From Streptomyces lincolnensis (GTDB lineage Bacteria; Actinomycetota; Actinomycetes; Streptomycetales; Streptomycetaceae), in NCBI RefSeq assembly GCF_021173675.1, contig NZ_JAIHON010000001.1:310001-374000 (forward strand): a stretch of DNA of 64,000 nt. The letters are read 5' to 3'. This document shows positions 1-64,000 of this stretch, piece after piece (positions within the stretch are counted from its first letter, which is position 1; every line of letters begins with the position of its first letter). The notes under the pieces were generated by a model. The model was not told where the DNA came from. It searched no databases and saw only the letters and a program-made list of their open reading frames with translations. The position numbers and the translations under genes are program-made.

Positions 1-10
1 GATCGGGGGT

Positions 11-29
11 CTGGGGGCGGAGCCCCCAG
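11..29 (-). terminator. Hairpin terminator after the ABC-F gene
   Basis: A perfect 8-bp stem, CTGGGGGC and GCCCCCAG, with a GGA loop lies directly beside the stop codon at 30-32. It would end transcription of the leftward ABC-F gene. Confidence 0.7.
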
Positions 30-1649
30 TCAGCGGGCTCGCTCGACGCGTCGCTCGTCCCAGACCGGTTCCGAGGTCTCACGGACGCGACCGTCCGAGC
101 CGAAGACCAGGTACCGGTCGAAGGAGCGGGCGAACCAGCGGTCGTGGGTGACCGCGAGGACCGTGCCGTCGAAGGCTTCCAGGCCCTCCTGGAGCGCTTC
201 CGCGGACTCCAGGTCCAGGTTGTCCGTGGGCTCGTCCAGGAGGAGCGCGGTGACGCCCTGGAGCTCCAGGAGGAGGATCTGGAAGCGGGCCTGCTGGCCG
301 CCGGAGAGGCGGTCGAAGGCCTGCTCGGCCTGGCCGGTGAGTTCGTAGCGGCGCAGGCGGGACATCGCGGCGCCGCGGTCCTGGGCGTGCTCCTTCCAGA
401 GGATGTCGAGGAGGGTGCGGCCCATCAGCTCGGGGTGGGCGTGGGTCTGGGCGAAGTGCCCGGGCACGACACGCGCGCCCAGCTTCCACAGCCCGGTGTG
501 CGCCACGTCCTCCCCGGCCAGCAGCCGCAGGAAGTGCGACTTGCCGGAGCCGTTGGAGCCGAGGACGGCGACGCGCTCGCCGTAGAAGACCTCCAGGGAG
601 AAGGGCTTCATCAGGCCCGTCAGCTCAAGGCCCTCGCACGTGATGGCCCGCACACCGGTGCGGCCGCCCTTGATCCGCATCTTGATGTCCTGCTCGCGCG
701 GCGGCTCCGGCGGCGGGCCGGCCTCCTCGAACTTGCGCAGCCGGGTCTGGGCGGCCTGGTAGCGGGAGGCCAGCTCGTGGCTGATCGACGCCGCCTGGCG
801 CAGGCTCAGGACCAGCTTCTTCAGCTGGGCGTGCTTCTCGTCCCAGCGGCGGCGCAGCTCCTCGAAGCGGGCGAAGCGTTCGCGCCGCGCCTCGTGGTAC
901 GTGGCGAAACCGCCGCCGTGCACCCAGGCGTCGGCCCCGGTCGGCGAGGGCTCCACGGAGACGATCTTCTCGGCGGCCCGGGAGAGGAGCTCCCGGTCGT
1001 GGGAGACGAACAGGACGGTCTTGCGGGTCTCCTTCAGCCGCTCCTCCAGCCAGCGCTTGCCGGGCACGTCGAGGTAGTTGTCCGGCTCGTCGAGGAGCAG
1101 GACCTCGTCGGTGCCGCGCAGCAGCGCCTCCAGGACGAGCCGCTTCTGCTCACCGCCGGAGAGGGTGCGCACCTCGCGGAACTGCGCCTTGTCGTAGGGC
1201 ACGCCGAGCGCGGCCGTGGTGCACATGTCCCACAGCGTCTCCGCCTCGTAGCCGTGTGCCTCGGCCCAGTCGGCCAGGGCCTGCGCGTACTGCATCTGGG
1301 CGGCCTCGTCGTCGACCGTCATGATCGCGTGCTCGGCCCTGTCGACGGCCTTCGCGGCTTCCTGGATGCGGGGCGTGGACACCGACACGAGCAGGTCGCG
1401 TACGGTCGTCTCGTCCCGTACGGAGCCCACGAACTGGCGCATGACGCCGAGGCCGCCGCCGACGGTGACCGTGCCGCCGTGCGGTTTCAGCTCGCCGGAG
1501 ATCAGCCGCAGCAGGGTGGTCTTGCCGGCGCCGTTGGGACCGACGAGGGCCACGACGGCGCCTTCGCCCACCCGGAACGACACATCGCCGAGCAGCGCCC
1601 TCCCGTCGGGGAGGTAGTACTCGAGGTGTGCGGCTTCCAGATGTCCCAT
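30..1649 (-). CDS. ABC-F family ATP-binding protein
   Basis: This 539-residue soluble protein has two ABC nucleotide-binding domains and no membrane segments, the ABC-F arrangement of ribosome-associated translation or antibiotic-protection factors. The first domain has Walker A GPNGAGKTT (about 37-45), signature LSGGEQ (163-168) and Walker B LLLDEP (184-189). The second has GSNGSGKS, LSGGQQ and ALLLDEPTDNLDL. The arginine- and lysine-rich linker between them fits the ABC-F interdomain region. Whether it protects against a drug or is a housekeeping translation factor cannot be told from sequence. The gene stands alone, divergent from the lipid phosphatase/kinase gene. Confidence 0.9.
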   Translation of the reverse strand: MGHLEAAHLEYYLPDGRALLGDVSFRVGEGAVVALVGPNGAGKTTLLRLISGELKPHGGTVTVGGGLGVMRQFVGSVRDETTVRDLLVSVSTPRIQEAAKAVDRAEHAIMTVDDEAAQMQYAQALADWAEAHGYEAETLWDMCTTAALGVPYDKAQFREVRTLSGGEQKRLVLEALLRGTDEVLLLDEPDNYLDVPGKRWLEERLKETRKTVLFVSHDRELLSRAAEKIVSVEPSPTGADAWVHGGGFATYHEARRERFARFEELRRRWDEKHAQLKKLVLSLRQAASISHELASRYQAAQTRLRKFEEAGPPPEPPREQDIKMRIKGGRTGVRAITCEGLELTGLMKPFSLEVFYGERVAVLGSNGSGKSHFLRLLAGEDVAHTGLWKLGARVVPGHFAQTHAHPELMGRTLLDILWKEHAQDRGAAMSRLRRYELTGQAEQAFDRLSGGQQARFQILLLELQGVTALLLDEPTDNLDLESAEALQEGLEAFDGTVLAVTHDRWFARSFDRYLVFGSDGRVRETSEPVWDERRVERAR

Positions 1650-1754
1650 GAGGCCGCATTGTGCGGGTCGCCGACGGGGGCGGGCAAACCGTTATCCGGG
1701 GGCGATCCGGCGGTATCGCAACAAGAAGCGACCTCGGCAGGGTACTCGTGGCCC

Positions 1755-3248
1755 ATGAGCCCAGATGTCGACCTCACCGTCCCGAAGCCCGGCCACCACG
1801 TCCTGCGCGAGAAGCTGCTGTCGCTCGACAGCCGGCTGTTCGAGTTCGCCGCCGAGCGGCACTGGCCGGCCGCCGAGCCGGTCCTGCCGCGGCTGAGCCG
1901 GAGCGCGAACCACGGCGTGCTGTGGTTCGCGACGGCCGCCGTGATGGCCGCGAGCCGCACTCCCCGGGCCCGCCGGGCCGCCGCGCGGGGCCTGGCCTCG
2001 CTGAGCCTGGCCTCGCTGGCCATCAACACCGTCGGAAAGCGCTCGGTGCGCCGCAACAGGCCCGTGCTGGATCCGGTGCCGCTGGTGCGGCAGCTGAAGC
2101 GGCAGCCGATCACCACCTCCTTCCCGTCCGGCCACTCCGCGTCCGCGGCCGCGTTCGCGACGGGGGTCGCCCTGGAGTCGCCGGCCTGGGGCGCGGTGGT
2201 GGCCCCGGTCGCCTTCTCGGTGGCCATGTCCCGCGTCTACACAGGCGTGCACTTCCCCAGCGACGTGCTGGCGGGCGCGGCCCTGGGCGCGGGCGCCGCG
2301 TTCGTCGTACGGCGTCTGGTGCCGACGCGGGCCCAGGCCGTGCCGCCGGCCCGGCCCCGGGCGGAGGTGCCGGCGCTGGCGGACGGCGAGGGCCTGGTGA
2401 TGGTGGCGAACACGGCCTCGGGCACCGCCGACCGCGTCCGCGCGCTGCGGGACATCCTGCCCGCGGCCGAGGTCGTCGAGTGCGAACCGGCCGATGTGCG
2501 CGCCGAGTTGGAGAAGGCCGCGGCCCGGGCCCGGGTCCTCGGAGTGTGCGGCGGGGACGGCACGGTCAACGCCGCCGCCGAGGTCGCCCTGCGCCACGGC
2601 CTGGCGCTGGCGGTGCTGCCCGGCGGCACGCTGAACCACTTCGCCTACGACCTGGGCGTCGAGGGTGTCCGCGATCTGGGACGGGCCGTCCAGGAGGGCG
2701 AGGGCGTGCACGTCGACGTGGGGCGCTTCGCGTGCGGCGGGACCGAGGGCGTCTTCCTCAACACGCTGAGCCTGGGCGTGTATCCGGAGCTGGTGCGCGA
2801 GCGGGAGCGCTGGACGCGCCGGATCGGCGGCTGGCCGGCCGGGGTGGTCGCGGCGCTGCGTGTGGTGCGCGCCGACCGGCACCCGCTGGAGGCCGAGTTC
2901 CGCGGCCGGGCGCGGCCGCTCTGGCTGCTGTTCGTCGGCAACGGCACCTATCACCGGATGGGCCTCGGGCCGGGCCGCCGCAGCGACCTGGCGGACGGTC
3001 AGCTCGACGTCCGGGTCGTGCACGGCGGCCGGCGGCCCGCCGCCCGGCTGCTCGCGGCCGCGCTCGCCGGTCCACTGACCCGCTCCCCCGTGCACGCGGC
3101 GGTCCAGGTCGGCCGGCTGCAGGTGGCGAGTGTCGCCCCGGGCACGCTGCTGGCCTACGACGGCGAAGTGATCGAGGTGGAGGGCGCGGTGACGCTGGAG
3201 AAGCTGCCGCAGGCCCTCACGGTCTACCGGCCGCTGCCTGGCCGCTGA
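1755..3248 (+). CDS. PAP2 phosphatase fused to diacylglycerol/sphingosine kinase-like domain
   Basis: This 497-residue protein joins two lipid enzymes. The N-terminal half is a PAP2 acid phosphatase with the core motifs SGH (125-127) and SRVYTGVHFPSD (159-170) and several hydrophobic helices. The C-terminal half, from about residue 212, is a DAGK-catalytic domain with the nucleotide motif GGDGTVN (267-272) and PGGTLNHFA just after it. Together they suggest interconversion of phosphorylated and dephosphorylated membrane lipids at the inner membrane; the substrate is unknown. The ATG at 1755 is chosen because the longer upstream frame is only antisense to the ABC-F gene. Confidence 0.88.
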   Translation: MSPDVDLTVPKPGHHVLREKLLSLDSRLFEFAAERHWPAAEPVLPRLSRSANHGVLWFATAAVMAASRTPRARRAAARGLASLSLASLAINTVGKRSVRRNRPVLDPVPLVRQLKRQPITTSFPSGHSASAAAFATGVALESPAWGAVVAPVAFSVAMSRVYTGVHFPSDVLAGAALGAGAAFVVRRLVPTRAQAVPPARPRAEVPALADGEGLVMVANTASGTADRVRALRDILPAAEVVECEPADVRAELEKAAARARVLGVCGGDGTVNAAAEVALRHGLALAVLPGGTLNHFAYDLGVEGVRDLGRAVQEGEGVHVDVGRFACGGTEGVFLNTLSLGVYPELVRERERWTRRIGGWPAGVVAALRVVRADRHPLEAEFRGRARPLWLLFVGNGTYHRMGLGPGRRSDLADGQLDVRVVHGGRRPAARLLAAALAGPLTRSPVHAAVQVGRLQVASVAPGTLLAYDGEVIEVEGAVTLEKLPQALTVYRPLPGR

Positions 3249-3370
3249 TCACCCATCAGTCCGTATGGCGAGACCGGGGGTCTCAGCATCCGGCATGCGA
3301 GCGTACGGTGATCCGTATCGCCGGAGGGGTCGCGAGGCCCCTCAGCCGGCATGCCGAAAGGGGATCAGTC

Positions 3371-4192
3371 ATGTCCGGAGCACAGGAGACCGCCGTCTAC
3401 ACGCACGGGCACCACGAGTCGGTGCTGCGGTCCCACACCTGGCGGACGGCCGCCAACTCGGCGGCCTACCTGCTCGGTTCGCTGAAACCGCACATGAAGG
3501 TCCTGGACATCGGCTGCGGCCCGGGCACGATCACCGCGGACCTCGCGGAGCTGGTCCCCGACGGACACGTCACGGGGGCCGACCACGCGCCGGGGATCCT
3601 GGACACGGCCCGGGCCACGGCCGCCGGGCGCGGTCTGACCAACGTCGACTTCACGGTGGCGGACGTGCACGCCCTGGACTTCCCGGACGACACGTTCTGC
3701 GTGGTCCACGCCCACCAGGTGCTGCAGCATGTGGGCGACCCGGTGCAGGCGCTGCGCGAGATGAAGCGCGTGACCAGGCCGGGCGGCTTCATCGCCGTAC
3801 GGGACTCCGACTACGCGGCCATGACCTGGTACCCGGCGTCCCGGGGGATGGACGACTGGCTGGACCTGTACCGCCGGGTGGCCCGCGCCAACGGCGGGGA
3901 GCCGGACGCGGGGCGCCGGCTGAAGTCCTGGGCCCTGGAGGCCGGCCTGACCGACATCACGGCGACCTCCGGCACCTGGACCTTCGCCACCGCCGAGGAG
4001 CGGGCCTGGTGGAGCGGCCTGTGGGCGGACCGCACCCTGGCCTCCGCCTACGCGGAACGGGCCACCGGGGGCGGCCACGCCACACCGGAACAGCTGCGGG
4101 CCGTCTCGGACGCCTGGCGGGAGTGGGGCACGCACGAGGACGGGTGGTTCTGTGTACTGCACGGAGAGATTCTGTGCCGAAAGGAAGCCTGA
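3371..4192 (+). CDS. Class I SAM-dependent methyltransferase (UbiE/Methyltransf_11 type)
   Basis: This 273-residue soluble enzyme has the SAM-binding motif I VLDIGCGPGTI near residues 40-50, an acidic residue ending the second strand (GADHA) and the DTFCVVHAHQVLQH region typical of motif post-I to II. It likely methylates a small molecule; no substrate is indicated. An AAGGGG ribosome-binding site lies about 10 nt before the ATG at 3371. The 120-nt gap upstream has a 6-bp GAGACC/GGTCTC stem at 3270-3284, probably a weak terminator for the preceding gene. Confidence 0.85.
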   Translation: MSGAQETAVYTHGHHESVLRSHTWRTAANSAAYLLGSLKPHMKVLDIGCGPGTITADLAELVPDGHVTGADHAPGILDTARATAAGRGLTNVDFTVADVHALDFPDDTFCVVHAHQVLQHVGDPVQALREMKRVTRPGGFIAVRDSDYAAMTWYPASRGMDDWLDLYRRVARANGGEPDAGRRLKSWALEAGLTDITATSGTWTFATAEERAWWSGLWADRTLASAYAERATGGGHATPEQLRAVSDAWREWGTHEDGWFCVLHGEILCRKEA

Positions 4193-4234
4193 ACCGCCGT
4201 TTTCGGGAAACCCGGAAAGCAGGAGGTTCACATT

Positions 4235-4405
4235 ATGGTTCCCATTCTGCTGGTACTGCTTCTGGTGCTGATTCTTTTCGGTGCCGGATTCGCGGTGAAA
4301 CTGCTCTGGTGGATTGCGCTGGCTGTTCTGGTGCTATGGCTTCTGGGCTTCCTGATGCGGGGTACGACCGCGGGCGGAAGCAGGGGTCGTTGGTACAGGT
4401 GGTGA
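4235..4405 (+). CDS. Small hydrophobic membrane protein (56 aa)
   Basis: A 56-residue gene follows the methyltransferase by 42 nt. A strong AGGAGGT at 4221-4227 sits 7 nt before the ATG. The product is nearly all hydrophobic: two membrane helices (about residues 2-17 and 22-41) around an FGAGFAVK turn, then a basic tail ending in RGRWYRW. Proteins of this size and tail are common in Streptomyces, annotated only as hydrophobic protein. Function is unknown; a stress role at the membrane is possible but nothing here proves it. Confidence 0.8.
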   Translation: MVPILLVLLLVLILFGAGFAVKLLWWIALAVLVLWLLGFLMRGTTAGGSRGRWYRW

Positions 4406-4417
4406 GGTAGGGCCCCG

Positions 4418-4446
4418 GCCCCGGGAAGGCGACTCGGTCCCGGGGC
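4418..4446. terminator. Bidirectional hairpin between convergent genes
   Basis: Nine-base arms GCCCCGGGA (4418-4426) and TCCCGGGGC (4438-4446) pair perfectly around an 11-nt loop, between the small rightward membrane-protein gene and the leftward gvpK. It can serve both strands. Confidence 0.65.
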
Positions 4447-4448
4447 AG

Positions 4449-4733
4449 TCAGTCCCGGGGCAGCAGAGGTCCGAGCGGCCCGAGGTCCAGATTCAGGTCC
4501 TCGGGCCGCAGTCCGTACCGCTCGCGCAGTTCGGTCATACGGTCGTCCAGGAGCATCAGCGTCAGGCCGATCCGCTCCTCCTGCTCCTCGTCGAGGTCAC
4601 CGGCGTCGAAACGGCGCAGCGCCTGGCGCTCCATGAGCTGGCGCAGCAGTTCCACCACGGTGAGCACGAGTTTGACCAGGTCCCGCTCGACGGTGTCGGG
4701 TTCGAGGTCGAGGCGGTTGCGTCGTTCGGTCAC
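4449..4733 (-). CDS. gvpK: Gas vesicle protein GvpK
   Basis: This 94-residue protein matches GvpK, an accessory protein of gas-vesicle assembly. It has the charged helical segment DTVERDLVKLVLTVVELLRQLMERQALRRFD split here for reading as DTVERDLVKLVL and VELLRQLMERQAL, then a C-terminal acidic helix. The GTG at 4733 is preferred over an in-frame GTG at 4763, because GGGGAG sits 6 nt before it and the shorter protein begins with TERRNRL directly before the family domain. It is the last gene of the cluster and is followed by a terminator. Confidence 0.88.
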   Translation of the reverse strand: MTERRNRLDLEPDTVERDLVKLVLTVVELLRQLMERQALRRFDAGDLDEEQEERIGLTLMLLDDRMTELRERYGLRPEDLNLDLGPLGPLLPRD

Positions 4734-4750
4734 GTCCGGCTCCCCACGGT

Positions 4751-4933
4751 TCAGTCTCCCCACGGCGACGGCACCTGCGCGTTCACCGAGCTGATCAGCG
4801 CGTTCAGGTCGATGCGGACGAGGTCGACGTCCGCGATGCGCAGGGTGATGTCGCCGGTGATGACGACCCCGCCGGCCAGCAGCCGGTCCAAGAGGTCCAC
4901 CAGGGCGACCTCACGACGCTCGATCACGGTCAC
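4751..4933 (-). CDS. gvpS: GvpA-like minor gas vesicle protein GvpS
   Basis: This 60-residue protein is a short member of the GvpA/J/S/M family. The core reads LLDRLLAGGVVITGDI followed by a beta-hairpin-like segment, DVDLVRIDLNALISSV, equivalent to the rib-forming part of GvpA. It is probably a minor structural or nucleating component. The GTG start at 4933 has a strong GGGGAGGAG about 6 nt upstream and lies 3 nt after gvpL. Confidence 0.85.
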   Translation of the reverse strand: MTVIERREVALVDLLDRLLAGGVVITGDITLRIADVDLVRIDLNALISSVNAQVPSPWGD

Positions 4934-4936
4934 GGT

Positions 4937-5716
4937 TCACTCCTCCCCGGCGAAGGAATAGGCGGCCCAGGGACCGGTGAGTTCCACCCGCATTCCCGGG
5001 ACGTCGTCCTTCTGCCGGTCCACCAGTTCCACGAATTCCTCGGATTCCTCGCGCGGCACGAGATAGGCCGCATTGAGCACGTTGCGTCCCGAGGCACCGG
5101 AAAGCGTGGCGTTCTGCGGGGCGTGCAGCCGGGAATCCTCGGCGAACGCGGCAAGCGTTTCGTGCAGGCGTCCCGCGAAGGCCTCCGCCCGCTCCCACAT
5201 GTTCTCGTTCGTGCGCATCCGCATACGCCGCTGCCGCAGATAGTCCCGCCCCGACACGGCCTTTCCCGCCGGAACGCCGTCGTCCGAGCCTGCCCCGCCC
5301 TGCGCGCCGTCGGCGGGCTCCGGCTCGGCGTACACCTTGACGCCCCACTCCACCCGGCCGTGCAGCCGCTCCAGGGTGCGCCGCAGGGACTCCTCGCGTT
5401 CCTCGATCATCACGCGGACGCCGCTGTCGTCCCGGAAGACGGTGCCCAGGCGCAGCGGCAGCGGGGTGGTGACGACGGTGAGGGCGTCGATCACGCCCTG
5501 GTGGGCGCGGGCGGTGGCGGTCAGCCAGTCCAGGTCCTCCAGATGGCTGCGGAGCGGTCCTTCGGCGAAGTCCCGCTCCGGCACGTGGCTGACCACGGCG
5601 ACCAGGCCGTGGTGGTGCAGCAGTCTGGGGGGATCACCGGCCACCCCGGACAGCTGGGACTGGAGCGGGGTGCCGAAGGGATGGCAGACGGCGTAGACGT
5701 ACCGCAGTCCGGTCAT
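4937..5716 (-). CDS. gvpL: Gas vesicle protein GvpL (GvpL/GvpF family)
   Basis: This 259-residue protein belongs to the GvpL/F family, needed for vesicle assembly and found as a minor shell-associated component. It begins with the family signature TGLRYVYAVC and carries the LPLRLGTVFRDD segment seen in all members. The C-terminal part holds the second ferredoxin-like alpha/beta unit. Compared with GvpF (8155-8925) it is the paralogue in the second half of the cluster. Its ATG overlaps the gvpJ stop as ATGA, implying coupled translation. The middle (about 130-160) is acidic and glycine-rich, probably a disordered linker. Confidence 0.9.
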   Translation of the reverse strand: MTGLRYVYAVCHPFGTPLQSQLSGVAGDPPRLLHHHGLVAVVSHVPERDFAEGPLRSHLEDLDWLTATARAHQGVIDALTVVTTPLPLRLGTVFRDDSGVRVMIEEREESLRRTLERLHGRVEWGVKVYAEPEPADGAQGGAGSDDGVPAGKAVSGRDYLRQRRMRMRTNENMWERAEAFAGRLHETLAAFAEDSRLHAPQNATLSGASGRNVLNAAYLVPREESEEFVELVDRQKDDVPGMRVELTGPWAAYSFAGEE

Positions 5717-6048
5717 GGGTTCTCCTCCTCGGCACGGGCGGGTTCGAGTTGTTCGAGGCGCGCGAGCCGTTCACGCAACTCGGCGTTCTCCCGGGCGAGT
5801 TCGTCGCGCCGGGCGCGGGAGGACAACGCCGGGTCGTCCTCCCACCAGTCGATGCCCATCTCCTTGGCCTTGTCGACCGAGGCGACGATCAGCCGCAGCT
5901 TGATCGTGAGCAGTTCGATGTCGAGCAGGTTGATGCGGATGTCGCCGGCGATCACGATGCCCTTGTCGAGCACCCGCTCGAGGATGTCGGCGAGGTTGGC
6001 GCCGCTCCCCTGGCCGTAGGGCTCGGGCACCCGGCTGGGCATGGTCAT
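5713..6048 (-). CDS. gvpJ: GvpA-like gas vesicle protein GvpJ
   Basis: This 111-residue member of the GvpA family has the core NLADILERVLDKGIVIAGDI, an INLLDIELLTIKLRLIVASVDK segment (quoted across about 22 residues as its two halves INLLDIELLTI and KLRLIVASVDK), then an EMGIDWWEDD motif and a C-terminal coiled-coil tail (RDELARENAELRERLARLEQ). GvpJ proteins are minor structural or nucleating subunits. The ATG at 6048 overlaps the gvpZ stop by 4 nt; a second ATG two codons later is possible. Confidence 0.88.
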   Translation of the reverse strand: MTMPSRVPEPYGQGSGANLADILERVLDKGIVIAGDIRINLLDIELLTIKLRLIVASVDKAKEMGIDWWEDDPALSSRARRDELARENAELRERLARLEQLEPARAEEENP

Positions 6049-7193
6049 CGTCGGCTCCCGCCTTCGGCGTACTCGTACTCTTCCTCGTCCTCAGGTGCCT
6101 CCGCCTCCGGCTCCGCTGTGTCCTCGTCGTCCTCGTCGTACTCCTCGTACTCGTCCTCGGTGTCCTTCGGCTCCCCGCCGTCGCCTTCGTCCTCTTCCTC
6201 CTGATCCTCTTCCTCCTCTTCTCGCTCCTCGTCCTCCGCGTACGGGCCCTCTTCCTCCTCGTCCTCGTACGTCTCCTCGTCCCGTGCCTCGGGCTCCTCG
6301 GACTCCTGCTCCTCCTCGGCCACGGCATCGTCGTGGCTCCGGACGACCTCGCCGTCCTGGATCTCGCCGCGCCAGCCGTCCTCGGCCTCGCCCTTGAGGG
6401 TGATGAAGCGGGCGTAGTGCTTGAGGTCGAGCCGGGCCCGGCGGCCCTGGGCGCGCCAGATGTTGCCGGTCTTCTCGAACAGGCCCTTGGGGTAGTACTC
6501 GATCACCAGCAGGACGCGGGTGAGGTTGTCGGCGAGGCGGTGGAAGGAGACGACGCCCTTGGTGGTGCCCTTGGCGCCCTCCGAGGTCCAGGAGATGCGG
6601 TCGTCGGGGACCTGTTCGGTGGTGGTCGCCTTCCAGCTGCGGTTGGACCAGAAGATCTTCATCTGCCAGTCGGTGTGGGTGTCGTCGGCACGGTTCGCGC
6701 TCTTGACGCCCTTGGCGAAGGTGGAGAAGTCCTGGTACCGGGTCCACTGGTCGTAGGCCGTGCGCAGCGGCACGCCGACGTCGATGAACTCGATGATGAC
6801 GGTCGGCTTCTGCCCCGCCCCGCCCTTGCGTTTGCCCTTGCCCTTGCCGCCGACGAGGTTCTTGAAGGCACCGACCACGTTGTCCTTGGCCCGGGAGGCG
6901 CCGACCTCCACCGCGCTGCGCACCGGCCCCTTGCCCTCGGCGAGCTTGCGGCCGCCGTCGAGGGCGAGCTTGGCGAAGCCGGGGCTGTTGCCCTCGGCGA
7001 TGTCGTTCAGCTTGCCGGTGGTCTCACCGAGCTTGTGGCCGACACCCACCAGGAGGCGCTGGACCTGTGCGGCGAGATACTCCTGCACCTCGGCCTTGAG
7101 CCGGTCGGCGGCCTCGCTGCGGGCGACGTCGGTGACGGGATTGCTTCTGGCCTTGTCGGTGACGTTCCGGGCGGCACCGAGGGTCTCGGTCAT
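6045..7193 (-). CDS. gvpZ: GvpZ-like SRPBCC protein with a long acidic tail
   Basis: This 382-residue protein occupies the gvpZ position of streptomycete clusters. Residues about 1-140 are helical and alanine-rich. A START/SRPBCC (polyketide-cyclase-like) domain follows from VIIEFIDVGVPLRTAYDQWT through the RISWTSEG and GVVSFHRL strands to the final long helix. The last about 110 residues are strongly acidic, mostly Glu and Asp, and probably disordered. It may act as a chaperone or surface adaptor in vesicle assembly; the role is not established. It is joined to gvpY and gvpJ by ATGA overlaps. Confidence 0.8.
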   Translation of the reverse strand: MTETLGAARNVTDKARSNPVTDVARSEAADRLKAEVQEYLAAQVQRLLVGVGHKLGETTGKLNDIAEGNSPGFAKLALDGGRKLAEGKGPVRSAVEVGASRAKDNVVGAFKNLVGGKGKGKRKGGAGQKPTVIIEFIDVGVPLRTAYDQWTRYQDFSTFAKGVKSANRADDTHTDWQMKIFWSNRSWKATTTEQVPDDRISWTSEGAKGTTKGVVSFHRLADNLTRVLLVIEYYPKGLFEKTGNIWRAQGRRARLDLKHYARFITLKGEAEDGWRGEIQDGEVVRSHDDAVAEEEQESEEPEARDEETYEDEEEEGPYAEDEEREEEEEDQEEEDEGDGGEPKDTEDEYEEYDEDDEDTAEPEAEAPEDEEEYEYAEGGSRR

Positions 7194-7885
7194 CGCTCGC
7201 CGCCTCCCTTCGGCAGCCGGGCCCGCGCGGAACGGGCCGTGTCGCCGGCCGCGGCGGTCTTCTTCGCCGGGCCCGCGGTCTTCTTGGCCGGGCCCGCGGT
7301 CTTCTTGGCCGCCGCCTTCTTCGCGGGAGCCTTCCGCGCGCTCTTGGCCGCCTTCTTCGCGGGCGCCTTCCCGGCCGCCTTCTTCGCCGCGCTCGCGGTC
7401 TTCCTCCCGGATGTCTTCCGGTCGTCTTCGGCGTCGTCGGCGTCGGCGGTGTCGTCGTAGTCCTCGTCGGACTCCTCGTCCCGCCGGTTCTCCGGCTCCT
7501 CGGACTCGGCCCTGTCCTCTTCCTCGTCCTCCTCGTCCTCGAAGCCGAGGTCGGAGGTGTCCGGGACCACGCCCGAGAGCTGGTCGCGGACCTGGGCGGT
7601 CCGACCGTGCAGCCGGTCGGCGAGCGCGTCGATCTGCCGCTCGACCATGGCGCCGGAGGCCGCCTTGCCGACACCGCGCAGGTCCTCGCGCAGCTGGTCG
7701 CCGATCTCCTTGAACTGCGGGTTGTTCCGCAGCTGTCCGGACACCAGGTCCGCGAGCGCCCGCGGGCTCAGGTGCATCCGCTTGCCGGCCACCAGGGTGC
7801 CGACGGCGAACGCCAGTTTCAGTTTCCTGGTGCGTCCCAGGAAGTATCCGGCCCCTACCGCGAGGCCCATTCCCACTCGGTTCAT
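7190..7885 (-). CDS. gvpY: GvpY-like protein with acidic linker and histone-H1-like basic tail
   Basis: This 231-residue protein sits in the gvpY position. It starts with a short hydrophobic segment (GMGLAVGAGYFLGRTRKLKL), continues with a helical region of about 80 residues (LADLVSGQLRNNPQFKEIGD), then an Asp/Glu block, and ends in a Lys/Ala/Pro tail with repeated AKKTAGP units like the C-terminus of histone H1 or HupS. The tail could bind nucleic acid or the acidic tail of GvpZ. ATGA overlaps tie it to gvpG upstream and gvpZ downstream. Confidence 0.78.
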   Translation of the reverse strand: MNRVGMGLAVGAGYFLGRTRKLKLAFAVGTLVAGKRMHLSPRALADLVSGQLRNNPQFKEIGDQLREDLRGVGKAASGAMVERQIDALADRLHGRTAQVRDQLSGVVPDTSDLGFEDEEDEEEDRAESEEPENRRDEESDEDYDDTADADDAEDDRKTSGRKTASAAKKAAGKAPAKKAAKSARKAPAKKAAAKKTAGPAKKTAGPAKKTAAAGDTARSARARLPKGGGER

Positions 7886-8145
7886 CGTGCCGTCCCGTCA
7901 CCCGTCCCCACGCCACCGCGCAGGGCGATCTCCAGCCGGTCGAGCAGTTCGTCCTCCTGCCGGTCGAACTCCTCCTCGTCGATCTCCCCCGCCTCCAGCC
8001 GTTCCTCCAGCCGGGCGAGTTCGGCCCGGACCGTGGCCGGGTCGTAGTAGAGGCGTTCCGCCTCGCGCAGCACCTGTCCGATCACCCACGCGCTGCCGCG
8101 TACCGGTGCGAACGGCAGCAGCAGCACTTCCGAGATCAGTCCCAC
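7882..8145 (-). CDS. gvpG: Gas vesicle protein GvpG
   Basis: This 87-residue protein has the GvpG pattern: an N-terminal LLLPFAPVRGSAWVIGQVL segment followed by a charged helical hairpin, AELARLEERLEAGEIDEEEF. GvpG is an accessory assembly protein thought to act with GvpF and GvpL. The GTG start at 8145 lies 9 nt after the gvpF stop. Confidence 0.88.
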   Translation of the reverse strand: MGLISEVLLLPFAPVRGSAWVIGQVLREAERLYYDPATVRAELARLEERLEAGEIDEEEFDRQEDELLDRLEIALRGGVGTGDGTAR

Positions 8146-8154
8146 GGGGCGCCC

Positions 8155-8925
8155 TCACTCCTCGGCGCTGTCCGCACCGGCCCTGCTGGCCGCGGGCTCG
8201 GCGGGCCCGGGGTCGACGAAGCTGTACGGCGGCAGCGGGCCGTTGACCCTGAGTTCGAGGTGCGGATGGCCCTTGCGGACCTGCTCCACCTCGTTGAGGA
8301 AGGCCGCGGCGGAGTCCCGGTGCACCAGGAACGAGACGTTGGCGAGCCAGCCGGTGGACTCGGGGCCCACGCTGATGGCCTCGGCGACCGGTTCCAGGGC
8401 CCGCTGCACCTCGGTGGCGTCCTCGGCCTCGCGGGCCTTGACGGCCGCGACCACCATCTCGCCGAGTTGCAGCCGCTGCTCGTAACTGCCGCCGCCCGCC
8501 TGCCGGTTGGCCTCGGTCAGCGCGCGGATCTCCGGGTTCTCGGACATCACGCGGTGCAGCACGGCCTCCTCGTCGTGCGTGGCCTTGACGTTGTACTCGA
8601 CCCTGCCGTCGAGGGTGCGCAGCCGCTCCGCGTAGTGGCTTGCGCGCTCGGCCAGCACCCCGGTGACGGTGGAGTCGTCGGGGGCGACGCTGCCGAACCG
8701 CATGGGCAGCACGCAGGCGGCCGCGCCGGCCTCGCTGAGCACGTTCTGGTGGGCGAGCAGGTCCCGGCGCTTGGGGCGCAGGCCCTCCGGCGCGTCACTG
8801 ACGACCGCCGCGAGCTCGCCCTCCTTCAGGATGCGCACGGGGCGCGGCGGGTCGCCGACACCTCCCATGCCCTCCGGCAGCGAAGGGTGGGACGCGGCGG
8901 TGATGCCGTACACGTACGTGCTCAC
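8155..8925 (-). CDS. gvpF: Gas vesicle protein GvpF (GvpL/GvpF family)
   Basis: This 256-residue protein is the first GvpL/F paralogue of the cluster. It starts with STYVYGI, has the conserved VLPMRFGSV segment after an N-terminal alpha/beta unit, and ends with the matching second unit ([15 protein letters not shown]). The family interacts with GvpA and is required for shell nucleation. The GTG at 8925 overlaps the gvpA stop by 4 nt (GTGA). Its acidic C-terminal extension after GPLPPYSF is short. Confidence 0.9.
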
Positions 8926-9347
8926 TGCTCTTCCTCCTTCCTGCGCGAGGCGGTGGACTTGCGGGCACGCGGCCTGGACTCGCTCTGACCCTCCTCACGG
9001 GCCTCCTTGAAGGCACCGGAGATGGTCTCGGCGGCGCCGGACAGCGCTCCCTTGGACTTGCCGCGGGCGCCGGACTCGGTGATCGAGCCGACGACGTCGG
9101 GCAGCCCGGGGCTCTTGTTCGGGCCGGACTCCAGGTCGAGCCGGTTGCACGCCTCGGCGAAGCGCAGATACGTGTCGACGCTGGCCACGACGACACGTAC
9201 GTCGATCTTCAGGATCTCGATACCGACCAGGGAGACCCGTATGAACGCGTCGATGACGAGACCCCTGTCGAGGACGAGTTCCAGAACGTCGTAGAGGCCA
9301 CTGCTGCCGCCTCCGCCGCCGCTCTGCTGGGCCGGGACAACGGTCAT
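8922..9347 (-). CDS. gvpA: Major gas vesicle structural protein GvpA, extended form
   Basis: This 141-residue protein holds the canonical GvpA core near residues 14-66: [39 protein letters not shown] and [10 protein letters not shown]. This core builds the ribs of the gas-vesicle wall. It is about twice the length of cyanobacterial or haloarchaeal GvpA because of a polar, charged C-terminal half rich in Ser, Lys and Arg, as in other streptomycete GvpA proteins. AAGGAGG lies 10 nt before the ATG at 9347. That the tail faces outward and binds partners is inference. Confidence 0.92.
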
Positions 9348-9399
9348 GTCGACCGCGCCTCCTTGTCTGTGGGTTCGTGTGTGGGTGCGGGACGGCGGC

Positions 9400-9768
9400 C
9401 TAGCGGCCGCCCTGCCTGTGTGCGTCGGCCCGCCCGCGTTCGTAACGGCGAACGCGCCGGTAGCCGGTGAGTTGGCCGTCCGGATCGAGGTCGACCTGGT
9501 AGCTCGCCATCAGGCTCATCGTGTCGGGCACGCGGGCGAGTTCGAGGACCTCGACCTCCAGGGACCAGCCGTCCTCCGTCTGCTCGAAGGAGGACACGTT
9601 CTCGGCGGACATGCCGGTCAGCTCGGCGAGCTGGGCGCGCGCGTGGCGCAGCACCTCCATGGGGGCCGGCCGCTTGCCCTCTCCCGCGTTGTTACCTGTG
9701 CCCTTTTCTGCGTCTTTGGGGTTGTTCCGTGAATTCTGTGACTCTGATGAGTTTTTTGTGTTCGTCAT
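9400..9768 (-). CDS. gvpO: Gas vesicle protein GvpO
   Basis: This 122-residue protein matches GvpO, an accessory or regulatory gas-vesicle protein, with the family region [14 protein letters not shown] followed by [18 protein letters not shown] and a YQVDLD strand. The N-terminal 35 residues are polar and unstructured, and are encoded by AT-rich codons unusual for this genome. The ATG at 9768 is preferred to the in-frame GTG at 9774 because GAGAGG is 5 nt before it. It is the first gene of the cluster, only 45 nt after the LigD-like gene. Confidence 0.85.
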
Positions 9769-9813
9769 GGCCACCTCTCACATGCGGGTGGCCGTTCATG
9801 TGTTCGCCAAACC

Positions 9814-10773
9814 TCAGGGCCTCAACGCGTTGAGGCGCCGGCGCGCCGGCCCCAGGGCGCGTCCCCTGGCCGGCACCCCGGCCCACGGGTTGGTGCGGGC
9901 CTGCTCGACGGCGTCGGCGACGGTCCAGCGGCGGGCGTCGAGGTCCGCGTCGTCGAGCTGGGCCCAGGTGATCGGGGTGGCCACGGGGGCGCCCGGCTTG
10001 GCGCGGACGGTGAAGGGCACGACGGCGGTCTGGGCATAGGCGTTGCGCTGCACGTCGAGGTAGAGCCGGTCGCCGCGCTCCTTCTTGCGGGCGGCGGTGG
10101 TGAGCGTGTCGGGGTGCCCCGCGACGAGGGTGTCGGCCACGTCCCGGGCGAAGGAGCGGACCTCGTCGAAGTCGTGGTGCCCGTCGACCGGGACGATCAC
10201 ATGCAGGCCGCGGGAGCCGGTGGTCATCAGGGCCGAGGGCAGCTTCAGCTCGTCCAGCAGCTCCCCCAGCAGCCGGGCCGCCTCGCGCACCGCGCCGAAG
10301 TCGTCCCCGCTGGGATCGAGGTCGAAGACCATGCGGTCGGGCCGCTCGATCCGGCCGACCCGGGACAGCCAGCGGTGCAGGGTGAGGGCGGCCTGGTCGG
10401 CCAGGTACACCAGGGTGGCGGTGTCGTCGCACACGGTGTGGCAGACGGTGCCGCCCTCCTTGGGGACCTCGACCCGGTGGATCCACTCCGGGTAGGTGTC
10501 CGGGGTGTTCTTCTGCATGAACCGGGGGCCGTCGAGGCCGTCGGGGTGCCGCTCCAGCATCAGCGGACGGCCGCGCAGGTGCGGCAGCATGAAGGGGGCG
10601 ACGGACCGGTAGTAGTCGACCAGGTCGCCCTTGGTGTACTCCTTCGCGCCGTCGCCGTCACCGCCACCGTCGCTGCCACCGGGGAAGAGGACCTTGTCCT
10701 GGCGGTGGATCCGCACGCTGTGCCGGCCTGCCCGGACGGTCCGCGCGGCGCCCCGGGTGTCGTCCGCGCTCAC
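9814..10773 (-). CDS. LigD-type NHEJ polymerase/primase domain protein
   Basis: This 319-residue protein is a stand-alone polymerase domain of the LigD family (archaeo-eukaryotic primase fold) acting in non-homologous end joining. The metal-binding motif DLDP is at 151-154, and the GSRGLHVIVPV motif follows about 40 residues later. No ligase or nuclease domain is attached, so it would need a separate ligase and Ku. The GTG start at 10773 overlaps the transketolase stop (GTGA), so it is translated as part of that operon. Confidence 0.88.
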   Translation of the reverse strand: MSADDTRGAARTVRAGRHSVRIHRQDKVLFPGGSDGGGDGDGAKEYTKGDLVDYYRSVAPFMLPHLRGRPLMLERHPDGLDGPRFMQKNTPDTYPEWIHRVEVPKEGGTVCHTVCDDTATLVYLADQAALTLHRWLSRVGRIERPDRMVFDLDPSGDDFGAVREAARLLGELLDELKLPSALMTTGSRGLHVIVPVDGHHDFDEVRSFARDVADTLVAGHPDTLTTAARKKERGDRLYLDVQRNAYAQTAVVPFTVRAKPGAPVATPITWAQLDDADLDARRWTVADAVEQARTNPWAGVPARGRALGPARRRLNALRP

Positions 10774-12617
10774 CGCACGACCGCCTCCTCCACGAGCAGC
10801 TTCCCTGCCGCCGCGATCGACTCGGCGTCGATGCCGGCCGCGTGCAGCTGCTCCTCGGGGGACGCCGAGCCCGGCATCGTCCGGACGGCCAGGCGGACCA
10901 GGCGCGGGGTGGGCCGCCCGTCGAGGAAGGCGTCCAGGACGGCGTCACCGAGGCCGCCCTCCTCGTGGTGGTCCTCCACCGTCATCAGACAGCCGGTGTC
11001 CTCGGCGGCCTGCCGCAGGGTGAAGCGGTCGACGGGCTTGACCGAGTACAGGTCGATCACCCGGACCCGGATGCCGTCCCGCTCCAGCGCGTCGGCGGCG
11101 GCCAGCGCCTCGAAGACGGTGACGCCCGCCGCCACGATCGTCAGCCGGTCCCCGTCGGAGGACCGCAGCACCTTGCTGCCCCCGATCGGGAACTCCTCGT
11201 CGGGCCCGTAGATCACCGGGCTCTCGCCGCGGTTGGTGCGCAGATAGCGGATGCCGTCGAGGCCCGCCATCTCGGCGACGAGGTGGGCGGTCTGGTTGGC
11301 GTCGCACGGGTACAGCACGGTGGAGCCGTACACGGCCCGCATCATCGCCAGGTCCTCCAGGCCCATCTGGCTGGGCCCGTCCTGCCCGATGGCGACACCC
11401 GCGTGGGAGCCGACGAGGTTGATGCCGGAGCCGCTGATCGAGGCCATCCGCACGAAGTCGTAGGCCCTGGTCAGGAAGGCGGCGAAGGTCGAGGCGTAGG
11501 GCACCCAGCCGCGCGCGGCGAGTCCGACGGCGGCGGCGACCATCTGCTGCTCGGCGATGTAGCACTCGATGTAGCGGTCGGGGTGCTCCTTGGCGAAGAA
11601 CTCCGCCCGGGTGGAGTCGCCGACCTCGCCGTCCAGGGCGACGACGTCACCGCGGCCGGTGCCGAGCGCCGTGAGGGCCTGTCCGAAGGCGTTGCGGGTG
11701 GCGACCTCGTCGCCCTTCTCGAAGCGCGGCAGTTCCAGGTGCCCGGCGCGCACGGCGTGCAGCACGCGGGCGGCCGGCGGCTCGTGGACCTCGACGCGGA
11801 TGTCCCGGACGCCGCCGAGCTCCTCGATCGCCTCGTCGGCGTTCTTCAGCGGCTTTCCGTGCAGCCCCTCGCGGTCCTGTACGTCGGTGACGCCCTTGCC
11901 CTTCAGGGTGCGGGCGAGGATCGCGGTCGGCTGGCCCTTGGTGGACTCGGCCTCGCCGTAGGCGCGTCCGATCGCGTCGACGTCGTGGCCGTCCACCTCG
12001 ACGGTGTGCCAGCCGAAGGCCTGGAAACGGCGGGCGTAGGCGTCGAGGTCGTGGCCGTGCCGGGTGGGTCCGCGCTGGCCGAGCCGGTTGACGTCGACGA
12101 TCGCGGTGAGGTTGTCGAGGTGCTCGTGCCCGGCGTGCTCGGCGGCCTCCCAGATGGAGCCCTCGGCCATCTCGCTGTCGCCGCACAGCACCCACACCCG
12201 GTATCCGGTGCGCTCCAGCCGCTTGCCCGCCAGGGCGATCCCGACGCCGACCGGCAGCCCCTGCCCGAGTGAGCCGGTGGCCGTCTCCACCCAGTCCAGC
12301 CGCCGCGGTGTGGGGTGCCCTTCGAGGCGGCTGCCCACCTTGCGGAAGGTGAGCAGCTCCTCGTCGTCGATGGCACCGGCCGCCTTGTAGGCGGCGTACA
12401 GCAGGGGCGAGGCGTGGCCCTTGGACAGCACGAAGCGGTCGTTGCCCGGGTGGGCGGGGCGCTCGAAGTCGTAGCGGAGGTGGTTCGCCAGCAGGACGGC
12501 CATCAGGTCGGCGGCGGACATCGAGGACGTGGGGTGCCCGGAGCCCGCCGCGGCGGCCGCGCGCACACTGTCGACGCGCAACTGCTGGGCGAGGTCGACG
12601 AGTTCACCGGTGTTCAT
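10770..12617 (-). CDS. Transketolase, short form
   Basis: This 615-residue enzyme has the full transketolase fold in one chain: the N-terminal TPP domain with GHPTSSMSAADLMAVL and the GDSEMAEGSIWEAAEHAG diphosphate motif, the central pyrimidine-binding domain (AEQQMVAAAVGLAARGW) and a C-terminal domain. At 615 residues it is shorter than the usual 660-690 of Tkt, and may be a second, specialised transketolase. Its gene overlaps the flavoprotein gene before it and the LigD gene after it by 4 nt each, an unusual partnership. Confidence 0.88.
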   Translation of the reverse strand: MNTGELVDLAQQLRVDSVRAAAAAGSGHPTSSMSAADLMAVLLANHLRYDFERPAHPGNDRFVLSKGHASPLLYAAYKAAGAIDDEELLTFRKVGSRLEGHPTPRRLDWVETATGSLGQGLPVGVGIALAGKRLERTGYRVWVLCGDSEMAEGSIWEAAEHAGHEHLDNLTAIVDVNRLGQRGPTRHGHDLDAYARRFQAFGWHTVEVDGHDVDAIGRAYGEAESTKGQPTAILARTLKGKGVTDVQDREGLHGKPLKNADEAIEELGGVRDIRVEVHEPPAARVLHAVRAGHLELPRFEKGDEVATRNAFGQALTALGTGRGDVVALDGEVGDSTRAEFFAKEHPDRYIECYIAEQQMVAAAVGLAARGWVPYASTFAAFLTRAYDFVRMASISGSGINLVGSHAGVAIGQDGPSQMGLEDLAMMRAVYGSTVLYPCDANQTAHLVAEMAGLDGIRYLRTNRGESPVIYGPDEEFPIGGSKVLRSSDGDRLTIVAAGVTVFEALAAADALERDGIRVRVIDLYSVKPVDRFTLRQAAEDTGCLMTVEDHHEEGGLGDAVLDAFLDGRPTPRLVRLAVRTMPGSASPEEQLHAAGIDAESIAAAGKLLVEEAVVR

Positions 12618-14215
12618 GAGTCTCCTTCCGCGGGGGTGTCTGCGGGAGTGTCGGCGGGCGCGTCGTCGGTGCGGCGCACCGGTCCGGGGGCCTTGCCGGG
12701 GTCACCGCCGGGCTGATTGCGGGCGGGTTCGCCGCCGGGCTGGTTCTTGGCGGGCTCACCGCCCGGCTGGTTCTTCGCCGGCTCGGGAGCGGGCCCGTTC
12801 CCGGCCGCCCCAGAGGCGGACCGGTTCTCGGCCGGTCCGTCGGGCCGCGTGTCCCGGGCGGTGGCCGCGCCCGGTCCGGACATGGCCTCGGTCTCCTGTC
12901 GGCCCGGCGGCCGGCCCGGTACCCGGGCCAGTTCCGGGGAGGCCGTGTCCAGGGGCACCGACCAGGAGCGTACGAGGCCCAACTGGACCGCCTGGCGCGG
13001 CAGGACGGAGTCGAGCAGCCAGTCCGCGGCGACCCGGACGCGGTTGCCGGGCATCGCCGCGAGGTGGTAGCCGCGGGTGACCGCGCCGGCCGCCACGCCG
13101 GACAGCGGGACGCCCAGCGGGTTGGCGGCGGCCTTCGCCCCGCCCAGGTCCACGACGAAGCCCAGGTCCCGGTGCTCGTAGGGGCGCCGCATGCCGACGC
13201 CCAGCGAGGCGGCGATGTTGCGGGCGGCCGTCCGCCCCTGCCGCCAGGCGTGCTGAGCGGTCGTCGGGGTGAACTGCCCGGGGTTGCGCAGGTCGGGCAC
13301 CGCGGCCGCGTCACCGCACGCGAACACCTCGGGCCGGCCCGGCACTTGGAGGTGCGGGTCGACGAGCAGCCGTCCGCGCTCCATCGGCAGCCCGAGCGAC
13401 TCGGCGAGCGGATCGGGCCGCACCCCCACGCACCACACCAGCGTGCGCGACTCGACGAACTCCCCGTCGGTCAGCAGCACCCCGTCCGGCGTGGCCTCCT
13501 TCACGGAGGTCCCCATGCGCACCTCCACGCCGCGTTCCTTCAGCGTGCGGTCGGCCGTCCGGGAGAGCCGTTCGTCCAGCTCGGGCAGGACCCGGTCGGC
13601 CACGTCCAGGAGCAGCCAGCGCGGCCGCATGCCCTCCCGGAGCGGGTGTTTGCGCACCTGCGCGTCGGTGAACAGCTTGCCGTGCGCGGCGACCTCGGTG
13701 CCGGTGTAGCCCGCGCCGACCACGACGAAGGTGCACCGGGCGGCACAGCCCGCGGGGTCGTCGGTGGCCGCCGCGAGTTCCACCTGCCGGGTCACGTGGT
13801 CGCGCAGGTACAGCGCCTCGGGCAGGCCGCGGAAGCCGTGGGCGTTCTCGGCGACGCCCGGGATGGGCAGCAGCTTGTTGACGCTTCCGGCGGCCAGCAC
13901 CAGGCGGTCGTAGCCGAGCGTGCCCTCGTCGCCCTCGGGGTCGGTGTAGTGCACGGTCCGGGCGTCCAGGTCGATGCCGTCGGCCTCGCCGAGCACCAGG
14001 CGGACGTGCGGCAGGGTGTCGGAGAGGGAGACGGTGACCCGGCGGGGCTCCAGGATCCCGGCCGCGACCTGGGGCAGCAGGGGCAGGTACAGGAAGTAGT
14101 CGGTCGGGTTCAGCAGGGTGATGTCGGCCTTGCCGCGGGACATCCGGGACAGTTCCTTCGCCGTCCGGTACCCGGCGAAGCCGGCTCCGACGATCACGAT
14201 GCGGGGTCGACTCAC
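12614..14215 (-). CDS. NDH-2-like NAD(P)/FAD-dependent oxidoreductase with repeat tail
   Basis: This 533-residue flavoprotein resembles type II NADH dehydrogenase. Residues 3-15 hold the FAD-binding IVIVGAGFAGYRTA motif, a second GxGxxG (VVGAGYTGTEVAAHG) binds NAD(P), and EVFACGDAAAVPD is the FAD motif near the end. It probably passes electrons from NADH to quinone at the membrane face. The last about 85 residues are Pro/Gly/Asn-rich with three copies of PAKNQPGGE-like units. The GTG at 14215 is chosen for its GGAGG 6 nt upstream; the longer reading is unsupported. Confidence 0.85.
   Translation of the reverse strand: MSRPRIVIVGAGFAGYRTAKELSRMSRGKADITLLNPTDYFLYLPLLPQVAAGILEPRRVTVSLSDTLPHVRLVLGEADGIDLDARTVHYTDPEGDEGTLGYDRLVLAAGSVNKLLPIPGVAENAHGFRGLPEALYLRDHVTRQVELAAATDDPAGCAARCTFVVVGAGYTGTEVAAHGKLFTDAQVRKHPLREGMRPRWLLLDVADRVLPELDERLSRTADRTLKERGVEVRMGTSVKEATPDGVLLTDGEFVESRTLVWCVGVRPDPLAESLGLPMERGRLLVDPHLQVPGRPEVFACGDAAAVPDLRNPGQFTPTTAQHAWRQGRTAARNIAASLGVGMRRPYEHRDLGFVVDLGGAKAAANPLGVPLSGVAAGAVTRGYHLAAMPGNRVRVAADWLLDSVLPRQAVQLGLVRSWSVPLDTASPELARVPGRPPGRQETEAMSGPGAATARDTRPDGPAENRSASGAAGNGPAPEPAKNQPGGEPAKNQPGGEPARNQPGGDPGKAPGPVRRTDDAPADTPADTPAEGDS
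12711..12791 (-). repeat. 27-nt tandem repeat in the flavoprotein tail
   Basis: Three adjacent 27-nt units (12711-12737, 12738-12764, 12765-12791) encode variants of GG-E/D-P-A-K/R-NQP in the C-terminal tail. The first and third units have diverged. Copy number may vary between strains. Confidence 0.7.
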
Positions 14216-14380
14216 GGTTCGCCTCCGGGGCTGGTCGCGTACCTCGGGAGCCTTCCGCGTCCCCCTGGTCCAGGCCGCCAAACGTCCGCCCGGGCTCCGT
14301 TACGGCCGCCGGTTTCCCCGCCGGGCGCCGGGTACTCGGTCGGCGAACCGCCCGCCCACCCTCGTGGAGGCACTTTCCCC

Positions 14381-15343
14381 ATGCCCGAGTACGGCTACTT
14401 CCTCTCGTGCGAGCAGTACGGTCCCGCGGAGCTCATCGAGCAGGCGCGGATGGCCGAGCAGGCCGGGTTCCAGTCGCTGTGGATCTCCGACCACTACCAC
14501 CCGTGGAACGACGCGCAGGGGCAGAGCCCGTTCGTGTGGTCGGTGATCGGCGCGCTGTCCGAGGCCGTGTCGCTGCCCGTCGAGACGGCGGTGACCTGCC
14601 CGACCGTGCGGATCCATCCCGCGGTGGTGGCCCAGGCGGCCGCGACGAGCGCGGTGATGACCGACGGCCGCTTCCGGCTCGGCGTCGGCACCGGCGAGGC
14701 GCTGAACGAGCACGTCGTCGGCCATGTCTGGCCGCCCGCGCACATCCGCCTGGAGATGCTGGAGGAGTCCATCCAGATCATGCGGCGGCTGTTCACCGGC
14801 GAGGAGGTCAACCACCACGGCACGCACTACACGGTGGAGAACGCCCGCCTGTACACGGTCCCCGACGAGCCCGTCCCGATCGACATCTCCGGCTTCGGGC
14901 CCGCGGCGACCAAGCTGGCCGCCCGGGTCGGCGACGGCTTCATCACCATGGCCCCGGAGGCGTCGATGGTGGAGCAGTACCGCAAGGGCGGGGGCGGCGG
15001 GAAGCCGGTCAGCGGCGGCACCAAGGTCTGCTACGACACCGACAGGGACGAGGCGGTACGGACCGTGCACCGGCTCTGGGCCAACGAGCAGCTGCCGGGC
15101 GAGCTGAGCCAGGTGCTGCCGTCCCCCAGGCACTTCGAGCAGGCGCAGACCCTGGTCACCGAGGACATGGTCCGCGACAGCCGGGTGTGCGGCGACGACG
15201 TGGACGAACACGTCGCGGAGCTGAAGAAGTTCGCGGACGCGGGCTTCGACCTCGTCTATGTCAACCAGATCGGCCCCGACATCCGAGGCTTCTTCGACTT
15301 CTACCGTACGAAGGTCCTGCCGCAGCTCCAGCAGAGCCGCTGA
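14381..15343 (+). CDS. LLM-class F420-dependent oxidoreductase (G6PDH-like family)
   Basis: This 320-residue luciferase-like TIM-barrel enzyme matches the F420-dependent family related to Fgd. It starts PEYGYFLSCEQYGPAELIEQ, has WISDHYHPWNDAQGQSPFVW, and later the GTGEALNEHVVG loop expected to bind the F420 phosphate and ribityl chain. The substrate is unknown. Actinomycetes commonly use such enzymes for hydride transfer to sugars or lipophilic compounds. GTGGAGG is 10 nt before the ATG. It is followed by an enolase-superfamily gene 15 nt later, likely in one operon. Confidence 0.87.
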   Translation: MPEYGYFLSCEQYGPAELIEQARMAEQAGFQSLWISDHYHPWNDAQGQSPFVWSVIGALSEAVSLPVETAVTCPTVRIHPAVVAQAAATSAVMTDGRFRLGVGTGEALNEHVVGHVWPPAHIRLEMLEESIQIMRRLFTGEEVNHHGTHYTVENARLYTVPDEPVPIDISGFGPAATKLAARVGDGFITMAPEASMVEQYRKGGGGGKPVSGGTKVCYDTDRDEAVRTVHRLWANEQLPGELSQVLPSPRHFEQAQTLVTEDMVRDSRVCGDDVDEHVAELKKFADAGFDLVYVNQIGPDIRGFFDFYRTKVLPQLQQSR

Positions 15344-15358
15344 GCGGATGCGGAGGCC

Positions 15359-16453
15359 GTGATGAAACTCCGCCCGCCCGTGGTGTCCGTGTACACCGTG
15401 CCGACCGACGCCCCCGAGGCGGACGGCACGCTGTCCTGGGACACCACGACCGTGGTGATCGCCGAGGTGAGCGCGGGCGACGCGAGCGGCACCGGCTGGA
15501 CGTACGGTCCGGCGGCGGTCGGCGACTTCCTGCACGAGCACCTCGGCCCGCTCGTCGAGGGCCGCGAGGCCCTGGACATCCCCGCCCTGCACGACACGAT
15601 GTGCCGCTCGGTGCGCAACGCGGGCCGCCCCGGCATCGCCGCCTGCGCGATCTCCGCCCTGGACATCGCCCTGTGGGACCTCAAGGCCCGGTTGCTGGAA
15701 CTCCCGCTGGCCCGGCTCCTCGGAGTGGCCCGGGAGACGGTGCCGGTGTACGGCAGCGGCGGCTTCACGACGTACCACGACACCCATCTGGCCGCGCAGT
15801 TGAACGGCTGGGTGCACGGGCAGCACATCCCCCGCGTCAAGATCAAGATCGGTGAGGCGTGGGGGCGCGCGGTCACCCGCGACCTGGCCCGCGTCCGCGC
15901 CGCCCGCCAGGTCATCGGGACCGAGGCGGAGTTGTACGTCGACGCGAACGGCGCCTACACGCGCAAGCAGGCGGTGCGCGTCGGCCACGCCCTGGCCGAG
16001 CACGGCGTCGGCTGGTTCGAGGAACCGGTCTCCTCGGACGACCTGACGGGCCTGCGCCTGGTCCGCGACACGGTGGTGTCCGACGTGACGGCGGGCGAGT
16101 ACGGCTACGACCTGCCCTACTTCGCCCGGATGATCGCGGCCGGCGCCGTCGACTGCCTCCAGATCGACGCGACGCGCTGCGGCGGCCTCACCGAGTTCCT
16201 GCGCGCCGCCGCCCTGGCCCACGCCCACGGCCTGGAGGTCTCCACCCACTGCGCCCCGCACGTCCACGCGGCCGCGGCGGCCTCCCTGCCCAACCTGCGC
16301 CACATGGAGTGGTTCCACGACCACGTCCGCATCGAGGACATGTTCTTCGACGGCGCCCTCGACCCGACCGGCGGCGAGGTACACCCCGTCTGCGGCATCG
16401 GCCACGGCCTGACCCTGCGGACGGAGGAGGTGGAGGAGTACCGGGTGGCGTGA
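15359..16453 (+). CDS. Mandelate racemase/muconate lactonizing enzyme family protein
   Basis: This 364-residue enolase-superfamily enzyme has an N-terminal capping domain and a C-terminal barrel. The motif RVKIKIGEAWG supplies the KxK base of the MLE/MR branches, ELYVDANGAYT the first metal-ligand Asp, GWFEEPVSSDD the second ligand, and ATRCGGLTEFLRAA and STHCAPHVHAAAAAS the later barrel-end motifs. The family abstracts a proton alpha to a carboxylate, as in sugar-acid dehydration or epimerisation; the exact substrate is unknown. It lies 15 nt after the LLM oxidoreductase. Confidence 0.88.
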   Translation: MMKLRPPVVSVYTVPTDAPEADGTLSWDTTTVVIAEVSAGDASGTGWTYGPAAVGDFLHEHLGPLVEGREALDIPALHDTMCRSVRNAGRPGIAACAISALDIALWDLKARLLELPLARLLGVARETVPVYGSGGFTTYHDTHLAAQLNGWVHGQHIPRVKIKIGEAWGRAVTRDLARVRAARQVIGTEAELYVDANGAYTRKQAVRVGHALAEHGVGWFEEPVSSDDLTGLRLVRDTVVSDVTAGEYGYDLPYFARMIAAGAVDCLQIDATRCGGLTEFLRAAALAHAHGLEVSTHCAPHVHAAAAASLPNLRHMEWFHDHVRIEDMFFDGALDPTGGEVHPVCGIGHGLTLRTEEVEEYRVA

Positions 16454-16457
16454 TCAC

Positions 16458-16494
16458 CGCCCACGTGATCATCGCGGTGATCATCGCGTGGGCG
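16458..16494. terminator. Hairpin between convergent genes
   Basis: Arms CGCCCACG (16458-16465) and CGTGGGCG (16487-16494) pair around an inner TGATCA/TGATCA stem. It fills the 44-nt gap between the rightward enolase-superfamily gene and the leftward SDR gene, so it probably ends both. Confidence 0.65.
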
Positions 16495-16497
16495 TGC

Positions 16498-17550
16498 TCA
16501 CCGGCCTCGTCCACGGCGGCGCAGACCTGCCGTCACCGCGGCACCGAGGCCACCGATCCCGGCCGCCACCAGCCCCGCCCCCAGCCGCCCGCGGTTGCGC
16601 GAGACCCAGTCCTGGGGGCTGCCGGACACGGCCTCGTCGTCGAAGCGCCCATGGGCGCCGTGGTCCCGCCCGTGCGGTCCGTCGGCCGGTGCCCACAGGT
16701 TGCCGGGACCGGCGTGCGGCCCGTCGTCCTGCTGGGAGTCGAAGCCGGTGCGGGCCAGGTACCGGTCCAGGAACCCGGGGGCCACCGCGTTGGCGATCAG
16801 GGTGGCCGCCGTCGACCCGCCGACCCAGTACTCGCGCCGCCGCCCGTGCGAGGCCGCGTGCACGACGGCACGGGCGGCGACCTCCGGCTGGTAGACGGGC
16901 GCGACCGGGCGGGCCCGGCCCGGCATCCGGTTCACCACCCAGTCGAACTGCGGGGTGTTGACCCCGGGCAGCTGCACCATCGTCGTACGGACACCGCTGC
17001 GTGTGTGCAGCAGCTCGCACCGCAGGGACTCGTTGAAGCCCTGGATGGCGTGCTTGGCGCCGCAGTAGGCCGACTGGAGCGGGATCCCGCGGTAGGCGAG
17101 CGCGGAGCCCACCTGGACGATCGTGCCGCGGTCGCGCGGCAGCATGTGGCGCAGGGCGGCCCGGGTGCCGAACACATAGCCCAGGTAGGTCACTTCGGTC
17201 ACCCGCCGGAACTCGTCCGGCGTGACCTCGGTGAACGGGGCGAAGACCCCGGCGAAGGCGTTGTTGACCCAGACGTCGATGTGCCCATAGGCGTCCACGA
17301 CCTGCTGGGCGGCGTCGTCGACGGCCTTGGCGTCGGCGACGTCGACGGTGACGACCAGTGCCTCACCGCCGGCGCGCTGCACGTCGTCCGCCGCCGCGGC
17401 GAGGCCCTCACGGCCTCGGGCGAGCAGGGCGACCCGGGCGCCGCGGGCGGCGAAGGCCACGGCCGTGGCCCGGCCCACACCGCCGCTCGCCCCGGTCACC
17501 ACGACGACCTTGCCGTGCCCCGCCGACGCTCCCTCGTGGAAGTCGCGCAC
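16498..17550 (-). CDS. SDR family oxidoreductase with C-terminal extension
   Basis: This 350-residue short-chain dehydrogenase has the N-terminal NAD(P) motif [15 protein letters not shown] (about 16-30), the VNNAFAG segment, and the catalytic Ser-Tyr-Lys in [21 protein letters not shown]. It is about 90 residues longer than a classical SDR, with an extension ending in a probable membrane segment ([21 protein letters not shown]) and basic residues. The extension suggests membrane anchoring. The GTG start is 6 nt after the holin-like gene. Confidence 0.88.
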
Positions 17551-17556
17551 CGCGCA

Positions 17557-18057
17557 TCACGCCCGGTGGTGCGGCTGCTCGGGGTCCTCGCCGGGGCGCG
17601 GTGCGGTGCCGGGCGCGCCCACCTGGGGCGCGACGGGCGGCATCGGCGGTACCGGCGCGGCCGCCCCGCCGGGCCCCGGCGGGACCAGGGGCATCGTGCC
17701 GGTGGTTCCCGGCTGCTGCCCGGCCGCCGCGACCTCGGCCTCGCGCGCGGCCGTCGGACGGGACGCGGAGGGCCGGGCGGCGCCGCGCAGCACATAGGCC
17801 AGGGCGCCGAGGATCGCCGCCGTGATGAGGGCGGCGGCCCAGTCGGGCAGGCCGATGGCGAGCGCCAGCCCCACGGCGAGCGCGACGGCCGCGCCCGCGT
17901 ACAGGGCGACGGCGCCGGAAGCGGCGTAGAGCACGGCCTTGCGGCGTTGCTTGCGGGTCTGCTCGCGCAGTTCCTCGCGGACGGTCTCCCGAGCGACCTG
18001 CGCCAGCTCGTCGACCAGATGCCTGTCCAGGTGCTCCAGATGATCCAAGCGGTCCAT
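17557..18057 (-). CDS. Phage-holin-family (DUF1469-like) membrane protein
   Basis: This 166-residue protein begins with an amphipathic helix (LDHLEHLDRHLVDELAQVARE) and a basic segment, followed by two membrane helices (about residues 44-68 and 72-92). A Pro/Gly/Ala-rich tail follows. This is the pattern of the actinobacterial phage-holin-family/DUF1469 proteins of unknown function; no lysin gene is nearby and nothing indicates a prophage. It sits upstream of the SDR gene, probably in one operon. Confidence 0.8.
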   Translation of the reverse strand: MDRLDHLEHLDRHLVDELAQVARETVREELREQTRKQRRKAVLYAASGAVALYAGAAVALAVGLALAIGLPDWAAALITAAILGALAYVLRGAARPSASRPTAAREAEVAAAGQQPGTTGTMPLVPPGPGGAAAPVPPMPPVAPQVGAPGTAPRPGEDPEQPHHRA

Positions 18058-18181
18058 GCCCGCCGGGTACCCGCACAGCCGTGCGGATAACGCGGGGTGA
18101 CCCGGGCCAGCGTCGGGGGGGCTCTCGCGGCCGGGGCGGGGGGATCACGTGAAACGATCTCCGCGTCCCGGCCGGTCCAAC

Positions 18182-18187
18182 TAGGCT
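18182..18187 (+). promoter_or_regulatory. Leaderless promoter -10 element (TAGGCT)
   Basis: TAGGCT lies 7 nt before the ATG of the VOC gene, the spacing expected when transcription starts at the start codon. No ribosome-binding site is visible. Confidence 0.55.
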
Positions 18188-18194
18188 CGTCCGC

Positions 18195-18545
18195 ATGGAC
18201 ATTCTGGGAGCCACGCTGCGCGTCTGCGTCGACGACCTGGAGACCGCGGTCCCCTTCTACGAGAGGCTGGCGGGCGGCAGAGCCCTCCGCTTCGAACGCG
18301 GGGGCGTCCAGGTCGCCGCGGTCGGCTGTTTCCTGCTGATGAGCGGGCCCGAGGCCGAGCTGGAGGTACTGCGCAAGGTCTCCGCGACGATCGCCGTCAA
18401 GGACGTCGACGAAGCCCACCGGGTGCTCACCGAGCTGGGCGCCCACATCGTCGCGGGCCCGCTCGCGTCCCCGGCGGGCCGCAATCTGATCGCGATGCAC
18501 CCCGACGGGATGGTCTACGAGTACGTGGACCGCGGCGGCGCCTGA
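18195..18545 (+). CDS. VOC (glyoxalase/bleomycin-resistance) family protein
   Basis: This 116-residue protein is one VOC unit made of two beta-alpha-beta-beta-beta modules. The first holds LRVCVDDLETAVPFYERLAGG, the second TIAVKDVDEAHRVLTELGAH and the closing strands LIAMHPDGMVYEYVD. The glutamate of that last strand is the usual metal-ligand position. The substrate could be a small aldehyde adduct or an antibiotic; none is indicated. It is read from a leaderless promoter and converges on the arginase-like gene with a 14-nt gap. Confidence 0.83.
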   Translation: MDILGATLRVCVDDLETAVPFYERLAGGRALRFERGGVQVAAVGCFLLMSGPEAELEVLRKVSATIAVKDVDEAHRVLTELGAHIVAGPLASPAGRNLIAMHPDGMVYEYVDRGGA

Positions 18546-18559
18546 CCCCTCGGCCCAAC

Positions 18560-19468
18560 TCAGTCCCCGACGAGGGCGGCCACCACCACGTCCGCGAGCA
18601 GCGCTCCCGCCGTGCCCTCCGGGTCCAGATCGGGGTCGTAGATGGTCACATTGAGGCCGACGCAGTGCGCGGAGGCGAGCAACGGCCTTAGCAGGGCGAC
18701 GAGTTCGTCGGGCAGCAGGCCGTCCGGGTCGGGGCTGTCGACGGCGGGCATCACGCCCGGGTCGAGGACGTCCGCGTCCAGGTGCACCCAGAATCCGTCC
18801 ACCTCGGGGATCTCGAAGGCCCGGGCGGTGGCCGTGGCGAGGGCGTCCGCGCCCCACTCCCGGATGTCGCCGACGGTCACGACGGGGATCTTCAGCGCGG
18901 CGAGTTCGGCCCGGTCCTCCTCGAACACGTCGCGGATGCCGAAGAACCGGACGTCCTCGTCGCGCAGATAGGGCCGCAGCCCTTCGAGGTCGGTCAGGTC
19001 GTCCTGCCCGCGTCCGGTGGCGAGGGCGACCTCCTCGCCGCCCGCCGCGCCGATCCGGTCGGAGTTGCCGGGATGCCGGAAGTCCGGTGAGGCGTCCATG
19101 GCGGCCAGGCCGTACCGCCCGAGGCGCCGCAGGGCGAGCGAGGCACCGAGCTGGATGGAGCAGTCGCCGCCGAGGACGACGGGGAAGTCACCGGCGCGCA
19201 CCAGCCGTTCGACCCGGTCGGCCAGTTTCCGGGTGTACGCGGCGAGCGCGCCCGCGTTGAAGACGCCGTCGCCCTCCCGCCAGTCCCCGCGGTCGTAGCG
19301 CGGCGGCACGACCACCCCGCCCTCCAGCGCCCGCAACCGCTGCACGATCCGCTGCTCCCGCAGGGCCCCGGCGAGCTTGTAGCAGCCGGGCACGGTGCCG
19401 GGGGCGGGCGGGCGCAGGCCGAGGTTGGAGGGGGCGTCGAGCACGACGATATTCCGCATGCCGGGCAT
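18560..19468 (-). CDS. Arginase/ureohydrolase family protein with altered metal ligands
   Basis: This 302-residue protein has the ureohydrolase fold. The family ligand motif GGDHS reads GGDCS (100-104), the DAHxD motif reads DASPD (125-129), and the last motif reads HLDADVLDP with Asp231 and Asp233 kept. Two of the four usual histidine and aspartate positions in the first two motifs are thus Cys and Ser, so a normal dimanganese arginase or agmatinase is doubtful. Starts at 19468 and 19459 are both possible; the first is kept because of a promoter-like TACCTC 7 nt before it. Confidence 0.8.
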   Translation of the reverse strand: MPGMRNIVVLDAPSNLGLRPPAPGTVPGCYKLAGALREQRIVQRLRALEGGVVVPPRYDRGDWREGDGVFNAGALAAYTRKLADRVERLVRAGDFPVVLGGDCSIQLGASLALRRLGRYGLAAMDASPDFRHPGNSDRIGAAGGEEVALATGRGQDDLTDLEGLRPYLRDEDVRFFGIRDVFEEDRAELAALKIPVVTVGDIREWGADALATATARAFEIPEVDGFWVHLDADVLDPGVMPAVDSPDPDGLLPDELVALLRPLLASAHCVGLNVTIYDPDLDPEGTAGALLADVVVAALVGD

Positions 19469-19518
19469 CCTCGCCGAGGTACGGTCGAGCGTCCACCGAG
19501 ATACGCGAAGGAGCGACA

Positions 19519-19866
19519 GTGAGTGAGCGGCACACCTACCGGGTGATCGTGCGCGGTGCCTGGGACGGGCTCACCGACGAGGCCCGCGCCCGGCTGCTCG
19601 CCGAGGCCGCGGACCACGGGATGGGCAGCATGCGGTTCACCGAGGAGGGATCGCTGTCCTACGAGCCGTCACCGCTGAAGCACTTCTCGATGCGGTACGT
19701 GGTGGTGTCGGACGCGGCGGACGGCGAGGAGATGGCGGCGGCGATCGCCGAGGACCGGGCGGCGACGACCCTGGAGGGTCTCGGGTACGGCCACGGTGCT
19801 CTGCGGTCGAGTGTCACGGACCTCGACACCATGAAGATCAACTTCAAGCCCGCATCTCGGCGGTGA
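19519..19866 (+). CDS. DUF6204-like conserved protein
   Basis: This 115-residue protein begins SERHTYRVIVRGAWDGLTDEARARLLAEA and continues with a SLSYEP strand and a conserved C-terminal YGHGALRSSVTDLDTMKI segment. It resembles the DUF6204 family common in Streptomyces, whose function is unknown. The GTG at 19519 has AAGGAG 5 nt upstream. Its last 23 nt overlap the convergent GNAT gene. Confidence 0.72.
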   Translation: MSERHTYRVIVRGAWDGLTDEARARLLAEAADHGMGSMRFTEEGSLSYEPSPLKHFSMRYVVVSDAADGEEMAAAIAEDRAATTLEGLGYGHGALRSSVTDLDTMKINFKPASRR

Positions 19867-20404
19867 TCGCCCACCGCTCGTGGTCGCGCCAGGCGCCGTC
19901 GATGTAGATCATGTTCGGGGAGAAGCCCTCCAGCCGGAAGCCGCAGCTGCGGGCCAGGGCGATGGAGGCGGCGTTGCCTGGCTGCACGTTGATCTCCAGC
20001 CGGTGCAGGCGCATCGGTCCGAAGGCGTGGTCGATCACCAGGTTCAGCCCTTCGCGCATCAGCCCCCGCCCGGCGGCGTGCGCGAAGGCGCCGTAGCCGA
20101 GCGCCCCGCACCGGAAGCCGCCCTCGACGATGTTGTTGATGTTGATGAACCCGGCGACGGCCCCGGCCTCGCCCCGCTCCGGCGCCTTCTCGCACACCAG
20201 GAAGCCCGCCTTGGCCGGATCCTCGATCAGCCGTCCCGCGTAGGCGGTGTAGGCGCTCGCGCCGGTCGGCGGGAAGAGCCAGGGCTGGTGCAGTTCCTTG
20301 CTCTCCCGGGCCCGGGCGGTGAACTCGGCGCCGTCCTCGTAGGTGAAGTGGCGTATGCCCACGCGAGGGCCCTCGGCGAGGTAACGGGAAGCGCTGTGCG
20401 GCAT
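19844..20404 (-). CDS. GNAT family N-acetyltransferase (RimJ/RimL type)
   Basis: This 186-residue acetyltransferase has the RimJ-like layout: an N-terminal strand VGIRHFTYED, AVAGFININNIVEGGFRCGALGYGAFAHAAGRGLMREGL as motif A (quoted in part: GALGYGAFAHAAGRGLMREG), and the LHRLEINVQPGNAASIALAR motif B ending in CGFRLEGFSPN. It probably acetylates a protein or small-molecule amine with acetyl-CoA. TAGGGT sits 6 nt before the ATG on the minus strand (20411-20416), so transcription appears leaderless. The 3' end overlaps DUF6204 by 23 nt. Confidence 0.86.
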   Translation of the reverse strand: MPHSASRYLAEGPRVGIRHFTYEDGAEFTARARESKELHQPWLFPPTGASAYTAYAGRLIEDPAKAGFLVCEKAPERGEAGAVAGFININNIVEGGFRCGALGYGAFAHAAGRGLMREGLNLVIDHAFGPMRLHRLEINVQPGNAASIALARSCGFRLEGFSPNMIYIDGAWRDHERWAITAEMRA

Positions 20405-20459
20405 CCCGCCACCCTACGACGTCGTCGGTTCCGCCGTTCCGGCAAGCCCTACGGCCTCG

Positions 20460-20690
20460 TCAGTTGCGCCGTTTCATGAAGTACGCCCCGCACAGCGCCC
20501 CGATGAGACCGGTGGCGAGCAGGGCCGTCCACAGCGGCATCGTCACCTCCGGGATCAGCAGCCGGATCCTCGTCGTGCGGGTGTTCTCGAAGACGAAGAT
20601 CAGGGCGAGGACGGCGAGCAGGACGACGACGACCCGCGCGGGCGTCACCACGCCGCCGCGGCCGCCGCGCTCGGAGGTCTTCGGGCTCAT
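20460..20690 (-). CDS. Small LapA-like membrane protein (DUF1049-type)
   Basis: This 76-residue protein has two membrane helices, VVVVLLAVLALIFVFENTR and WTALLATGLIGALCGAYFMK, linked by the TTRIRLLIPEVTMP loop, the pattern of LapA/DUF1049 proteins. Those act in envelope biogenesis in Gram-negative bacteria; the actinobacterial function is unknown. The ATG at 20690 (MSPKTSERGG) is chosen over a longer reading because it precedes the conserved part. Confidence 0.75.
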   Translation of the reverse strand: MSPKTSERGGRGGVVTPARVVVVLLAVLALIFVFENTRTTRIRLLIPEVTMPLWTALLATGLIGALCGAYFMKRRN

Positions 20691-20765
20691 GCGACCAGGG
20701 TGGGCCCGCGGCCCCGTCCCCGCACGGCGAGGGGCACCCACCGGGTGACCCGACCATCGCGCCCC

Positions 20766-21689
20766 TCACCGCAGCGCCGGCTCCTCCAGCGTCAGCGTCC
20801 CCGCGTCCGCGTCCAGCTCCGCGGCCACCCCGAACGGGATCGTCAGCGCCCCCTCGCCGTGCCCGAACCCGAACTCCTCCACCACCGGCACCCCGAGTCC
20901 GCCGAGCCGGTCGAGGAACAGCGCCCGGACGCCGTCGTAGGCCTCGCACTTCTCCCAGGAGCCGAGGAGCACGCCCTGGACGCCGTCGAGCCAGCCGGCG
21001 CGCAGCAGCTGGGTGAGGTAGCGGTCGAGCCGGTAGGTCTCCTCCCCCACGTCCTCCAGGCACAGCAGTCCGCCGCGCGCGCCGGGCCGGGCGTGCGGGG
21101 TGCCCAGGTCGGCGGCGAGCAGGGACAGGCAGCCGCCGAGGGTGACGCCCCGGGCCCGGCCGGGCAGGAGTGCCGTGCCGCCGGAGGTGATCGTGCGGAC
21201 GGTGTCCGGGGCGAACAGGGTGGCCTTGAGGTGCTCCTGGGCGTGGGTGTTCTTGACGAAGTCGATGCCGGCCGCCATCGGGCCGTGCAGGGTGACCAGG
21301 CCGAGCCGGGTGGCGAAGGCCTCGTGCAGCGCGGTGATGTCGCTGAACCCGAGGAACACCTTCGGCCCGGCCGCCCGCATCGCCTCCCAGTCGAGCAGGT
21401 CGACCATGCGCTGCGTGCCGTATCCGCCGCGGGCGCACAGCACGGCGGCCACGGCCGGGTCGCACCAGGCGTTCTGGAGGTCGGCGGCCCGGTCGGCGTC
21501 CGTACCCGCCAGGTAGCGGAACTCCGGGTGCCGGTCCAGCACATGGGGGGCCACCACCGGGTCCAGGTCCCAGCCGCGCAGGATGTCCAGGCCGGCCTGG
21601 AGCCGTTCCTCGGGGACCGGCCCGCTGGGCGCGACGACGGCCACGCGGGCGCCGGGCGCGAGTCTGGACGGCCTGAGAAGTTCCTTCAC
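20766..21689 (-). CDS. LD-carboxypeptidase (peptidase family S66)
   Basis: This 307-residue enzyme matches S66 LD-carboxypeptidases, which cut the bond before D-Ala in murein tetrapeptides and similar substrates. It has AVVAPSGPV near the start and the nucleophile loop CARGGYGTQRMVDLL. The later ligand region FGFSDITALHEA is written here FLGFSDITALHEA, and the C-terminal part holds GEGALTIPFGVAAEL. The Ser-Glu-His triad is expected from the family. The GTG at 21689 overlaps the S9 stop by 4 nt (GTGA), so it is co-translated with that peptidase. Confidence 0.87.
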   Translation of the reverse strand: MKELLRPSRLAPGARVAVVAPSGPVPEERLQAGLDILRGWDLDPVVAPHVLDRHPEFRYLAGTDADRAADLQNAWCDPAVAAVLCARGGYGTQRMVDLLDWEAMRAAGPKVFLGFSDITALHEAFATRLGLVTLHGPMAAGIDFVKNTHAQEHLKATLFAPDTVRTITSGGTALLPGRARGVTLGGCLSLLAADLGTPHARPGARGGLLCLEDVGEETYRLDRYLTQLLRAGWLDGVQGVLLGSWEKCEAYDGVRALFLDRLGGLGVPVVEEFGFGHGEGALTIPFGVAAELDADAGTLTLEEPALR

Positions 21690-23641
21690 TTGGTGAGCTC
21701 CAGGGTCGGGACACCGGGCGGGTTCAGGCCGAAGACCTGGGCGTACAGGGAGAGTTCGGACTCCAGGACGCGGATCATGGTCTCCGCCCTGCGGAATCCG
21801 TGCCCCTCCCCCTCGAAGGCGATGTAGGCGTGCGGCACCCGGCGGCCCTCCAGGCGGGCCAGGAAGCGTTCGCACTGCGCGGGCGGGCAGATCACGTCGT
21901 CCAGGCCCTGGAGGAGCAGGAAGGGCGCGGTGATGCGGTCGGCCTGCTCGGTGGGCGAGCGCTCCGCGTACCGGGCGGGCACCTCGGCGTACGGCCCGAC
22001 CAGGGTCTCCAGGTACCGCGACTCGAAGTCGTGGGTCTCGCCCGCGCCCCAGCCGGCCAGGTCGAGGATGGGGTAGATGATCGTGCCGCAGGCGTAGACG
22101 TCCGTCGTGGCGAGCGAGGCGGCCGCGGTCCAGCCGCCGGCGCTGCCTCCGCGGATCGCGAGCCGGTCGCGGTCGGCGGTGCCCTCGTCTGCGAGGGCCT
22201 GCGCGACCGCCGCGCAGTCCTCGACGTCGACCACGCCCCACTGCTCCCGCAGCAGGTTGCGGTACTCCCGGCCGTACCCGGAGGAGCCGCCGTAGTCGAC
22301 CTCGGCGACCCCGATGCCCCGCGAGGTGAAGTAGGCGATCTCCAGGTCCAGGACGAGGGGCGCGCGCTGGGTGGGGCCGCCGTGCGCCCACACGACGTAC
22401 GGCGGCAGCTGGTCGCCGGGGGCCGTGCAGGCGGGGTGGTGGGGCGGGTAGACGTGGGCGTGGATCTCGCGGCCTGCCGGGCCGGTGAAGGTGCGGATCT
22501 GCGGTTCCGGGTAGTAGGCGGCGTCCACCGGGTCGTCGTGCGGGGCGCCGATGACGCGGGCCCGGCCGGTGCGGGTGTCCAGTTCCACCACTTCGTAGGC
22601 GCTGCGCGGGCTGGCCCCGACGGCGACGACCCGTTCACCGTGCACCGCGAGGGTGGGCGCGAACTCGGTCCACGGGCCGGCCGCGTCGACGACCTCGCCG
22701 GTCTCGGGGTCCAGGATCCCGAGGGTGGTGGCGCCGCGGCCGTGCACGACCGCGATCAGCCCGCCCTCCAGCGGGGCGAACCAGCGGTGTCCGAGCTTCC
22801 ACAGGGGGCCGCCGAACTCCTCCTCGCGCGGGCAGAGCGGCTCGCCGTCGCGGTAGAGGTTCCACCAGCCCGTCCGGTCGCTCGCGTACAGCAGACGCCC
22901 GTCCACCGACCAGTCGGCCTGCGCGATGGACTCCTCCGGGCCGCCCGCTACCGTCCGGGGCTCCCCGAAGGTCCCGTCGCCCGCGACCTCGGCGACGAGC
23001 AACTCGGTGCCGTCCCACGGCATCCGCGGATGGTCCCAGGCCAGCCAGGCGGCGCGCCGCCCGTCCGGCGACAGCCGGGGCCCGGAGACGAACCGGTGCC
23101 GGTCGTCGGTGAGTTCACGCACCCCGTCACGGTCCTGGGCGGCCGATCCGTCCAGGGGTACGGCGGCCAGGACGCGCCGCACGTCCACGGGCCCGTCCCC
23201 GGTGAACTCCTCCAGCACGCACCACACCTCGCCGTGTTCGAGCCGCACCTGCGGCTCCGCCCAGCGCAGTCCGCCGCCCACCGGGGAGACGGGGGTGAGC
23301 GGTCTCGGCGCGTCGCCGCCCGGCCGGTACGCGTAGAGCCGCTGGTCGGCGAAGTGGGCGAAGACGACGAGGGGTTCGCCGTCGACGACCGCTCCGCCCC
23401 AGGGCGTGCCGCCGTACTCGATGACCCGGCTGCGCACGTTCCACGGGGCCGGCAGCACCGGCTCCTCGGTGCCGTCGGCGCGCCGTCGCACCAGGGTGCG
23501 GCGGCCGCCCTCGGTGGGCCGGGGTTCGGTCCACCAGGCCTCGTCGCCGACGAAGCCGGCGTACTCGGGGTGTCCGTCGTGCGCGGCGGCGAGCGCCGCG
23601 TCGATGGGTGAGGGCCAGGAGCCGTAGGCCAGTGTCCGCAC
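21686..23641 (-). CDS. S9 prolyl oligopeptidase-family peptidase
   Basis: This 651-residue enzyme has an N-terminal beta-propeller and a C-terminal alpha/beta-hydrolase domain. The nucleophile elbow GGSAGG has Ser near residue 500, QGLDDVICP supplies Asp near 580 and GEGHGFR the His near 614. There is no signal peptide, so it acts in the cytoplasm on short peptides. It is the third gene of the M55-M20-S9-S66 run and starts 16 nt after the M20 gene at a GTG. Confidence 0.88.
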   Translation of the reverse strand: MRTLAYGSWPSPIDAALAAAHDGHPEYAGFVGDEAWWTEPRPTEGGRRTLVRRRADGTEEPVLPAPWNVRSRVIEYGGTPWGGAVVDGEPLVVFAHFADQRLYAYRPGGDAPRPLTPVSPVGGGLRWAEPQVRLEHGEVWCVLEEFTGDGPVDVRRVLAAVPLDGSAAQDRDGVRELTDDRHRFVSGPRLSPDGRRAAWLAWDHPRMPWDGTELLVAEVAGDGTFGEPRTVAGGPEESIAQADWSVDGRLLYASDRTGWWNLYRDGEPLCPREEEFGGPLWKLGHRWFAPLEGGLIAVVHGRGATTLGILDPETGEVVDAAGPWTEFAPTLAVHGERVVAVGASPRSAYEVVELDTRTGRARVIGAPHDDPVDAAYYPEPQIRTFTGPAGREIHAHVYPPHHPACTAPGDQLPPYVVWAHGGPTQRAPLVLDLEIAYFTSRGIGVAEVDYGGSSGYGREYRNLLREQWGVVDVEDCAAVAQALADEGTADRDRLAIRGGSAGGWTAAASLATTDVYACGTIIYPILDLAGWGAGETHDFESRYLETLVGPYAEVPARYAERSPTEQADRITAPFLLLQGLDDVICPPAQCERFLARLEGRRVPHAYIAFEGEGHGFRRAETMIRVLESELSLYAQVFGLNPPGVPTLELTK

Positions 23642-23657
23642 GTCGTCCCCCAGACGC

Positions 23658-24962
23658 CTAGGCGGTGCGCAGGAAGCGGTCGAGTACCCGGACTCCGAAG
23701 TGCAGCGCCTCGACCGGTACGCGTTCGTCGACCCCGTGGAAGAGGGCCTGGTAGTCGAAGCCCTTGGGCAGCTTCAGCGGTGCGAAGCCGTAGCCGGTGA
23801 TGCCCAGCCGCGAGAACTGCTTGGCGTCGGTACCGCCGGACATGCAGTACGGCACCACGTGTCCCTCGGGCGCGAACTCCTCCACGGCGGCCCGCATTTT
23901 CGCGTACGTCGGTGAGTCCACCGGTGACTGGAGGGCGACCTCGCGGTGCTGGAACTCCCAGTCCACGTCGGGTCCGGTGAGCCGGTCGAGGGTGGCCCGG
24001 AACTCGTCCTCGGCGCCCGGGAGATACCGGCCGTCGACGTACGCGACCGCCTCCCCGGGGATCACGTTGACCTTGTAACCGGCGTCCAGCATGGTCGGGT
24101 TGGCGCTGTTGCGGACGGTGGCCTCGACGAGGGCGGCGGCCGGGCCGAGCTTGTCGAGAAGGGCGTCCACGTCCCTGAGGTCCGTCTCGATGCCGTGGAG
24201 CGCGGCGAGTTCGGTGAGGGCGGCTCGCACGGTCGGGGTGAGCCGGAGCGGCCACTCGTGGGCGCCGATCCGGGTGACGGCGGCGGCGAGGCGGGTGACC
24301 GCGTTCTCCCGGTTCACCTTGGAGCCGTGCCCGGCGCGTCCACGCGCGGTGAGCTTCAGCCAAGCGGTGCCGCGCTCACCGGCGGCGATCGGGTACAGCT
24401 CGCGCCCGCCGCCGTCGTGGAAGGTGAACGCCCCCGACTCGCTGACGCCCTCCGTGCAGCCCTCGAAGAGCCCGGAGTGCTCGTCGGCGAGGAACCCGGA
24501 GCCGTCCTCGGCGCTGGCCTCCTCGTCGGCGGTGAAGGCGATCACGAGATCGCGCCGGGGCCGTACGCCCCGCCGCGCCCAGTCCCGTACGACGGCCAGG
24601 ATCATCGCGTCCATGTTCTTCATGTCGACGGCGCCCCGCCCCCACACGACCCCGTCGCGGATCTCCCCGGAGAACGGGTGCACGCTCCAGTCCGCCGCCT
24701 CGGCGGGCACCACGTCCAGATGACCGTGGACGAGCAGCGCGTCCGCCGACGGGTCGGTGCCCTCGATCCGGGCGACCACGTTCGTACGGCCCTTGGTGCG
24801 CTCCAGGAGCACGGGCTCCAGGCCGGTGTCGGCGAGGAGCGCGGCGGCGTACTCGGCCGCGGGCCGCTCCCGGCAGTCGCCGCCGCCCCGGTTGGTCGTG
24901 TCGATCCGGATGAGGTCCGAGGTGAACCCGACGACCTCGTCCAGCGCTTGCCGGTCAGCCAT
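23658..24962 (-). CDS. M20 family metallopeptidase (ArgE/DapE-like)
   Basis: This 434-residue enzyme has the M20 di-zinc motifs LLVHGHLDVVPA, VWGRGAVDMKNMDA and TADEEASAEDGS, with catalytic Glu in the last. The central dimerisation domain follows, and SGGTDAKQFSRLG supplies the final ligand. It likely removes an amino acid or acyl group from a short peptide. The ATG at 24962 (MADRQALDE) has GGAGGA 5 nt upstream and overlaps the M55 stop by 8 nt. The longer reading is not supported. Confidence 0.88.
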   Translation of the reverse strand: MADRQALDEVVGFTSDLIRIDTTNRGGGDCRERPAAEYAAALLADTGLEPVLLERTKGRTNVVARIEGTDPSADALLVHGHLDVVPAEAADWSVHPFSGEIRDGVVWGRGAVDMKNMDAMILAVVRDWARRGVRPRRDLVIAFTADEEASAEDGSGFLADEHSGLFEGCTEGVSESGAFTFHDGGGRELYPIAAGERGTAWLKLTARGRAGHGSKVNRENAVTRLAAAVTRIGAHEWPLRLTPTVRAALTELAALHGIETDLRDVDALLDKLGPAAALVEATVRNSANPTMLDAGYKVNVIPGEAVAYVDGRYLPGAEDEFRATLDRLTGPDVDWEFQHREVALQSPVDSPTYAKMRAAVEEFAPEGHVVPYCMSGGTDAKQFSRLGITGYGFAPLKLPKGFDYQALFHGVDERVPVEALHFGVRVLDRFLRTA

Positions 24963-25788
24963 ACTGCTCCTCCACGGCGGCCGAGACGATGGTGGTGACC
25001 GCCTTGAAGGTACGGATTCCGTCGTACATGCGATCACTGGTGTACGCCACTTTCCGCTCCCCGATCCGCGTCACGCCCGGCACCACGGTGGCGGCCATCG
25101 CCAGATGCTCGGCGTCGAACTTCAACGCGATCGTGAACGGCCCGGCGCTCACCGGTTCCTGACGGACCGCCAGGGACGCGGCCTCCTTCGCGGCGGCCCG
25201 GATGTCGGCGGCGGTCCTGGCCGGCGTACGGCACACGGCCGCGTACCGCGACACATGGTCCTTGACCGCCACCTTCAGCGCCTCGGGGGCGTAGCCGAGC
25301 GCGTCCTCACAGGCCACGTCGTCGCCCGTCACCAGGACGACGGGCACGCCGTACTCCGCCACCACACCGGCGTTGAGCAGCCCCTCGCTCGCCCGCACGT
25401 CGTTCAGCCACACCCCGGTGATCGAGTTGGCGAGGTAGGTGTGGGCGAGGACGCCCTCCATGCCGGCGCCCGCGTGGTACCCGACGAACGCGATGCCGTC
25501 GACGTCCCCGTGCTGCACCCCCTCCACCATGGACAGCGACTTGTGCCGCCCGGTCAGCATCTCCACCCGCTCGTCGAGCCGTTCGAGCAGCAGGTTCCGC
25601 ATCGTCCAGTGGGCCTCGTTCACGAGCACCTCGTCGGCACCGCCGTCGAAGAACCCGAGCACGGCCGCGTTCACGTCCGACGTGAACATGGACCGACACC
25701 GCTCCCACTGCGGCGTCCCCGGCAGCACGTCGGCCGGCCAGGTCACACCCGTGGCGCCCTCCATGTCGGCGCTGATGAGGATCTTCAT
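24955..25788 (-). CDS. M55 D-aminopeptidase (DppA-like)
   Basis: This 277-residue peptidase matches DppA, a zinc D-aminopeptidase with preference for D-Ala-containing peptides. The expected ligands align with Asp8 and Glu10 in SADMEG, His60 in NEAHW, His105 in VGYHAGAG and Glu135 in RASEGLLN; His116 of VLAHTY is the likely catalytic residue. It leads the peptidase run, ahead of M20, S9 and S66 genes. Promoter signals were not identified in the 134-nt gap upstream. Confidence 0.88.
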   Translation of the reverse strand: MKILISADMEGATGVTWPADVLPGTPQWERCRSMFTSDVNAAVLGFFDGGADEVLVNEAHWTMRNLLLERLDERVEMLTGRHKSLSMVEGVQHGDVDGIAFVGYHAGAGMEGVLAHTYLANSITGVWLNDVRASEGLLNAGVVAEYGVPVVLVTGDDVACEDALGYAPEALKVAVKDHVSRYAAVCRTPARTAADIRAAAKEAASLAVRQEPVSAGPFTIALKFDAEHLAMAATVVPGVTRIGERKVAYTSDRMYDGIRTFKAVTTIVSAAVEEQYG

Positions 25789-25862
25789 GCCTGGTCACGT
25801 TACGCGCGCAAGCCGCTACCGGCCAGGAAGCCCAGGTGTTCTCGTGGTGCCGGGGCCTTTCA

Positions 25863-25883
25863 GTTCGGTGTCAAGCGCCGAAC
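25863..25883 (-). terminator. Weak hairpin after the HmuT-like gene
   Basis: GTTCGGTG (25863-25870) and CGCCGAAC (25876-25883) form an 8-bp stem with one G-U pair and a 5-nt loop, in the 134-nt gap between the HmuT-like gene and the M55 gene. Confidence 0.4.
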
Positions 25884-25922
25884 GGCTCCGTGGCAGGCGC
25901 CAACGACGTGTACGGCTCCCTC

Positions 25923-27014
25923 TCACCCGGCATGGATCCGGTCCACCAGGATGTCGATCACCAGCGGTGTGCGTGGACCGAAGCTCAGCAGCACGCCGTC
26001 CTCCAGGGTGACGACGCGTCGGTCCAGGCCGGCCGGGGTCTCGCGGATGCCGGGGATGTCGACCAGGCCGTCGACGCCGCCGACGGACTCCAGCCCCTTG
26101 TCCATCATCAGGATGACGTCGGGCCGGGCGGAGACGAGGGCCTCGCTGGTGAGGGGGGTGAACGGCTTGTCCAGGCCCCCTTCGACACCCGCGTCCACCG
26201 CTCCGGCCGCCGCGATCAGGGAGTCCGCGCCGGACCCCTTGCCGCCCATGAGGTAGACGGCCGCGCTGCCGCGCATGTAGAGGAAGGCCACCTTGGGCCT
26301 GCTGCCCTGGGGCACGGCCGCGCGGGCGGCGGCGAGTTCCTTGTCGATGCGGGCGTTGAGGGCCTGGCCCGCGGAGGGCACGCCGAGGGCCTCGGCGATG
26401 CGGGTGGTGCGGGTGGAGACGTCGGCGAGTTCGGTGGCCGGGTCGAGGACGACGACAGGGACTCCGGCGCCCCGGATCTGGTCGATGGCCTCCTTGGGCC
26501 CGGTGTCGGTGTCGGCGAGGACCACCGTCGGCTTCAGCGACAGCACGCTCTCCGCGCTCACGTCGTGGGCCCTGGTCACCTGGGGCAGCTTCTTCGCCTC
26601 GGCGAAGGTGGCGGTGATGTCCCGGCCGACGACCCGGTCCCCGAGCCCCAGCGTGAACACGATCTCCGCCACGCCGCCGTTGAGCGGCAGGATGCGCGAG
26701 GCGTCCTTCACGGTCACCCGGCGGCCGTCGGACGAGTCGACGGTGACGGGCAACTCCGGTGCGGGCGCCTTGCCTTCGAGGGGGACGAGAGTGTTCGTCG
26801 CGAGCTGCTTCTCGGCCGCCGCCGCCCGCTCGCCGGCCGAGGCCGCGGACGCGCTCGACCCCGATCCCGACCCCACTCCCGACCCCGACTCCGGCGAGGA
26901 CGAGGAAGGCGAGGTGCCGCCGCAGGCAGCCGTCAGCAGCGCGAGGGCCAGCACGACCGGCGCCAGCCCCCTGCGCCGCGAAGGGAGTTTCCGGCATCTG
27001 TCGGACATACGCAT
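25923..27014 (-). CDS. HmuT-like heme/iron ABC substrate-binding lipoprotein
   Basis: This 363-residue protein is a periplasmic-binding-type lipoprotein with lipobox LTAAC (Cys31), a Ser/Gly-rich spacer and the TroA-type domain GVAEIVFTLGLGDRVVGRD. The HmuT family binds heme through His and Tyr; His150 in VTRAHD and Tyr246 in AFLYMRG or Tyr254 in VYLMGG are candidates, not proven ligands. No permease or ATPase follows on this strand, so the transporter partner is elsewhere or absent. The ATG at 27014 has GGAAGG upstream. An iron box lies 48 nt before it. Confidence 0.82.
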   Translation of the reverse strand: MRMSDRCRKLPSRRRGLAPVVLALALLTAACGGTSPSSSSPESGSGVGSGSGSSASAASAGERAAAAEKQLATNTLVPLEGKAPAPELPVTVDSSDGRRVTVKDASRILPLNGGVAEIVFTLGLGDRVVGRDITATFAEAKKLPQVTRAHDVSAESVLSLKPTVVLADTDTGPKEAIDQIRGAGVPVVVLDPATELADVSTRTTRIAEALGVPSAGQALNARIDKELAAARAAVPQGSRPKVAFLYMRGSAAVYLMGGKGSGADSLIAAAGAVDAGVEGGLDKPFTPLTSEALVSARPDVILMMDKGLESVGGVDGLVDIPGIRETPAGLDRRVVTLEDGVLLSFGPRTPLVIDILVDRIHAG

Positions 27015-27061
27015 CGCTTGGCCTTCCGAGTCTCTCGTGTGACATACCATCGGCCACCAGA

Positions 27062-27080
27062 TTAGGTTAGGTTTACCTTA
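27062..27080. promoter_or_regulatory. Candidate iron box (DmdR1/DtxR-type operator)
   Basis: TTAGGTTAGGTTTACCTTA matches the reported streptomycete iron-box consensus TTAGGTTAGGCTCACCTAA at 16 of 19 positions. It lies between the divergent HmuT-like gene and the wall-protein gene, so one site could repress both when iron is plentiful. Confidence 0.75.
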
Positions 27081-27104
27081 TTAACTACTGGTGGGGGTGT
27101 TGAC

Positions 27105-27914
27105 GTGAATGGGGCAAGTGGCCTGCGCGGCAGACGAGTTGCGGGAGCGGCCACCCTCGCGGCGATCGCCCTGACGCTCTCGACGACCTCGCCCGCCACG
27201 GCCGCGGGCGGCTCGGCGACGGGCCCCGAGGGCCAGCGGCTCACCGTCTCCAAGTCCTCCGGCCTCGACCCGGCCGGCGAGACGGTGACGGTGTCCGGCA
27301 CCGGCTACAACACCGAGAAGGGCATCTACGTCGCCTTCTGCGTGGACAACGGCGCCGGGAAGACGCCGACCCCGTGCATCGGCGGCGTCGACATGTCCGG
27401 CGAGTCCGGGGCGTCGGTGTGGATCTCCTCCAACCCGCCGTCGTACGGCGAGGGGTTGGCCAAGCCCTACGGCGGCAGCGGGCACAAGGGCACGTTCAGC
27501 GTGAAGCTCAAGGTGCGTTCCAAGGACGCGAACACCGACTGCGGCAAGGCCGGCGTGACCTGCTCGGTGATCAGCCGCAACGACCACACCCGCGGCGGCG
27601 ACCAGAGCCAGACGGTCCGGATCCCGGTCACGTTCGGCGGGAACGGGAGCGGAAGCGGGAACGGCACGTCGGGCGACGGCGGCGCCACCGCGACACCGAG
27701 CGCGAGCACCACCGGCGGCACGACGAGCGGCTCCGGCGACGGCGGTTCCGACGACGGCGGTACGGAGTCGTCGAGCGGGCCCCTGGCCGGCACCGGTTCC
27801 ACCGCGCTGACGGTCGGACTCACCGCCGCCGGGCTGGTCGCGGCCGGCTCCGGCGCCTGGCTCTGGGCGCGGCGCCGTCGTACGGGACACGCGGGCGGCC
27901 CGAGCGCGCACTAG
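27105..27914 (+). CDS. Neocarzinostatin-fold-like surface protein with LAxTG sorting signal
   Basis: This 269-residue protein has a signal peptide (cleavage near ATAA), one beta-sandwich domain with the motifs GTGYNTEKGIYVAFC, TPCIGGVDMSG and TDC...TCSVISRNDH, then a Ser/Gly/Thr linker. It ends with LAGTG (227-231), a membrane helix and a basic tail. The cysteine spacing and final DC-x5-C-x-V segment resemble neocarzinostatin apoprotein; this is a motif-level match. LAxTG points to a class E sortase and wall anchoring. Start is a GTG with a weak GGGGG upstream. Confidence 0.8.
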   Translation: MNGASGLRGRRVAGAATLAAIALTLSTTSPATAAGGSATGPEGQRLTVSKSSGLDPAGETVTVSGTGYNTEKGIYVAFCVDNGAGKTPTPCIGGVDMSGESGASVWISSNPPSYGEGLAKPYGGSGHKGTFSVKLKVRSKDANTDCGKAGVTCSVISRNDHTRGGDQSQTVRIPVTFGGNGSGSGNGTSGDGGATATPSASTTGGTTSGSGDGGSDDGGTESSSGPLAGTGSTALTVGLTAAGLVAAGSGAWLWARRRRTGHAGGPSAH

Positions 27915-27943
27915 GAGCACAGGGAGCAGAGGGAGAAGTGAAG

Positions 27944-28903
27944 ATGACGAAGAGACCCGGCGCCGTCGCCCTGGCGGGCGGCGCCCTGCTCGCGCTGCTG
28001 CACCCGGGGGCGGCCGCCGCACAGGGCGGGGAGGCGTTCCCCCGCGAGGTGTCCGGCGGATTCGCGAGCTGGACCACCACCGGCAACCGCCTCGCCGACC
28101 GGGGCGTGTCGGTCGACGTGACCGCCCCCGCCACCCGGAGTGCCGCGGACCGTGCCTGGTTCCCGGCCACCGCAGGCGGCGCGAACCCCGAAACCGGCGA
28201 CGCGGACGTGGAGTTGGCCGGTTCGGCCCAACTCTCCGGCGCCGCACAGCCGTTGACGCTGAGCGGTCTGCGACTGGAGCTGCGCGACGGCACGGGCACG
28301 CTCCACACCCGGACGGTCGTCGGGACCGGGGCCCGTGAACTGGCCCTGGCCGACGTGACCTTGGGCGACACCGCCCCCGCCGTCCGCACCGGTGGCGTGA
28401 CCTGGTCCGGGCTGAAAGCCTCCCTCACGGACGAGGGGGCACAGCTGCTGTCCGCGTGGAGCGGAAACCCCTTCTCGGAAGGGGACGATCTTGGCTTTCT
28501 CGACGTGACCGTGGGGACCGGGAGCGCCGGTACCGCGCCCACCCCACCCCCGTCACGGCCGGACGCGCCCTCGGGGCCGTCCGCCACACCCCCGCCCCCG
28601 CCCCCGGCACAGGACCCCGAGAAACAGCGGGCGGAACCCGCCGCCTCGGTGGCACGCGCCACTCTGGCCGCCGGCGGCGAACAGACCGTCATCGGCACCG
28701 GTTTCGAGCCCGGCGACGTGGTGCTGGTCGCCATCGACGACGATACCCGCCACCAGGCCGTGGCCGACACCGAGGGCCGGATCTCCCAGACCTTCCCGGT
28801 GTACGCGACGGCCGACGAGGGCGCGCACACGGTCGCACTCTCCACCGTGACCGGGGAGCGCGCCGCCACCACACGGTTCGAGGTCCAACCCGCCGCGGAG
28901 TGA
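27944..28903 (+). CDS. HtaA-like secreted protein
   Basis: This 319-residue protein has a signal peptide (VALAGGALLALL then AAAAQ) and one HtaA-like domain, about residues 30-175, with LELRDGTG, ELALADVTLGD, the VRTGGVTWSGLKASLTDEGA stretch and an ending FSEGDDLGFLDVTVG. HtaA domains bind heme in corynebacteria. A Pro-rich linker and a second Ig-like unit (TVIGTGFEPGDVVLV) follow; there is no membrane anchor or sorting signal, so it may be released as a hemophore. The ATG at 27944 has GGGAG 8 nt upstream; it lies 29 nt after the preceding gene. Confidence 0.76.
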   Translation: MTKRPGAVALAGGALLALLHPGAAAAQGGEAFPREVSGGFASWTTTGNRLADRGVSVDVTAPATRSAADRAWFPATAGGANPETGDADVELAGSAQLSGAAQPLTLSGLRLELRDGTGTLHTRTVVGTGARELALADVTLGDTAPAVRTGGVTWSGLKASLTDEGAQLLSAWSGNPFSEGDDLGFLDVTVGTGSAGTAPTPPPSRPDAPSGPSATPPPPPPAQDPEKQRAEPAASVARATLAAGGEQTVIGTGFEPGDVVLVAIDDDTRHQAVADTEGRISQTFPVYATADEGAHTVALSTVTGERAATTRFEVQPAAE

Positions 28904-28932
28904 TCCGGCGTGTTACCGACACCCTTTGCACA

Positions 28933-28964
28933 CCGAGGAGCGGGCCCCACGGCCCGCTCCTCGG
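28933..28964 (+). terminator. Strong hairpin terminator after the HtaA-like gene
   Basis: A perfect 14-bp stem with a CCAC loop: CCGAGGAGCGGGCC (28933-28946) pairs with GGCCCGCTCCTCGG (28951-28964). It separates the first iron-box operon from the next. Confidence 0.8.
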
Positions 28965-29040
28965 CATGCCCAACTCTCCTGGTCCACCAAGGGCGTTGAG
29001 AACGTTTTGCCGACCGTTGACAATTCCACGGAACTCGTAT

Positions 29041-29059
29041 TTAGGTTTGCCTTACCTAA
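29041..29059 (+). promoter_or_regulatory. Second candidate iron box
   Basis: TTAGGTTTGCCTTACCTAA matches the iron-box consensus at 16 of 19 positions and has inverted TTAGGT/ACCTAA ends. It lies 45 nt before the start of the small secreted protein gene. Confidence 0.78.
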
Positions 29060-29103
29060 CTCCGATCGGAGTGGGGACACCCCAGAAAGGTGAGACGCTC
29101 GCC

Positions 29104-29643
29104 ATGAGAGCCGTTCCTTCCGCACGTACCGCCGCCCGCGCCACCCTCGCCGTCGCCGCCTCCGCCGCCCTCACCCTGGGCCTGGCGACCTCCGCCTCCG
29201 CCGCCACCTCGACCCGCACGATCGTGGACGGCAGCACCACCTACAACCTGTCGGTGACCGCCCCGAACACCGCCTCCGCGGCCGGCCAGGTCATCAACGT
29301 CACCGGCTCCGGCTTCAACACCGGCCAGGGCATCTACGTCGGCCTGTGCGTGGTCAGCGGCGCCCCGGGCGCGGCCAAGCCCACCCCGTGCCTGGGCGGC
29401 CAGGACGAGACCGGCGCCACCGGCGCCTCGCACTGGGTCAACAACACCTTCGGCGGCATGTTCGCCAACAGCTCCAAGTTCGGCACCGGCGGCACCTTCA
29501 ACGTGAACATCTTCGTCAAGGCCACCCTCGACGACGGCCGCGTCTGCGGCGACGACGTCACCTGCGCGATCGTCACGCGCGCCGACCACTTCGACACGGA
29601 CGACCGCAAGTACGACGTCCACGTGCCCATCACCTTCCAGTAG
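29104..29643 (+). CDS. Secreted single-domain neocarzinostatin-fold-like protein
   Basis: This 179-residue protein has a signal peptide ending near SASAAT and one domain like that of the 27105 gene: GSGFNTGQGIYVGLC, TPCLGG, VCGDDVTCAIVTRADH and the last strand VHVPITF. It lacks a wall anchor or transmembrane helix, so it is released or held loosely at the surface. It has its own iron box and is followed by a hairpin at 29656-29679. A ligand-binding or hemophore-like role is inferred from location and fold only. Confidence 0.8.
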   Translation: MRAVPSARTAARATLAVAASAALTLGLATSASAATSTRTIVDGSTTYNLSVTAPNTASAAGQVINVTGSGFNTGQGIYVGLCVVSGAPGAAKPTPCLGGQDETGATGASHWVNNTFGGMFANSSKFGTGGTFNVNIFVKATLDDGRVCGDDVTCAIVTRADHFDTDDRKYDVHVPITFQ

Positions 29644-29655
29644 CCGCCCGCCGGA

Positions 29656-29679
29656 CCGGGCCCTCACGCGGGGGCCCGG
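29656..29679 (+). terminator. Hairpin after the small secreted protein gene
   Basis: CCGGGCCC (29656-29663) pairs with GGGCCCGG (29672-29679) around an 8-nt loop. It may be an attenuator, since the next gene begins only 50 nt later on the same strand. Confidence 0.55.
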
Positions 29680-29729
29680 CTCTCGCACGACCGGAGTGCC
29701 GGGCGCACCCGACACGTGAGGAACTCCCC

Positions 29730-32351
29730 ATGACAGACGACACGCCCGGCCGGCAGCGGCCGGGCCGTACCGGCGGGCCGCGCCTCAGACGCCCCGCGGC
29801 TCTGCTGGGCGCCACCGCCCTGCTGGCCGCCGCGGTCACGGCCGTCACCGTCGGTTCGGCCGCCCAGGCCGCCGACACCCCGAAGACGGCCCTCGGCAAG
29901 AACGGCCAGAAGCTCTCCGTCTCCGCCTCCGCGAACCTGGACCCGGACGGCGAGACGCTCAAGGTCACCGGCGACGGCTACGACGACACCAAGGGCGTCT
30001 ACGTCGCCGTCTGCAAGGACAACGGCGACAACCGCATCCCCACCCCCTGCCTCGGCGGTGCCGACCAGAGCGGCGGCAGCGGCGCCTCGGCGTGGATCAT
30101 CCCCCGGGACGCCTCGGACGAGGGCGCGGGCACGGTCGCCGTCCGGTGGGGCGAGGGCGGCACCTTCGACGTCGAGCTCAAGGTCAGGGCCAAGGACGGC
30201 GGCCTCGACTGCCTCCAGGTCGCCTGCTCCGTCGTCACCCGCGTCGACCACAACGCCGCCGGCGACCGCTCCCAGGACGTCCGCATCCCGCTCTCGTTCG
30301 AGGGCCAGGACCCCGGTGGCGGGAACGGCGGCGGCGACGGCGTGGACGTGCCCGCCGGCACCGTCAGCTATGTGAAGGCCGCCGAGGCCACCGAGGTCGG
30401 CAAGCCGCTGGGTGTCCTGCTCCACCCCGACTCCGGGAAGCTGTACGTCGGTTCGGACAACATCCCGGACACCGGTGACGTCAACGAGGCCGGTCTGTAC
30501 GTGCTGGACCCCAAGGACGGCAAGGTGCTCAGCCGGGTCGCCCAGGCCCCCGGCTCCACCGGCACGATGCTGCCCCGTACCGTCCAGCGGCTCATCGCCC
30601 CGCTCGCCGGTGACGGGGTGGTCTTCCAGTACCCGGTGCGCGGCATCGGCACCGCCAAGGACGGCGACACGGCCGCCAAGGGCGTCTGGCCGCCCGGCTC
30701 GACGGTCACCGGGGCGGCTCCCGGCACCGACGCGTCCACCGTCTTCATCTCCCAGGGCGCCGTCCTGTCCGAGATCGAGATCGCCACGGGCGCGGTGAAG
30801 CGCACGGTCACCCTCGAAGCGGGCGGTGACCTCGCCGCGGACAGCGCCCGCGGTGTCCTGTGGTCCGCCGAGGGCACGGGCGGGAAGCTGCGCCGCGTCG
30901 ACGCGCGCTCCCTCGCCGTCACCGCCCAGGTGGATCTGCCCGCCGAGATCCTCTCCTTCGTCCGGGTCGACCCCGAGACCGGCAACGTCTGGGTGGGCAC
31001 GGGCTATTCGGTGCTCGTCCACGACAAGGACGGCAAGCTCCTGACCACCCTCAAGGGCAAGGACCGGCCCACGGCGGTGGCCTTCGACAGGACCACGGGC
31101 GAGGCGTTCGTCCTGCGCGAGGACTACGGCACCGCCGACGACGGCGCGGACAACGTCGGCGCCCTGGAGGTGTACGACAGCGCCACCTTCCAGCAGGCGG
31201 CCCAGCCCCTCGCCCTGCCCGGCAGCCGCTCCGCCACCTTCGCGGGTGCCGCCGTGACCCCGGGCGCCGGCTCGGTCTTCGTCACGAACCAGGCCGAGAG
31301 CAAGGTCGTCCGGTTCGACCGCCGGGTCTCCCCCGAGGTCACCCAGTCCCCCACCGACCAGTCCGTCGCCCCCGGTGACACGGTGACGTTCGTCGCCGCC
31401 GCCACGGGCACCCCCGAGCCCACCGTGCGCTGGCAGGTCAGCCCGGACGGCGGCCAGACCTGGAACACCGTCGAGGGCGCCACGAAGAACGCGTACTCCT
31501 TCACCGCGAAGGCGGCGCAGAACGGCTACGCGTACCGGGCCGAGTTCACCAACTCCGTGGGCACCACCCGGACGTCGCCGATCACCCTCACGGTCACCGA
31601 GGCCGGCGGCGACGGCGGCGCGGACGGCGGGAACAACGGCGGCGAGGACGACGAACCGTCCGGCACGAAGACCGTCACCGGCCCCGAGGGCCAGAAACTG
31701 ACCGTCACCCCGGTCAACCACCTCGCCACCGAGAACCAGACCCTGAAGATCACCGGTTCCGGCTACGACGAGGACAAGGGCATCTACGTCGCCCTGTGCG
31801 TCGACAACGGCGAGGGCGAACTGCCCACCCCGTGCATCGGCGGTGTCGACATGAGCGGCGCCTCCCACTCCTCGGCGTGGATCTCCTCCAACCCGCCGGA
31901 CTACGGCGAGGAGTTGGCGACGCCGTACGGGGCGGGCGGTTCCTTCGAGGTCGAGCTGACGGTGGACGCCAAGGACGAGTTCACCGACTGCTTCAAGGCC
32001 ACCTGCGTGCTCGCCACCCGCGCCGACCACACCCTCTCCGGCGACCGCTCCCAGGACGTGAAGGTCCCGGTCGCCTTCGTCGGCCAGGACCCGGTGGACA
32101 CCGACCCGGGCACCGGTGACACCGGCGGTACGGGCGGCTCGGGCTCCGGTTCCGGGGGTTCGACGGGCGGCACGAGCACCACGGGCGGCGGCGCCGCTTC
32201 CGGCTCCACGACCGGCGGCTCGGGCACCTCGGCCACGGGCGGCGGCAGTCTCGCCTCCACCGGCGTCACCGTGCTCTCCGTCGCCGCGCTCGCGGCGGCC
32301 CTGCTGGGCGCCGGCTGGGTGGCCTACCGCCGCGGCCGCGCCGTCGGCTGA
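29730..32351 (+). CDS. Multidomain wall protein: NCS-like domain, propeller, Ig-like, NCS-like, LAxTG
   Basis: This 873-residue protein has a long signal region (to about residue 50), a first neocarzinostatin-fold-like domain (about 55-190, TPCLGGADQ and VVTRVDH), a YncE-like repeat region suggesting a beta-propeller (about 205-540, e.g. GVLLHPDSGKLYVGSDN), an Ig-like domain (about 545-630) and a second NCS-like domain (about 650-790, TPCIGGVDMSG and LATRADH). LASTG (841-845), a membrane helix and RRGR form the sorting signal. The two NCS-like units flank a likely ligand- or cell-binding scaffold. Inference: a surface receptor of the iron-regulated system. Confidence 0.8.
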   Translation: MTDDTPGRQRPGRTGGPRLRRPAALLGATALLAAAVTAVTVGSAAQAADTPKTALGKNGQKLSVSASANLDPDGETLKVTGDGYDDTKGVYVAVCKDNGDNRIPTPCLGGADQSGGSGASAWIIPRDASDEGAGTVAVRWGEGGTFDVELKVRAKDGGLDCLQVACSVVTRVDHNAAGDRSQDVRIPLSFEGQDPGGGNGGGDGVDVPAGTVSYVKAAEATEVGKPLGVLLHPDSGKLYVGSDNIPDTGDVNEAGLYVLDPKDGKVLSRVAQAPGSTGTMLPRTVQRLIAPLAGDGVVFQYPVRGIGTAKDGDTAAKGVWPPGSTVTGAAPGTDASTVFISQGAVLSEIEIATGAVKRTVTLEAGGDLAADSARGVLWSAEGTGGKLRRVDARSLAVTAQVDLPAEILSFVRVDPETGNVWVGTGYSVLVHDKDGKLLTTLKGKDRPTAVAFDRTTGEAFVLREDYGTADDGADNVGALEVYDSATFQQAAQPLALPGSRSATFAGAAVTPGAGSVFVTNQAESKVVRFDRRVSPEVTQSPTDQSVAPGDTVTFVAAATGTPEPTVRWQVSPDGGQTWNTVEGATKNAYSFTAKAAQNGYAYRAEFTNSVGTTRTSPITLTVTEAGGDGGADGGNNGGEDDEPSGTKTVTGPEGQKLTVTPVNHLATENQTLKITGSGYDEDKGIYVALCVDNGEGELPTPCIGGVDMSGASHSSAWISSNPPDYGEELATPYGAGGSFEVELTVDAKDEFTDCFKATCVLATRADHTLSGDRSQDVKVPVAFVGQDPVDTDPGTGDTGGTGGSGSGSGGSTGGTSTTGGGAASGSTTGGSGTSATGGGSLASTGVTVLSVAALAAALLGAGWVAYRRGRAVG

Positions 32352-32361
32352 CCGACGACAC

Positions 32362-32388
32362 CGGGCCCTCCCCTCCGGAGGGCCCGGC
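32362..32388. terminator. Bidirectional hairpin between convergent genes
   Basis: CCGGGCCCTCC (32362-32372) pairs with GGAGGGCCCGG (32378-32388) around CCTCC, between the wall-protein gene and the leftward propeller gene. Confidence 0.7.
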
Positions 32389-32405
32389 CCGGTCGGCCCG
32401 AAGGC

Positions 32406-33353
32406 TCAGATCGACACCGCGACGGCGTTGTACGTCGTCTCCGGCGTCGGCGGGGTCGTGAAGCGCGCGTTGACCAGGTACAGGCGGTCACCGAAGCGGG
32501 CGGCCGTGGTCGGCACGTCGAAGCGCGGGTCGGTGACGGTCCGGCGCAGGGTGGCGGTGGTGGCCGCCTTGTCCAGGTCCCAGACGCTGATCAGGTTCAG
32601 CCGGTTCTGCACGACGTACAGCGTGCGGCCGATGCGCCACAGGCCGTCGCCGTTGACGACGGTGTCCTGGCCGACCAGCGTGATCCTGGTGGCGTGGCCC
32701 GTCCTCGGGTCCACGCGGTACAGCTCGCCCGGCGTGCTCTTGACGACGATCAGACCGCGGCCGTCGGGGGTGTCCACGATGCCGTTGCCGTTGTTGACGT
32801 CGGGCAGCTGCACCCAGTCGCCGGTCAGCGGCAGCGTGCGGATCCCGCCCGTCCGGCCGCCGCGCGGGACGCCGTAGAGGAACGCGGCGCGTGAGTCGGT
32901 GAACCAGGCGCGGTCGCCGAGGAGGGTCACGTCGTTGATGAAGTGGCCGGTGGGCTCGGAGAGTTGGTGGGTGACGAGGAGCTCGCCGGTGCGGGCGTCG
33001 TGCACGCGGGCGACGCCGGTGTTGCCGGCGACGTAGAGCAGCCCGTCGTGGTCGATCTTCAGCCCGACGGAGATCAGGCCGGTGGCCCCGGCGAAGAGGA
33101 TCGCCCCCTCGCCGGTGCGCAGGTCGGTGCGGTAGATCGCGCCGTTGGCGCGGGAGCCCATGTAGGCGTACGGCTTGCGGCCGATGGCGATGCCCTCGGG
33201 GAGGAAGCCGTCGGGCAGCGGGAACTCCGTCGGCCAGGGGGTGTTCGGGGCCGCGACCGCCGTGCCGGTGCCGGCCGTCGCCGTGAGGGCGGCGAGAGCG
33301 GCGGCACCGCCCAGCACGGCGCGTCTGGTGGGTCGGGGGTGGGTCGAGCTCAT
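32406..33353 (-). CDS. Secreted SMP-30/NHL-type beta-propeller protein with Tat signal
   Basis: This 315-residue protein starts with a Tat-like signal, STHPRPTRRAVLGG, followed by a hydrophobic stretch. The rest is a repeated beta-propeller with blades such as GLISVGLKIDHDGLLYVAGN and NGNGIVDTPDGRGLIVVKST, typical of SMP-30/gluconolactonase or quinoprotein-like proteins. No catalytic metal set was confirmed, so a hydrolase activity is not claimed. The ATG at 33353 has GGAGG 8 nt upstream. Repeats at 33402-33468 suggest it is regulated. Confidence 0.8.
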   Translation of the reverse strand: MSSTHPRPTRRAVLGGAAALAALTATAGTGTAVAAPNTPWPTEFPLPDGFLPEGIAIGRKPYAYMGSRANGAIYRTDLRTGEGAILFAGATGLISVGLKIDHDGLLYVAGNTGVARVHDARTGELLVTHQLSEPTGHFINDVTLLGDRAWFTDSRAAFLYGVPRGGRTGGIRTLPLTGDWVQLPDVNNGNGIVDTPDGRGLIVVKSTPGELYRVDPRTGHATRITLVGQDTVVNGDGLWRIGRTLYVVQNRLNLISVWDLDKAATTATLRRTVTDPRFDVPTTAARFGDRLYLVNARFTTPPTPETTYNAVAVSI

Positions 33354-33401
33354 GGGTGGGGCCTCCATGACGTCGGCTGCGCTGACAGATGCTGCTGAAC
33401 A

Positions 33402-33468
33402 GTGCCGTCGTAAGCCTTTGCTACTGCACGGTGCTGTCGTAAGCCTTCGTTGACAACTACGTTGACAA
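33402..33468 (-). repeat. Paired direct repeats upstream of the propeller gene
   Basis: Two 17-nt copies of GTGCCGTCGTAAGCCTT (33402-33418, 33431-33447; one mismatch) are 29 nt apart, and TTGTCAACG occurs twice in tandem with a 12-nt period on the minus strand (33448-33468). The set lies 50-115 nt before the start codon and may be an operator or promoter region. Confidence 0.5.
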
Positions 33469-33531
33469 TGGCGTGAGTTGGCAACGATTTTGCGCCGTCC
33501 TGAGTTCCCCGTGACCCGCCCGCCCCCGGTG

Positions 33532-34257
33532 TCACGTCGTGCGGCCCGCCACCACCCATGTCGAGGGGAGTTCGATCCGCGTGCCGTCGGGCCGGTACTC
33601 GGTGGTCGTGAGCGGCAGGTCACCGCCGGCCAGGATGCTCAGCCCGGCCACGTTCAGATACACGGGGATCGCGTCGTCGGCGACCTCGCCGGGTGCGATG
33701 CCGTGCCGGAAGATCGGCGCCAGCTTGGGCGGCGGCCCCGCCGAGCCGCCCGCCAGGTCCCGCAGGACCTGCTTGGCGTCCTCGGAGAGTTCGACGAGGA
33801 AGGCCCGGCCGCGCTCCCCGACGAGCGCGGCGATCCCGTCCACCAGCGCCTGCCGGTCGTCGGGGTCGGCCTGGTGCAGGACGCCCCGCATGTAGACGTT
33901 GGCGTCGCCGAGTTCCGCGTGCAGGGCTTCCGTCTCCCCCTTGTCGGCGGCGTCCAGCGACCGGTAGGACGCCTGTCCCGCCGGGTCGGACCGCCGGGCG
34001 TGGTCGAGGGCGGCGCCGGACAGGTCGGCGCCGACGACCCGCGGGAAGCGGTCGGCGAGGAAGCGGGTCTGGGTGCCGTTCCCGCAGCCGAGGTCGATCA
34101 TCGGCAGCCTGTGGTCCACGAGATGGGGTTCGAAGAGAGCGAGGTGGACGCCGGCCGTCAGCACCGGCTCCGCGTCCCACATCACGCTCCCCTGGTCGCC
34201 CGGGGCCTCGCGCCAGAAGCCCTCCCAGGCATCGCGATACCGACTCGTCACGCTCAT
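33532..34257 (-). CDS. Class I SAM-dependent methyltransferase
   Basis: This 241-residue protein has the SAM-binding motif I LPMIDLGCGNGTQTRFLA (about 57-74) and the acidic VVGADLSGAALDHAR that follows. It also has a YMRGVLHQADPDDRQALVDG segment, matching methyltransferase motif II region. A GGGGAG ribosome-binding site is 6 nt before the ATG at 34257. The substrate is unknown; it stands between the propeller gene and the SpoIIE gene, with 150 nt separating it from the latter. Confidence 0.83.
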   Translation of the reverse strand: MSVTSRYRDAWEGFWREAPGDQGSVMWDAEPVLTAGVHLALFEPHLVDHRLPMIDLGCGNGTQTRFLADRFPRVVGADLSGAALDHARRSDPAGQASYRSLDAADKGETEALHAELGDANVYMRGVLHQADPDDRQALVDGIAALVGERGRAFLVELSEDAKQVLRDLAGGSAGPPPKLAPIFRHGIAPGEVADDAIPVYLNVAGLSILAGGDLPLTTTEYRPDGTRIELPSTWVVAGRTT

Positions 34258-34408
34258 GTCCAGCTCCCCAGGATGCGACGGCCGCCCGTCCCAAGTGGCG
34301 GGCCAGTACGGTGTATCGCGCCTGGTTCACGCCCACAAGCGCACGGCGCATACCTTCACGGCTCGTTCGACACCGGCCGCGGGGCGCGGAGCGGGACCGA
34401 CCGCGAAC

Positions 34409-36874
34409 TCACCGCCGCGGCAAGGTCAGTTCGAACCAGACCGTCTTGCCCGCCCTCGTACGACTGGCCCCCCACTCCCGGGCCAGCGTACTGACCACCC
34501 GCAACCCGCGCCCCACCAGATCCCCGGGCCCCGCGCTCAGCAGGTTCGGCAGCTCGTGGTCGTCGTCGTCCACCTCACACATCAGCGTGTCCCCGCGCAC
34601 CAGACGCAGTTCGACGGGCCGCCCGTGGGAGTGCCGTATCGCGTTGGTGACCAGCTCGCTGACCATCAGCTCCGCGGAGTCGGCCAGCCTGCCCGCTCCC
34701 CACGCGTGCACCTGCTCGCGCACCACCGCGCGCGCCCGTCCCACCTCGGCCGGGTCCGGCCGGAGCCGCCACTCGGCCACGTCGTCCGGCTCGATCCCGT
34801 TGAGCCGGGCCATCAGCAGGGCCACGTCGTCCTTGCGCCCGCCCCGCGTGTTGAGCGCTCGGATGATCATGTCGCAGGCGTCGTCCATGGAGGCCGCCGG
34901 ATGCGCCGCGGACTCGCACAGGGTCGCGAGGCCCACCCCGATGTCCTCGCCGCGCATCTCCACCAGCCCGTCGGTGCACATCACGAGCCGGTCGCCGGGC
35001 TCCACGCGCACGCGTACGGACTCGAAGGGCACCCCGCCGACGCCGATGGGCGCACCGGTGGGCAGGTCGAGCAGGTCGCTGCGGCCGCCGTCCGCGCGGA
35101 CCAGCACCGGTGGGATGTGGCCCGCGTTGGCGAGGTGGAGCTCGCTCGCGATCGGGTCGTAGACGGCGTAGAGGCAGGTGGCCAGGTAGGTGTCCCCGAG
35201 TCGCTGGGCGAGGTCGTCGAGCTTGCGCAGCAGCTGGGCCGGGGGCAGGTCGAGCGCGGCCATGGTCTGGACGGCGGTCCGCAACTGGCCCATCATGGCG
35301 GCCGAGTTCAGGCCGTGCCCCATGACGTCGCCGACGACGAGCGCGGTGCGGGCGCCCGGCAGCTTCACCGAGTCGAACCAGTCGCCGCCGACGCGTCCGA
35401 GCAGCGTGCCCGGCAGATAGCGGGTGGCGATGTCGCAGCCCGCCATGCGCGGCGGGATGTGCGGCAGCATGCTGTCCTGGAGGGTCTCGGCGACGGACTC
35501 CTGGTAGGTGTACATGCGCGCGTTGTCGAGCACGAGACCGGCACGGGCGGCGAGTTCGGCGCCGGTGACGCGGTCCATGTCGTTGAACTCGACGCGCTCC
35601 GGGTGGCGCAGCAGGATCATGAAGCCGAGGACGACATGGCGTGCCTTCAGGGGCACGATGAGCATGCTGCGGCCGGTGATGAGGGGCCGGATGTCCCGCT
35701 TCTCGAACTGCGAGGCGATGGCGTGGCCCATCTGCTCGCTGATGCGGGGGACGAGGACGGGCTCGCCGCTGGTCATGCACTGGAAGAACGGGGTGTGCGC
35801 CGGGAACGGCATGGCCTCGCCGACCGGCACCACGTCGTCCCAGCGGCCGGGTTCGTCGGTGTGCTCCAGGGCGACCCGGTGCCACATGGTCGTGGTGTCC
35901 GGCACGCCCTCCGGGAACCCCTCACCGGCGACGACCTGTTCACGCAGATAGGTGCCGGCGACGTCGGTGAAGCGCGGCACGACGGCCCTGCTGACCTCGA
36001 CGATGGTCCGGGAGAGGTCGAGGGAGGTGCCGATGCGCCCGCTGACCTCGTTGAGGAACTCCAGGCGTTCGCGTACGGCGGCGTACTCCAGGTCCTCGAC
36101 CTCGTCGACGAGGTCCTCCGGGGCCGGCCGGCCCTCGGCGAGGGCGCGGGCGGCGCGCTCGCGGCGGGCCTTGCGCTCGGCGCGCCGGGCCACGCCCCAG
36201 TCGGGGGTGACGGGCACCCGGTCGTTCTGGCTGAACTCCAGGACGGGATAGCCCAGTTCGAGGATCTGCGCGACGATCCGGGCGCTCTCCCCGACGCTCA
36301 TGCTGGGCAGGATCTCGGGGAGCCGGCGGGCCAGTTCCTCGGCGCCGGGGAAGTCGGTGTGCAGGGCGAAGCCGGGCGCGATCCGCTCGACCGCCGCGTC
36401 CTCGTCGGCGTCGTCGGGGCCGAACCCCGCCGCGTCCGCGGCGAGGACGAGCAGCCGCTCCCGCCCGGGGCCGACCAACGGGTAGGCCCACCACAGGACA
36501 TCGGCCCGTGCTCCGCCCGCGCCGCCCGGCACGGTGAGCCGGGCCCGGCCCGCCGCCGGGTAGGACAGTCGGCCGTCGAGGGAGGTCTCCAGGTCGGGCC
36601 CGAGGCCGTCGTAGGAGGCGAACCGCCCGTAGGGCGTGGCCTCGTCCTCCTCGGGGAGGGCGCCGGAGACGGGCAGGAGGTCGACGGCCGCCCGTCCGAT
36701 CGCCTCGTCCTTGGAGGCCCCGAACAGGCGTCGCGCGCCGGTGCTCCAGTGGGACACCAGGCCGTCGCGGTCGACCACGACCACGGCCAGCGGGATGCGG
36801 CCCGCGGCGTGTTCCGCCGCGCCGTTCCCAGCTTCGCGGCTGGGAGGTGCGTCCCACTCGGTGCCACGGTCCAT
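34409..36874 (-). CDS. SpoIIE-type PP2C phosphatase with PAS, GAF and HATPase domains
   Basis: This 821-residue protein is a multi-domain signalling phosphatase. It has a PAS domain (about 25-120, IPLAVVVVDRDGLVSHW), a central region and a GAF-type domain, the PP2C/SpoIIE core with GGDWFDS, GDVMGHG and LANAGHIPP, and an RsbW-like HATPase at the end (SELVTNAIRHSHG, GRGLRVVSTLA). It likely dephosphorylates anti-anti-sigma factors and also carries an ATPase kinase module, so it may both switch on and off a sigma factor. Start at 36874 is preferred; a GTG at 36976 is possible. Confidence 0.88.
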   Translation of the reverse strand: MDRGTEWDAPPSREAGNGAAEHAAGRIPLAVVVVDRDGLVSHWSTGARRLFGASKDEAIGRAAVDLLPVSGALPEEDEATPYGRFASYDGLGPDLETSLDGRLSYPAAGRARLTVPGGAGGARADVLWWAYPLVGPGRERLLVLAADAAGFGPDDADEDAAVERIAPGFALHTDFPGAEELARRLPEILPSMSVGESARIVAQILELGYPVLEFSQNDRVPVTPDWGVARRAERKARRERAARALAEGRPAPEDLVDEVEDLEYAAVRERLEFLNEVSGRIGTSLDLSRTIVEVSRAVVPRFTDVAGTYLREQVVAGEGFPEGVPDTTTMWHRVALEHTDEPGRWDDVVPVGEAMPFPAHTPFFQCMTSGEPVLVPRISEQMGHAIASQFEKRDIRPLITGRSMLIVPLKARHVVLGFMILLRHPERVEFNDMDRVTGAELAARAGLVLDNARMYTYQESVAETLQDSMLPHIPPRMAGCDIATRYLPGTLLGRVGGDWFDSVKLPGARTALVVGDVMGHGLNSAAMMGQLRTAVQTMAALDLPPAQLLRKLDDLAQRLGDTYLATCLYAVYDPIASELHLANAGHIPPVLVRADGGRSDLLDLPTGAPIGVGGVPFESVRVRVEPGDRLVMCTDGLVEMRGEDIGVGLATLCESAAHPAASMDDACDMIIRALNTRGGRKDDVALLMARLNGIEPDDVAEWRLRPDPAEVGRARAVVREQVHAWGAGRLADSAELMVSELVTNAIRHSHGRPVELRLVRGDTLMCEVDDDDHELPNLLSAGPGDLVGRGLRVVSTLAREWGASRTRAGKTVWFELTLPRR

Positions 36875-37058
36875 GGCCCAGGCCCTCTCTCCCCACGGCT
36901 CCGCAAGATCTGTGCCGCCCTCACCACGGTACGGGGCCGGACCGTCGCGATGTGCGGCATTGCGGGAATTCGCCACGGTCGACCGCTCCGGCGCGCGCCC
37001 CCGCTCCCTGGCGCTGAGCAGGGGCGATCGGACGTCGACCGAGGTTACTGACGGGTTC

Positions 37059-39497
37059 TCAGTCCTCGTGCCCCAACTGGAGGTCGCGTTCCGCGCGCTC
37101 CCCTCCCGCGACCTTCAGCACGGTGGCGACGGGCGGGTATCCGGCCGCGATGACGGTGTACTCGCCGGTCGACAGGTCACCGAAGCGGAAGGTGCCGTCC
37201 AGGCCGGTGGTGAGCGTGTCCACGACGTTGCCCGCCGCGTCGAGCAGCGTCACCCGCGCGTCCTCCACGGCCCGCCCCGCGACACCGGTCCGCACGGTGC
37301 CGCGGAGCACGGCGCCGCCGGCGAGTTCGACGTCCTGCCGGGTCTCCCGGGCGGCCCGGACGGTGACGGGCAGGGCGGCCGGGCGGAAGGCGGGCGCGCC
37401 GACGGCGAGGGTGTACTCGCCGGCCACCAGCTCGGTGACGGCGTAGCCGCCCTCGGGCCCGGTGCGGGTGCCGGCGACGACCTCGCCGTGCGCGTCGGTG
37501 AGCGTGACGGTGGCCTCCGGCACGGGGGTGCCGTCCGCGGTCAGTACCCGGCCGGTGAGGCGTCCGGCGCCGCCGAGGACGATGTCCAGCTCGACCGGGC
37601 GCTCGCCGACGGTCACGGAGACGGCCTGCGGCTGGTGTCCGCCGGCCGCGGCGATCAGGACGTACGCCCCGGGGCCCGGGGTGGCCAGCGCGTACCGTCC
37701 GTCCTCTCCGCTGCTGCCCCGGCCGAGCTGTGCTCCGGCGATGTCGATCAGGGTGAGCGCCGCGCGGGGCACCGCGGTCGCGTCGGGGTGCCGCACGGTG
37801 CCGCACACGGGGGCTCCGGACACGGCGGCTCCGGCGACGTAGGGCGCACGGGCCTGCGGGATCGGGGCGGGCGCGGGCACGGGCCCGTACTCCGGCTCGA
37901 CCACGTGGTCGAGGGCGCCGTCGGCGGTGGGGTGGGACGCTGCGTCGGTCACCAGGGGGGTCTCCTTGAGGAAGCAGGCGATCAGCAGGCCGAGGACGAG
38001 CACCGGCACGAGGTAGAGGAAGATCCGCGGCATGGCGTCGGCGTACGCCCTGATGTAGCCGTCGCGCAGGTCGGGGGGCAGCGCGTGGACGAGCTGCGGG
38101 GTGATGGACTCGGGGTCGGGCAGCCCGGCACCCGCGGGCAGCCGCCGCTTCAGCGCGTCGGCGAGCCGGTCCGTGAGGAGGGTGCCGAAGACCGCGGCGC
38201 CCACGCTGCCGCCGATCTGCCGGAAGTAGTTGTTGGCGCTGGTGGCGGTGCCGAGGTCGGCGGGCCGGGCGGAGTTCTGCACGGCCAGCACGAGCACCGG
38301 CATCACCATGCCGATCCCGGCGCCGAGGACGGCCATCCAGATGCTGTAGTGCAGCCGGGGCGTGTCGACCTCCAGGCGGGACAGCAGCCACATGCCGACC
38401 ACGGCGAGGGCGCTGCCGATGACCGGGTGGGCCCGGTAGTGGCCGGTGCGGCTGATGAGTTGCCCCGAGATGATCGAGGCGCCGACGATGCCGGCCATCA
38501 TGGGAAGCATCAGCAGCCCCGACTCGGTGGCGGAGGCCCCGTCGACCATCTGGAGGAAGGTCGGCAGGTAGCTGGCCGCGCCGAACAGGGCGACACCGAT
38601 CACCAGGCCCACCAGACCGGTGATGTTGAAGACGGGGTCCCTGAACAGCCGCAGCGGGATGAGGGGTTCGGCCGCGAAGCGCTCGGCGACCAGGAAGAGG
38701 ACGGTGGACACCATGGCTCCGGCGCCGAGTCCGAGAATGACCCGCGAGTCCCAGGCGTGCTCGGTGCCGCCCCAACTGGTCAGCAGGACCAGGCAGGTCG
38801 AGGCGGCGGCGAGCAACAGGGTGCCGAGGATGTCGAGGCGTGCCTTCGCGGCCGGCTTCGGCAGCTTCAGGGCGACGGCGACGACGGCGAGCGTGACGAG
38901 GCCGAAGGGCACGTTGACGTAGAAGCACCAGCGCCAGGAGAGATGGTCGGTGAAGTAGCCGCCCAGCAGCGGTCCGGCGACGGAGGCCAGTCCGAACACG
39001 GCGCCGATGAGGCCCATGAACCGGCCGCGTTCCCGGGGCGGCACGATGTCCGCGATGATCGCCTGGACGCCGATCATGAGTCCGCCCGCGCCGACGCCCT
39101 GGAGCGCGCGGAAGGCGATCAGCTGGTCCATGGTCCCGGCCCGGCCGGCCAGGGCGGAGCCGATGACGAAGACGACGATCGCGAACTGGAAGACGCCCTT
39201 GCGGCCGAGGAGGTCGCCGAGCTTGCCGTAGACCGGCAGTCCGACGGTGGCCGTGAGGAGGTAGGCGGTGATGGCCCAGGACATCCGGTCCAGGCCGTGC
39301 AGTTCACCGACGATCTTCGGCAGCGCGGTGGCGACGATCATCTGCTCCAGCGCGGCCAGCAGCAGCGCGAGCATCAACGCGAAGAAGACCAACCGCACCC
39401 GGCGGGGGCTCAGTCGGGGACCGGCGGCCGATGCCGGGGGCGGATCGTCCGGAGGGACGGTGGCCGGTTCGTCCTGTACCAGAGTCGTTCCGCCCAC
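37059..39497 (-). CDS. DHA2-type MFS efflux transporter with three C-terminal carboxypeptidase-regulatory-like repeats
   Basis: This 812-residue protein joins a 14-helix EmrB/QacA-family drug exporter to a soluble tail. The membrane part starts [38 protein letters not shown], quoted here only as [13 protein letters not shown], and contains the conserved [11 protein letters not shown] loop between helices 2 and 3 and [12 protein letters not shown]. From about residue 565 there are three repeats of roughly 70-80 residues ([55 protein letters not shown]) of the CarboxypepD-reg type. The GTG at 39497 has GGGGAG upstream. Such a fusion is unusual. Confidence 0.85.
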
Positions 39498-39643
39498 GAA
39501 CCGCTCCCCTCGTCGCGCCTGCGCATATTTCCCGCAATAGGCGACAACCACGAGCAAGCGCGACGAGTTACGGCGTCATACCGGACCGCGCGGAGATCCA
39601 CTCGATCCGGTGAGGGGCCCAAGGGGCCCGGGAGAACGGGGAC

Positions 39644-40087
39644 TTACTTCTCGACCTCGGTGGCGAGCCGGTCGAGCACGACGTCGTAGATCCGGCCGAG
39701 GCCCTTGGGCGCGAAGGTCTTCTCGAAGAAGCCGCCGATGCCGCCGGCACCCTGCCAGGTGGTGGTGACGACGACCCGGGACTTGCCCTCGCCGGCCGGG
39801 GTGACCCGCCAGGTGGTGACCATGGAGGAGTTGCGGTCCTTCTCGACGAGCTCGCCGTCGGTGGGCTCGCTGACCTCCAGGAGGCAGTCCCGGACGCGCT
39901 TGCTGGTGGCCTGGAGCTTCCAGTGGACGAGGGTGCCCTCGCCGTCACCGCCCTCGCGCACCTCGTACTCGCTGAAGTGCTCGGACAGCAGCTTCGCACG
40001 CGTACCGCTGTAGTCGGCGACCGCGTCGAACACCTTCTCCGCGTCCGCCGCGACGATCCGCTCCGTAGTGGCCTCGACCTGCGCCAT
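39644..40087 (-). CDS. SRPBCC family protein
   Basis: This 147-residue protein is one START/SRPBCC unit, with VEATTERIVAADAEKVFDAVADYS at the start (first strand and helices), the SEYEVREGGDGEGTLVHWKL strands and a long C-terminal helix GLGRIYDVVLDRLATEVEK. The fold binds hydrophobic ligands in a cavity; the ligand is unknown. The ATG at 40087 has GGAGGAAG 5 nt upstream and avoids an N-terminal extension lacking similarity. It diverges from the radical-SAM gene. Confidence 0.82.
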   Translation of the reverse strand: MAQVEATTERIVAADAEKVFDAVADYSGTRAKLLSEHFSEYEVREGGDGEGTLVHWKLQATSKRVRDCLLEVSEPTDGELVEKDRNSSMVTTWRVTPAGEGKSRVVVTTTWQGAGGIGGFFEKTFAPKGLGRIYDVVLDRLATEVEK

Positions 40088-40214
40088 CGACTTCCTCCAG
40101 GACTTCAAGTTCTCGGGGTTGGGGCAAGCCAACCACCCCGGTCCCCGGCCACCCAAATCGGGGTGCCCGAGACCGATCGGGCGTCGATCAGAAATGCGAG
40201 TCGCACGATCAAGG

Positions 40215-40226
40215 GAACATGTGTTC
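40215..40226 (+). promoter_or_regulatory. Candidate LexA (SOS) box
   Basis: GAACATGTGTTC is a perfect inverted repeat matching the actinobacterial LexA pattern GAAC-N4-GTTC. It lies 33 nt before the start of the radical-SAM gene, next to a TATTCT -10-like element. Confidence 0.7.
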
Positions 40227-40258
40227 TATTCTGGGGTCAGTGCTACCGAGGAGGCCTC

Positions 40259-41296
40259 ATGCGCTGGGAGAACCTCACCGACTCCGGCGAACACAGCCGG
40301 GCCGACGCCGCCCTGTTCGGCGCCGACGCGGTGACCACCCGCACCTTCGACACGCCCGAGTTCCGCGGGATCACCTTCCACGAGATCCGGGCCCGCTCGA
40401 TCATCAACCGGGTGCCGGGCGCCTCCCGCATGCCCTTCGAGTGGACGGTGAACCCCTACCGGGGCTGCTCGCACGCGTGCGTGTACTGCTTCGCCCGCAA
40501 GACGCACAGCTATCTGGATCTCGACACCGGCATCGGCTTCGACTCGCAGATCGTGGTGAAGACGAACGCCCCGGAGCTGCTGCGCCGCCAGCTCGGCTCC
40601 CGCCGCTGGCAGGGCGAGCACATAGCGATGGGCACCAACGTCGACTGCTACCAGCGCGCCGAGGGCCGCTACCGGCTGATGCCGGGCATCCTCGCCGCCC
40701 TGCGCGACCACGCCAACCCGTTCTCCATCCTGACGAAGGGCACGCTGATCCTGCGTGACCTGGATCTGCTGACGCAGGCGGCCGAGGTGACCGACGTGGG
40801 CATCTCGGTCTCGGTCGGCTTCACCGACGCCGAACTGTGGCGCACCGTCGAACCGGGCACGCCGGCACCGGAGCGGCGGCTGGAGGTCGTACGGGCGCTC
40901 GGGGAGTGCGGCATCGGGTGCGGGGTGCTGATGGCGCCGGTGATCCCGTTCCTGAGCGACCATCCGGACCGGCTGCGGGACACCGTGCGGGCGATCGCGG
41001 CCTCCGGGGCAACCTCGGTCACCCCGCTGGTGCTGCATCTGCGGCCCGGGGCACGCGAGTGGTTCATGGCCTGGCTGGACCGTCACCACCCTTATCTGGT
41101 CCGCCGTTACGAGCGGCTGTACGCGGACGGCTCCTACGCCCCGAAGTGGTACCAACGCCGGATCACCCGTCAGGTCCACGAGCTGGCCCAGGAGTACGGC
41201 ATCGGTCCCTCCCGCCCGCAGATGCCGCGCCGGATCCCGCAGCCCGAGCAGACGGGACCGGATCTGTCCGAACCGACGCAGCTTTCGCTGATCTGA
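40259..41296 (+). CDS. Radical SAM protein of the Rv2578c family
   Basis: This 345-residue enzyme has the radical-SAM cluster motif CSHACVYC (Cys70, Cys74, Cys77), preceded by NPYRGC, the arrangement of SplB-like radical-SAM proteins. It has GTNVDCYQRAEGRYRLM and VGFTDAELWRTVEPGTPAPERR. The family is close to Rv2578c of Mycobacterium; its reaction is not established, but SplB-like context suggests DNA-lesion or nucleic-acid chemistry. The ATG has GAGGAGG 5 nt upstream. A LexA box and damage link are seen in its promoter. Confidence 0.86.
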   Translation: MRWENLTDSGEHSRADAALFGADAVTTRTFDTPEFRGITFHEIRARSIINRVPGASRMPFEWTVNPYRGCSHACVYCFARKTHSYLDLDTGIGFDSQIVVKTNAPELLRRQLGSRRWQGEHIAMGTNVDCYQRAEGRYRLMPGILAALRDHANPFSILTKGTLILRDLDLLTQAAEVTDVGISVSVGFTDAELWRTVEPGTPAPERRLEVVRALGECGIGCGVLMAPVIPFLSDHPDRLRDTVRAIAASGATSVTPLVLHLRPGAREWFMAWLDRHHPYLVRRYERLYADGSYAPKWYQRRITRQVHELAQEYGIGPSRPQMPRRIPQPEQTGPDLSEPTQLSLI

Positions 41297-41317
41297 GAGC
41301 ATCCGAGCGCATCTCTC

Positions 41318-41331
41318 GACCCAATTGGGTC
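41318..41331. promoter_or_regulatory. Perfect 14-bp palindrome upstream of the secreted peptidase gene
   Basis: GACCCAATTGGGTC is a perfect palindrome in the 136-nt gap before the peptidase gene. It could be an operator; it lacks the T-run of a terminator. Confidence 0.4.
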
Positions 41332-41432
41332 AAGTATGAGCGGAATGCGTTCGTCCACACCCTCTTTCCGGGACGATGCGGCGAGGACCGTGAGACTCGC
41401 GGTCCGACAACCTCCGTCCTGGGAGGACCCAC

Positions 41433-43010
41433 ATGAGAAAACGCGCAGCAGCACTGTGCGGTGCCGCCGTGGTCGTGGCCGCATCGTTCACGGCCGTCCC
41501 CGCCGGCGCGAGCACCCCGCAGGCCGCGGCGACCGCTCAGGCCGCGAAGCTCAGCTGGAAGAAGTGCGCCACCACCGACTATCCGACACTCCAGTGCGCC
41601 TCGCTCAAGGTGCCGCTCGACCACGCGAACCCGCACGGGAAGCAGATCACGCTCGCGCTGTCCCGCGTCCCGCACACCTCGACGACGTACCAGGGTCCGC
41701 TGCTGGTCAACCCCGGAGGCCCCGGCGGCAGCGGTCTGACGCTCGCCGGGTTCGTCGCCTCGTCGCTGCCCAAGGCGGTCGCGGCGCAGTACGACGTCAT
41801 CGGCTTCGACCCGCGCGGGGTCGGCAAGAGCCTGCCCGCGCTGAACTGCAAGCCGGGCCACTTCGACCCGGTGCGGCCCGACTCCCTGCCGACCACCCCG
41901 GCGATCGAGAAGGCCAACATCCAGCGCGCCAAGTCCTTCGCCCGCGCCTGCGGCACGAAGTACGCGAGCGTGCTGCCCTACATCAACACCGTCCAGGCCG
42001 TGCGGGACATGGACTCCATCCGCGCGGCACTCGGCGCGAAGAGGATCAACTACTTCGGTTACTCCTACGGCACCTACCTCGGCGCGGTCTACGCCAAGCT
42101 CTACCCGGAGCGCGTGCGGCGCCTGGTCCTGGACTCGATCGTCGACCCCACGGGTGTCTGGTACGAGGACAACCTCGCCCAGGACTACGCCTTCAACGAC
42201 CGCCACCGCGCCCTGATGGCCTGGATCGCGAAGTACGACGCCACGTACAAGCTCGGCACCGATCCGGAGAAGATCGAGGCCAAGTGGTACGCGATGCGGG
42301 CGGCCCTGGCGAAGAAGCCGGCCGGCGGCAAGGTCGGCGCCTCCGAACTGGAGGACACCTTCATCCCCGGCGGCTACTACAACGGCTACTGGCCCTACCT
42401 CGCCGAGGCGTTCTCCGCGTATGTCAACGACAAGAACGCCGACCCGCTGGTCGAGGCGTACGAGAACTTCGCCGCCGTCGACGCGGCCGGGGACAACGGC
42501 TACAGCATCTACACCTCGGTGCAGTGCCGTGACGCCTCCTGGCCCCGGGACTGGAACCAGTGGCGCAAGGACAACTGGGCGGTGTACGAGAAGGCGCCGT
42601 TCATGACCTGGAACAACGCCTGGTACAACGCGCCGTGCGCGTTCTGGCCGACGGACTCGCTGAAGCCGGTGAACGTGGCCAACGGCAAGCTGCCGCCGGT
42701 GCTGCTCTTCCAGGCGACCGACGACGCGGCGACCCCGTACCAGGGCGGTGCGACGGTCCACCGGCTGCTCGCCCGCTCCAGCCTCGTCGTCGAGCAGGAC
42801 GGCGGCAACCACGGGATCACGCTGAGCGGCAACGCCTGCCTGGACAAGTATCTGGCCGCGTACCTGACCGACGGCACGGTTCCGCGCGGACACGGCGAGG
42901 CCGACGCGGTGTGCGCCGCGCTGCCCGACCCGAAGCCGCTCACCGCGAAGGCGGCGTCCACGTCGTCCCGCAGCTCCACCCTGCACGGCATGCTCGGCTT
43001 CCGCGGCTGA
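41433..43010 (+). CDS. Secreted alpha/beta-hydrolase, tripeptidyl aminopeptidase type
   Basis: This 525-residue protein has a signal peptide (AALCGAAVVVAASFTAVPAGA) and the S33 alpha/beta-hydrolase fold of the streptomycete Slp/tripeptidyl aminopeptidases. The oxyanion motif NPGGPGGSGL, the nucleophile GYSYGT (Ser near 210) with YFGYSYGTYLGAVY, TDDAATPYQG (Asp near 429) and GNHGI (His near 459) form the active site. It likely trims tripeptides or short peptides outside the cell. GGGAGG is 7 nt before the ATG. Confidence 0.88.
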   Translation: MRKRAAALCGAAVVVAASFTAVPAGASTPQAAATAQAAKLSWKKCATTDYPTLQCASLKVPLDHANPHGKQITLALSRVPHTSTTYQGPLLVNPGGPGGSGLTLAGFVASSLPKAVAAQYDVIGFDPRGVGKSLPALNCKPGHFDPVRPDSLPTTPAIEKANIQRAKSFARACGTKYASVLPYINTVQAVRDMDSIRAALGAKRINYFGYSYGTYLGAVYAKLYPERVRRLVLDSIVDPTGVWYEDNLAQDYAFNDRHRALMAWIAKYDATYKLGTDPEKIEAKWYAMRAALAKKPAGGKVGASELEDTFIPGGYYNGYWPYLAEAFSAYVNDKNADPLVEAYENFAAVDAAGDNGYSIYTSVQCRDASWPRDWNQWRKDNWAVYEKAPFMTWNNAWYNAPCAFWPTDSLKPVNVANGKLPPVLLFQATDDAATPYQGGATVHRLLARSSLVVEQDGGNHGITLSGNACLDKYLAAYLTDGTVPRGHGEADAVCAALPDPKPLTAKAASTSSRSSTLHGMLGFRG

Positions 43011-43022
43011 GCAGTTGACGGT

Positions 43023-43048
43023 CCGTCGGGGATTCCCGCCCCCGACGG
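43023..43048 (+). terminator. Hairpin terminator after the peptidase gene
   Basis: CCGTCGGGG (43023-43031) pairs with CCCCGACGG (43040-43048) around an 8-nt loop, 13 nt after the stop codon. Confidence 0.7.
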
Positions 43049-43056
43049 TGTCTTCC

Positions 43057-43093
43057 CCGGTGCCCAGTACACCCACGTGGTGCTGGGCACCGG
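43057..43093. repeat. Second large inverted repeat before the GNAT gene
   Basis: CCGGTGCCCAG (43057-43067) pairs with CTGGGCACCGG (43083-43093), and the loop holds a further CAC-CCACGTG-GTG-like stem. It may be a second terminator or an operator of the GNAT gene 60 nt on. Confidence 0.45.
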
Positions 43094-43140
43094 CCGTTTC
43101 GTCGCGAGTAATGCGCGGGCCCGCTCGGGCGGGCGGTGCC

Positions 43141-43146
43141 TAGAGT
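43141..43146 (+). promoter_or_regulatory. Leaderless promoter -10 element (TAGAGT)
   Basis: TAGAGT lies 6 nt before the ATG of the GNAT gene, the spacing of a leaderless streptomycete promoter. Confidence 0.6.
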
Positions 43147-43152
43147 GCCGCC

Positions 43153-43680
43153 ATGGACGACCCTCCGCTCATCCGCGAGATGACGCTCGCCGACTGCGAC
43201 CGGGTGGCCGAGATCCGCGTCCGCGGCTGGCAGAGCGCCTACCGGGGCCTGGTCCCGCGGTCCTTCCTCGACGCGATGAGCGTGCCGGAGGAGGCCGAAC
43301 GCAGCCGGCTCCGCTTCACCACGGCCGGCAGCGGCGTGGCGAACCTCGTCGCCGAGCGCGCGGGGCAGGTCGTCGGCTGGGCCTGCCACGGGCCGTACCG
43401 CGAGGGTGAACTCCTCACCGAGGACGCCGAGTTGTACGCCGTGTACGTGGACACGCGGCACGTCGGCGACGGTGTCGGACACGCCCTGCTCCAGGAGTCC
43501 CTGCGGCGCTGCACGGCCGCCGGTCACCCCCGGATGCTCCTGTGGGTCATCCGGGGCAACGCCCGGGCCCGGCGCTTCTACGAACGCCAGGGCTTCCGGC
43601 CCGACGGCACCGAGGAGTCCTTCGAGGTGGACGGCGTGCCGGTGCCCGAGATGCGGTACACGCGGGAACTGACCGGCTGA
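43153..43680 (+). CDS. GNAT family N-acetyltransferase
   Basis: This 175-residue acetyltransferase has an N-terminal IREMTLADCDRVAEIRVRGW segment, motif A ELYAVYVDTRHVGDGVGHALLQ (quoted as VYVDTRHVGDGVGHALLQ), and the C-terminal GNARARRFYERQGFRPDG typical of small-molecule GNATs. The acceptor is unknown. It is translated from the transcription start. It converges on the HEAT-repeat gene with only 4 nt between. Confidence 0.87.
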   Translation: MDDPPLIREMTLADCDRVAEIRVRGWQSAYRGLVPRSFLDAMSVPEEAERSRLRFTTAGSGVANLVAERAGQVVGWACHGPYREGELLTEDAELYAVYVDTRHVGDGVGHALLQESLRRCTAAGHPRMLLWVIRGNARARRFYERQGFRPDGTEESFEVDGVPVPEMRYTRELTG

Positions 43681-43684
43681 CGCC

Positions 43685-44269
43685 TCACCGCCGCTGTTTC
43701 GGGATGCGGGCCAGGGCCCTCACCGCCGCCTCCGCGAGTGCCGGATGCGCGAGCGCCTCGTTCAGGACGGGCCGGGCGCGGGCGTCTGCGAGGGTGCCCA
43801 GTCCGTCGACGCAGGCCAGTGCCACGCGCCGGTAGGGGTCGTGGGGCCGCAGCCGGCGTTGCAGCGTGGTGATCAGCGCGGGAACGGACTCGGGGGCGCG
43901 CAGCTCGGCCAGCAGGCGGACCGGGTGCAGGGCGTAGGCGACACGGAGTTCGTTGGTGGCGAGGGCGGCGGCCGCGCGGGCCGTCCGCGGGTCGCCGAGC
44001 CGGGCCAGGGCGTGGGCGGCCGAGGCGCAGCGCGGCGGATCGCGGTGGTTGAGCAGCAGGACGAGCGACTCGAAGGCCCGGCGGTCCCCGGCCACCCCGA
44101 GCCGGAACGCGGCCAGTTCCCTGGCCCACAGCGGCTGTCCGGGCTCGGTGAGCACACCCGCCAGTTCGTCGAGGTCCTCGGTCGTGACGAACCGGTCGTA
44201 CCCGGAGAACGCGCCCTCCCCCGCCTCCCGCCGTAAACGCTCCGTGAGTGATCGCAACTCTTCGTCCAT
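43685..44269 (-). CDS. HEAT-repeat protein
   Basis: This 194-residue protein is built of alpha-helical HEAT-like repeats, e.g. WARELAAFRLGVAGDRRAFESL and ASAAHALARLGDPRTARAAAA, ending VLNEALAHPALAEAAVRALAR. Streptomyces homologues are often labelled adenylosuccinate lyase; no lyase signature is visible, so this label is rejected. A scaffold or protein-interaction role is more likely. The ATG at 44269 fits a leaderless promoter: TAGGCT lies at 44277-44282, 7 nt upstream. Confidence 0.78.
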   Translation of the reverse strand: MDEELRSLTERLRREAGEGAFSGYDRFVTTEDLDELAGVLTEPGQPLWARELAAFRLGVAGDRRAFESLVLLLNHRDPPRCASAAHALARLGDPRTARAAAALATNELRVAYALHPVRLLAELRAPESVPALITTLQRRLRPHDPYRRVALACVDGLGTLADARARPVLNEALAHPALAEAAVRALARIPKQRR

Positions 44270-44276
44270 GACCCGC

Positions 44277-44282
44277 AGCCTA
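44277..44282 (-). promoter_or_regulatory. Leaderless promoter -10 element (TAGGCT)
   Basis: On the minus strand TAGGCT ends 7 nt before the ATG of the HEAT-repeat gene. Confidence 0.55.
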
Positions 44283-44639
44283 GAGGCGTCGTCGCGGCGA
44301 GGGGACATACATCACAAACAACGGGGGCTGGCGCGCTCGTTACCCACCAGTTAAGCTCGGATGAGCGAGTTACCCACTCGTGGCACTCCTTACGGCGGCC
44401 TGGTGACGCAGCCGCCGTGAGAGCAGTCGGTTCGGTACCTCGGGTACCGCCTGTACGACCCGGCTTGGGACAGGGCCGGTCGGTTTCCGCCGTACTCCGG
44501 GCGTGTGCACGCCCGCGACGACGGCACCGGGCGTGTGCGCTCGCAGCCCGGCATCACCCGCATCTCCCACGCACCCGGTGCGCCCTCGGCGTACCGGGGC
44601 GCGTTCCCAGTCGTCACCCCTCATTCCTGGAGTCCCGCG
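44283..44639. other. Intergenic regulatory region between HEAT-repeat gene and hbd
   Basis: This divergent gap holds no convincing gene. GTTACCCAC occurs at 44339-44347 and 44369-44377 (30 nt apart), a small CGAGT-TACCC-ACTCG inverted repeat lies at 44366-44380, and TTAAGCT at 44351-44357 is a -10-like element. They may be operators of the dehydrogenase gene. The stretch 44383-44639 has nothing else recognised except the ribosome-binding site near 44627. Confidence 0.45.
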
Positions 44640-46457
44640 ATGGCCGCTCCCCTGTCCGACACCTCTTCCTCCCCGGCTTCCTCCCCGATCAGGACCGTCG
44701 CCGTCATCGGCCTGGGCACCATGGGCACCGGCATCGCCGAGGTCCTCGCCAAGGCCGGCCGCACGGTCGTCGGCATCGACATCAGCGAGGCCGCGACCGC
44801 CCGGTCCGTCGCCGCCCTGGAGACCGCGACCGCCCGTGCCGTGGAACGCGGCCGGCTGACCGAGCAGGAGCGGGCCGACATGCTCGCCCGGATCAGCACG
44901 TCCACCGATCTGCGGACCGCGGCCGACGCCGACCTGGTCATCGAGGTGGCGCCGGAGTCGTACGAGATCAAGCAGCAGATCTTCCGCGAGCTGGACGGGA
45001 TCGTGCGCCCCGCGGCGATCCTGGCGACCGGCACCAACGCCTTGTCCGTCACCCGGCTGGCCGCCGACTCGGCCCACCCGGAGCGGGTGCTCGGGCTGCA
45101 CTTCTTCAACCCGGCGCCGGCGATGAAGCTGGTCGAGGTCGTCTCCTCGGTGCTGACCGCGCCCCAGGCCGTCGCCACCGTCACCGATCTCGCCGTCGAG
45201 CTGGGCAAGGAGCCCGTGGCGGTCGGCGACCGGCCCGGGTTCGTCGCCGACGGGCTGCTGTTCGGCTACCTCAACCAGGCGGCCGCGATGTACGAGGCGA
45301 AGTACGCCTCCCGCGAGGACATCGACGCGGCGATGCGGCTGGGCTGCGGGCTGCCGATGGGCCCGCTCGCGCTGCTCGACCTGATCGGCGTGGACACCGC
45401 GCGCACGGTCCTGGAAGCCATGTACGCCGAGTCCCACGACCGGCTGCACGCCCCCGCGCCGATCCTCAAGCAGCTCAGCGAGGCGGGCCTGACCGGCCGC
45501 AAGTCGGGCCGCGGCTTCTACACCTACGAGGCTCCGGGCAGCGCCACGGTCGTCGCCGACGCCCTGACCCCGGTCACCGGCGGCTCCGAGACCGCCGGCC
45601 GTGCGGTCCGCCGCGTCGGTGTCGCGGGCTCGGGCACCATGGCCTCCGGGATCGCCGAGGTCTTCGCCAAGGCCGGCTACGAGGTGGTCCTCGCCGCCCG
45701 CAGCGAGGAGAAGGCGCAGTCCGCCAGGGCCCGGATCGGCAAGTCCCTCGCCCGCTCGGTCGACAAGGGGCGCCTGACCGCGGAGGCCGCCGCCCAGACC
45801 CTGGACCGGATCACTCCGGCGGGCTCCTACGACGCGTTCGCCGACGTCGACCTGGCCGTCGAGGCCGTCGCCGAGGACCTGGAGATCAAGCGGCAGCTGT
45901 TCGAGGCCCTGGACAAGGTCTGCAGGCCGGGCGCGGTGCTGGCCACCACCACCTCCTCGCTGCCCGTCATCGCCCTCGCCCGCGCCACCTCGCGTCCGCA
46001 GGACGTGATCGGCATGCACTTCTTCAACCCGGCGCCGGCGATGAAGCTGGTCGAGGTCGTCCGCACGGTGCTGACGGCCGACGACGTCCACGCCACGGTC
46101 CGCGAGGTGTGCGGCAAGGTCAGGAAGCACCCCGTCGACTGCGGTGACCGGGCCGGCTTCATCGTGAACGCGCTGCTGTTCCCCTACCTCAACAACGCGA
46201 TCAAGATGGTCCAGGAGCACTACGCCTCCCTCGACGACATCGACGCGGCGATGAAGCTGGGAGGCGGCTACCCGATGGGCCCCTTCGAGCTGCTGGACGT
46301 CGTCGGGCTCGATGTCTCGCTGGCCATCGAGAAGGTCCTGCACCGCGAGTTCCGCGACCCGGGCCTGGCGCCGGCCCCGCTCCTGGAGCACCTCGTGGCC
46401 GCGGGGTGCCTGGGCCGCAAGACGGGCCGCGGCTTCCGCGAGTATGCCCGGCGCTGA
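44640..46457 (+). CDS. Tandem 3-hydroxybutyryl-CoA/3-hydroxyacyl-CoA dehydrogenase
   Basis: This 605-residue enzyme is two 3-hydroxyacyl-CoA dehydrogenases in one chain. The first NAD motif is VAVIGLGTMGTGIAEVLAKAG (about 20-40), the second VGVAGSGTMASGIAEVFAKAG (about 325-345); each is followed by an HFFNPAPAMKLVEVV catalytic-region repeat and a C-terminal helical domain (YLNQAAAMYEAKYAS, YLNNAIKMVQEHYAS). It oxidises or reduces 3-hydroxybutyryl-CoA and feeds crotonyl-CoA into the downstream ccr pathway, or works in fatty-acid or butyrate metabolism. GGAG precedes the ATG at 44640 by 7 nt. Confidence 0.88.
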   Translation: MAAPLSDTSSSPASSPIRTVAVIGLGTMGTGIAEVLAKAGRTVVGIDISEAATARSVAALETATARAVERGRLTEQERADMLARISTSTDLRTAADADLVIEVAPESYEIKQQIFRELDGIVRPAAILATGTNALSVTRLAADSAHPERVLGLHFFNPAPAMKLVEVVSSVLTAPQAVATVTDLAVELGKEPVAVGDRPGFVADGLLFGYLNQAAAMYEAKYASREDIDAAMRLGCGLPMGPLALLDLIGVDTARTVLEAMYAESHDRLHAPAPILKQLSEAGLTGRKSGRGFYTYEAPGSATVVADALTPVTGGSETAGRAVRRVGVAGSGTMASGIAEVFAKAGYEVVLAARSEEKAQSARARIGKSLARSVDKGRLTAEAAAQTLDRITPAGSYDAFADVDLAVEAVAEDLEIKRQLFEALDKVCRPGAVLATTTSSLPVIALARATSRPQDVIGMHFFNPAPAMKLVEVVRTVLTADDVHATVREVCGKVRKHPVDCGDRAGFIVNALLFPYLNNAIKMVQEHYASLDDIDAAMKLGGGYPMGPFELLDVVGLDVSLAIEKVLHREFRDPGLAPAPLLEHLVAAGCLGRKTGRGFREYARR

Positions 46458-46619
46458 GCGGCCGGGCGACTGGTTCACGGACGGCGAGGACCGGGGCGGC
46501 GCGGACTGGGGCGGGCTGCTGGATCCGGGCGGGTTCGCGACGCCCGCCCGGCACAGCACTCCCCCGCCCGCCCGGCACGGTGCTCCCCCGGCCGCCGAGG
46601 GCCGGGGAAACCGGGGACA

Positions 46620-46637
46620 TGCGCAGCAAGCTGCGCA
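46620..46637. promoter_or_regulatory. Perfect inverted repeat, probable TetR operator
   Basis: TGCGCAGC (46620-46627) and GCTGCGCA (46630-46637) are perfect arms separated by AA. The site lies 20 nt before the start of the TetR-family gene and just upstream of its -10 element, so autorepression is likely. Confidence 0.6.
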
Positions 46638-46644
46638 CATGCAG

Positions 46645-46650
46645 TACGTT
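46645..46650 (+). promoter_or_regulatory. -10 element of the TetR-family gene (TACGTT)
   Basis: TACGTT ends 6 nt before the ATG at 46657, giving leaderless transcription; the operator palindrome lies just upstream. Confidence 0.5.
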
Positions 46651-46656
46651 CAGGGC

Positions 46657-47457
46657 ATGTCCCAGCCCGCCAAGTCCTCACGTACACCAGCTACGCCCGA
46701 CGCGCCGGAGAGTGCCGCGGGCAGTCGCGCGGCCGCACAGCGGCTCAAGATGCGCCGGGAACTCGCGGCCGCCGCGATGGAGCTGTTCGCGACCAAGGGG
46801 TACGAGGCGACCACCGTCGACGAGATCGCCGCCGCGGCCGGGGTGGCCCGGCGCACCTTCTTCCGGCACTTCCGGTCCAAGGAAGAGGCGATCTTCCCCG
46901 ACCACGACGACACGCTGATCCGGGCCGAGGCGGTGCTGAACGCGGCGCCCGCGCACGAGCACCCGCTGGACACGGTGTGCCGGGGCATCAAGGAAGTCAT
47001 GCGGATGTACGCGGCCCGGCCGGAGATCTCGGTCGCCCGCTACAAGCTCACGCGCGAGGTGCCCACCCTGCGCGAGGCGGAGATCGCGTCCGTGGCCCGC
47101 TACGAGCGGCTCTTCACCCGCTATCTGCTGGGCCACTTCGACGAGCACGCGCACGACGACGACGCCAACGACGACCCGCTGCTGGCGGAGGTCGCCGCGT
47201 CCGCCGTGGTCACCGCCCACAACCACGTCCTGCGGCGCTGGCTGCGGGCCGGCGGCCAGGGCGATGTCGAGGCGCAGCTGGACCACGCGTTCGCGATCGT
47301 CCGCAAGGCCTTCGGGACGGGCCGCTCGAACACGTCCAGGCCGGCCGCGGCCACGGCCTCCGCGCAGGGCGAGGTCCTGGTGACGGTGGCCCGCGTGGAC
47401 ACCCCGCTGGACGAGGTCATGCGGACCATCGAACGGGCGCTGCACGAGCGCTCCTGA
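46657..47457 (+). CDS. TetR/AcrR family transcriptional regulator
   Basis: This 266-residue regulator has the TetR helix-turn-helix near residues 30-75: RRELAAAAMELFATKGYEATTVDEIAAAAGVARRTFFRHFRSKEE, quoted here as YEATTVDEIAAAAGVARRTF. The C-terminal ligand-binding part is helical and acidic near 165-175. Placed between the 3-hydroxybutyryl-CoA dehydrogenase and ccr, it probably controls the ethylmalonyl-CoA genes and may sense an acyl-CoA. The perfect palindrome at 46620-46637 is a candidate operator. The N-terminal SSRTPATPDAPESAAGSR segment is probably disordered. Confidence 0.86.
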   Translation: MSQPAKSSRTPATPDAPESAAGSRAAAQRLKMRRELAAAAMELFATKGYEATTVDEIAAAAGVARRTFFRHFRSKEEAIFPDHDDTLIRAEAVLNAAPAHEHPLDTVCRGIKEVMRMYAARPEISVARYKLTREVPTLREAEIASVARYERLFTRYLLGHFDEHAHDDDANDDPLLAEVAASAVVTAHNHVLRRWLRAGGQGDVEAQLDHAFAIVRKAFGTGRSNTSRPAAATASAQGEVLVTVARVDTPLDEVMRTIERALHERS

Positions 47458-47833
47458 CCCGGACGGCCACCCCCTGAAAGTCCCTTTCTCGTCTGCGTGA
47501 GGGCGCAGAACGATCGATCATCGCTCATCTGTTACGTAAAGATTTCACCTGAGCGAACTTTCTGGCACCGAGTGCCTTGCACGGTGACACGCGGTGCCAT
47601 ACGTTGAAGATGTCCGGGCGGCCGGCGTGCAGCGACCTTTCGTACGCCGGCTGTCCCCGCAAGCTCATGGCCTGCGCGCCCGGACGCCTGCGTCACAGGC
47701 AACCTCCCGCGCCACAAAGCGCTGCCGAACAGCACCACCGCCGAACCGACGGCACTTTCCACCCAACCCTCAGCAGCACCGACGTAACCATCGGCGCCCC
47801 TCCCTCAGGGCGCTCACCGCCGGAGGCAACACC
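47458..47833 (+). other. ccr upstream region with promoter and long leader
   Basis: No gene is visible in these 376 nt. TCTGCG/CGCAGA (47492-47509) is an inverted repeat just after the TetR stop, TTACGTAA (47532-47539) is a perfect palindrome, and a TTGCAC-17-TACGTT promoter lies at 47577-47605. The predicted start near 47612 leaves about a 220-nt untranslated leader. No B12 box was seen in it. Confidence 0.5.
47577..47605 (+). promoter_or_regulatory. Predicted sigma-70-like promoter of ccr
   Basis: TTGCAC (47577-47582) and TACGTT (47600-47605) are separated by an ideal 17-nt spacer, giving the clearest promoter-like match in the ccr upstream region. The two hexamers agree well with the HrdB consensus. 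Confidence 0.6.
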
Positions 47834-49177
47834 GTGACCGTGAAGGACATCCTGGACGCGATCCAGTCGCCCGACTCGACGCCGGCCGACTTCGCCGCTC
47901 TGCCGCTCCCCGAGTCGTACCGCGCCATCACCGTGCACAAGGACGAGACGGAGATGTTCGCGGGGCTCAGCACCCGCGACAAGGACCCGCGCAAGTCGAT
48001 CCACCTCGACGACGTGCCGGTGCCGGAACTCGGCCCCGGCGAGGCCCTGGTGGCCGTCATGGCATCGAGTGTCAACTACAACTCGGTGTGGACCTCGATC
48101 TTCGAGCCGCTGTCGACCTTCGGGTTCCTGGAGCGCTACGGCCGCACCAACGAGCTGGCCAAGCGCCACGACCTGCCGTACCACATCATCGGCTCCGACC
48201 TCGCGGGCGTCGTCCTGCGCACCGGCCCCGGCGTCAACGCCTGGCAGCCCGGTGACGAGGTCGTCGCGCACTGCCTCTCCGTGGAACTGGAGTCCTCGGA
48301 CGGCCACAACGACACGATGCTCGACCCCGAGCAGCGCATCTGGGGCTTCGAGACCAACTTCGGCGGGCTGGCAGAGATCGCACTTGTCAAGTCCAACCAG
48401 CTGATGCCCAAGCCCGATCATCTGTCGTGGGAGGAGGCGGCCGCACCCGGACTGGTCAACTCCACCGCCTACCGGCAGCTGGTCTCCCGCAACGGCGCCG
48501 GCATGAAGCAGGGCGACAACGTGCTGATCTGGGGCGCGAGCGGCGGACTCGGCAGTTACGCCACACAGTTCGCGCTGGCCGGCGGCGCCAACCCGATCTG
48601 TGTCGTCTCCAGTCCCCAGAAGGCGGAGATCTGCCGCGCGATGGGCGCCGAGGCGATCATCGACCGCAACGCCGAGGACTACAAGTTCTGGAAGGACGAG
48701 AACACCCAGGACCCCAAGGAGTGGAAGCGCTTCGGCAAGCGCATCCGCGAACTCACCGGCGGCGAGGACATCGACATCGTCTTCGAGCACCCCGGCCGCG
48801 AGACCTTCGGCGCGAGCGTCTTCGTCACCCGCAAGGGCGGCACGATCACCACCTGCGCCTCGACCTCGGGCTATATGCACGAGTACGACAACCGCTACCT
48901 GTGGATGTCCCTGAAGCGGATCATCGGCTCGCACTTCGCCAACTACCGCGAGGCCTGGGAGGCCAACCGGCTGATCGCGAAGGGCAAGATCCACCCCACC
49001 CTGTCGAAGGTCTACTCCATGGAGGAGACCGGCCAGGCCGCCTACGACGTGCACCGCAACCTCCACCAGGGCAAGGTGGGTGTGCTGTGCCTGTCCCCCG
49101 AGGAGGGTCTGGGCGTGCGCGACGAGGAGAAGCGCGCCCGGCACATCGACGCCATCAACCGCTTCCGCAACATCTGA
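47834..49177 (+). CDS. ccr: Crotonyl-CoA carboxylase/reductase
   Basis: This 447-residue MDR-family enzyme reductively carboxylates crotonyl-CoA to ethylmalonyl-CoA with NADPH and CO2. It has the GHNDTMLDPEQRIWGFETNF segment, the NADPH motif WGASGGLGSYATQFALAGG and the RYLWMSLKRIIGSHFANYRE region; length and start match known streptomycete Ccr proteins. The GTG at 47834 has GGAGG 7 nt upstream. It heads the five-gene ethylmalonyl-CoA operon and supplies extender units for polyketides. Confidence 0.94.
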   Translation: MTVKDILDAIQSPDSTPADFAALPLPESYRAITVHKDETEMFAGLSTRDKDPRKSIHLDDVPVPELGPGEALVAVMASSVNYNSVWTSIFEPLSTFGFLERYGRTNELAKRHDLPYHIIGSDLAGVVLRTGPGVNAWQPGDEVVAHCLSVELESSDGHNDTMLDPEQRIWGFETNFGGLAEIALVKSNQLMPKPDHLSWEEAAAPGLVNSTAYRQLVSRNGAGMKQGDNVLIWGASGGLGSYATQFALAGGANPICVVSSPQKAEICRAMGAEAIIDRNAEDYKFWKDENTQDPKEWKRFGKRIRELTGGEDIDIVFEHPGRETFGASVFVTRKGGTITTCASTSGYMHEYDNRYLWMSLKRIIGSHFANYREAWEANRLIAKGKIHPTLSKVYSMEETGQAAYDVHRNLHQGKVGVLCLSPEEGLGVRDEEKRARHIDAINRFRNI

Positions 49178-49186
49178 GGGGCGTCC

Positions 49187-51238
49187 ATGAGTGAGCGTCA
49201 GACCGCGCCGCAGGCACAAAAGGAAAGGGACCGGCCGTGGCTCATGCGCACCTACGCCGGTCACTCCACGGCCGAGGCGTCCAATGAGCTGTACCGGCGC
49301 AACCTCGCCAAGGGCCAGACCGGCCTGTCGGTGGCGTTCGACCTGCCGACGCAGACCGGCTACGACTCCGACCACGTCCTCGCCCGCGGCGAGGTCGGCC
49401 GGGTCGGCGTGCCGATCGCGCACCTCGGTGACATGCGCCGGCTGTTCCAGGACATCCCCCTGGAGCAGATGAACACCTCGATGACGATCAACGCCACCGC
49501 CATGTGGCTGCTGGCGCTCTACCAGGTCGTCGCCGAGGAGCAGGGCGCCGACATCACCCAGCTCCAGGGCACGACCCAGAACGACATCGTCAAGGAGTAC
49601 CTGTCCCGGGGGACGCACGTCTTCCCGCCGGGACCCTCGCTCCGGCTGACGACGGACATGATCGCGTACACGGTCTCCCACATCCCCAAGTGGAACCCGA
49701 TCAACATCTGCAGCTACCACCTCCAGGAGGCGGGAGCCACACCGGTCCAGGAGATCGCGTACGCGATGTCCACGGCCATCGCGGTCCTCGACGCCGTGCG
49801 CGACTCCGGCCAGGTGCCGCAGGAGCGCATGGGCGATGTCGTGGCGCGCATCTCCTTCTTCGTGAACGCGGGCGTCCGCTTCGTCGAGGAGATGTGCAAG
49901 ATGCGGGCGTTCGGCCGCATCTGGGACCAGGTCACGCGGGAGCGCTACGGCATCGAGAACCCCAAGCAGCGCCGCTTCCGCTACGGCGTCCAGGTCAACT
50001 CCCTCGGCCTGACGGAGGCGCAGCCGGAGAACAACGTCCAGCGGATCGTGCTGGAGATGCTGGCCGTGACGCTGTCCAAGGACGCCCGCGCGCGTGCCGT
50101 GCAACTGCCCGCCTGGAACGAGGCGTTGGGCCTGCCCCGGCCCTGGGACCAGCAGTGGTCGCTGCGCATCCAGCAGGTGCTGGCGTACGAGAGCGACCTG
50201 CTGGAGTACGAGGACATCTTCGAGGGCTCGAAGGTGATCGAGGCGAAGGTGGCGGGCCTGGTCGAGGAGTCGCTCGCCGAGATCGACCGTATCCAGGAGA
50301 TGGGCGGCGCGATGGCGGCCGTCGAGTCCGGCTACCTCAAGTCGCAGCTCGTCTCCTCGCACGCCGAGCGCCGGGCCCGGATCGAGTCCGGCCGGGAGAA
50401 GATCGTCGGCGTCAACATCTTCGAGGGCACCGAGCCGAACCCGCTGACCGCCGACCTGGACACCGCGATCCAGACGGTGGACCCGGCGGTCGAGGCCCGC
50501 GTCGTCGCCTCGCTCCAGCAGTGGCGCGACAGCCGCTACCAGCCGCCCTTCAACCACCCGCGGCCCTGCAAGGCCCTGGAGAAGCTGAAGGAGGCCGCCC
50601 GCGGCACCGGCAACCTCATGGAGGCCACCCTGGAGTGCGCCCGCGCCGGGGCGACGACCGGCGAGTGGGCCGGGGCGCTGCGCGAGGTGTTCGGCGAGTT
50701 CCGCGCGCCGACCGGCGTGTCCTCGGCGCCGGTCGCGGTCCCGGCGGAGGAGGGCTCGGCCATGGCCGACGTCCGCCGCAGGGTCGACCTGACGGCGAAG
50801 GACCTGGGCGTCGGCAAGCTGCGGTTCCTGGTCGGCAAGCCGGGCCTGGACGGGCACTCCAACGGCGCCGAGCAGATCGCCGTGCGGGCCCGGGACGCCG
50901 GGTTCGAGGTGGTCTACCAGGGCATCCGGCTCACCCCGGAGCAGATCGTGGACGCGGCCCTCGCCGAGGACGTGCACGCGGTCGGCCTGTCGATCCTGTC
51001 CGGCTCGCACGCGCAGCTGGTGCCGGACGTGCTGGAGCGGCTCCGTGTGGCCGGTGCCACAGACATCCCGGTGATCGCCGGTGGCATCATCCCGAATGGT
51101 GACGCCGAGCAGCTCAGGGCCGCCGGAGTGGCCGCCGTCTTCACCCCGAAGGACTTCGACATCACCGGGATCATCGGCCGCATCGTCGACGAGATCCGCA
51201 CAGCGAACAAGCTCGACCCCCTGGAGGTCCCCGCATGA
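49187..51238 (+). CDS. ecm: Ethylmalonyl-CoA mutase (B12-dependent)
   Basis: This 683-residue single-chain mutase converts ethylmalonyl-CoA to methylsuccinyl-CoA. It has the N-terminal acyl-CoA barrel with [38 protein letters not shown] and [18 protein letters not shown], and a C-terminal cobalamin domain with the DxHxxG motif at Asp555, His557 and Gly560. Ecm belongs to the same family as methylmalonyl-CoA mutase, and position next to ccr and before the lyase gives the assignment. It starts 9 nt after ccr and overlaps the next gene by 4 nt. Confidence 0.9.
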
Positions 51239-52197
51239 CCACGGTCAACCGCCTTCGCCCCCGGCGTTCCTGCCTGGCGGTACCGGGCTCGAACCCCCGG
51301 TTCCTGGAGAAGGCCCAGGGCCTCCCGGCGGACCAGGTCTTCCTCGACCTGGAGGACGCGTGCGCCCCGCTCGCCAAGCCCGAGGCGCGGCACACCATCG
51401 TCAAGTTCCTCAACGAGGGCGACTGGACGGGCAAGACGAGGGTCGTGCGCGTCAACGACTGGACGACCGAGTGGACGTACCGCGACGTCGTCACAGTCGT
51501 CGAGGGGGCCGGCCAGAACCTCGACTGCATCATGCTGCCGAAGGTGCAGACGGCCGAGCAGATCGTCGCCCTCGACCTCCTGCTCACCCAGATCGAGAAG
51601 ACGATGGGCTTCGAGGTCGGGAAGATCGGCATCGAGGCGCAGATCGAGAACGCGCAGGGGCTGAACAACGTCAACGAGATCGCGACGGCGTCCCAGCGCG
51701 TGGAGACGATCATCTTCGGCCCGGCCGACTTCATGGCGTCGATCAACATGAAGTCGCTGGTCGTGGGCGAGCAGCCGCCCGGCTATCCGGCGGACGCCTA
51801 CCACTACATCCTGATGAAGATCCTGATGGCCGCCCGCGCCAACGACCTCCAGGCGATCGACGGCCCCTACCTGCAGATCCGCAACCTCGACGGCTACCGC
51901 GAGGTCGCCCAGCGCGCAGCGGCCCTCGGCTTCGACGGCAAGTGGGTGCTGCACCCGGGCCAGGTCGAGGCGTCCAACGAGATCTTCTCGCCCTCCCAGG
52001 AGGACTACGACCACGCCGAACTGATCCTGGACGCGTACGACTACTACACGTCCGAGGCGGGCGGCAAGAAGGGCTCGGCGATGCTCGGCGACGAGATGAT
52101 CGACGAGGCCAGCCGCAAGATGGCGCTGGTCATCTCCGGCAAGGGGCGCGCGGCCGGCATGCGGCGCACCACCAAGTTCGAGATCCCGGAGGCGTGA
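51235..52197 (+). CDS. HpcH/HpaI-family malyl-CoA/beta-methylmalyl-CoA lyase
   Basis: This 320-residue TIM-barrel enzyme belongs to the CitE/HpcH lyase family. RRSCLAVPGSNPRFLEKAQ binds the CoA end, DQVFLDLEDACAPLAKPEAR gives metal-ligand acidic residues, and IEAQIENAQGLNNVNEIA the second acidic ligand. In this operon it should split beta-methylmalyl-CoA into glyoxylate and propionyl-CoA (Mcl1 role). The ATG overlaps the ecm stop by 4 nt and the stop is 5 nt before the hydratase gene. Specificity for malyl-CoA is possible. Confidence 0.88.
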   Translation: MTTVNRLRPRRSCLAVPGSNPRFLEKAQGLPADQVFLDLEDACAPLAKPEARHTIVKFLNEGDWTGKTRVVRVNDWTTEWTYRDVVTVVEGAGQNLDCIMLPKVQTAEQIVALDLLLTQIEKTMGFEVGKIGIEAQIENAQGLNNVNEIATASQRVETIIFGPADFMASINMKSLVVGEQPPGYPADAYHYILMKILMAARANDLQAIDGPYLQIRNLDGYREVAQRAAALGFDGKWVLHPGQVEASNEIFSPSQEDYDHAELILDAYDYYTSEAGGKKGSAMLGDEMIDEASRKMALVISGKGRAAGMRRTTKFEIPEA

Positions 52198-52202
52198 CGG
52201 CC

Positions 52203-52715
52203 ATGCAGTTCGGACGCACCTACGAGGAGTTCGAGGTCGGGGCGGTCTACAAGCACTGGCCCGGAAAGACGGTCACCGAGTACGACGACCACCTCTTCTG
52301 CCTCCTCACCATGAACCACCACCCGCTCCACATGGACGCCAACTACGCGGAGAACACGACGGACTTCGGCAAGAACGTCGTCGTGGGGAACTACATCTAC
52401 TCGCTGCTGCTGGGCATGTCCGTGCCGGACGTGTCGGGCAAGGCGATCGCCAACCTGGAGATCGAGTCGCTCAGGCACGTGGCGCCGACCTTCCACGGCG
52501 ACACGATCTACGGCGAGACGACGGTCCTCGACAAGACGCCGTCCAAGTCGAAGAACGACCGCGGGATCGTCTACGTCGAGACCAAGGGCTACAAGCAGGA
52601 CGGCACGCTGGTCTGCGTGTTCCGCCGCAAGGTGATGGTGCCGACCGAGACGTACATCAAGGAGCGCGGCGGCGAGCAGCCCGGCCGCCCCCAGCTCAGG
52701 GAGCAGGAGAAGTAA
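52203..52715 (+). CDS. MaoC-family mesaconyl-CoA hydratase
   Basis: This 170-residue hot-dog-fold dehydratase/hydratase has TYEEFEVGAVYKHWPGKTVTEYDDHLFCLLTMNHHPLHMD, quoted in part as TVTEYDDHLFCLLTMNHHP, with the Asp/His pair typical of MaoC catalysis. In the ethylmalonyl-CoA pathway it would hydrate mesaconyl-CoA to beta-methylmalyl-CoA. The ATG at 52203 is preferred to the GTG at 52194 because GGAGG lies 10 nt before it. It is 5 nt after the lyase gene. Confidence 0.85.
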   Translation: MQFGRTYEEFEVGAVYKHWPGKTVTEYDDHLFCLLTMNHHPLHMDANYAENTTDFGKNVVVGNYIYSLLLGMSVPDVSGKAIANLEIESLRHVAPTFHGDTIYGETTVLDKTPSKSKNDRGIVYVETKGYKQDGTLVCVFRRKVMVPTETYIKERGGEQPGRPQLREQEK

Positions 52716-52717
52716 CC

Positions 52718-53923
52718 ATGGCGCGACTCGCCCAGACCGCCGGCCTGACGGACATCCAGCAGGAGATCCTGTCCACCGTACGGGACTTCGTGGACAAGGA
52801 GATCATCCCGGTCGCGACCGAGCTGGAGCACCGCGACGAGTACCCGCAAGCGATCGTCGACGGGCTCAAGGAGTTGGGCCTGTTCGGCCTGATGATCCCC
52901 GAGGAGTACGGCGGTCTGGGCGAGTCGCTCCTGACGTACGCGCTGTGTGTGGAGGAGATCGCCCGTGGGTGGATGTCGGTGTCCGGCATCATCAACACCC
53001 ACTTCATCGTGGCGTACATGCTCAAGCAGCACGGCACACAGGAGCAGAAGGACCACTTCCTGCCGAGGATGGCGGCCGGCGAGGTGCGCGGCGCGTTCTC
53101 GATGTCGGAGCCGGGACTTGGCTCGGACGTGTCGGCCATCAGCTCCAAGGCGGTCAAGGACGGCGACGAGTACGTCCTCAACGGCCAGAAGATGTGGCTG
53201 ACGAACGGCGGAACGTCAACTCTGGTCGCCGTACTCGTCCGAAGTGACGAAGGACACCCCGAGGGGACGGCGCCCCACAAGTCGATGACGACCTTCCTGG
53301 TCGAGAAGGAGCCCGGCTTCGGGGAGGTCCGTCCCGGCCTCACCATCCCCGGGAAGATCGACAAGATGGGCTACAAGGGGGTCGACACCACCGAGCTCAT
53401 CATGGACGACCTGCGGATTCCGGCCAACCGTGTGCTCGGCGGAGTCACCGGCCGGGGCTTCTACCAGATGATGGACGGCGTGGAGGTCGGCCGCGTCAAC
53501 GTGGCGGCGCGTGGCTGCGGCGTCGCTCAGCGTGCCTTCGAACTGGGCGTCCAGTACGCCCAGCAACGGCACACTTTCGGCAAGCCGATCGCACAGCATC
53601 AGGCCATCCAGTTCAAGCTGGCCGAGATGGCTACCAAGGTCGAGGCCGCTCATGCGATGATGGTGAACGCGGCACGCAAAAAGGACTCCGGCGAACGAAA
53701 CGACCTTGAAGCGGGGATGGCGAAGTACCTCGCCTCCGAATACTGCAAGGAGGTCGTCGAGGACGCGTTCCGGATCCACGGCGGCTACGGCTTCTCCAAG
53801 GAGTACGAGATCGAGCGCCTCTACCGGGAGGCGCCGATGCTGCTGATCGGTGAAGGTACCGCCGAGATCCAGAAAATGATCATCGGTCGCAGGCTGCTCG
53901 AAGAGTATCGGCTCCAGGGCTAG
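52718..53923 (+). CDS. Acyl-CoA dehydrogenase, probable methylsuccinyl-CoA dehydrogenase
   Basis: This 401-residue flavoenzyme has the acyl-CoA dehydrogenase layout, with AFSMSEPGLGSDVSAI, the QKMWLTNGG FAD-binding strand, AQQRHTFGKPIAQHQAIQFKLAEMA (quoted in part as QQRHTFGKPIAQHQ) and LIGEGTAEIQKMIIGR with the catalytic Glu in GEGTAEI. Its place as the last gene of the ccr operon suggests oxidation of methylsuccinyl-CoA to mesaconyl-CoA. An AGGAGA site is 8 nt before the ATG. Isobutyryl- or other branched acyl-CoA remains possible. Confidence 0.87.
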   Translation: MARLAQTAGLTDIQQEILSTVRDFVDKEIIPVATELEHRDEYPQAIVDGLKELGLFGLMIPEEYGGLGESLLTYALCVEEIARGWMSVSGIINTHFIVAYMLKQHGTQEQKDHFLPRMAAGEVRGAFSMSEPGLGSDVSAISSKAVKDGDEYVLNGQKMWLTNGGTSTLVAVLVRSDEGHPEGTAPHKSMTTFLVEKEPGFGEVRPGLTIPGKIDKMGYKGVDTTELIMDDLRIPANRVLGGVTGRGFYQMMDGVEVGRVNVAARGCGVAQRAFELGVQYAQQRHTFGKPIAQHQAIQFKLAEMATKVEAAHAMMVNAARKKDSGERNDLEAGMAKYLASEYCKEVVEDAFRIHGGYGFSKEYEIERLYREAPMLLIGEGTAEIQKMIIGRRLLEEYRLQG

Positions 53924-53934
53924 ATGTCCGGAAT

Positions 53935-53967
53935 GGGGTGTTTTCCTCGAGAAGAAGATCACACCCC
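53935..53967 (+). terminator. Weak hairpin after the ccr operon
   Basis: GGGGTGT (53935-53941) pairs with ACACCCC (53961-53967) around a 19-nt A-rich loop, 12 nt after the dehydrogenase stop. It separates this operon from psd. Confidence 0.4.
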
Positions 53968-54093
53968 GTCAACACTCTTCAGCCGCCGACTCGGCTTCCT
54001 GGCTTGCCCAGTTGTGGCCCGCGACCGGTACCATCCCGGGAAAGCCGCCGTCCCCCTCACGCAGCGCGGCATCATCCGCTACGAAGGTCATCC

Positions 54094-54750
54094 ATGCCCC
54101 ACAGCCAAACCTCTGCACACCGCGACAGCCTGGTAGGCGCACGCCTCGCGCGCGGAGCATCGCCGTGGCTTCTCCCGACCGTCGCCACCGCAGCCCTCAG
54201 CCTGGCCCGCGCACGCCGCTCCGGCGCCGCCAAGGCCGTCGCCGTACCCGCCACCGCGCTCGCGGCGGGAATGCTGTGGTTCTTCCGCGACCCCGAGCGC
54301 GAGATCGCCCCGGGCCGGGTCATCTCGCCCGCCGACGGTGTGGTGCAGAGCATCATGCCGTGGAAGGACGGTCGCACCCGCGTCGCGATCTTCATGAGCC
54401 CGCTCAACGTCCACGTCAACCGCGCGCCGCTCTCCGGCACGGTGACGTCGGTCGAGCACATCCCGGGTGGGTTCGTTCCGGCGTTCAACAAGGAGAGCGA
54501 GAACAACGAGCGCGTAGTCTGGCACTTCGACACCGAACTCGGTGACATCGAAATGATCCAGATCGCCGGCGCGGTGGCCCGTCGCATCGTTCCCTACGTG
54601 CCGCAGGGCACGAAGGTCGAGCAGGGTGACCGCATCGGTCTGATCCGCTTCGGTTCGCGCGTCGACATCTACCTGCCGGAAGGCGTGGACGTCGCGGTCG
54701 AGGTCGGTCAGAAGACCGTGGCTGGGGTGACTCGCATTGACCGTGATTGA
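54094..54750 (+). CDS. psd: Phosphatidylserine decarboxylase
   Basis: This 218-residue protein is a short-form phosphatidylserine decarboxylase, converting phosphatidylserine to phosphatidylethanolamine. It has a hydrophobic N-terminal segment (about 46-64), WFFRDPEREI, ISPADGVVQSIMPWKDGR, and the self-cleavage motif RFGS with Gly187-Ser188, the serine that becomes the pyruvoyl group. The gene overlaps pssA. A weak AAGG precedes the ATG. Confidence 0.9.
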   Translation: MPHSQTSAHRDSLVGARLARGASPWLLPTVATAALSLARARRSGAAKAVAVPATALAAGMLWFFRDPEREIAPGRVISPADGVVQSIMPWKDGRTRVAIFMSPLNVHVNRAPLSGTVTSVEHIPGGFVPAFNKESENNERVVWHFDTELGDIEMIQIAGAVARRIVPYVPQGTKVEQGDRIGLIRFGSRVDIYLPEGVDVAVEVGQKTVAGVTRIDRD

Positions 54751-55591
54751 TCCTGAGACACAGACGGGCTGGGTGCCCGCGGCCGACGAGGTGGACGAAG
54801 AGGAGGAGATGCCCCTCTCTCTCCGCCTCTCAATAGCGGACACCCTCACCCTGGGCAACGCCACGTGCGGCTTCATGGCGGTGTACTTCACCACCACCGG
54901 CATCCTGATCCCGCACCTCACGGACACCCAGGAATCCGGCATGGCCCGCAACAGCGCGGCCACCGCGGTCATCCTGATGCTCTGCGCGGCGGTCTTCGAC
55001 CTCTTCGACGGCCTGGTGGCACGCAAGCTGCGCTCCTCACCGATGGGCGCGGAGCTGGACAACCTCTCCGACCTGGTCAGCTTCGGCCTGGCACCGGCGT
55101 ACTTCGTCCTCGTCTACGGCATGGTCGCCGCCGACGCCTCCCAGCGGGTGGCGGCGGTGGGGGCGATCGTGGTGCTTCTGGCGGTGGTGCTCAGACTCGC
55201 CCGGTTCTCCTGCGTGACGGTGAAGGACGGCACCTTCCAGGGCATGCCGTCACCCTTCGGGGCGCTGACCGTGGTCTCGATCGTGCTCCTCGAGCTGCCC
55301 TTCGAGGCGACGCTGATGGCGGTCCTGGGGACGGCGTGGCTGATGGTGAGCCGGGTGGAGTACCCGAAGCCGCGGGGCATCCTCGCGGTGGCGATGCTCG
55401 CCTGGATCGTCTCGGCGATGGGCCTGCTGGCGGCCTGGGCGTTCGACGCCCCGGGCGGACAGCTGCTCCTGCAGACGGGCTGCGCGCTCCAGCTGGTCAT
55501 GGGCGCGGTGATCCCACTGTTCGCCACGGCCCGCCGGGTGAACAACTTCCGCGACAACCGGCGTGAGGCACGGGCGGCACAGCTGCCGTAG
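54737..55591 (+). CDS. pssA: CDP-diacylglycerol-serine O-phosphatidyltransferase
   Basis: This membrane enzyme makes phosphatidylserine from CDP-diacylglycerol and serine. It has the CDP-alcohol phosphotransferase motif D-x2-D-G-x2-A-R...G-x3-D-x3-D, seen as DLFDGLVAR followed by GAELDNLSD. Seven to eight hydrophobic segments follow. An acidic N-terminal segment (VDEEEEMP) precedes the first helix. Start is uncertain: TTG at 54737 or GTG at 54743, both overlapping psd, and both give about 282-284 residues. Together psd and pssA make phosphatidylethanolamine. Confidence 0.9.
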   Translation: MTVIDPETQTGWVPAADEVDEEEEMPLSLRLSIADTLTLGNATCGFMAVYFTTTGILIPHLTDTQESGMARNSAATAVILMLCAAVFDLFDGLVARKLRSSPMGAELDNLSDLVSFGLAPAYFVLVYGMVAADASQRVAAVGAIVVLLAVVLRLARFSCVTVKDGTFQGMPSPFGALTVVSIVLLELPFEATLMAVLGTAWLMVSRVEYPKPRGILAVAMLAWIVSAMGLLAAWAFDAPGGQLLLQTGCALQLVMGAVIPLFATARRVNNFRDNRREARAAQLP

Positions 55592-55613
55592 CCGTAGCCG
55601 TCGCACTGTCGTG

Positions 55614-55644
55614 GAGGGCCCGAACCGCTTCGGTTCGGGCCCTC
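55614..55644 (+). terminator. Strong hairpin terminator after psd-pssA
   Basis: A perfect 14-bp stem, GAGGGCCCGAACCG and CGGTTCGGGCCCTC, with a CTT loop and trailing T-rich bases lies 23 nt after the pssA stop. Confidence 0.85.
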
Positions 55645-55669
55645 TCGTTGTCGCGTCCGGGCCGCCACA

Positions 55670-58600
55670 ATGGCGGGCGTGGCGGGCGTGGGGGCTTCGG
55701 ACGGAGAGCACGTCGAGATCGGGCTGCTGGGCCCGGTCCGGCTGAGCGTCGGGGGCGTGGCGAGGCCGCTGCGGAGCCTGCCCGGGCGGGTGCTGCTCGC
55801 CCGCCTGGCGCTCGCGCCCCGCCGGGTCGTACCGGTGACCGGGCTGATCGACGCCCTGTGGGACGCGGAGCCGCCGCGCGGTGCCGTGGGCAACCTGCAC
55901 AGTTACGTCTCCCGGCTGCGGCGGGCGCTGGGTGACGACCTGATCGCACGCGAGGCGGCCGGGTACCGGCTGCTCCTGGGCCCGGACCGGATCGACACCG
56001 GGCTGGTGGAGCGGCTGGTGGCCGAGGCCCGGTCCGCCGCGGTCGCCGACCCGGCGGAGGGTGCCCGGCTGCTCGGCCACGCCCTCGGCGTCTGGCGTGG
56101 CGAGGCGCTCGCCGATCTCGCCGACCGCGCGGCGTTCACGCCCGAGCGGGCCCGGCTCGACGAATGGCGCCGGCATCTGCGCGAGGAGTGGTTCGAGCTG
56201 CGGCTCGCCGCCGGGGAGGCGGGCGGTGTGCTGCCCGACCTGGAGGAGGCCGTCGCCTCCGACCCGCTGCGCGAACGCCTCCAGCTCCTCTTCGTCCAGG
56301 CCCGGCACCGCACCGGGCGTACCGCGGAGGCGCTGGCCGCCGTCGACGCCTACCGGCGGCACCTGGCCGACGAGTACGGCCTCGATCCGGGGCCCGCGAT
56401 GGCCGAGCTGCGGCAACGGCTGCTGACGGACGATCCCGGGCCGCGGGTGCCCGGGGCGCGGGGGCGGGGGACGGTGACGGGGGTGCCCGCCGCCCCGGGG
56501 GTGCCCGCCGCCACCGGAGCGCGGCTCACGGAACGGGCCTCGGCAGGGGCGCGGGCGGCTTCGGGGCTGGCTTCTGGGGCGGCTTCTGGGGCGGCGGGCA
56601 CCCCGGGCTCGCCCGCCGTTCCGGGCTCGCGGGGCTCAGCACCTCCGGCCGCGGCGGGCGCGCCCCGCCTCACCCCGCCCGCCGATCGGTTCGTCGGGCG
56701 GAAGGCGGAGCTGGCGCAGGTGCGGGACGCGGTGCGGGAGCACCGGACGGTGACCGTGGTGGGGCCGGGCGAGGTGGGCAAGACGCGACTGGTGCTGGAG
56801 CTGCTGAAGGAGCCGGTGCCGTTGTCCGCGCGCCTCCCGGCGCCCTCGTCCACGCCGCTGCACCTGGTGTCCACGCCGCTGCACCTGGTCGAGCTGGCCG
56901 AGGTCTCCCGGTCCGCCGAGGTCGGCGGGGCCGTGGCCACGAGGCTGGGGCTGCGGACCGCGCCCGAGGGGGACGTGACCGCCGTCGCCGACCGGCTGGG
57001 GCACGCCGAGGCGCTCCTGGTGCTGGACAACTGCGAGCACCTGTCGGAGGCGGTGCGTGAGCTGGTGACGGAGTTGTCGGCGCGGTGCCGGGGGCTGCGC
57101 GTGCTGGCCACCTCGCGGCGACGGCTCGACGTGCCCGGCGAGCGGGTCGTACGCCTCGGGCCGCCGTCGGAGGAGGAGCAGGTGGAGCTGTTCTGCGACC
57201 GGGCAGCGCTGCTGCGGGACGGTTTCCGCGAGGCCATGAGCGAGGACGTGCGCGAGGACATGCGCGAGGACATGCGCGAGGACATGCGCGAGGACAGGGC
57301 GGCGTCGGCGACCGGGCTGGTGGCCGAGGTGTGCCGGATGCTCGACGGGCTGCCGCTGGCGGTGGAGCTGGCGGCCCGCAGGGAGGCCGTGTTCGGGCTG
57401 CGTCAGCTGCGTGAACGTCTGTCCGCCGGACTGGACGTGCTGGAACCGGTGCGCGGGGGCGACCGCGCCACGGCGGTCACCGCGACCGTGGAGTGGTCGC
57501 GCCGGCTGCTCGACCCGGACGCCCGGGAGCTGCTCGACCGGCTCTCGGTGTGCCGGGGCGGCTTCGGCGCCGAGGCGGTCGACCATCTCACCCCGCCGGG
57601 CGCGGCCCCTCCCGCGGCGCTGCTCGCCGAACTGGTCGACGCCTCACTGGTGGGCTGCGACCTCACCGCCGACCCGCCGCGCTACCGGCTGCTGGAGACC
57701 GTGCGACACGCCTGTGCCGCCCATCTGGCCGGGGCGCTCGCCGAGGACGCGCACGCCGCGCACGCCCGGTGGATGCTGGCGCACGCCGAGCGGGTGCACC
57801 GGCTGCGGCGGGACCGGTCGCCCGAGGCGGCGGTCCTGTTCCGGCGGGAGCGGGCCAACACCCACGAGGCCCTGTCCTGGCTGGCGGGCACCGGCCGCCG
57901 CCGGGAGGCCGCGCGGCTGGCGCTCATGACCGCCATGACGCTCGCCGACGACCCGGACCTGCCCCTGCTCGGTCTCCTGGGCGGCCTCACCCCCGCCCTG
58001 CCGGGTGAGCCGGGCGACGACACCGAGGCGCTGCTCGCGCTCGCCTCGGGGGTCGCCGCCTGGCTGACGGGGGACGGGCGGACCTCCGACCGGCTGCTCG
58101 GCGCGGCGGTCGAGGCCCTGCCCGACCGGCATCCGCACCGGTGGATCGGGCGCTTCTACCGGCTGGCCAACCGGATGTACCGGGGCGATGTCACCGGCGT
58201 CGAGGAGGACGCCACGGCCCTGCTGCAGGACCGGGCCGCGCCGGGCTGGGGCCAGGGGTCGGCGGTGTGCTGCGCGGCCCTGACCCGGGAGTTCGCCGGG
58301 GACCACGAGAGCGCCGAGCGGTGGCTGAACCGTCAGGAGGTGCTCCTGACCGAGCTGAGCAGGCTCGACGGCTTCGTCACGTACACGCGGGGCGAGCTGG
58401 CCGCGCAGCACGACCCGGCCCTCGCGCTGGCCCTCTTCGACCGTGCGCACCGGCAGTGCCGGGCCCAGGGCAACGTCTACGTCGGGGAGATCGCCGCGGT
58501 CGGCCGGGCGGCCGTGCTGATCCGGCTGGGGCGGCACGAGGAGGCCGTAGCGGCCTGTCACGAGCTGCTCGGCGGTCTGCGGCGGCTCGGGATGTGGCCC

Positions 58601-58933
58601 CAGCTGTGGATGGTGCTGCGGCTGACCGCCGAGCTGATGGTCGCGCTCGGCGACCACGCCACGGCGGCCGCCCTGTTCACCGCGGCCGACAGCGACTCGC
58701 TCGCGCCCGCGGTGTTCGGCTCCGACCGGGAGCTGCACGCCGGGATGTGGCGGCGGATCGCGGAGGCGCTCGGCCCCGAGCGGCTGGAGTCGTCCCGCGC
58801 CGAGGGACGCGCGGACGGCCGTGCGGGCGCCGCCGAACGGGCCACGAGCGCACTGGCCGCGCGGCTGTCGCAGCGGCCGGCAAGCCGCGGGCAAGGGACC
58901 GGCAAGCGGGCCCCGGCACCGTGGAGCCCATGA
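55670..58933 (+). CDS. AfsR/SARP-family transcriptional regulator (large)
   Basis: This 1087-residue regulator has a SARP N-terminus, with an OmpR-type winged helix (VEIGLLGPVRLSVGG to SYVSRLRRALG, about 15-85) and a BTAD region (about 100-240), followed by a Pro/Ala-rich linker. An NB-ARC ATPase has Walker A GPGEVGKTR (near 366-374) and LLVLDNCEH as Walker B. The C-terminal half is helical repeats of TPR type. A four-fold 12-nt repeat adds REDM units near residues 526-542. It overlaps the methyltransferase gene by 4 nt (ATGA). The ATG at 55670 has no clear ribosome-binding site. Confidence 0.88.
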   Translation: MAGVAGVGASDGEHVEIGLLGPVRLSVGGVARPLRSLPGRVLLARLALAPRRVVPVTGLIDALWDAEPPRGAVGNLHSYVSRLRRALGDDLIAREAAGYRLLLGPDRIDTGLVERLVAEARSAAVADPAEGARLLGHALGVWRGEALADLADRAAFTPERARLDEWRRHLREEWFELRLAAGEAGGVLPDLEEAVASDPLRERLQLLFVQARHRTGRTAEALAAVDAYRRHLADEYGLDPGPAMAELRQRLLTDDPGPRVPGARGRGTVTGVPAAPGVPAATGARLTERASAGARAASGLASGAASGAAGTPGSPAVPGSRGSAPPAAAGAPRLTPPADRFVGRKAELAQVRDAVREHRTVTVVGPGEVGKTRLVLELLKEPVPLSARLPAPSSTPLHLVSTPLHLVELAEVSRSAEVGGAVATRLGLRTAPEGDVTAVADRLGHAEALLVLDNCEHLSEAVRELVTELSARCRGLRVLATSRRRLDVPGERVVRLGPPSEEEQVELFCDRAALLRDGFREAMSEDVREDMREDMREDMREDRAASATGLVAEVCRMLDGLPLAVELAARREAVFGLRQLRERLSAGLDVLEPVRGGDRATAVTATVEWSRRLLDPDARELLDRLSVCRGGFGAEAVDHLTPPGAAPPAALLAELVDASLVGCDLTADPPRYRLLETVRHACAAHLAGALAEDAHAAHARWMLAHAERVHRLRRDRSPEAAVLFRRERANTHEALSWLAGTGRRREAARLALMTAMTLADDPDLPLLGLLGGLTPALPGEPGDDTEALLALASGVAAWLTGDGRTSDRLLGAAVEALPDRHPHRWIGRFYRLANRMYRGDVTGVEEDATALLQDRAAPGWGQGSAVCCAALTREFAGDHESAERWLNRQEVLLTELSRLDGFVTYTRGELAAQHDPALALALFDRAHRQCRAQGNVYVGEIAAVGRAAVLIRLGRHEEAVAACHELLGGLRRLGMWPQLWMVLRLTAELMVALGDHATAAALFTAADSDSLAPAVFGSDRELHAGMWRRIAEALGPERLESSRAEGRADGRAGAAERATSALAARLSQRPASRGQGTGKRAPAPWSP
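57241..57296 (+). repeat. 12-nt tandem repeat inside the AfsR-like gene
   Basis: CGCGAGGACATG-like units repeat head to tail about four times, encoding repeated RED(M/V) residues. They insert charged helix-forming residues into the NB-ARC region. Confidence 0.75.
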
Positions 58934-60063
58934 CAACGACACCGAAACCGACACCTTCACCGACAGAGGCCACCGAGGCCGCCCAAGTCGCCGCCCAGGC
59001 CGCCGAAGCCGCCCAGGCCGGGACCGAGGCCTTCCTCGGCCGGGTGGTCACCGACTTCGCCGGGGCGTCGAGCGCCCTGATGACCGTCCTCGGCGACCGG
59101 CTCGGGCTCTACGGGGCCATGGCCGGCGCGGGCCCCGTGTCCGCCGCCGATCTGGCGAAGTCGACGGGCCTCGACCCACGGCTGGTCACGGAGTGGCTCG
59201 CGTCCCAGACCGTCTCCGAGTACGTCGTCCACGATCCGACGGCCGGCACGTTCGAGCTGCCCGAGACCCACGCGGCCGTGCTGGCGCGGGCCGACTCACC
59301 GGCGTACCTCGTCGGCGCCGGGGACGTCCTGGCGGGCCACTTCCTGGCGCTGGACGACATCGAGCAGGCCTTCCGCGACGGCGGCGGGCTCGACTACGGC
59401 GCTCAGCACCCGTGCGTGTTCAGCGGCATCGAGCGGTACTTCCGCACCGCGTACCTGCACCAGATCGAGTCGGCCTGGTTCCCGGCGGTGCCGGGTCTGG
59501 TGGAGCGGCTGGAGCGCGGGGCCCGGGTGGCCGACGTGGGGAGCGGCCACGGGGTGGCCGATCTGCTGATCGGGCGGAAGTGGCCCGCGTCCACGGTCAC
59601 CGGCTTCGACGCGCACGAGCCGTCGGTCGCCCAGGCCCGCGCGAAGGCCATCGAGGCGGGCAGCCCCGGCAATGTCTCGTTCCGGGTGGCCGACGCCGCC
59701 GGGATCGGGCCCGGCCCCTACGACGTGGTCGTCTTCTTCGACTCCCTGCACGACCTCGGCGACCCGCCCGCGGCCCTGCGCCGGGCCCACGAGGTGCTCG
59801 CCGACGGCGGGATCCTGGTCGCCGTGGAGCCGTGGTCGACGGACCGGCTGGAGGACGGCATCGGACACCCCACGGTCCGGATCGGCTACGCCTCCTCGAC
59901 CGCGCTGTGCACGCCGGGTTCGCTGGCCCAGCCGGGACAGTACGGCCTCGGCACCCAGGGCGGACCGGCCCGGCGGATCCAGCTGCTCGCCGAGGCGGGC
60001 TTCCGGGAGGCGGGGCTCGCCGCCGACACCGGGTTCAACCTGGTGCTGGCCGCGGTGAAGTGA
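58930..60063 (+). CDS. O-methyltransferase-type SAM methyltransferase
   Basis: This 377-residue enzyme has an N-terminal winged-helix part (FAGASSALMTVLGDRLGLYGAM) and a class I Rossmann domain with VADVGSGHGVADLLI (near 195-210), ASTVTGFDAH and YDVVVFFDSLHDLG. This is the layout of plant-type small-molecule O-methyltransferases and of rRNA-like methyltransferases with a helical cap. The ATG overlaps the AfsR-like stop by 4 nt, so it may be translated as its partner. A natural-product substrate is plausible, but none is known. Confidence 0.84.
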   Translation: MTTTPKPTPSPTEATEAAQVAAQAAEAAQAGTEAFLGRVVTDFAGASSALMTVLGDRLGLYGAMAGAGPVSAADLAKSTGLDPRLVTEWLASQTVSEYVVHDPTAGTFELPETHAAVLARADSPAYLVGAGDVLAGHFLALDDIEQAFRDGGGLDYGAQHPCVFSGIERYFRTAYLHQIESAWFPAVPGLVERLERGARVADVGSGHGVADLLIGRKWPASTVTGFDAHEPSVAQARAKAIEAGSPGNVSFRVADAAGIGPGPYDVVVFFDSLHDLGDPPAALRRAHEVLADGGILVAVEPWSTDRLEDGIGHPTVRIGYASSTALCTPGSLAQPGQYGLGTQGGPARRIQLLAEAGFREAGLAADTGFNLVLAAVK

Positions 60064-60071
60064 CGTACAGG

Positions 60072-60106
60072 AGCGGGTGGACGGCCGTGTGTGCCGTCCA
60101 CCCGCT
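60072..60106. terminator. Bidirectional hairpin between convergent operons
   Basis: AGCGGGTGGACGGC (60072-60085) pairs with GCCGTCCACCCGCT (60093-60106) around a 7-nt loop, between the methyltransferase gene and the ABC transporter operon. Confidence 0.8.
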
Positions 60107-60109
60107 GTC

Positions 60110-61381
60110 TCATGCCTCGGGTGTGTACGCCTGCGCCACGTCGGAGGCTCCGGCCTCCCGGACGACCTTCATGCCGCCCGTGGCGCTCTTGTCCGGCTGG
60201 AGGATCACGCTCTCCCGGGAGGACGGGGCCGCCGGGTCGGTGAAGTCCTGGGCGATGCCGAAGCCGACGTCGAAGGAGTCGATCGACAGCAGGGCCTTGT
60301 CGACGCCCGCCCTGGTGAGGTCCTTGCTCGCGCAGGCCTTCTTCAGGGCCTCGCCGAAGGCCGCGGCCGCGGTCCAGCCGGCCACGACGCCGTTGTCGAG
60401 GGAGTCCTTCGGGTAGGCCGCCTTGTAGTCGGCGACGAGTTTCTTCGCCTGCGGGGTGTCCGCGCCGATGGGCAGCGAGGGCGAGGAGACGTAGTAGTTC
60501 TTCGCCAGGGCGGGGCCCGCCTGGGTGACGAGGAGCTGGGGTGCGAAGGCGGAGTTGTTGCCGATGATCGGCACGTTGAAGCCGCCCGCGGCGGCGACGC
60601 CGACGAGGGAGGCGGCCTGGCGCGGGCCCGCGCTGATGACGATCGCCTTGACGCCGGCCTGCTTGAGGGCGGCGACCTGGGCGGTCATGTCGTTGTCGGT
60701 CGGTTTGATCTTCTGCTCCACGACGCTCAGGCCGGCCTCCCGCGCGATGTGCCGGGAGCCGACGAGGGCGCTCTCGCCGTAGTCGCCCTCGAAGTAGACG
60801 TGTCCGATCTTGTCGCCCTTCCTGATCCCCTTCTCCTTCATCAGGAAGTCGACGGCGTTCATCGTCTCGATGTCGTACGTGGAGCCGATGACCCGGATGT
60901 ACGGGCTGCCGAGGAGCGCCGCCGACCACGCCTGCGGCAGGACCAGGACCTTGTCCTGGCCGTCGACGCGCTGCTTGACGGCGGCGACGAACGGCGAGCC
61001 GATGAACTGCGCGAAGCCGAGGACCTTCGGTTCCAGCTCGGTGTAGCCGGAGACGGCCTTCTGGGGGTCGTAGCCGTGGTCGCGGACGGACAGCTCGACC
61101 TTGTAGCCGCAGACGCCGCCGGCGGCGTTCAGCTGCTTCACGTACAGCTGCTGGGCCTGGGTGACGCTCTTGCCGAGGGTCGCGTAGACGCCGGTCATGT
61201 CGGTGAGCGCGCCGAGCGTGATCGTTTTGCCGGAGACGCCCTCGCCGGTCTTCACCCCGCCCGCGGCCGCCTTGTCCCCGTCCCCGTCGCCGGAGTCCTT
61301 GGCCTTGGAGCTGCATCCGGCCAGCACGAGCAGTGCCGCGAGGGCAGCCGCGGCGGCCCTGGCACCGTACGTCCTGATCAT
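60110..61381 (-). CDS. Branched-chain-amino-acid-type ABC transporter substrate-binding lipoprotein
   Basis: This 423-residue lipoprotein has the lipobox LAGC at Cys23, and the LivJ-type fold with TITLGALTDMTGVYATLG, YVKQLNAAGGVCGYKVEL and GYDPQKAVSGYTEL. It should capture a branched-chain amino acid, amide or related compound outside the membrane. It is the last gene of a leftward operon, with its ATG overlapping the permease stop by 4 nt. Confidence 0.88.
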   Translation of the reverse strand: MIRTYGARAAAAALAALLVLAGCSSKAKDSGDGDGDKAAAGGVKTGEGVSGKTITLGALTDMTGVYATLGKSVTQAQQLYVKQLNAAGGVCGYKVELSVRDHGYDPQKAVSGYTELEPKVLGFAQFIGSPFVAAVKQRVDGQDKVLVLPQAWSAALLGSPYIRVIGSTYDIETMNAVDFLMKEKGIRKGDKIGHVYFEGDYGESALVGSRHIAREAGLSVVEQKIKPTDNDMTAQVAALKQAGVKAIVISAGPRQAASLVGVAAAGGFNVPIIGNNSAFAPQLLVTQAGPALAKNYYVSSPSLPIGADTPQAKKLVADYKAAYPKDSLDNGVVAGWTAAAAFGEALKKACASKDLTRAGVDKALLSIDSFDVGFGIAQDFTDPAAPSSRESVILQPDKSATGGMKVVREAGASDVAQAYTPEA

Positions 61382-62478
61382 CGTTCCTCCCCTGGATGGG
61401 TTGTGACGCGACGCCCGGCGGCCACCCTGACCAGGCCGCCGGGCAGGAACAGCACCACCAGCACGACGGCGGCGCCGTAGAGGTACCGGGATGCCTCGCC
61501 CGGTGCGATCCCGCCCGTGCCGGGGGCGGAGACCAGGGGCAGCGCATCGCTGTAACGGGTCAGCAGCTGCGGCAGCAGGGAGACGAACACCGCCCCGGCC
61601 ACCGCGCCGGCGACCGAGCCGAGCCCGCCGATGACGATCATGGCGAGGTACTCCAGGGACAGCACGATGCCGAAGTAGTCCGGCACCGTCCGCTGGAACA
61701 CCAGGGCCAGCAGCACACCCGCGAGGCCCGCGTACATCGACGACAGCACGAAGACGGCGGCGCGGTGGCGGGCGACCGGGACGCCGAGCACGCCCGCGGC
61801 GATGCGGTGGTCGCGGATGGCGTTCATGGCCCGGCCGGGACGGCCGCGCAGCACTCCGCGGGCGAACAGCGCGCCGGCCAGGAGCAGGACGAGACCGGCG
61901 TACCAGAGCTTCTCCGCCGACCCGAACGGCACGGCGGCGACGAGGAGTTCGCGGTCGTCGAAGGTGAGGCCGAAGAGGCTGAGCGGCGGGACGTCACGGC
62001 CGTTGGCGCCGCCGGTCAGGTCGTGCGCGTTGAACATCACGTGCTGGCCGATGAAGACCAGCGCGAGGGTGGCGATGCCCAGGTAGGCGCCGCTGAGCCG
62101 GCCCGAGATGGGGCTGAACAGGCCGCCCGCGACGCCCGCGACCAGGACGGCGAGCACGGCCGCGAGCCAGGTCGGCAGGCCGAGGCCGGTGAGGCCGTCT
62201 CCGCCGCCACCGCCGTCGCCGCCGTCGGCCGCGAAGACGCAGTAGCCGTAGGCGCCGACGGCGAGGAAGAAGGCGTGGCCCATGGAGAGCTGGCCGGTGG
62301 CGCCGGTGAGGAGGTTGATGCCGATCGCGCCGATCGCGGCGGCCATCGCGAACAGGCCCGCCTGGAGCCAGAAGCGGTCCAGGTAGAAGGGCAGCGCGAG
62401 GAGGAGGACGGTGCCGGCGGCCCAGACGTACAGCCGTGCGGGCACGGCTCGCAGGGGCCTGAGAAGGGCTTCAGACAC
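61378..62478 (-). CDS. LivM-type ABC transporter permease
   Basis: This 366-residue membrane protein has about 10 hydrophobic helices and the conserved LivM segment ISGRLSGAYLGIATLAL, followed by the RGRPGRAMNAIRDHRIAAGVLGV cytoplasmic loop (quoted in part as RAMNAIRDHRIAAGVLGV) that contacts the ATPase. The final region has LGSVAGAVAGAVFVSLLPQLL. The GTG start overlaps the livH stop by 8 nt. It forms the transporter channel with the next gene. Confidence 0.88.
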   Translation of the reverse strand: MSEALLRPLRAVPARLYVWAAGTVLLLALPFYLDRFWLQAGLFAMAAAIGAIGINLLTGATGQLSMGHAFFLAVGAYGYCVFAADGGDGGGGGDGLTGLGLPTWLAAVLAVLVAGVAGGLFSPISGRLSGAYLGIATLALVFIGQHVMFNAHDLTGGANGRDVPPLSLFGLTFDDRELLVAAVPFGSAEKLWYAGLVLLLAGALFARGVLRGRPGRAMNAIRDHRIAAGVLGVPVARHRAAVFVLSSMYAGLAGVLLALVFQRTVPDYFGIVLSLEYLAMIVIGGLGSVAGAVAGAVFVSLLPQLLTRYSDALPLVSAPGTGGIAPGEASRYLYGAAVVLVVLFLPGGLVRVAAGRRVTTHPGEER

Positions 62479-63361
62479 GGGCCGGCTCCTTCGTGCCGAA
62501 CAACCCGGCGGGCCGGATGAGCAGGATCGCGACCATGACGAGGTAGGGCGCCAGGTCGCCGAGACCGCGCCCGAGGAACGTCAGGTCGCTCTGGTAGCCG
62601 GTGGCCAGCGACTCCGTGACGCCGACCAGCAGGCCGCCGACGAGTGCGCCGGTGGTGGAGTCCAGTCCGCCGAGGATGGCGGCCGGGAACGCCTTCAGCG
62701 CGGCGAGCGAGGTCGCCCGTTCCAGGCCCGGCGTCGGGAAGACGGTGAGGAACAGGGCGGCCACGGCGGCGAGCCCGCCCGCCACCGCCCACGCGCCCAG
62801 CGAGACCCGCCCCAGCCGTACGCCCATCAGCGCCGCCGTCTCCGCGCTCTCCGCCGCCGCGCGCATCGACACGCCCCAGGAGGTGTACCGGAAGGCCAGC
62901 AGGAACGCGGTGATGAGCAGCGCCGCCGCCACGAACGCGGCGATCCGGGTGTGCGCGAGGGAGATCGGTCCGAGCGCGAGGACGGCGTCGCCCCAGGGGT
63001 CGCCGAGCGCGAGGACGTCGGTGCCGATACGGCGGGTCAGTTCGGTGGTGAGCAGGATGTCGACGCCGATGGTGACGATGGCCAGGACGCTGTGGTCGGA
63101 GCCCCGGTAGCGCCGCATCACCAGGAACTCCACGGCCGCGCCCACGAGCGCGGCGCCCGCGATCCCGACGAGCAGCGCCGGCCAGAAGCCGAGATCGTCG
63201 TGGAGGGTCGCGGTGACATAGCCGCCCGCGAGCAGCAGCGAGGCGTGGGCGAAGTTGACGACCTCGGTGGCCCGGAAGATCACCACGAACCCGAGCGCGA
63301 TGAGCGCGTAGACCGAGCCCAGCGAGACGCCGTTGAGCAGGATCTCGGCGAAGGTGCTCAT
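62471..63361 (-). CDS. LivH-type ABC transporter permease
   Basis: This 296-residue membrane protein starts with the LivH signature EILLNGVSLGSVYALIALGF and NFAHASLLLAGGYVTATL. About 8 helices follow with the RYTSWGVSMRAAAESAETAALMGV coupling loop (quoted in part as SMRAAAESAETAALMGV) and LGGLDSTTGALVGG near the end. It pairs with the LivM permease. Start is the ATG at 63361, overlapping the ATPase stop (ATGA). Confidence 0.88.
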   Translation of the reverse strand: MSTFAEILLNGVSLGSVYALIALGFVVIFRATEVVNFAHASLLLAGGYVTATLHDDLGFWPALLVGIAGAALVGAAVEFLVMRRYRGSDHSVLAIVTIGVDILLTTELTRRIGTDVLALGDPWGDAVLALGPISLAHTRIAAFVAAALLITAFLLAFRYTSWGVSMRAAAESAETAALMGVRLGRVSLGAWAVAGGLAAVAALFLTVFPTPGLERATSLAALKAFPAAILGGLDSTTGALVGGLLVGVTESLATGYQSDLTFLGRGLGDLAPYLVMVAILLIRPAGLFGTKEPARV

Positions 63362-64000
63362 GATCCGGCCCCCAGGTAGGCGCGTACGACGGCGGGATCG
63401 TTCTGTACGTCGGCGGGGGCGCCGTCGGCGATCCGGCGCCCGAAGTCGAGTACGGTCACGGCGTCCGCGAGCCGCATCACCACCCCCATGTCGTGTTCGA
63501 CCAGCACGATCGAGATGCCGAGGCTGTCCCGGACGCCCGCGATCACGGCGGCGGTCCGGCGCCGTTCGTCGGCGGTCATGCCGGCGACCGGCTCGTCCAG
63601 GAGCAGCAGGCGCGGCTCCATGCACAGCGCGCGGGCGAGTTCGGCGAGCTTCTGCTGCCCGTACGGCAGGGAGCCCGCCGGGCGGTGCAGGCAGTCGGCG
63701 ATGCCGACGAACTCGGCGATCTCGCGGACGCGGGCGCGGTGCAGCCGTTCCTCGCGGGCCGCCGAGGGCAGCCGCAGTCCGGCGGCGAGGAAGCCGGTGC
63801 GGGTCAGCCGGTGCCGGCCGAGGAGCAGGCTGTCCTCGACCGTGGCCAGCGGCGGCAGCGCGAGGTTCTGGAAGATGCGGGCCACTCCGAGGTCGGCGAT
63901 GCGGTGCGGCGGCATGCCGGTCAGCTCGTGGTCGCCGAAGCGGACACTGCCCCCGGTGGCCCGGTAGACCCCGGAGAGCACGTTGAAGCAGGTGGACTTG
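63358..64000 (-). CDS. LivG-type ABC transporter ATPase (5' end outside window)
   Basis: The window cuts this gene in the Walker A region: the visible part starts with KSTCFNVLSGVYRATGG. It continues through the Q-loop (ARIFQNLALPPLATVEDS), the signature LPYGQQKLAELARAL, Walker B LLLLDEPVAGM and the H-loop VEHDMG, all typical of LivG. The signature LPYGQQ replaces the usual LSGGQQ. The last residues are intact to the stop at 63358. It energises the LivH-LivM permease. Confidence 0.88.
   Translation of the reverse strand, partial: KSTCFNVLSGVYRATGGSVRFGDHELTGMPPHRIADLGVARIFQNLALPPLATVEDSLLLGRHRLTRTGFLAAGLRLPSAAREERLHRARVREIAEFVGIADCLHRPAGSLPYGQQKLAELARALCMEPRLLLLDEPVAGMTADERRRTAAVIAGVRDSLGISIVLVEHDMGVVMRLADAVTVLDFGRRIADGAPADVQNDPAVVRAYLGAGS

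Follow-up and report, generated by a model that had tools for sequence, protein, structure and literature searches.

Four domains of a Streptomyces lincolnensis locus, all predicted to adopt the neocarzinostatin (NCS) fold, probably belong to an iron-starvation heme-capture system in which the NCS cleft holds heme, a reading to which we give a probability of roughly two in three. In this system, as we infer it, scarcity of iron would take a DmdR1/DtxR-type repressor off two iron boxes. The derepressed products would comprise a secreted protein (gene B), two proteins that their LAxTG tails would anchor in the cell wall (gene A and the two-domain gene C), an HtaA-derived protein, and a divergently encoded HmuT-type binding protein. 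Ferric heme, or a closely related porphyrin, would sit in the open NCS cleft—the chromophore site in neocarzinostatin—where Tyr42 and the histidine of an R-x-D-H motif (His128) would meet its iron. Heme would then be handed inward from the NCS domains to HmuT and on to the permease, and heme oxygenase would release the iron. If this is true, soil actinobacteria also use the fold of the anticancer enediyne carriers to capture heme, and a function can be given to proteins labelled so far just by their resemblance to neocarzinostatin. Among the openly licensed papers that our searches listed, none connects this fold with the uptake of heme.

Gene layout and the neocarzinostatin-like domains

The features of the locus are listed in Table 1; the window is the whole stretch of 64,000 nucleotides that was analysed. 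A preliminary description had placed NCS-like domains in the genes starting at 27105 and 29104 and at both ends of the gene starting at 29730, and this placement was confirmed together with the gene starts and the end at 32351. Because the four domains are 37–58% identical, find each other in pairwise BLASTP at E values of 2.5e-26 to 7e-58 and share 35 invariant columns in their alignment, they are homologous rather than alike by chance. The TPC-x-GG and [S/T]-R-x-D-H motifs named in that description occur in all four. GIYV is found in three, whereas domain C1 reads GVYV; the second cysteine pair exists but not at the spacing of 5–7 that had been given, its cysteines being separated by 6, 5, 4, and 4 residues. 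The HtaA-like gene, the two iron boxes, the divergent binding-protein gene, and the LAxTG tails are additions to that description. The translated proteins of genes A and C end in an LAxTG pentapeptide, a hydrophobic stretch, and a basic tail, the arrangement of a sortase anchor. The middle part of gene C looked beta-propeller-like by eye only; a PDB sequence search with it returned 32 sequences, whose names are those of Ig-type receptors, and nothing propeller-like.

Table 1. Positions of genes, domains, and sites in the window
Feature	Position	Strand	Basis or composition
Divergent HmuT-type heme substrate-binding protein, 375 aa	25923..27050	-	Pfam Peripla_BP_2 E 1.6e-32; lipobox-like N-terminus (by eye)
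Iron box, DtxR/DmdR1-type, between binding-protein gene and NCS gene A	27062..27080	+	18/19 consensus positions
NCS gene A, GTG start	27105..27914	+	signal peptide (by eye), NCS-like domain, Gly/Ser-rich stalk, LAGTG/hydrophobic/basic tail
NCS-like domain A	27216..27641	+	pairwise comparison; predicted structure covers 27204-27641
LAGTG sortase-type motif, gene A	27783..27797	+	translation; NCBIfam LPXTG_anchor 15.0 bits, just under cut-off 15.9
HtaA-like protein without usual heme-ligand motifs	27944..28903	+	Pfam HtaA PF04213 E 8.7e-8, 33.3 bits (cut-off 24)
Iron box, DtxR/DmdR1-type, ahead of NCS gene B	29041..29059	+	18/19 consensus positions
NCS gene B, ATG start	29104..29643	+	signal peptide (by eye), single NCS-like domain 29203-29640, no anchor
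NCS gene C, ATG start	29730..32351	+	signal peptide (by eye), NCS/middle/Ig I-set/NCS, LASTG tail
NCS-like domain C1	29877..30305	+	domain comparison and alignment
Immunoglobulin I-set domain, gene C	31332..31595	+	Pfam I-set E 1.6e-6, 28.5 bits (cut-off 23.7)
NCS-like domain C2	31665..32084	+	domain comparison and alignment
LASTG sortase-type motif, gene C	32250..32264	+	translation; script class sortase-like

The proposal of an NCS-like fold held up when structure prediction was run. An AlphaFold2 model of domain A (pLDDT 92.5, pTM 0.88) found chains of NCS, macromomycin, C-1027, and actinoxanthin as its best ten structural matches (Z 9.2–11.5, rmsd 1.9–2.8 over 94–104 residues), ahead of the first non-chromoprotein, which was an arrestin (Z 8.0). 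The chromoprotein apokedarcidin, an NMR structure, came lower still, at Z 6.8 among the arrestins. Foldseek likewise placed chromoproteins at ranks 1–6 (best E 7.0e-5), and no HtaA or NEAT chain stood among the 50 structural matches listed for domain A, an absence that is uninformative. At the sequence level the resemblance is fainter. Against the PF00960 (Neocarzinostat) gathering cut-off of 25 bits, gene A scored 24.7 (25 with its frame neighbours, 24.3 as the domain), with no match at E<=1 as a whole protein, and gene B scored 19.4 (E 0.0011); relatives scored up to 35.3 bits, and 62 of 87 aligned relatives matched at E<=0.01. The source genome has a further PF00960 match, C77, in which the family profile did not find an NCS domain.

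The shared fold and the weak sequence matches to chromoprotein families are what might be expected of carriers of an enediyne or a similar drug, and an enediyne link had been part of the preliminary description. The NCBIfam enediyne chromoprotein model NF040680 argues otherwise: gene A (31.7 bits) and gene B (25.1) fall far under its curated cut-off of 86, and gene C gave no match. Iron boxes and heme genes, moreover, surround the relatives in many genera. On score and gene neighbourhood the enediyne-carrier reading was rejected, and a drug-carrying role of any such kind is highly improbable.

Iron boxes and heme-uptake genes

All box counts were scored against TWAGGTWAGSCTWACCTWA, taken here as the 19-position DtxR/DmdR1 consensus. 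The window holds just two sites with at least 15/19 matches, one ahead of gene A and one ahead of gene B; 100 shuffles of the sequence gave 0 matches. Each is a 19-bp promoter box as in the DmdR1/DtxR regulon, and the first is common to gene A and the divergent binding-protein gene. Across 99 loci, 132 boxes of at least 17/19 were counted, 128 of them within 600 bp of a hit to the gene set used for these distances (NCS, SBP, FecCD, ABC, HmuO, HtaA) and 4 elsewhere, and first-order Markov simulation yielded 0. Two samples count against the heme-capture reading. Just one of the 7 loci of the phylum sample had a box at most 500 bp away from an NCS domain, and four of these 7 lacked any box of at least 16/19. 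Among the single-gene loci of Streptomyces a box accompanied 13 of 20, and HmuO, HtaA, and FecCD stood beside none; four of the seven boxless loci belong to the Phe/Phe group described below and three lie outside it, with boxless L156 carrying His at the Tyr column and an intact D-H, and boxless L155 and L157 being partial matches.

The divergently encoded protein found 11 PDB sequences at E<=1e-10, five named heme or hemin binding, four being forms of Corynebacterium glutamicum HmuT, and two unnamed. In alignment with Corynebacterium HmuT (5az3), the residues opposite His141, Tyr240, and Arg242 are identical, so that the protein keeps the axial His and Tyr of HmuT with their Arg partner. Iron regulation by itself names no ligand, and a coproporphyrin III-producing streptomycete has been described (PMC10060970); both points leave some room for a siderophore, or for coproporphyrin III or its metal complex, as the iron chelate or tetrapyrrole bound in place of heme. 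The axial ligands kept in HmuT and the recurrence of heme oxygenase and HtaA beside the domains in other genera speak for heme, and a different ligand is improbable.

The genes around relatives were called with a simple, rough codon-composition script and scored by HMMs seeded from Pfam-checked representatives. In the 28 loci outside Streptomyces (13 other genera plus the phylum sample), the NCS genes have hmuTUV-type neighbours: the binding protein (SBP) and the permease (FecCD) occurred in 28/28, heme oxygenase (HmuO) in 16/28, and HtaA in 18/28. The 21 loci of the 13 genera, several of which come from one genus or species and are not independent, had SBP and FecCD in 21/21, ABC in 20/21, HmuO in 11/21, and HtaA in 15/21; the corresponding figures for the phylum sample are 7/7 for SBP and FecCD, 7/7 for ABC, 5/7 for HmuO, and 3/7 for HtaA. 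The Streptomyces loci kept the binding protein in 47/51, whereas FecCD and HmuO were each found in only 2/51 within the fetched flanks, which counts against the heme-capture reading. In the source genome, FecCD and HmuO lie on another contig than the NCS genes. One Streptomyces locus (L020) has a contiguous hmuV-hmuU-hmuO-hmuT-NCS_A-HtaA-like-NCS_B-NCS_C order; the window SBP is 87% identical to its counterpart there, and the distant FecCD and HmuO of the source genome 82% and 77%. Two further loci (L050 and L057) encode HtaA and NCS domains in one protein, both above their Pfam cut-offs; a similar fusion in Georgenia (L049) was dropped as firm evidence, its NCS match of 17.5 bits lying below the cut-off of 25. 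HmuO was found by eye in 61 of 62 NCS-bearing genomes (the exception being G362) and was rejected as a discriminating marker, since 336 of the order's 391 genomes carry it. An HtaA match, counted after setting aside nine genomes whose best match reached only E 5e-4 to 8e-10, occurred in 41/62 NCS genomes versus 111/329 others (Fisher p 3.4e-6, uncorrected for phylogeny). A heme-uptake context of the NCS domains is well supported.

Such a context would also be found if the NCS domains served heme uptake without holding heme: as surface receptors or spacers they would dock partner proteins or hemoproteins and leave the heme itself to HmuT and further components. The Ig-like fold, a multi-domain build that includes an Ig I-set domain, and the LAxTG tails all suit that role, and the canonical HtaA domains alongside in other genera could bind the heme. 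In Streptomyces, in contrast, the HtaA-like protein has none of the usual ligand motifs. The window protein, although a PF04213 member by score, lacks in alignment both the axial Tyr with the helix-1 Ser and the helper His, and with motif patterns chosen after its alignment had been inspected, a search found the ligand motifs absent in 45/45 Streptomyces orthologues, versus a Tyr motif kept in 25/30 and a His motif in 16/30 HtaA domains of other genera. A structure model of its domain from the single sequence reached a pLDDT of only 40.1 and is left out of account. Canonical HtaA is moreover missing from 12 of the 17 genomes of the order sample that have at least three NCS domains. Together with a Tyr and D-H conserved like a ligand site, these observations make a docking or spacer role unlikely, though it is the most serious of the competitors to heme capture by the cleft.

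Candidate ligands and the Phe/Phe group

Tyr42 aligns by sequence with residue 32 of C-1027, and R-x-D-H, if no gap intervenes, with residues ~96–99, positions which presumably line the chromophore cleft. Within the stretches covered by the local alignments, the cysteines fall opposite those of C-1027. The preliminary description had the histidine missing from the matching loop of neocarzinostatin; the C-1027 counterpart of R-x-D-H, aligned via an intermediate domain, lacks a His. A putative part of this His as heme ligand, raised in that description, fits the context of iron boxes, HmuT, HmuTUV, HmuO, and HtaA.

Among the 262 domains in which both columns were readable, the only ones counted, Tyr was found in 255 and D-H in 250; the Tyr figure is inflated, since relatives L004–L075 were fetched with Tyr and TPC motif patterns, which did not include the His. 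Some extra NCS domains without D-H inside heme loci (L050, L058, L067, L131, L132, L137) count against the assignment. A natural comparison is provided by a Phe/Phe paralogue in the source genome, located at C55:59232-59831, for which 30 loci, the best of 58 matches, were returned. Tyr and D-H are present in 24 of the 30, and in 24/24 a box of at least 17/19 lies no more than 600 bp from a domain of this kind. The other six read D-F, with Phe at the Tyr column in all five that are readable, and down to 14/19 matches none of them has a box (0/6). Members of the Phe/Phe group share 67–100% identity with the query along almost the entire length, the next matches being at most 45%, and the double replacement probably represents one event. 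If the NCS domain is indeed a new type of heme-binding domain, it comes with a sharp mutational prediction on the change of Tyr42 and His128 to Phe, a change already present in one natural group.

Comparison with known systems

Pathway and regulator of the window locus resemble those of the Streptomyces coelicolor SCO2267-2274 heme locus, which comprises hmuO, htaA, and hmuTUV and is a predicted part of the DmdR1 regulon (PMC12161575); that locus is described with HtaA homologues, and "neocarzinostatin" is absent from the main text of the paper. CwpG of Actinoplanes missouriensis, likened here to the window proteins by description only, carries a neocarzinostatin-like domain and is predicted to be a sortase substrate at the cell surface; its deletion reportedly made no difference to mycelial growth or sporangium formation. 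The paper is a study of morphogenesis, and "heme" is absent from its main text (PMC13251363). A role of the window proteins in morphogenesis was set aside in view of that result.

With the neocarzinostatin family (PF00960; C-1027, macromomycin, actinoxanthin) the window domains share the predicted fold and the cysteine alignment. They differ in being ~30 residues longer, in carrying the Tyr42/R-x-D-H signature, and in lying among iron boxes and genes of heme uptake. A search of PDB sequences with the family profile ranks ThiX first (7qhm_M; E 4.4e-12 over 135 profile positions), which keeps the Tyr, the D-C-x4-C pair, and D-H-T but lacks the Arg before D-H and TPC-x-GG as written. ThiX belongs to the C. 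glutamicum bcc-aa3 supercomplex as an accessory lipoprotein, lipid-anchored and with an unresolved soluble domain, to which the portion of PMC8795186 drawn on here assigns no heme role. Heme capture by NCS domains would, if true, give a first lead on this domain in the respiratory supercomplex.

A close parallel is found in HtaA and ChtA of Corynebacterium, secreted or surface heme binders of beta-sandwich fold encoded beside hmuTUV, whose CR domains bind iron by a Tyr with a helper His or Tyr (PMC12494546). The NCS domains, in contrast, are predicted to have the neocarzinostatin fold, their heme binding is putative, and PF04213 was matched neither by genes A, B, and C nor among the four families listed for the 87 aligned domains. 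The NEAT relays of other Gram-positives, in which a repeated wall domain passes heme inward (PMC12494546), serve as a working analogy, whereas Pfam scans of the window proteins and the 87 domains gave no NEAT match. With rather less than even confidence, we suggest that the NCS fold constitutes a third independent class of Gram-positive surface heme-binding domain beside NEAT and HtaA/CR, with Tyr and His in the cleft, and that it predates the enediyne carriers and is more widespread than they are; those carriers would then be a late, drug-carrying offshoot. ThiX would be a member possibly handling heme near the cytochromes, and the whole, if true, would hint at the origin of the enediyne carriers.

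Fold and arrangement of the domains

The four neocarzinostatin (NCS)-like domains of the window, termed A, B, C1 and C2, are encoded by three genes within a 10.5 Mb genome.

Features of the NCS-like locus
Feature	Position	Strand	Description
Periplasmic-binding-protein gene	25923-27050		Pfam match; divergent, ahead of gene A
Iron box	27062-27080		18/19; precedes gene A, common to the divergent binding-protein gene
NCS gene A	27105-27914		One NCS-like domain; LAxTG-hydrophobic-basic tail at end (translation)
HtaA-like gene	27944-28903		Between A and B; PF04213, 33.3 bits versus cut-off 24
Iron box	29041-29059		18/19; precedes gene B
NCS gene B	29104-29643		One NCS-like domain; signal peptide, without anchor (translation)
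NCS gene C	29730-32351		NCS-like domain near each end; LAxTG-hydrophobic-basic tail (translation)
SMP-30/gluconolactonase-like gene	32406-33623	-	Downstream of gene C
Methyltransferase gene	33532-34257	-	Downstream of gene C

The copies share pairwise identities of 37-58% (E 2.5e-26 to 7e-58). The two cysteine pairs and the R-x-D-H motif that the preliminary description had ascribed to all four indeed lie within 35 invariant columns, which also include Tyr-Val and a Trp. The nearest named relatives of domain A come from Streptomyces (83-91% identity) and one 'Actinobacteria bacterium OV320'. The middle of gene C (about 30306-31331, from the first NCS domain to an Ig domain) appears beta-propeller-like by eye; no Pfam family exceeds its cut-off there, and a PDB sequence search returned Ig-type names only. 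For the two genes downstream of gene C, no connection to heme uptake was seen.

An AlphaFold2 model of domain A, built on a profile alignment of 87 domains, is nearly all beta (mean pLDDT 92.5, pTM 0.88). The ten chains closest to it in structure (Z 9.2-11.5, 94-104 residues aligned) belong to neocarzinostatin variants, macromomycin, C-1027 and actinoxanthin. An arrestin comes next (Z 8.0); apokedarcidin, also a chromoprotein, reaches only Z 6.8. Foldseek likewise puts chromoproteins in its first six places (best E 7.0e-5). PF00960 is matched at E<=0.01 by 62 of the 87 aligned domains, the window's own lying at or under the Pfam cut-off. A divergent Kribbella domain matches C-1027 (E 5.1e-6) and an engineered neocarzinostatin (E 2.2e-5), with two unrelated CD276 Ig chains equalling the C-1027 score. 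The window domains are thus predicted to have the neocarzinostatin-like fold that had been proposed, but the enediyne association suggested along with it is not supported, as they score far under the cut-off of the NCBIfam enediyne chromoprotein model.

Iron boxes and heme-uptake neighbors

The binding protein encoded ahead of gene A matches 11 PDB sequences at E<=1e-10: five named as heme or hemin binding, four forms of Corynebacterium glutamicum HmuT (5az3 being the one named in PMC4926363, the others assigned by sequence) and two unnamed. By alignment, the axial ligands His141 and Tyr240 of HmuT and their partner Arg242 (PMC4926363) are all kept in the window protein.

For the iron box we assumed the DtxR consensus TWAGGTWAGSCTWACCTWA. 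Exactly two window sites match it at 15/19 or better, and 100 shuffles gave zero matches. At a threshold of 16/19, an NCS domain is preceded by a box at no more than 500 bp in 49 of 51 Streptomyces-type loci, fetched by homology, and in 17 of 21 loci from 13 other genera. Across 99 loci (1.64 Mb), 132 boxes of at least 17/19 were observed, against none expected from a first-order Markov simulation; 128 of them have a match to NCS, the substrate-binding protein (SBP), the FecCD permease, the ABC ATPase, heme oxygenase (HmuO) or HtaA within 600 bp, and 4 are elsewhere. Contrary to this pattern, in the even phylum sample outside the genus a box is found within 500 bp of the NCS domain in only 1 of 7 loci, and any box of at least 16/19 in 3/7.

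Neighboring genes were identified by HMMs seeded from Pfam-confirmed representatives. The 21 loci from other genera, some of the same species, contain SBP (21/21), FecCD (21/21), ABC (20/21), HmuO (11/21) and HtaA (15/21); for the phylum sample, selected independently of neighborhood, the counts are 7/7, 7/7, 7/7, 5/7 and 3/7. HtaA-NCS fusions in which both domains exceed Pfam cut-offs occur in Nocardiopsis (locus L050) and Kribbella (L057); in Georgenia (L049), the NCS match within an HtaA protein is under the cut-off. In Actinoplanes, one protein (L073:7628-8890) combines an HtaA domain with a WxL surface-binding domain (51.5 bits); an Actinomadura NCS-like-domain protein (L067:2642-4564) ends in a WxL-like stretch just under the cut-off (24.2 versus 25 bits); such stretches are perhaps another anchoring route.

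Within the fetched flanks, Streptomyces loci keep SBP in 47/51, FecCD in 2/51 and HmuO in 2/51. One of these exceptions, Streptomyces sp. NBC_00620 (L020), carries the complete order hmuV, hmuU, hmuO, hmuT, box, NCS_A, HtaA-like, box, NCS_B, NCS_C, its HmuT being 87% identical to the window binding protein. The window genome encodes FecCD and HmuO on another contig (L107:6098-8610, G000:C12), 82% and 77% identical to the L020 copies, with boxes of 16/19 (FecCD) and 18/19 (HmuO) near their starts. The window therefore appears to carry one half of a system that is complete elsewhere. The 14 kb fetched around HmuO/FecCD contain no binding-protein match, and the missing partner may be the window protein. 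Beside these genes, a long G-rich repeat (L107:5500-5900) encodes a polyproline stretch within an open frame whose remainder is alpha/beta hydrolase-like by eye; it may be a genuine repeat or an assembly artefact.

Conservation and loss of the tyrosine and histidine

Where both columns can be read, Tyr occupies column 42 in 255 of 262 domains and D-H is present in 250. Because the patterns used to fetch relatives L004-L075 include the Tyr and TPC motifs, Tyr conservation in this group is partly selection; the His lies outside those patterns. In a divergent paralogue of the window genome (L108:7233-7832, G000:C55:59232-59831), Phe replaces both residues, and neither iron box nor heme gene was found in the surrounding 14 kb. 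Searching with this paralogue gave 58 matches in 55/391 genomes. Among the best 30 of the 58, analysed as loci, 24 have Tyr and D-H, all with a box of at least 17/19 within 600 bp of such a domain; in 12 of these, another domain follows downstream and has no box of its own. The other six have R-x-D-F, with Phe at the Tyr column in 5/5 readable cases, and show no box even at 14/19. Identity to the query is 67-100% for the six, leaving out a seventh that is a 67-residue fragment, and does not exceed 45% for the matches that follow, so by sequence the replacement was probably one event. The boxless group has kept Arg and Asp and lost the Tyr hydroxyl and the imidazole. Three more boxless Streptomyces loci (L155-L157) fall outside it.

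A putative heme relay and its known counterparts

Tyr42 aligns with residue 32 of the C-1027 carrier, and R-x-D-H falls near residues 96-99, given no intervening gap in an alignment via an intermediate domain; both regions we take to be part of the chromophore cleft. In the HtaA/ChtA CR domains, heme is coordinated via a tyrosine, with a His or Tyr as helper residue (PMC12494546). This ligation and the position of both motifs led us to propose a Tyr/His heme site within the NCS cleft. In this scheme B would be the secreted hemophore, A and C would be anchored in the wall and pass heme on, and HmuT would receive it at the membrane.

In the window HtaA-like protein, alignment finds neither the helix-1 Ser/Tyr nor the helper-His motif, and the ligand motifs are absent in 45/45 Streptomyces orthologues. 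Thirty HtaA domains adjoining NCS genes in other genera keep the Tyr motif in 25 and the His motif in 16 cases. In the order sample, no canonical HtaA was found in 12/17 genomes with at least three NCS domains, which leaves the NCS domains as the candidates for surface heme capture in them.

The family occurs in 62/391 genomes of the order sample and 10/396 of the phylum sample (8/236 genera). The openly licensed literature searched yielded no neocarzinostatin-fold domain in a heme-uptake system of this type. Corynebacteria are known to have iron-controlled surface heme binders that feed HmuTUV, and a system of this kind is predicted for S. coelicolor (PMC12161575). Among the relatives, ThiX (PDB 7qhm_M) was unexpected; it matches the profile of 27204-27641 and relatives at E 4.4e-12. 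In the bcc-aa3 respiratory supercomplex of C. glutamicum, ThiX is an accessory subunit, a lipoprotein whose soluble domain is unresolved in the published structure (PMC8795186). Judged from this profile match, ThiX is homologous to the NCS-like family; the Tyr, the D-C-x4-C pair and the D-H are kept in its aligned part.
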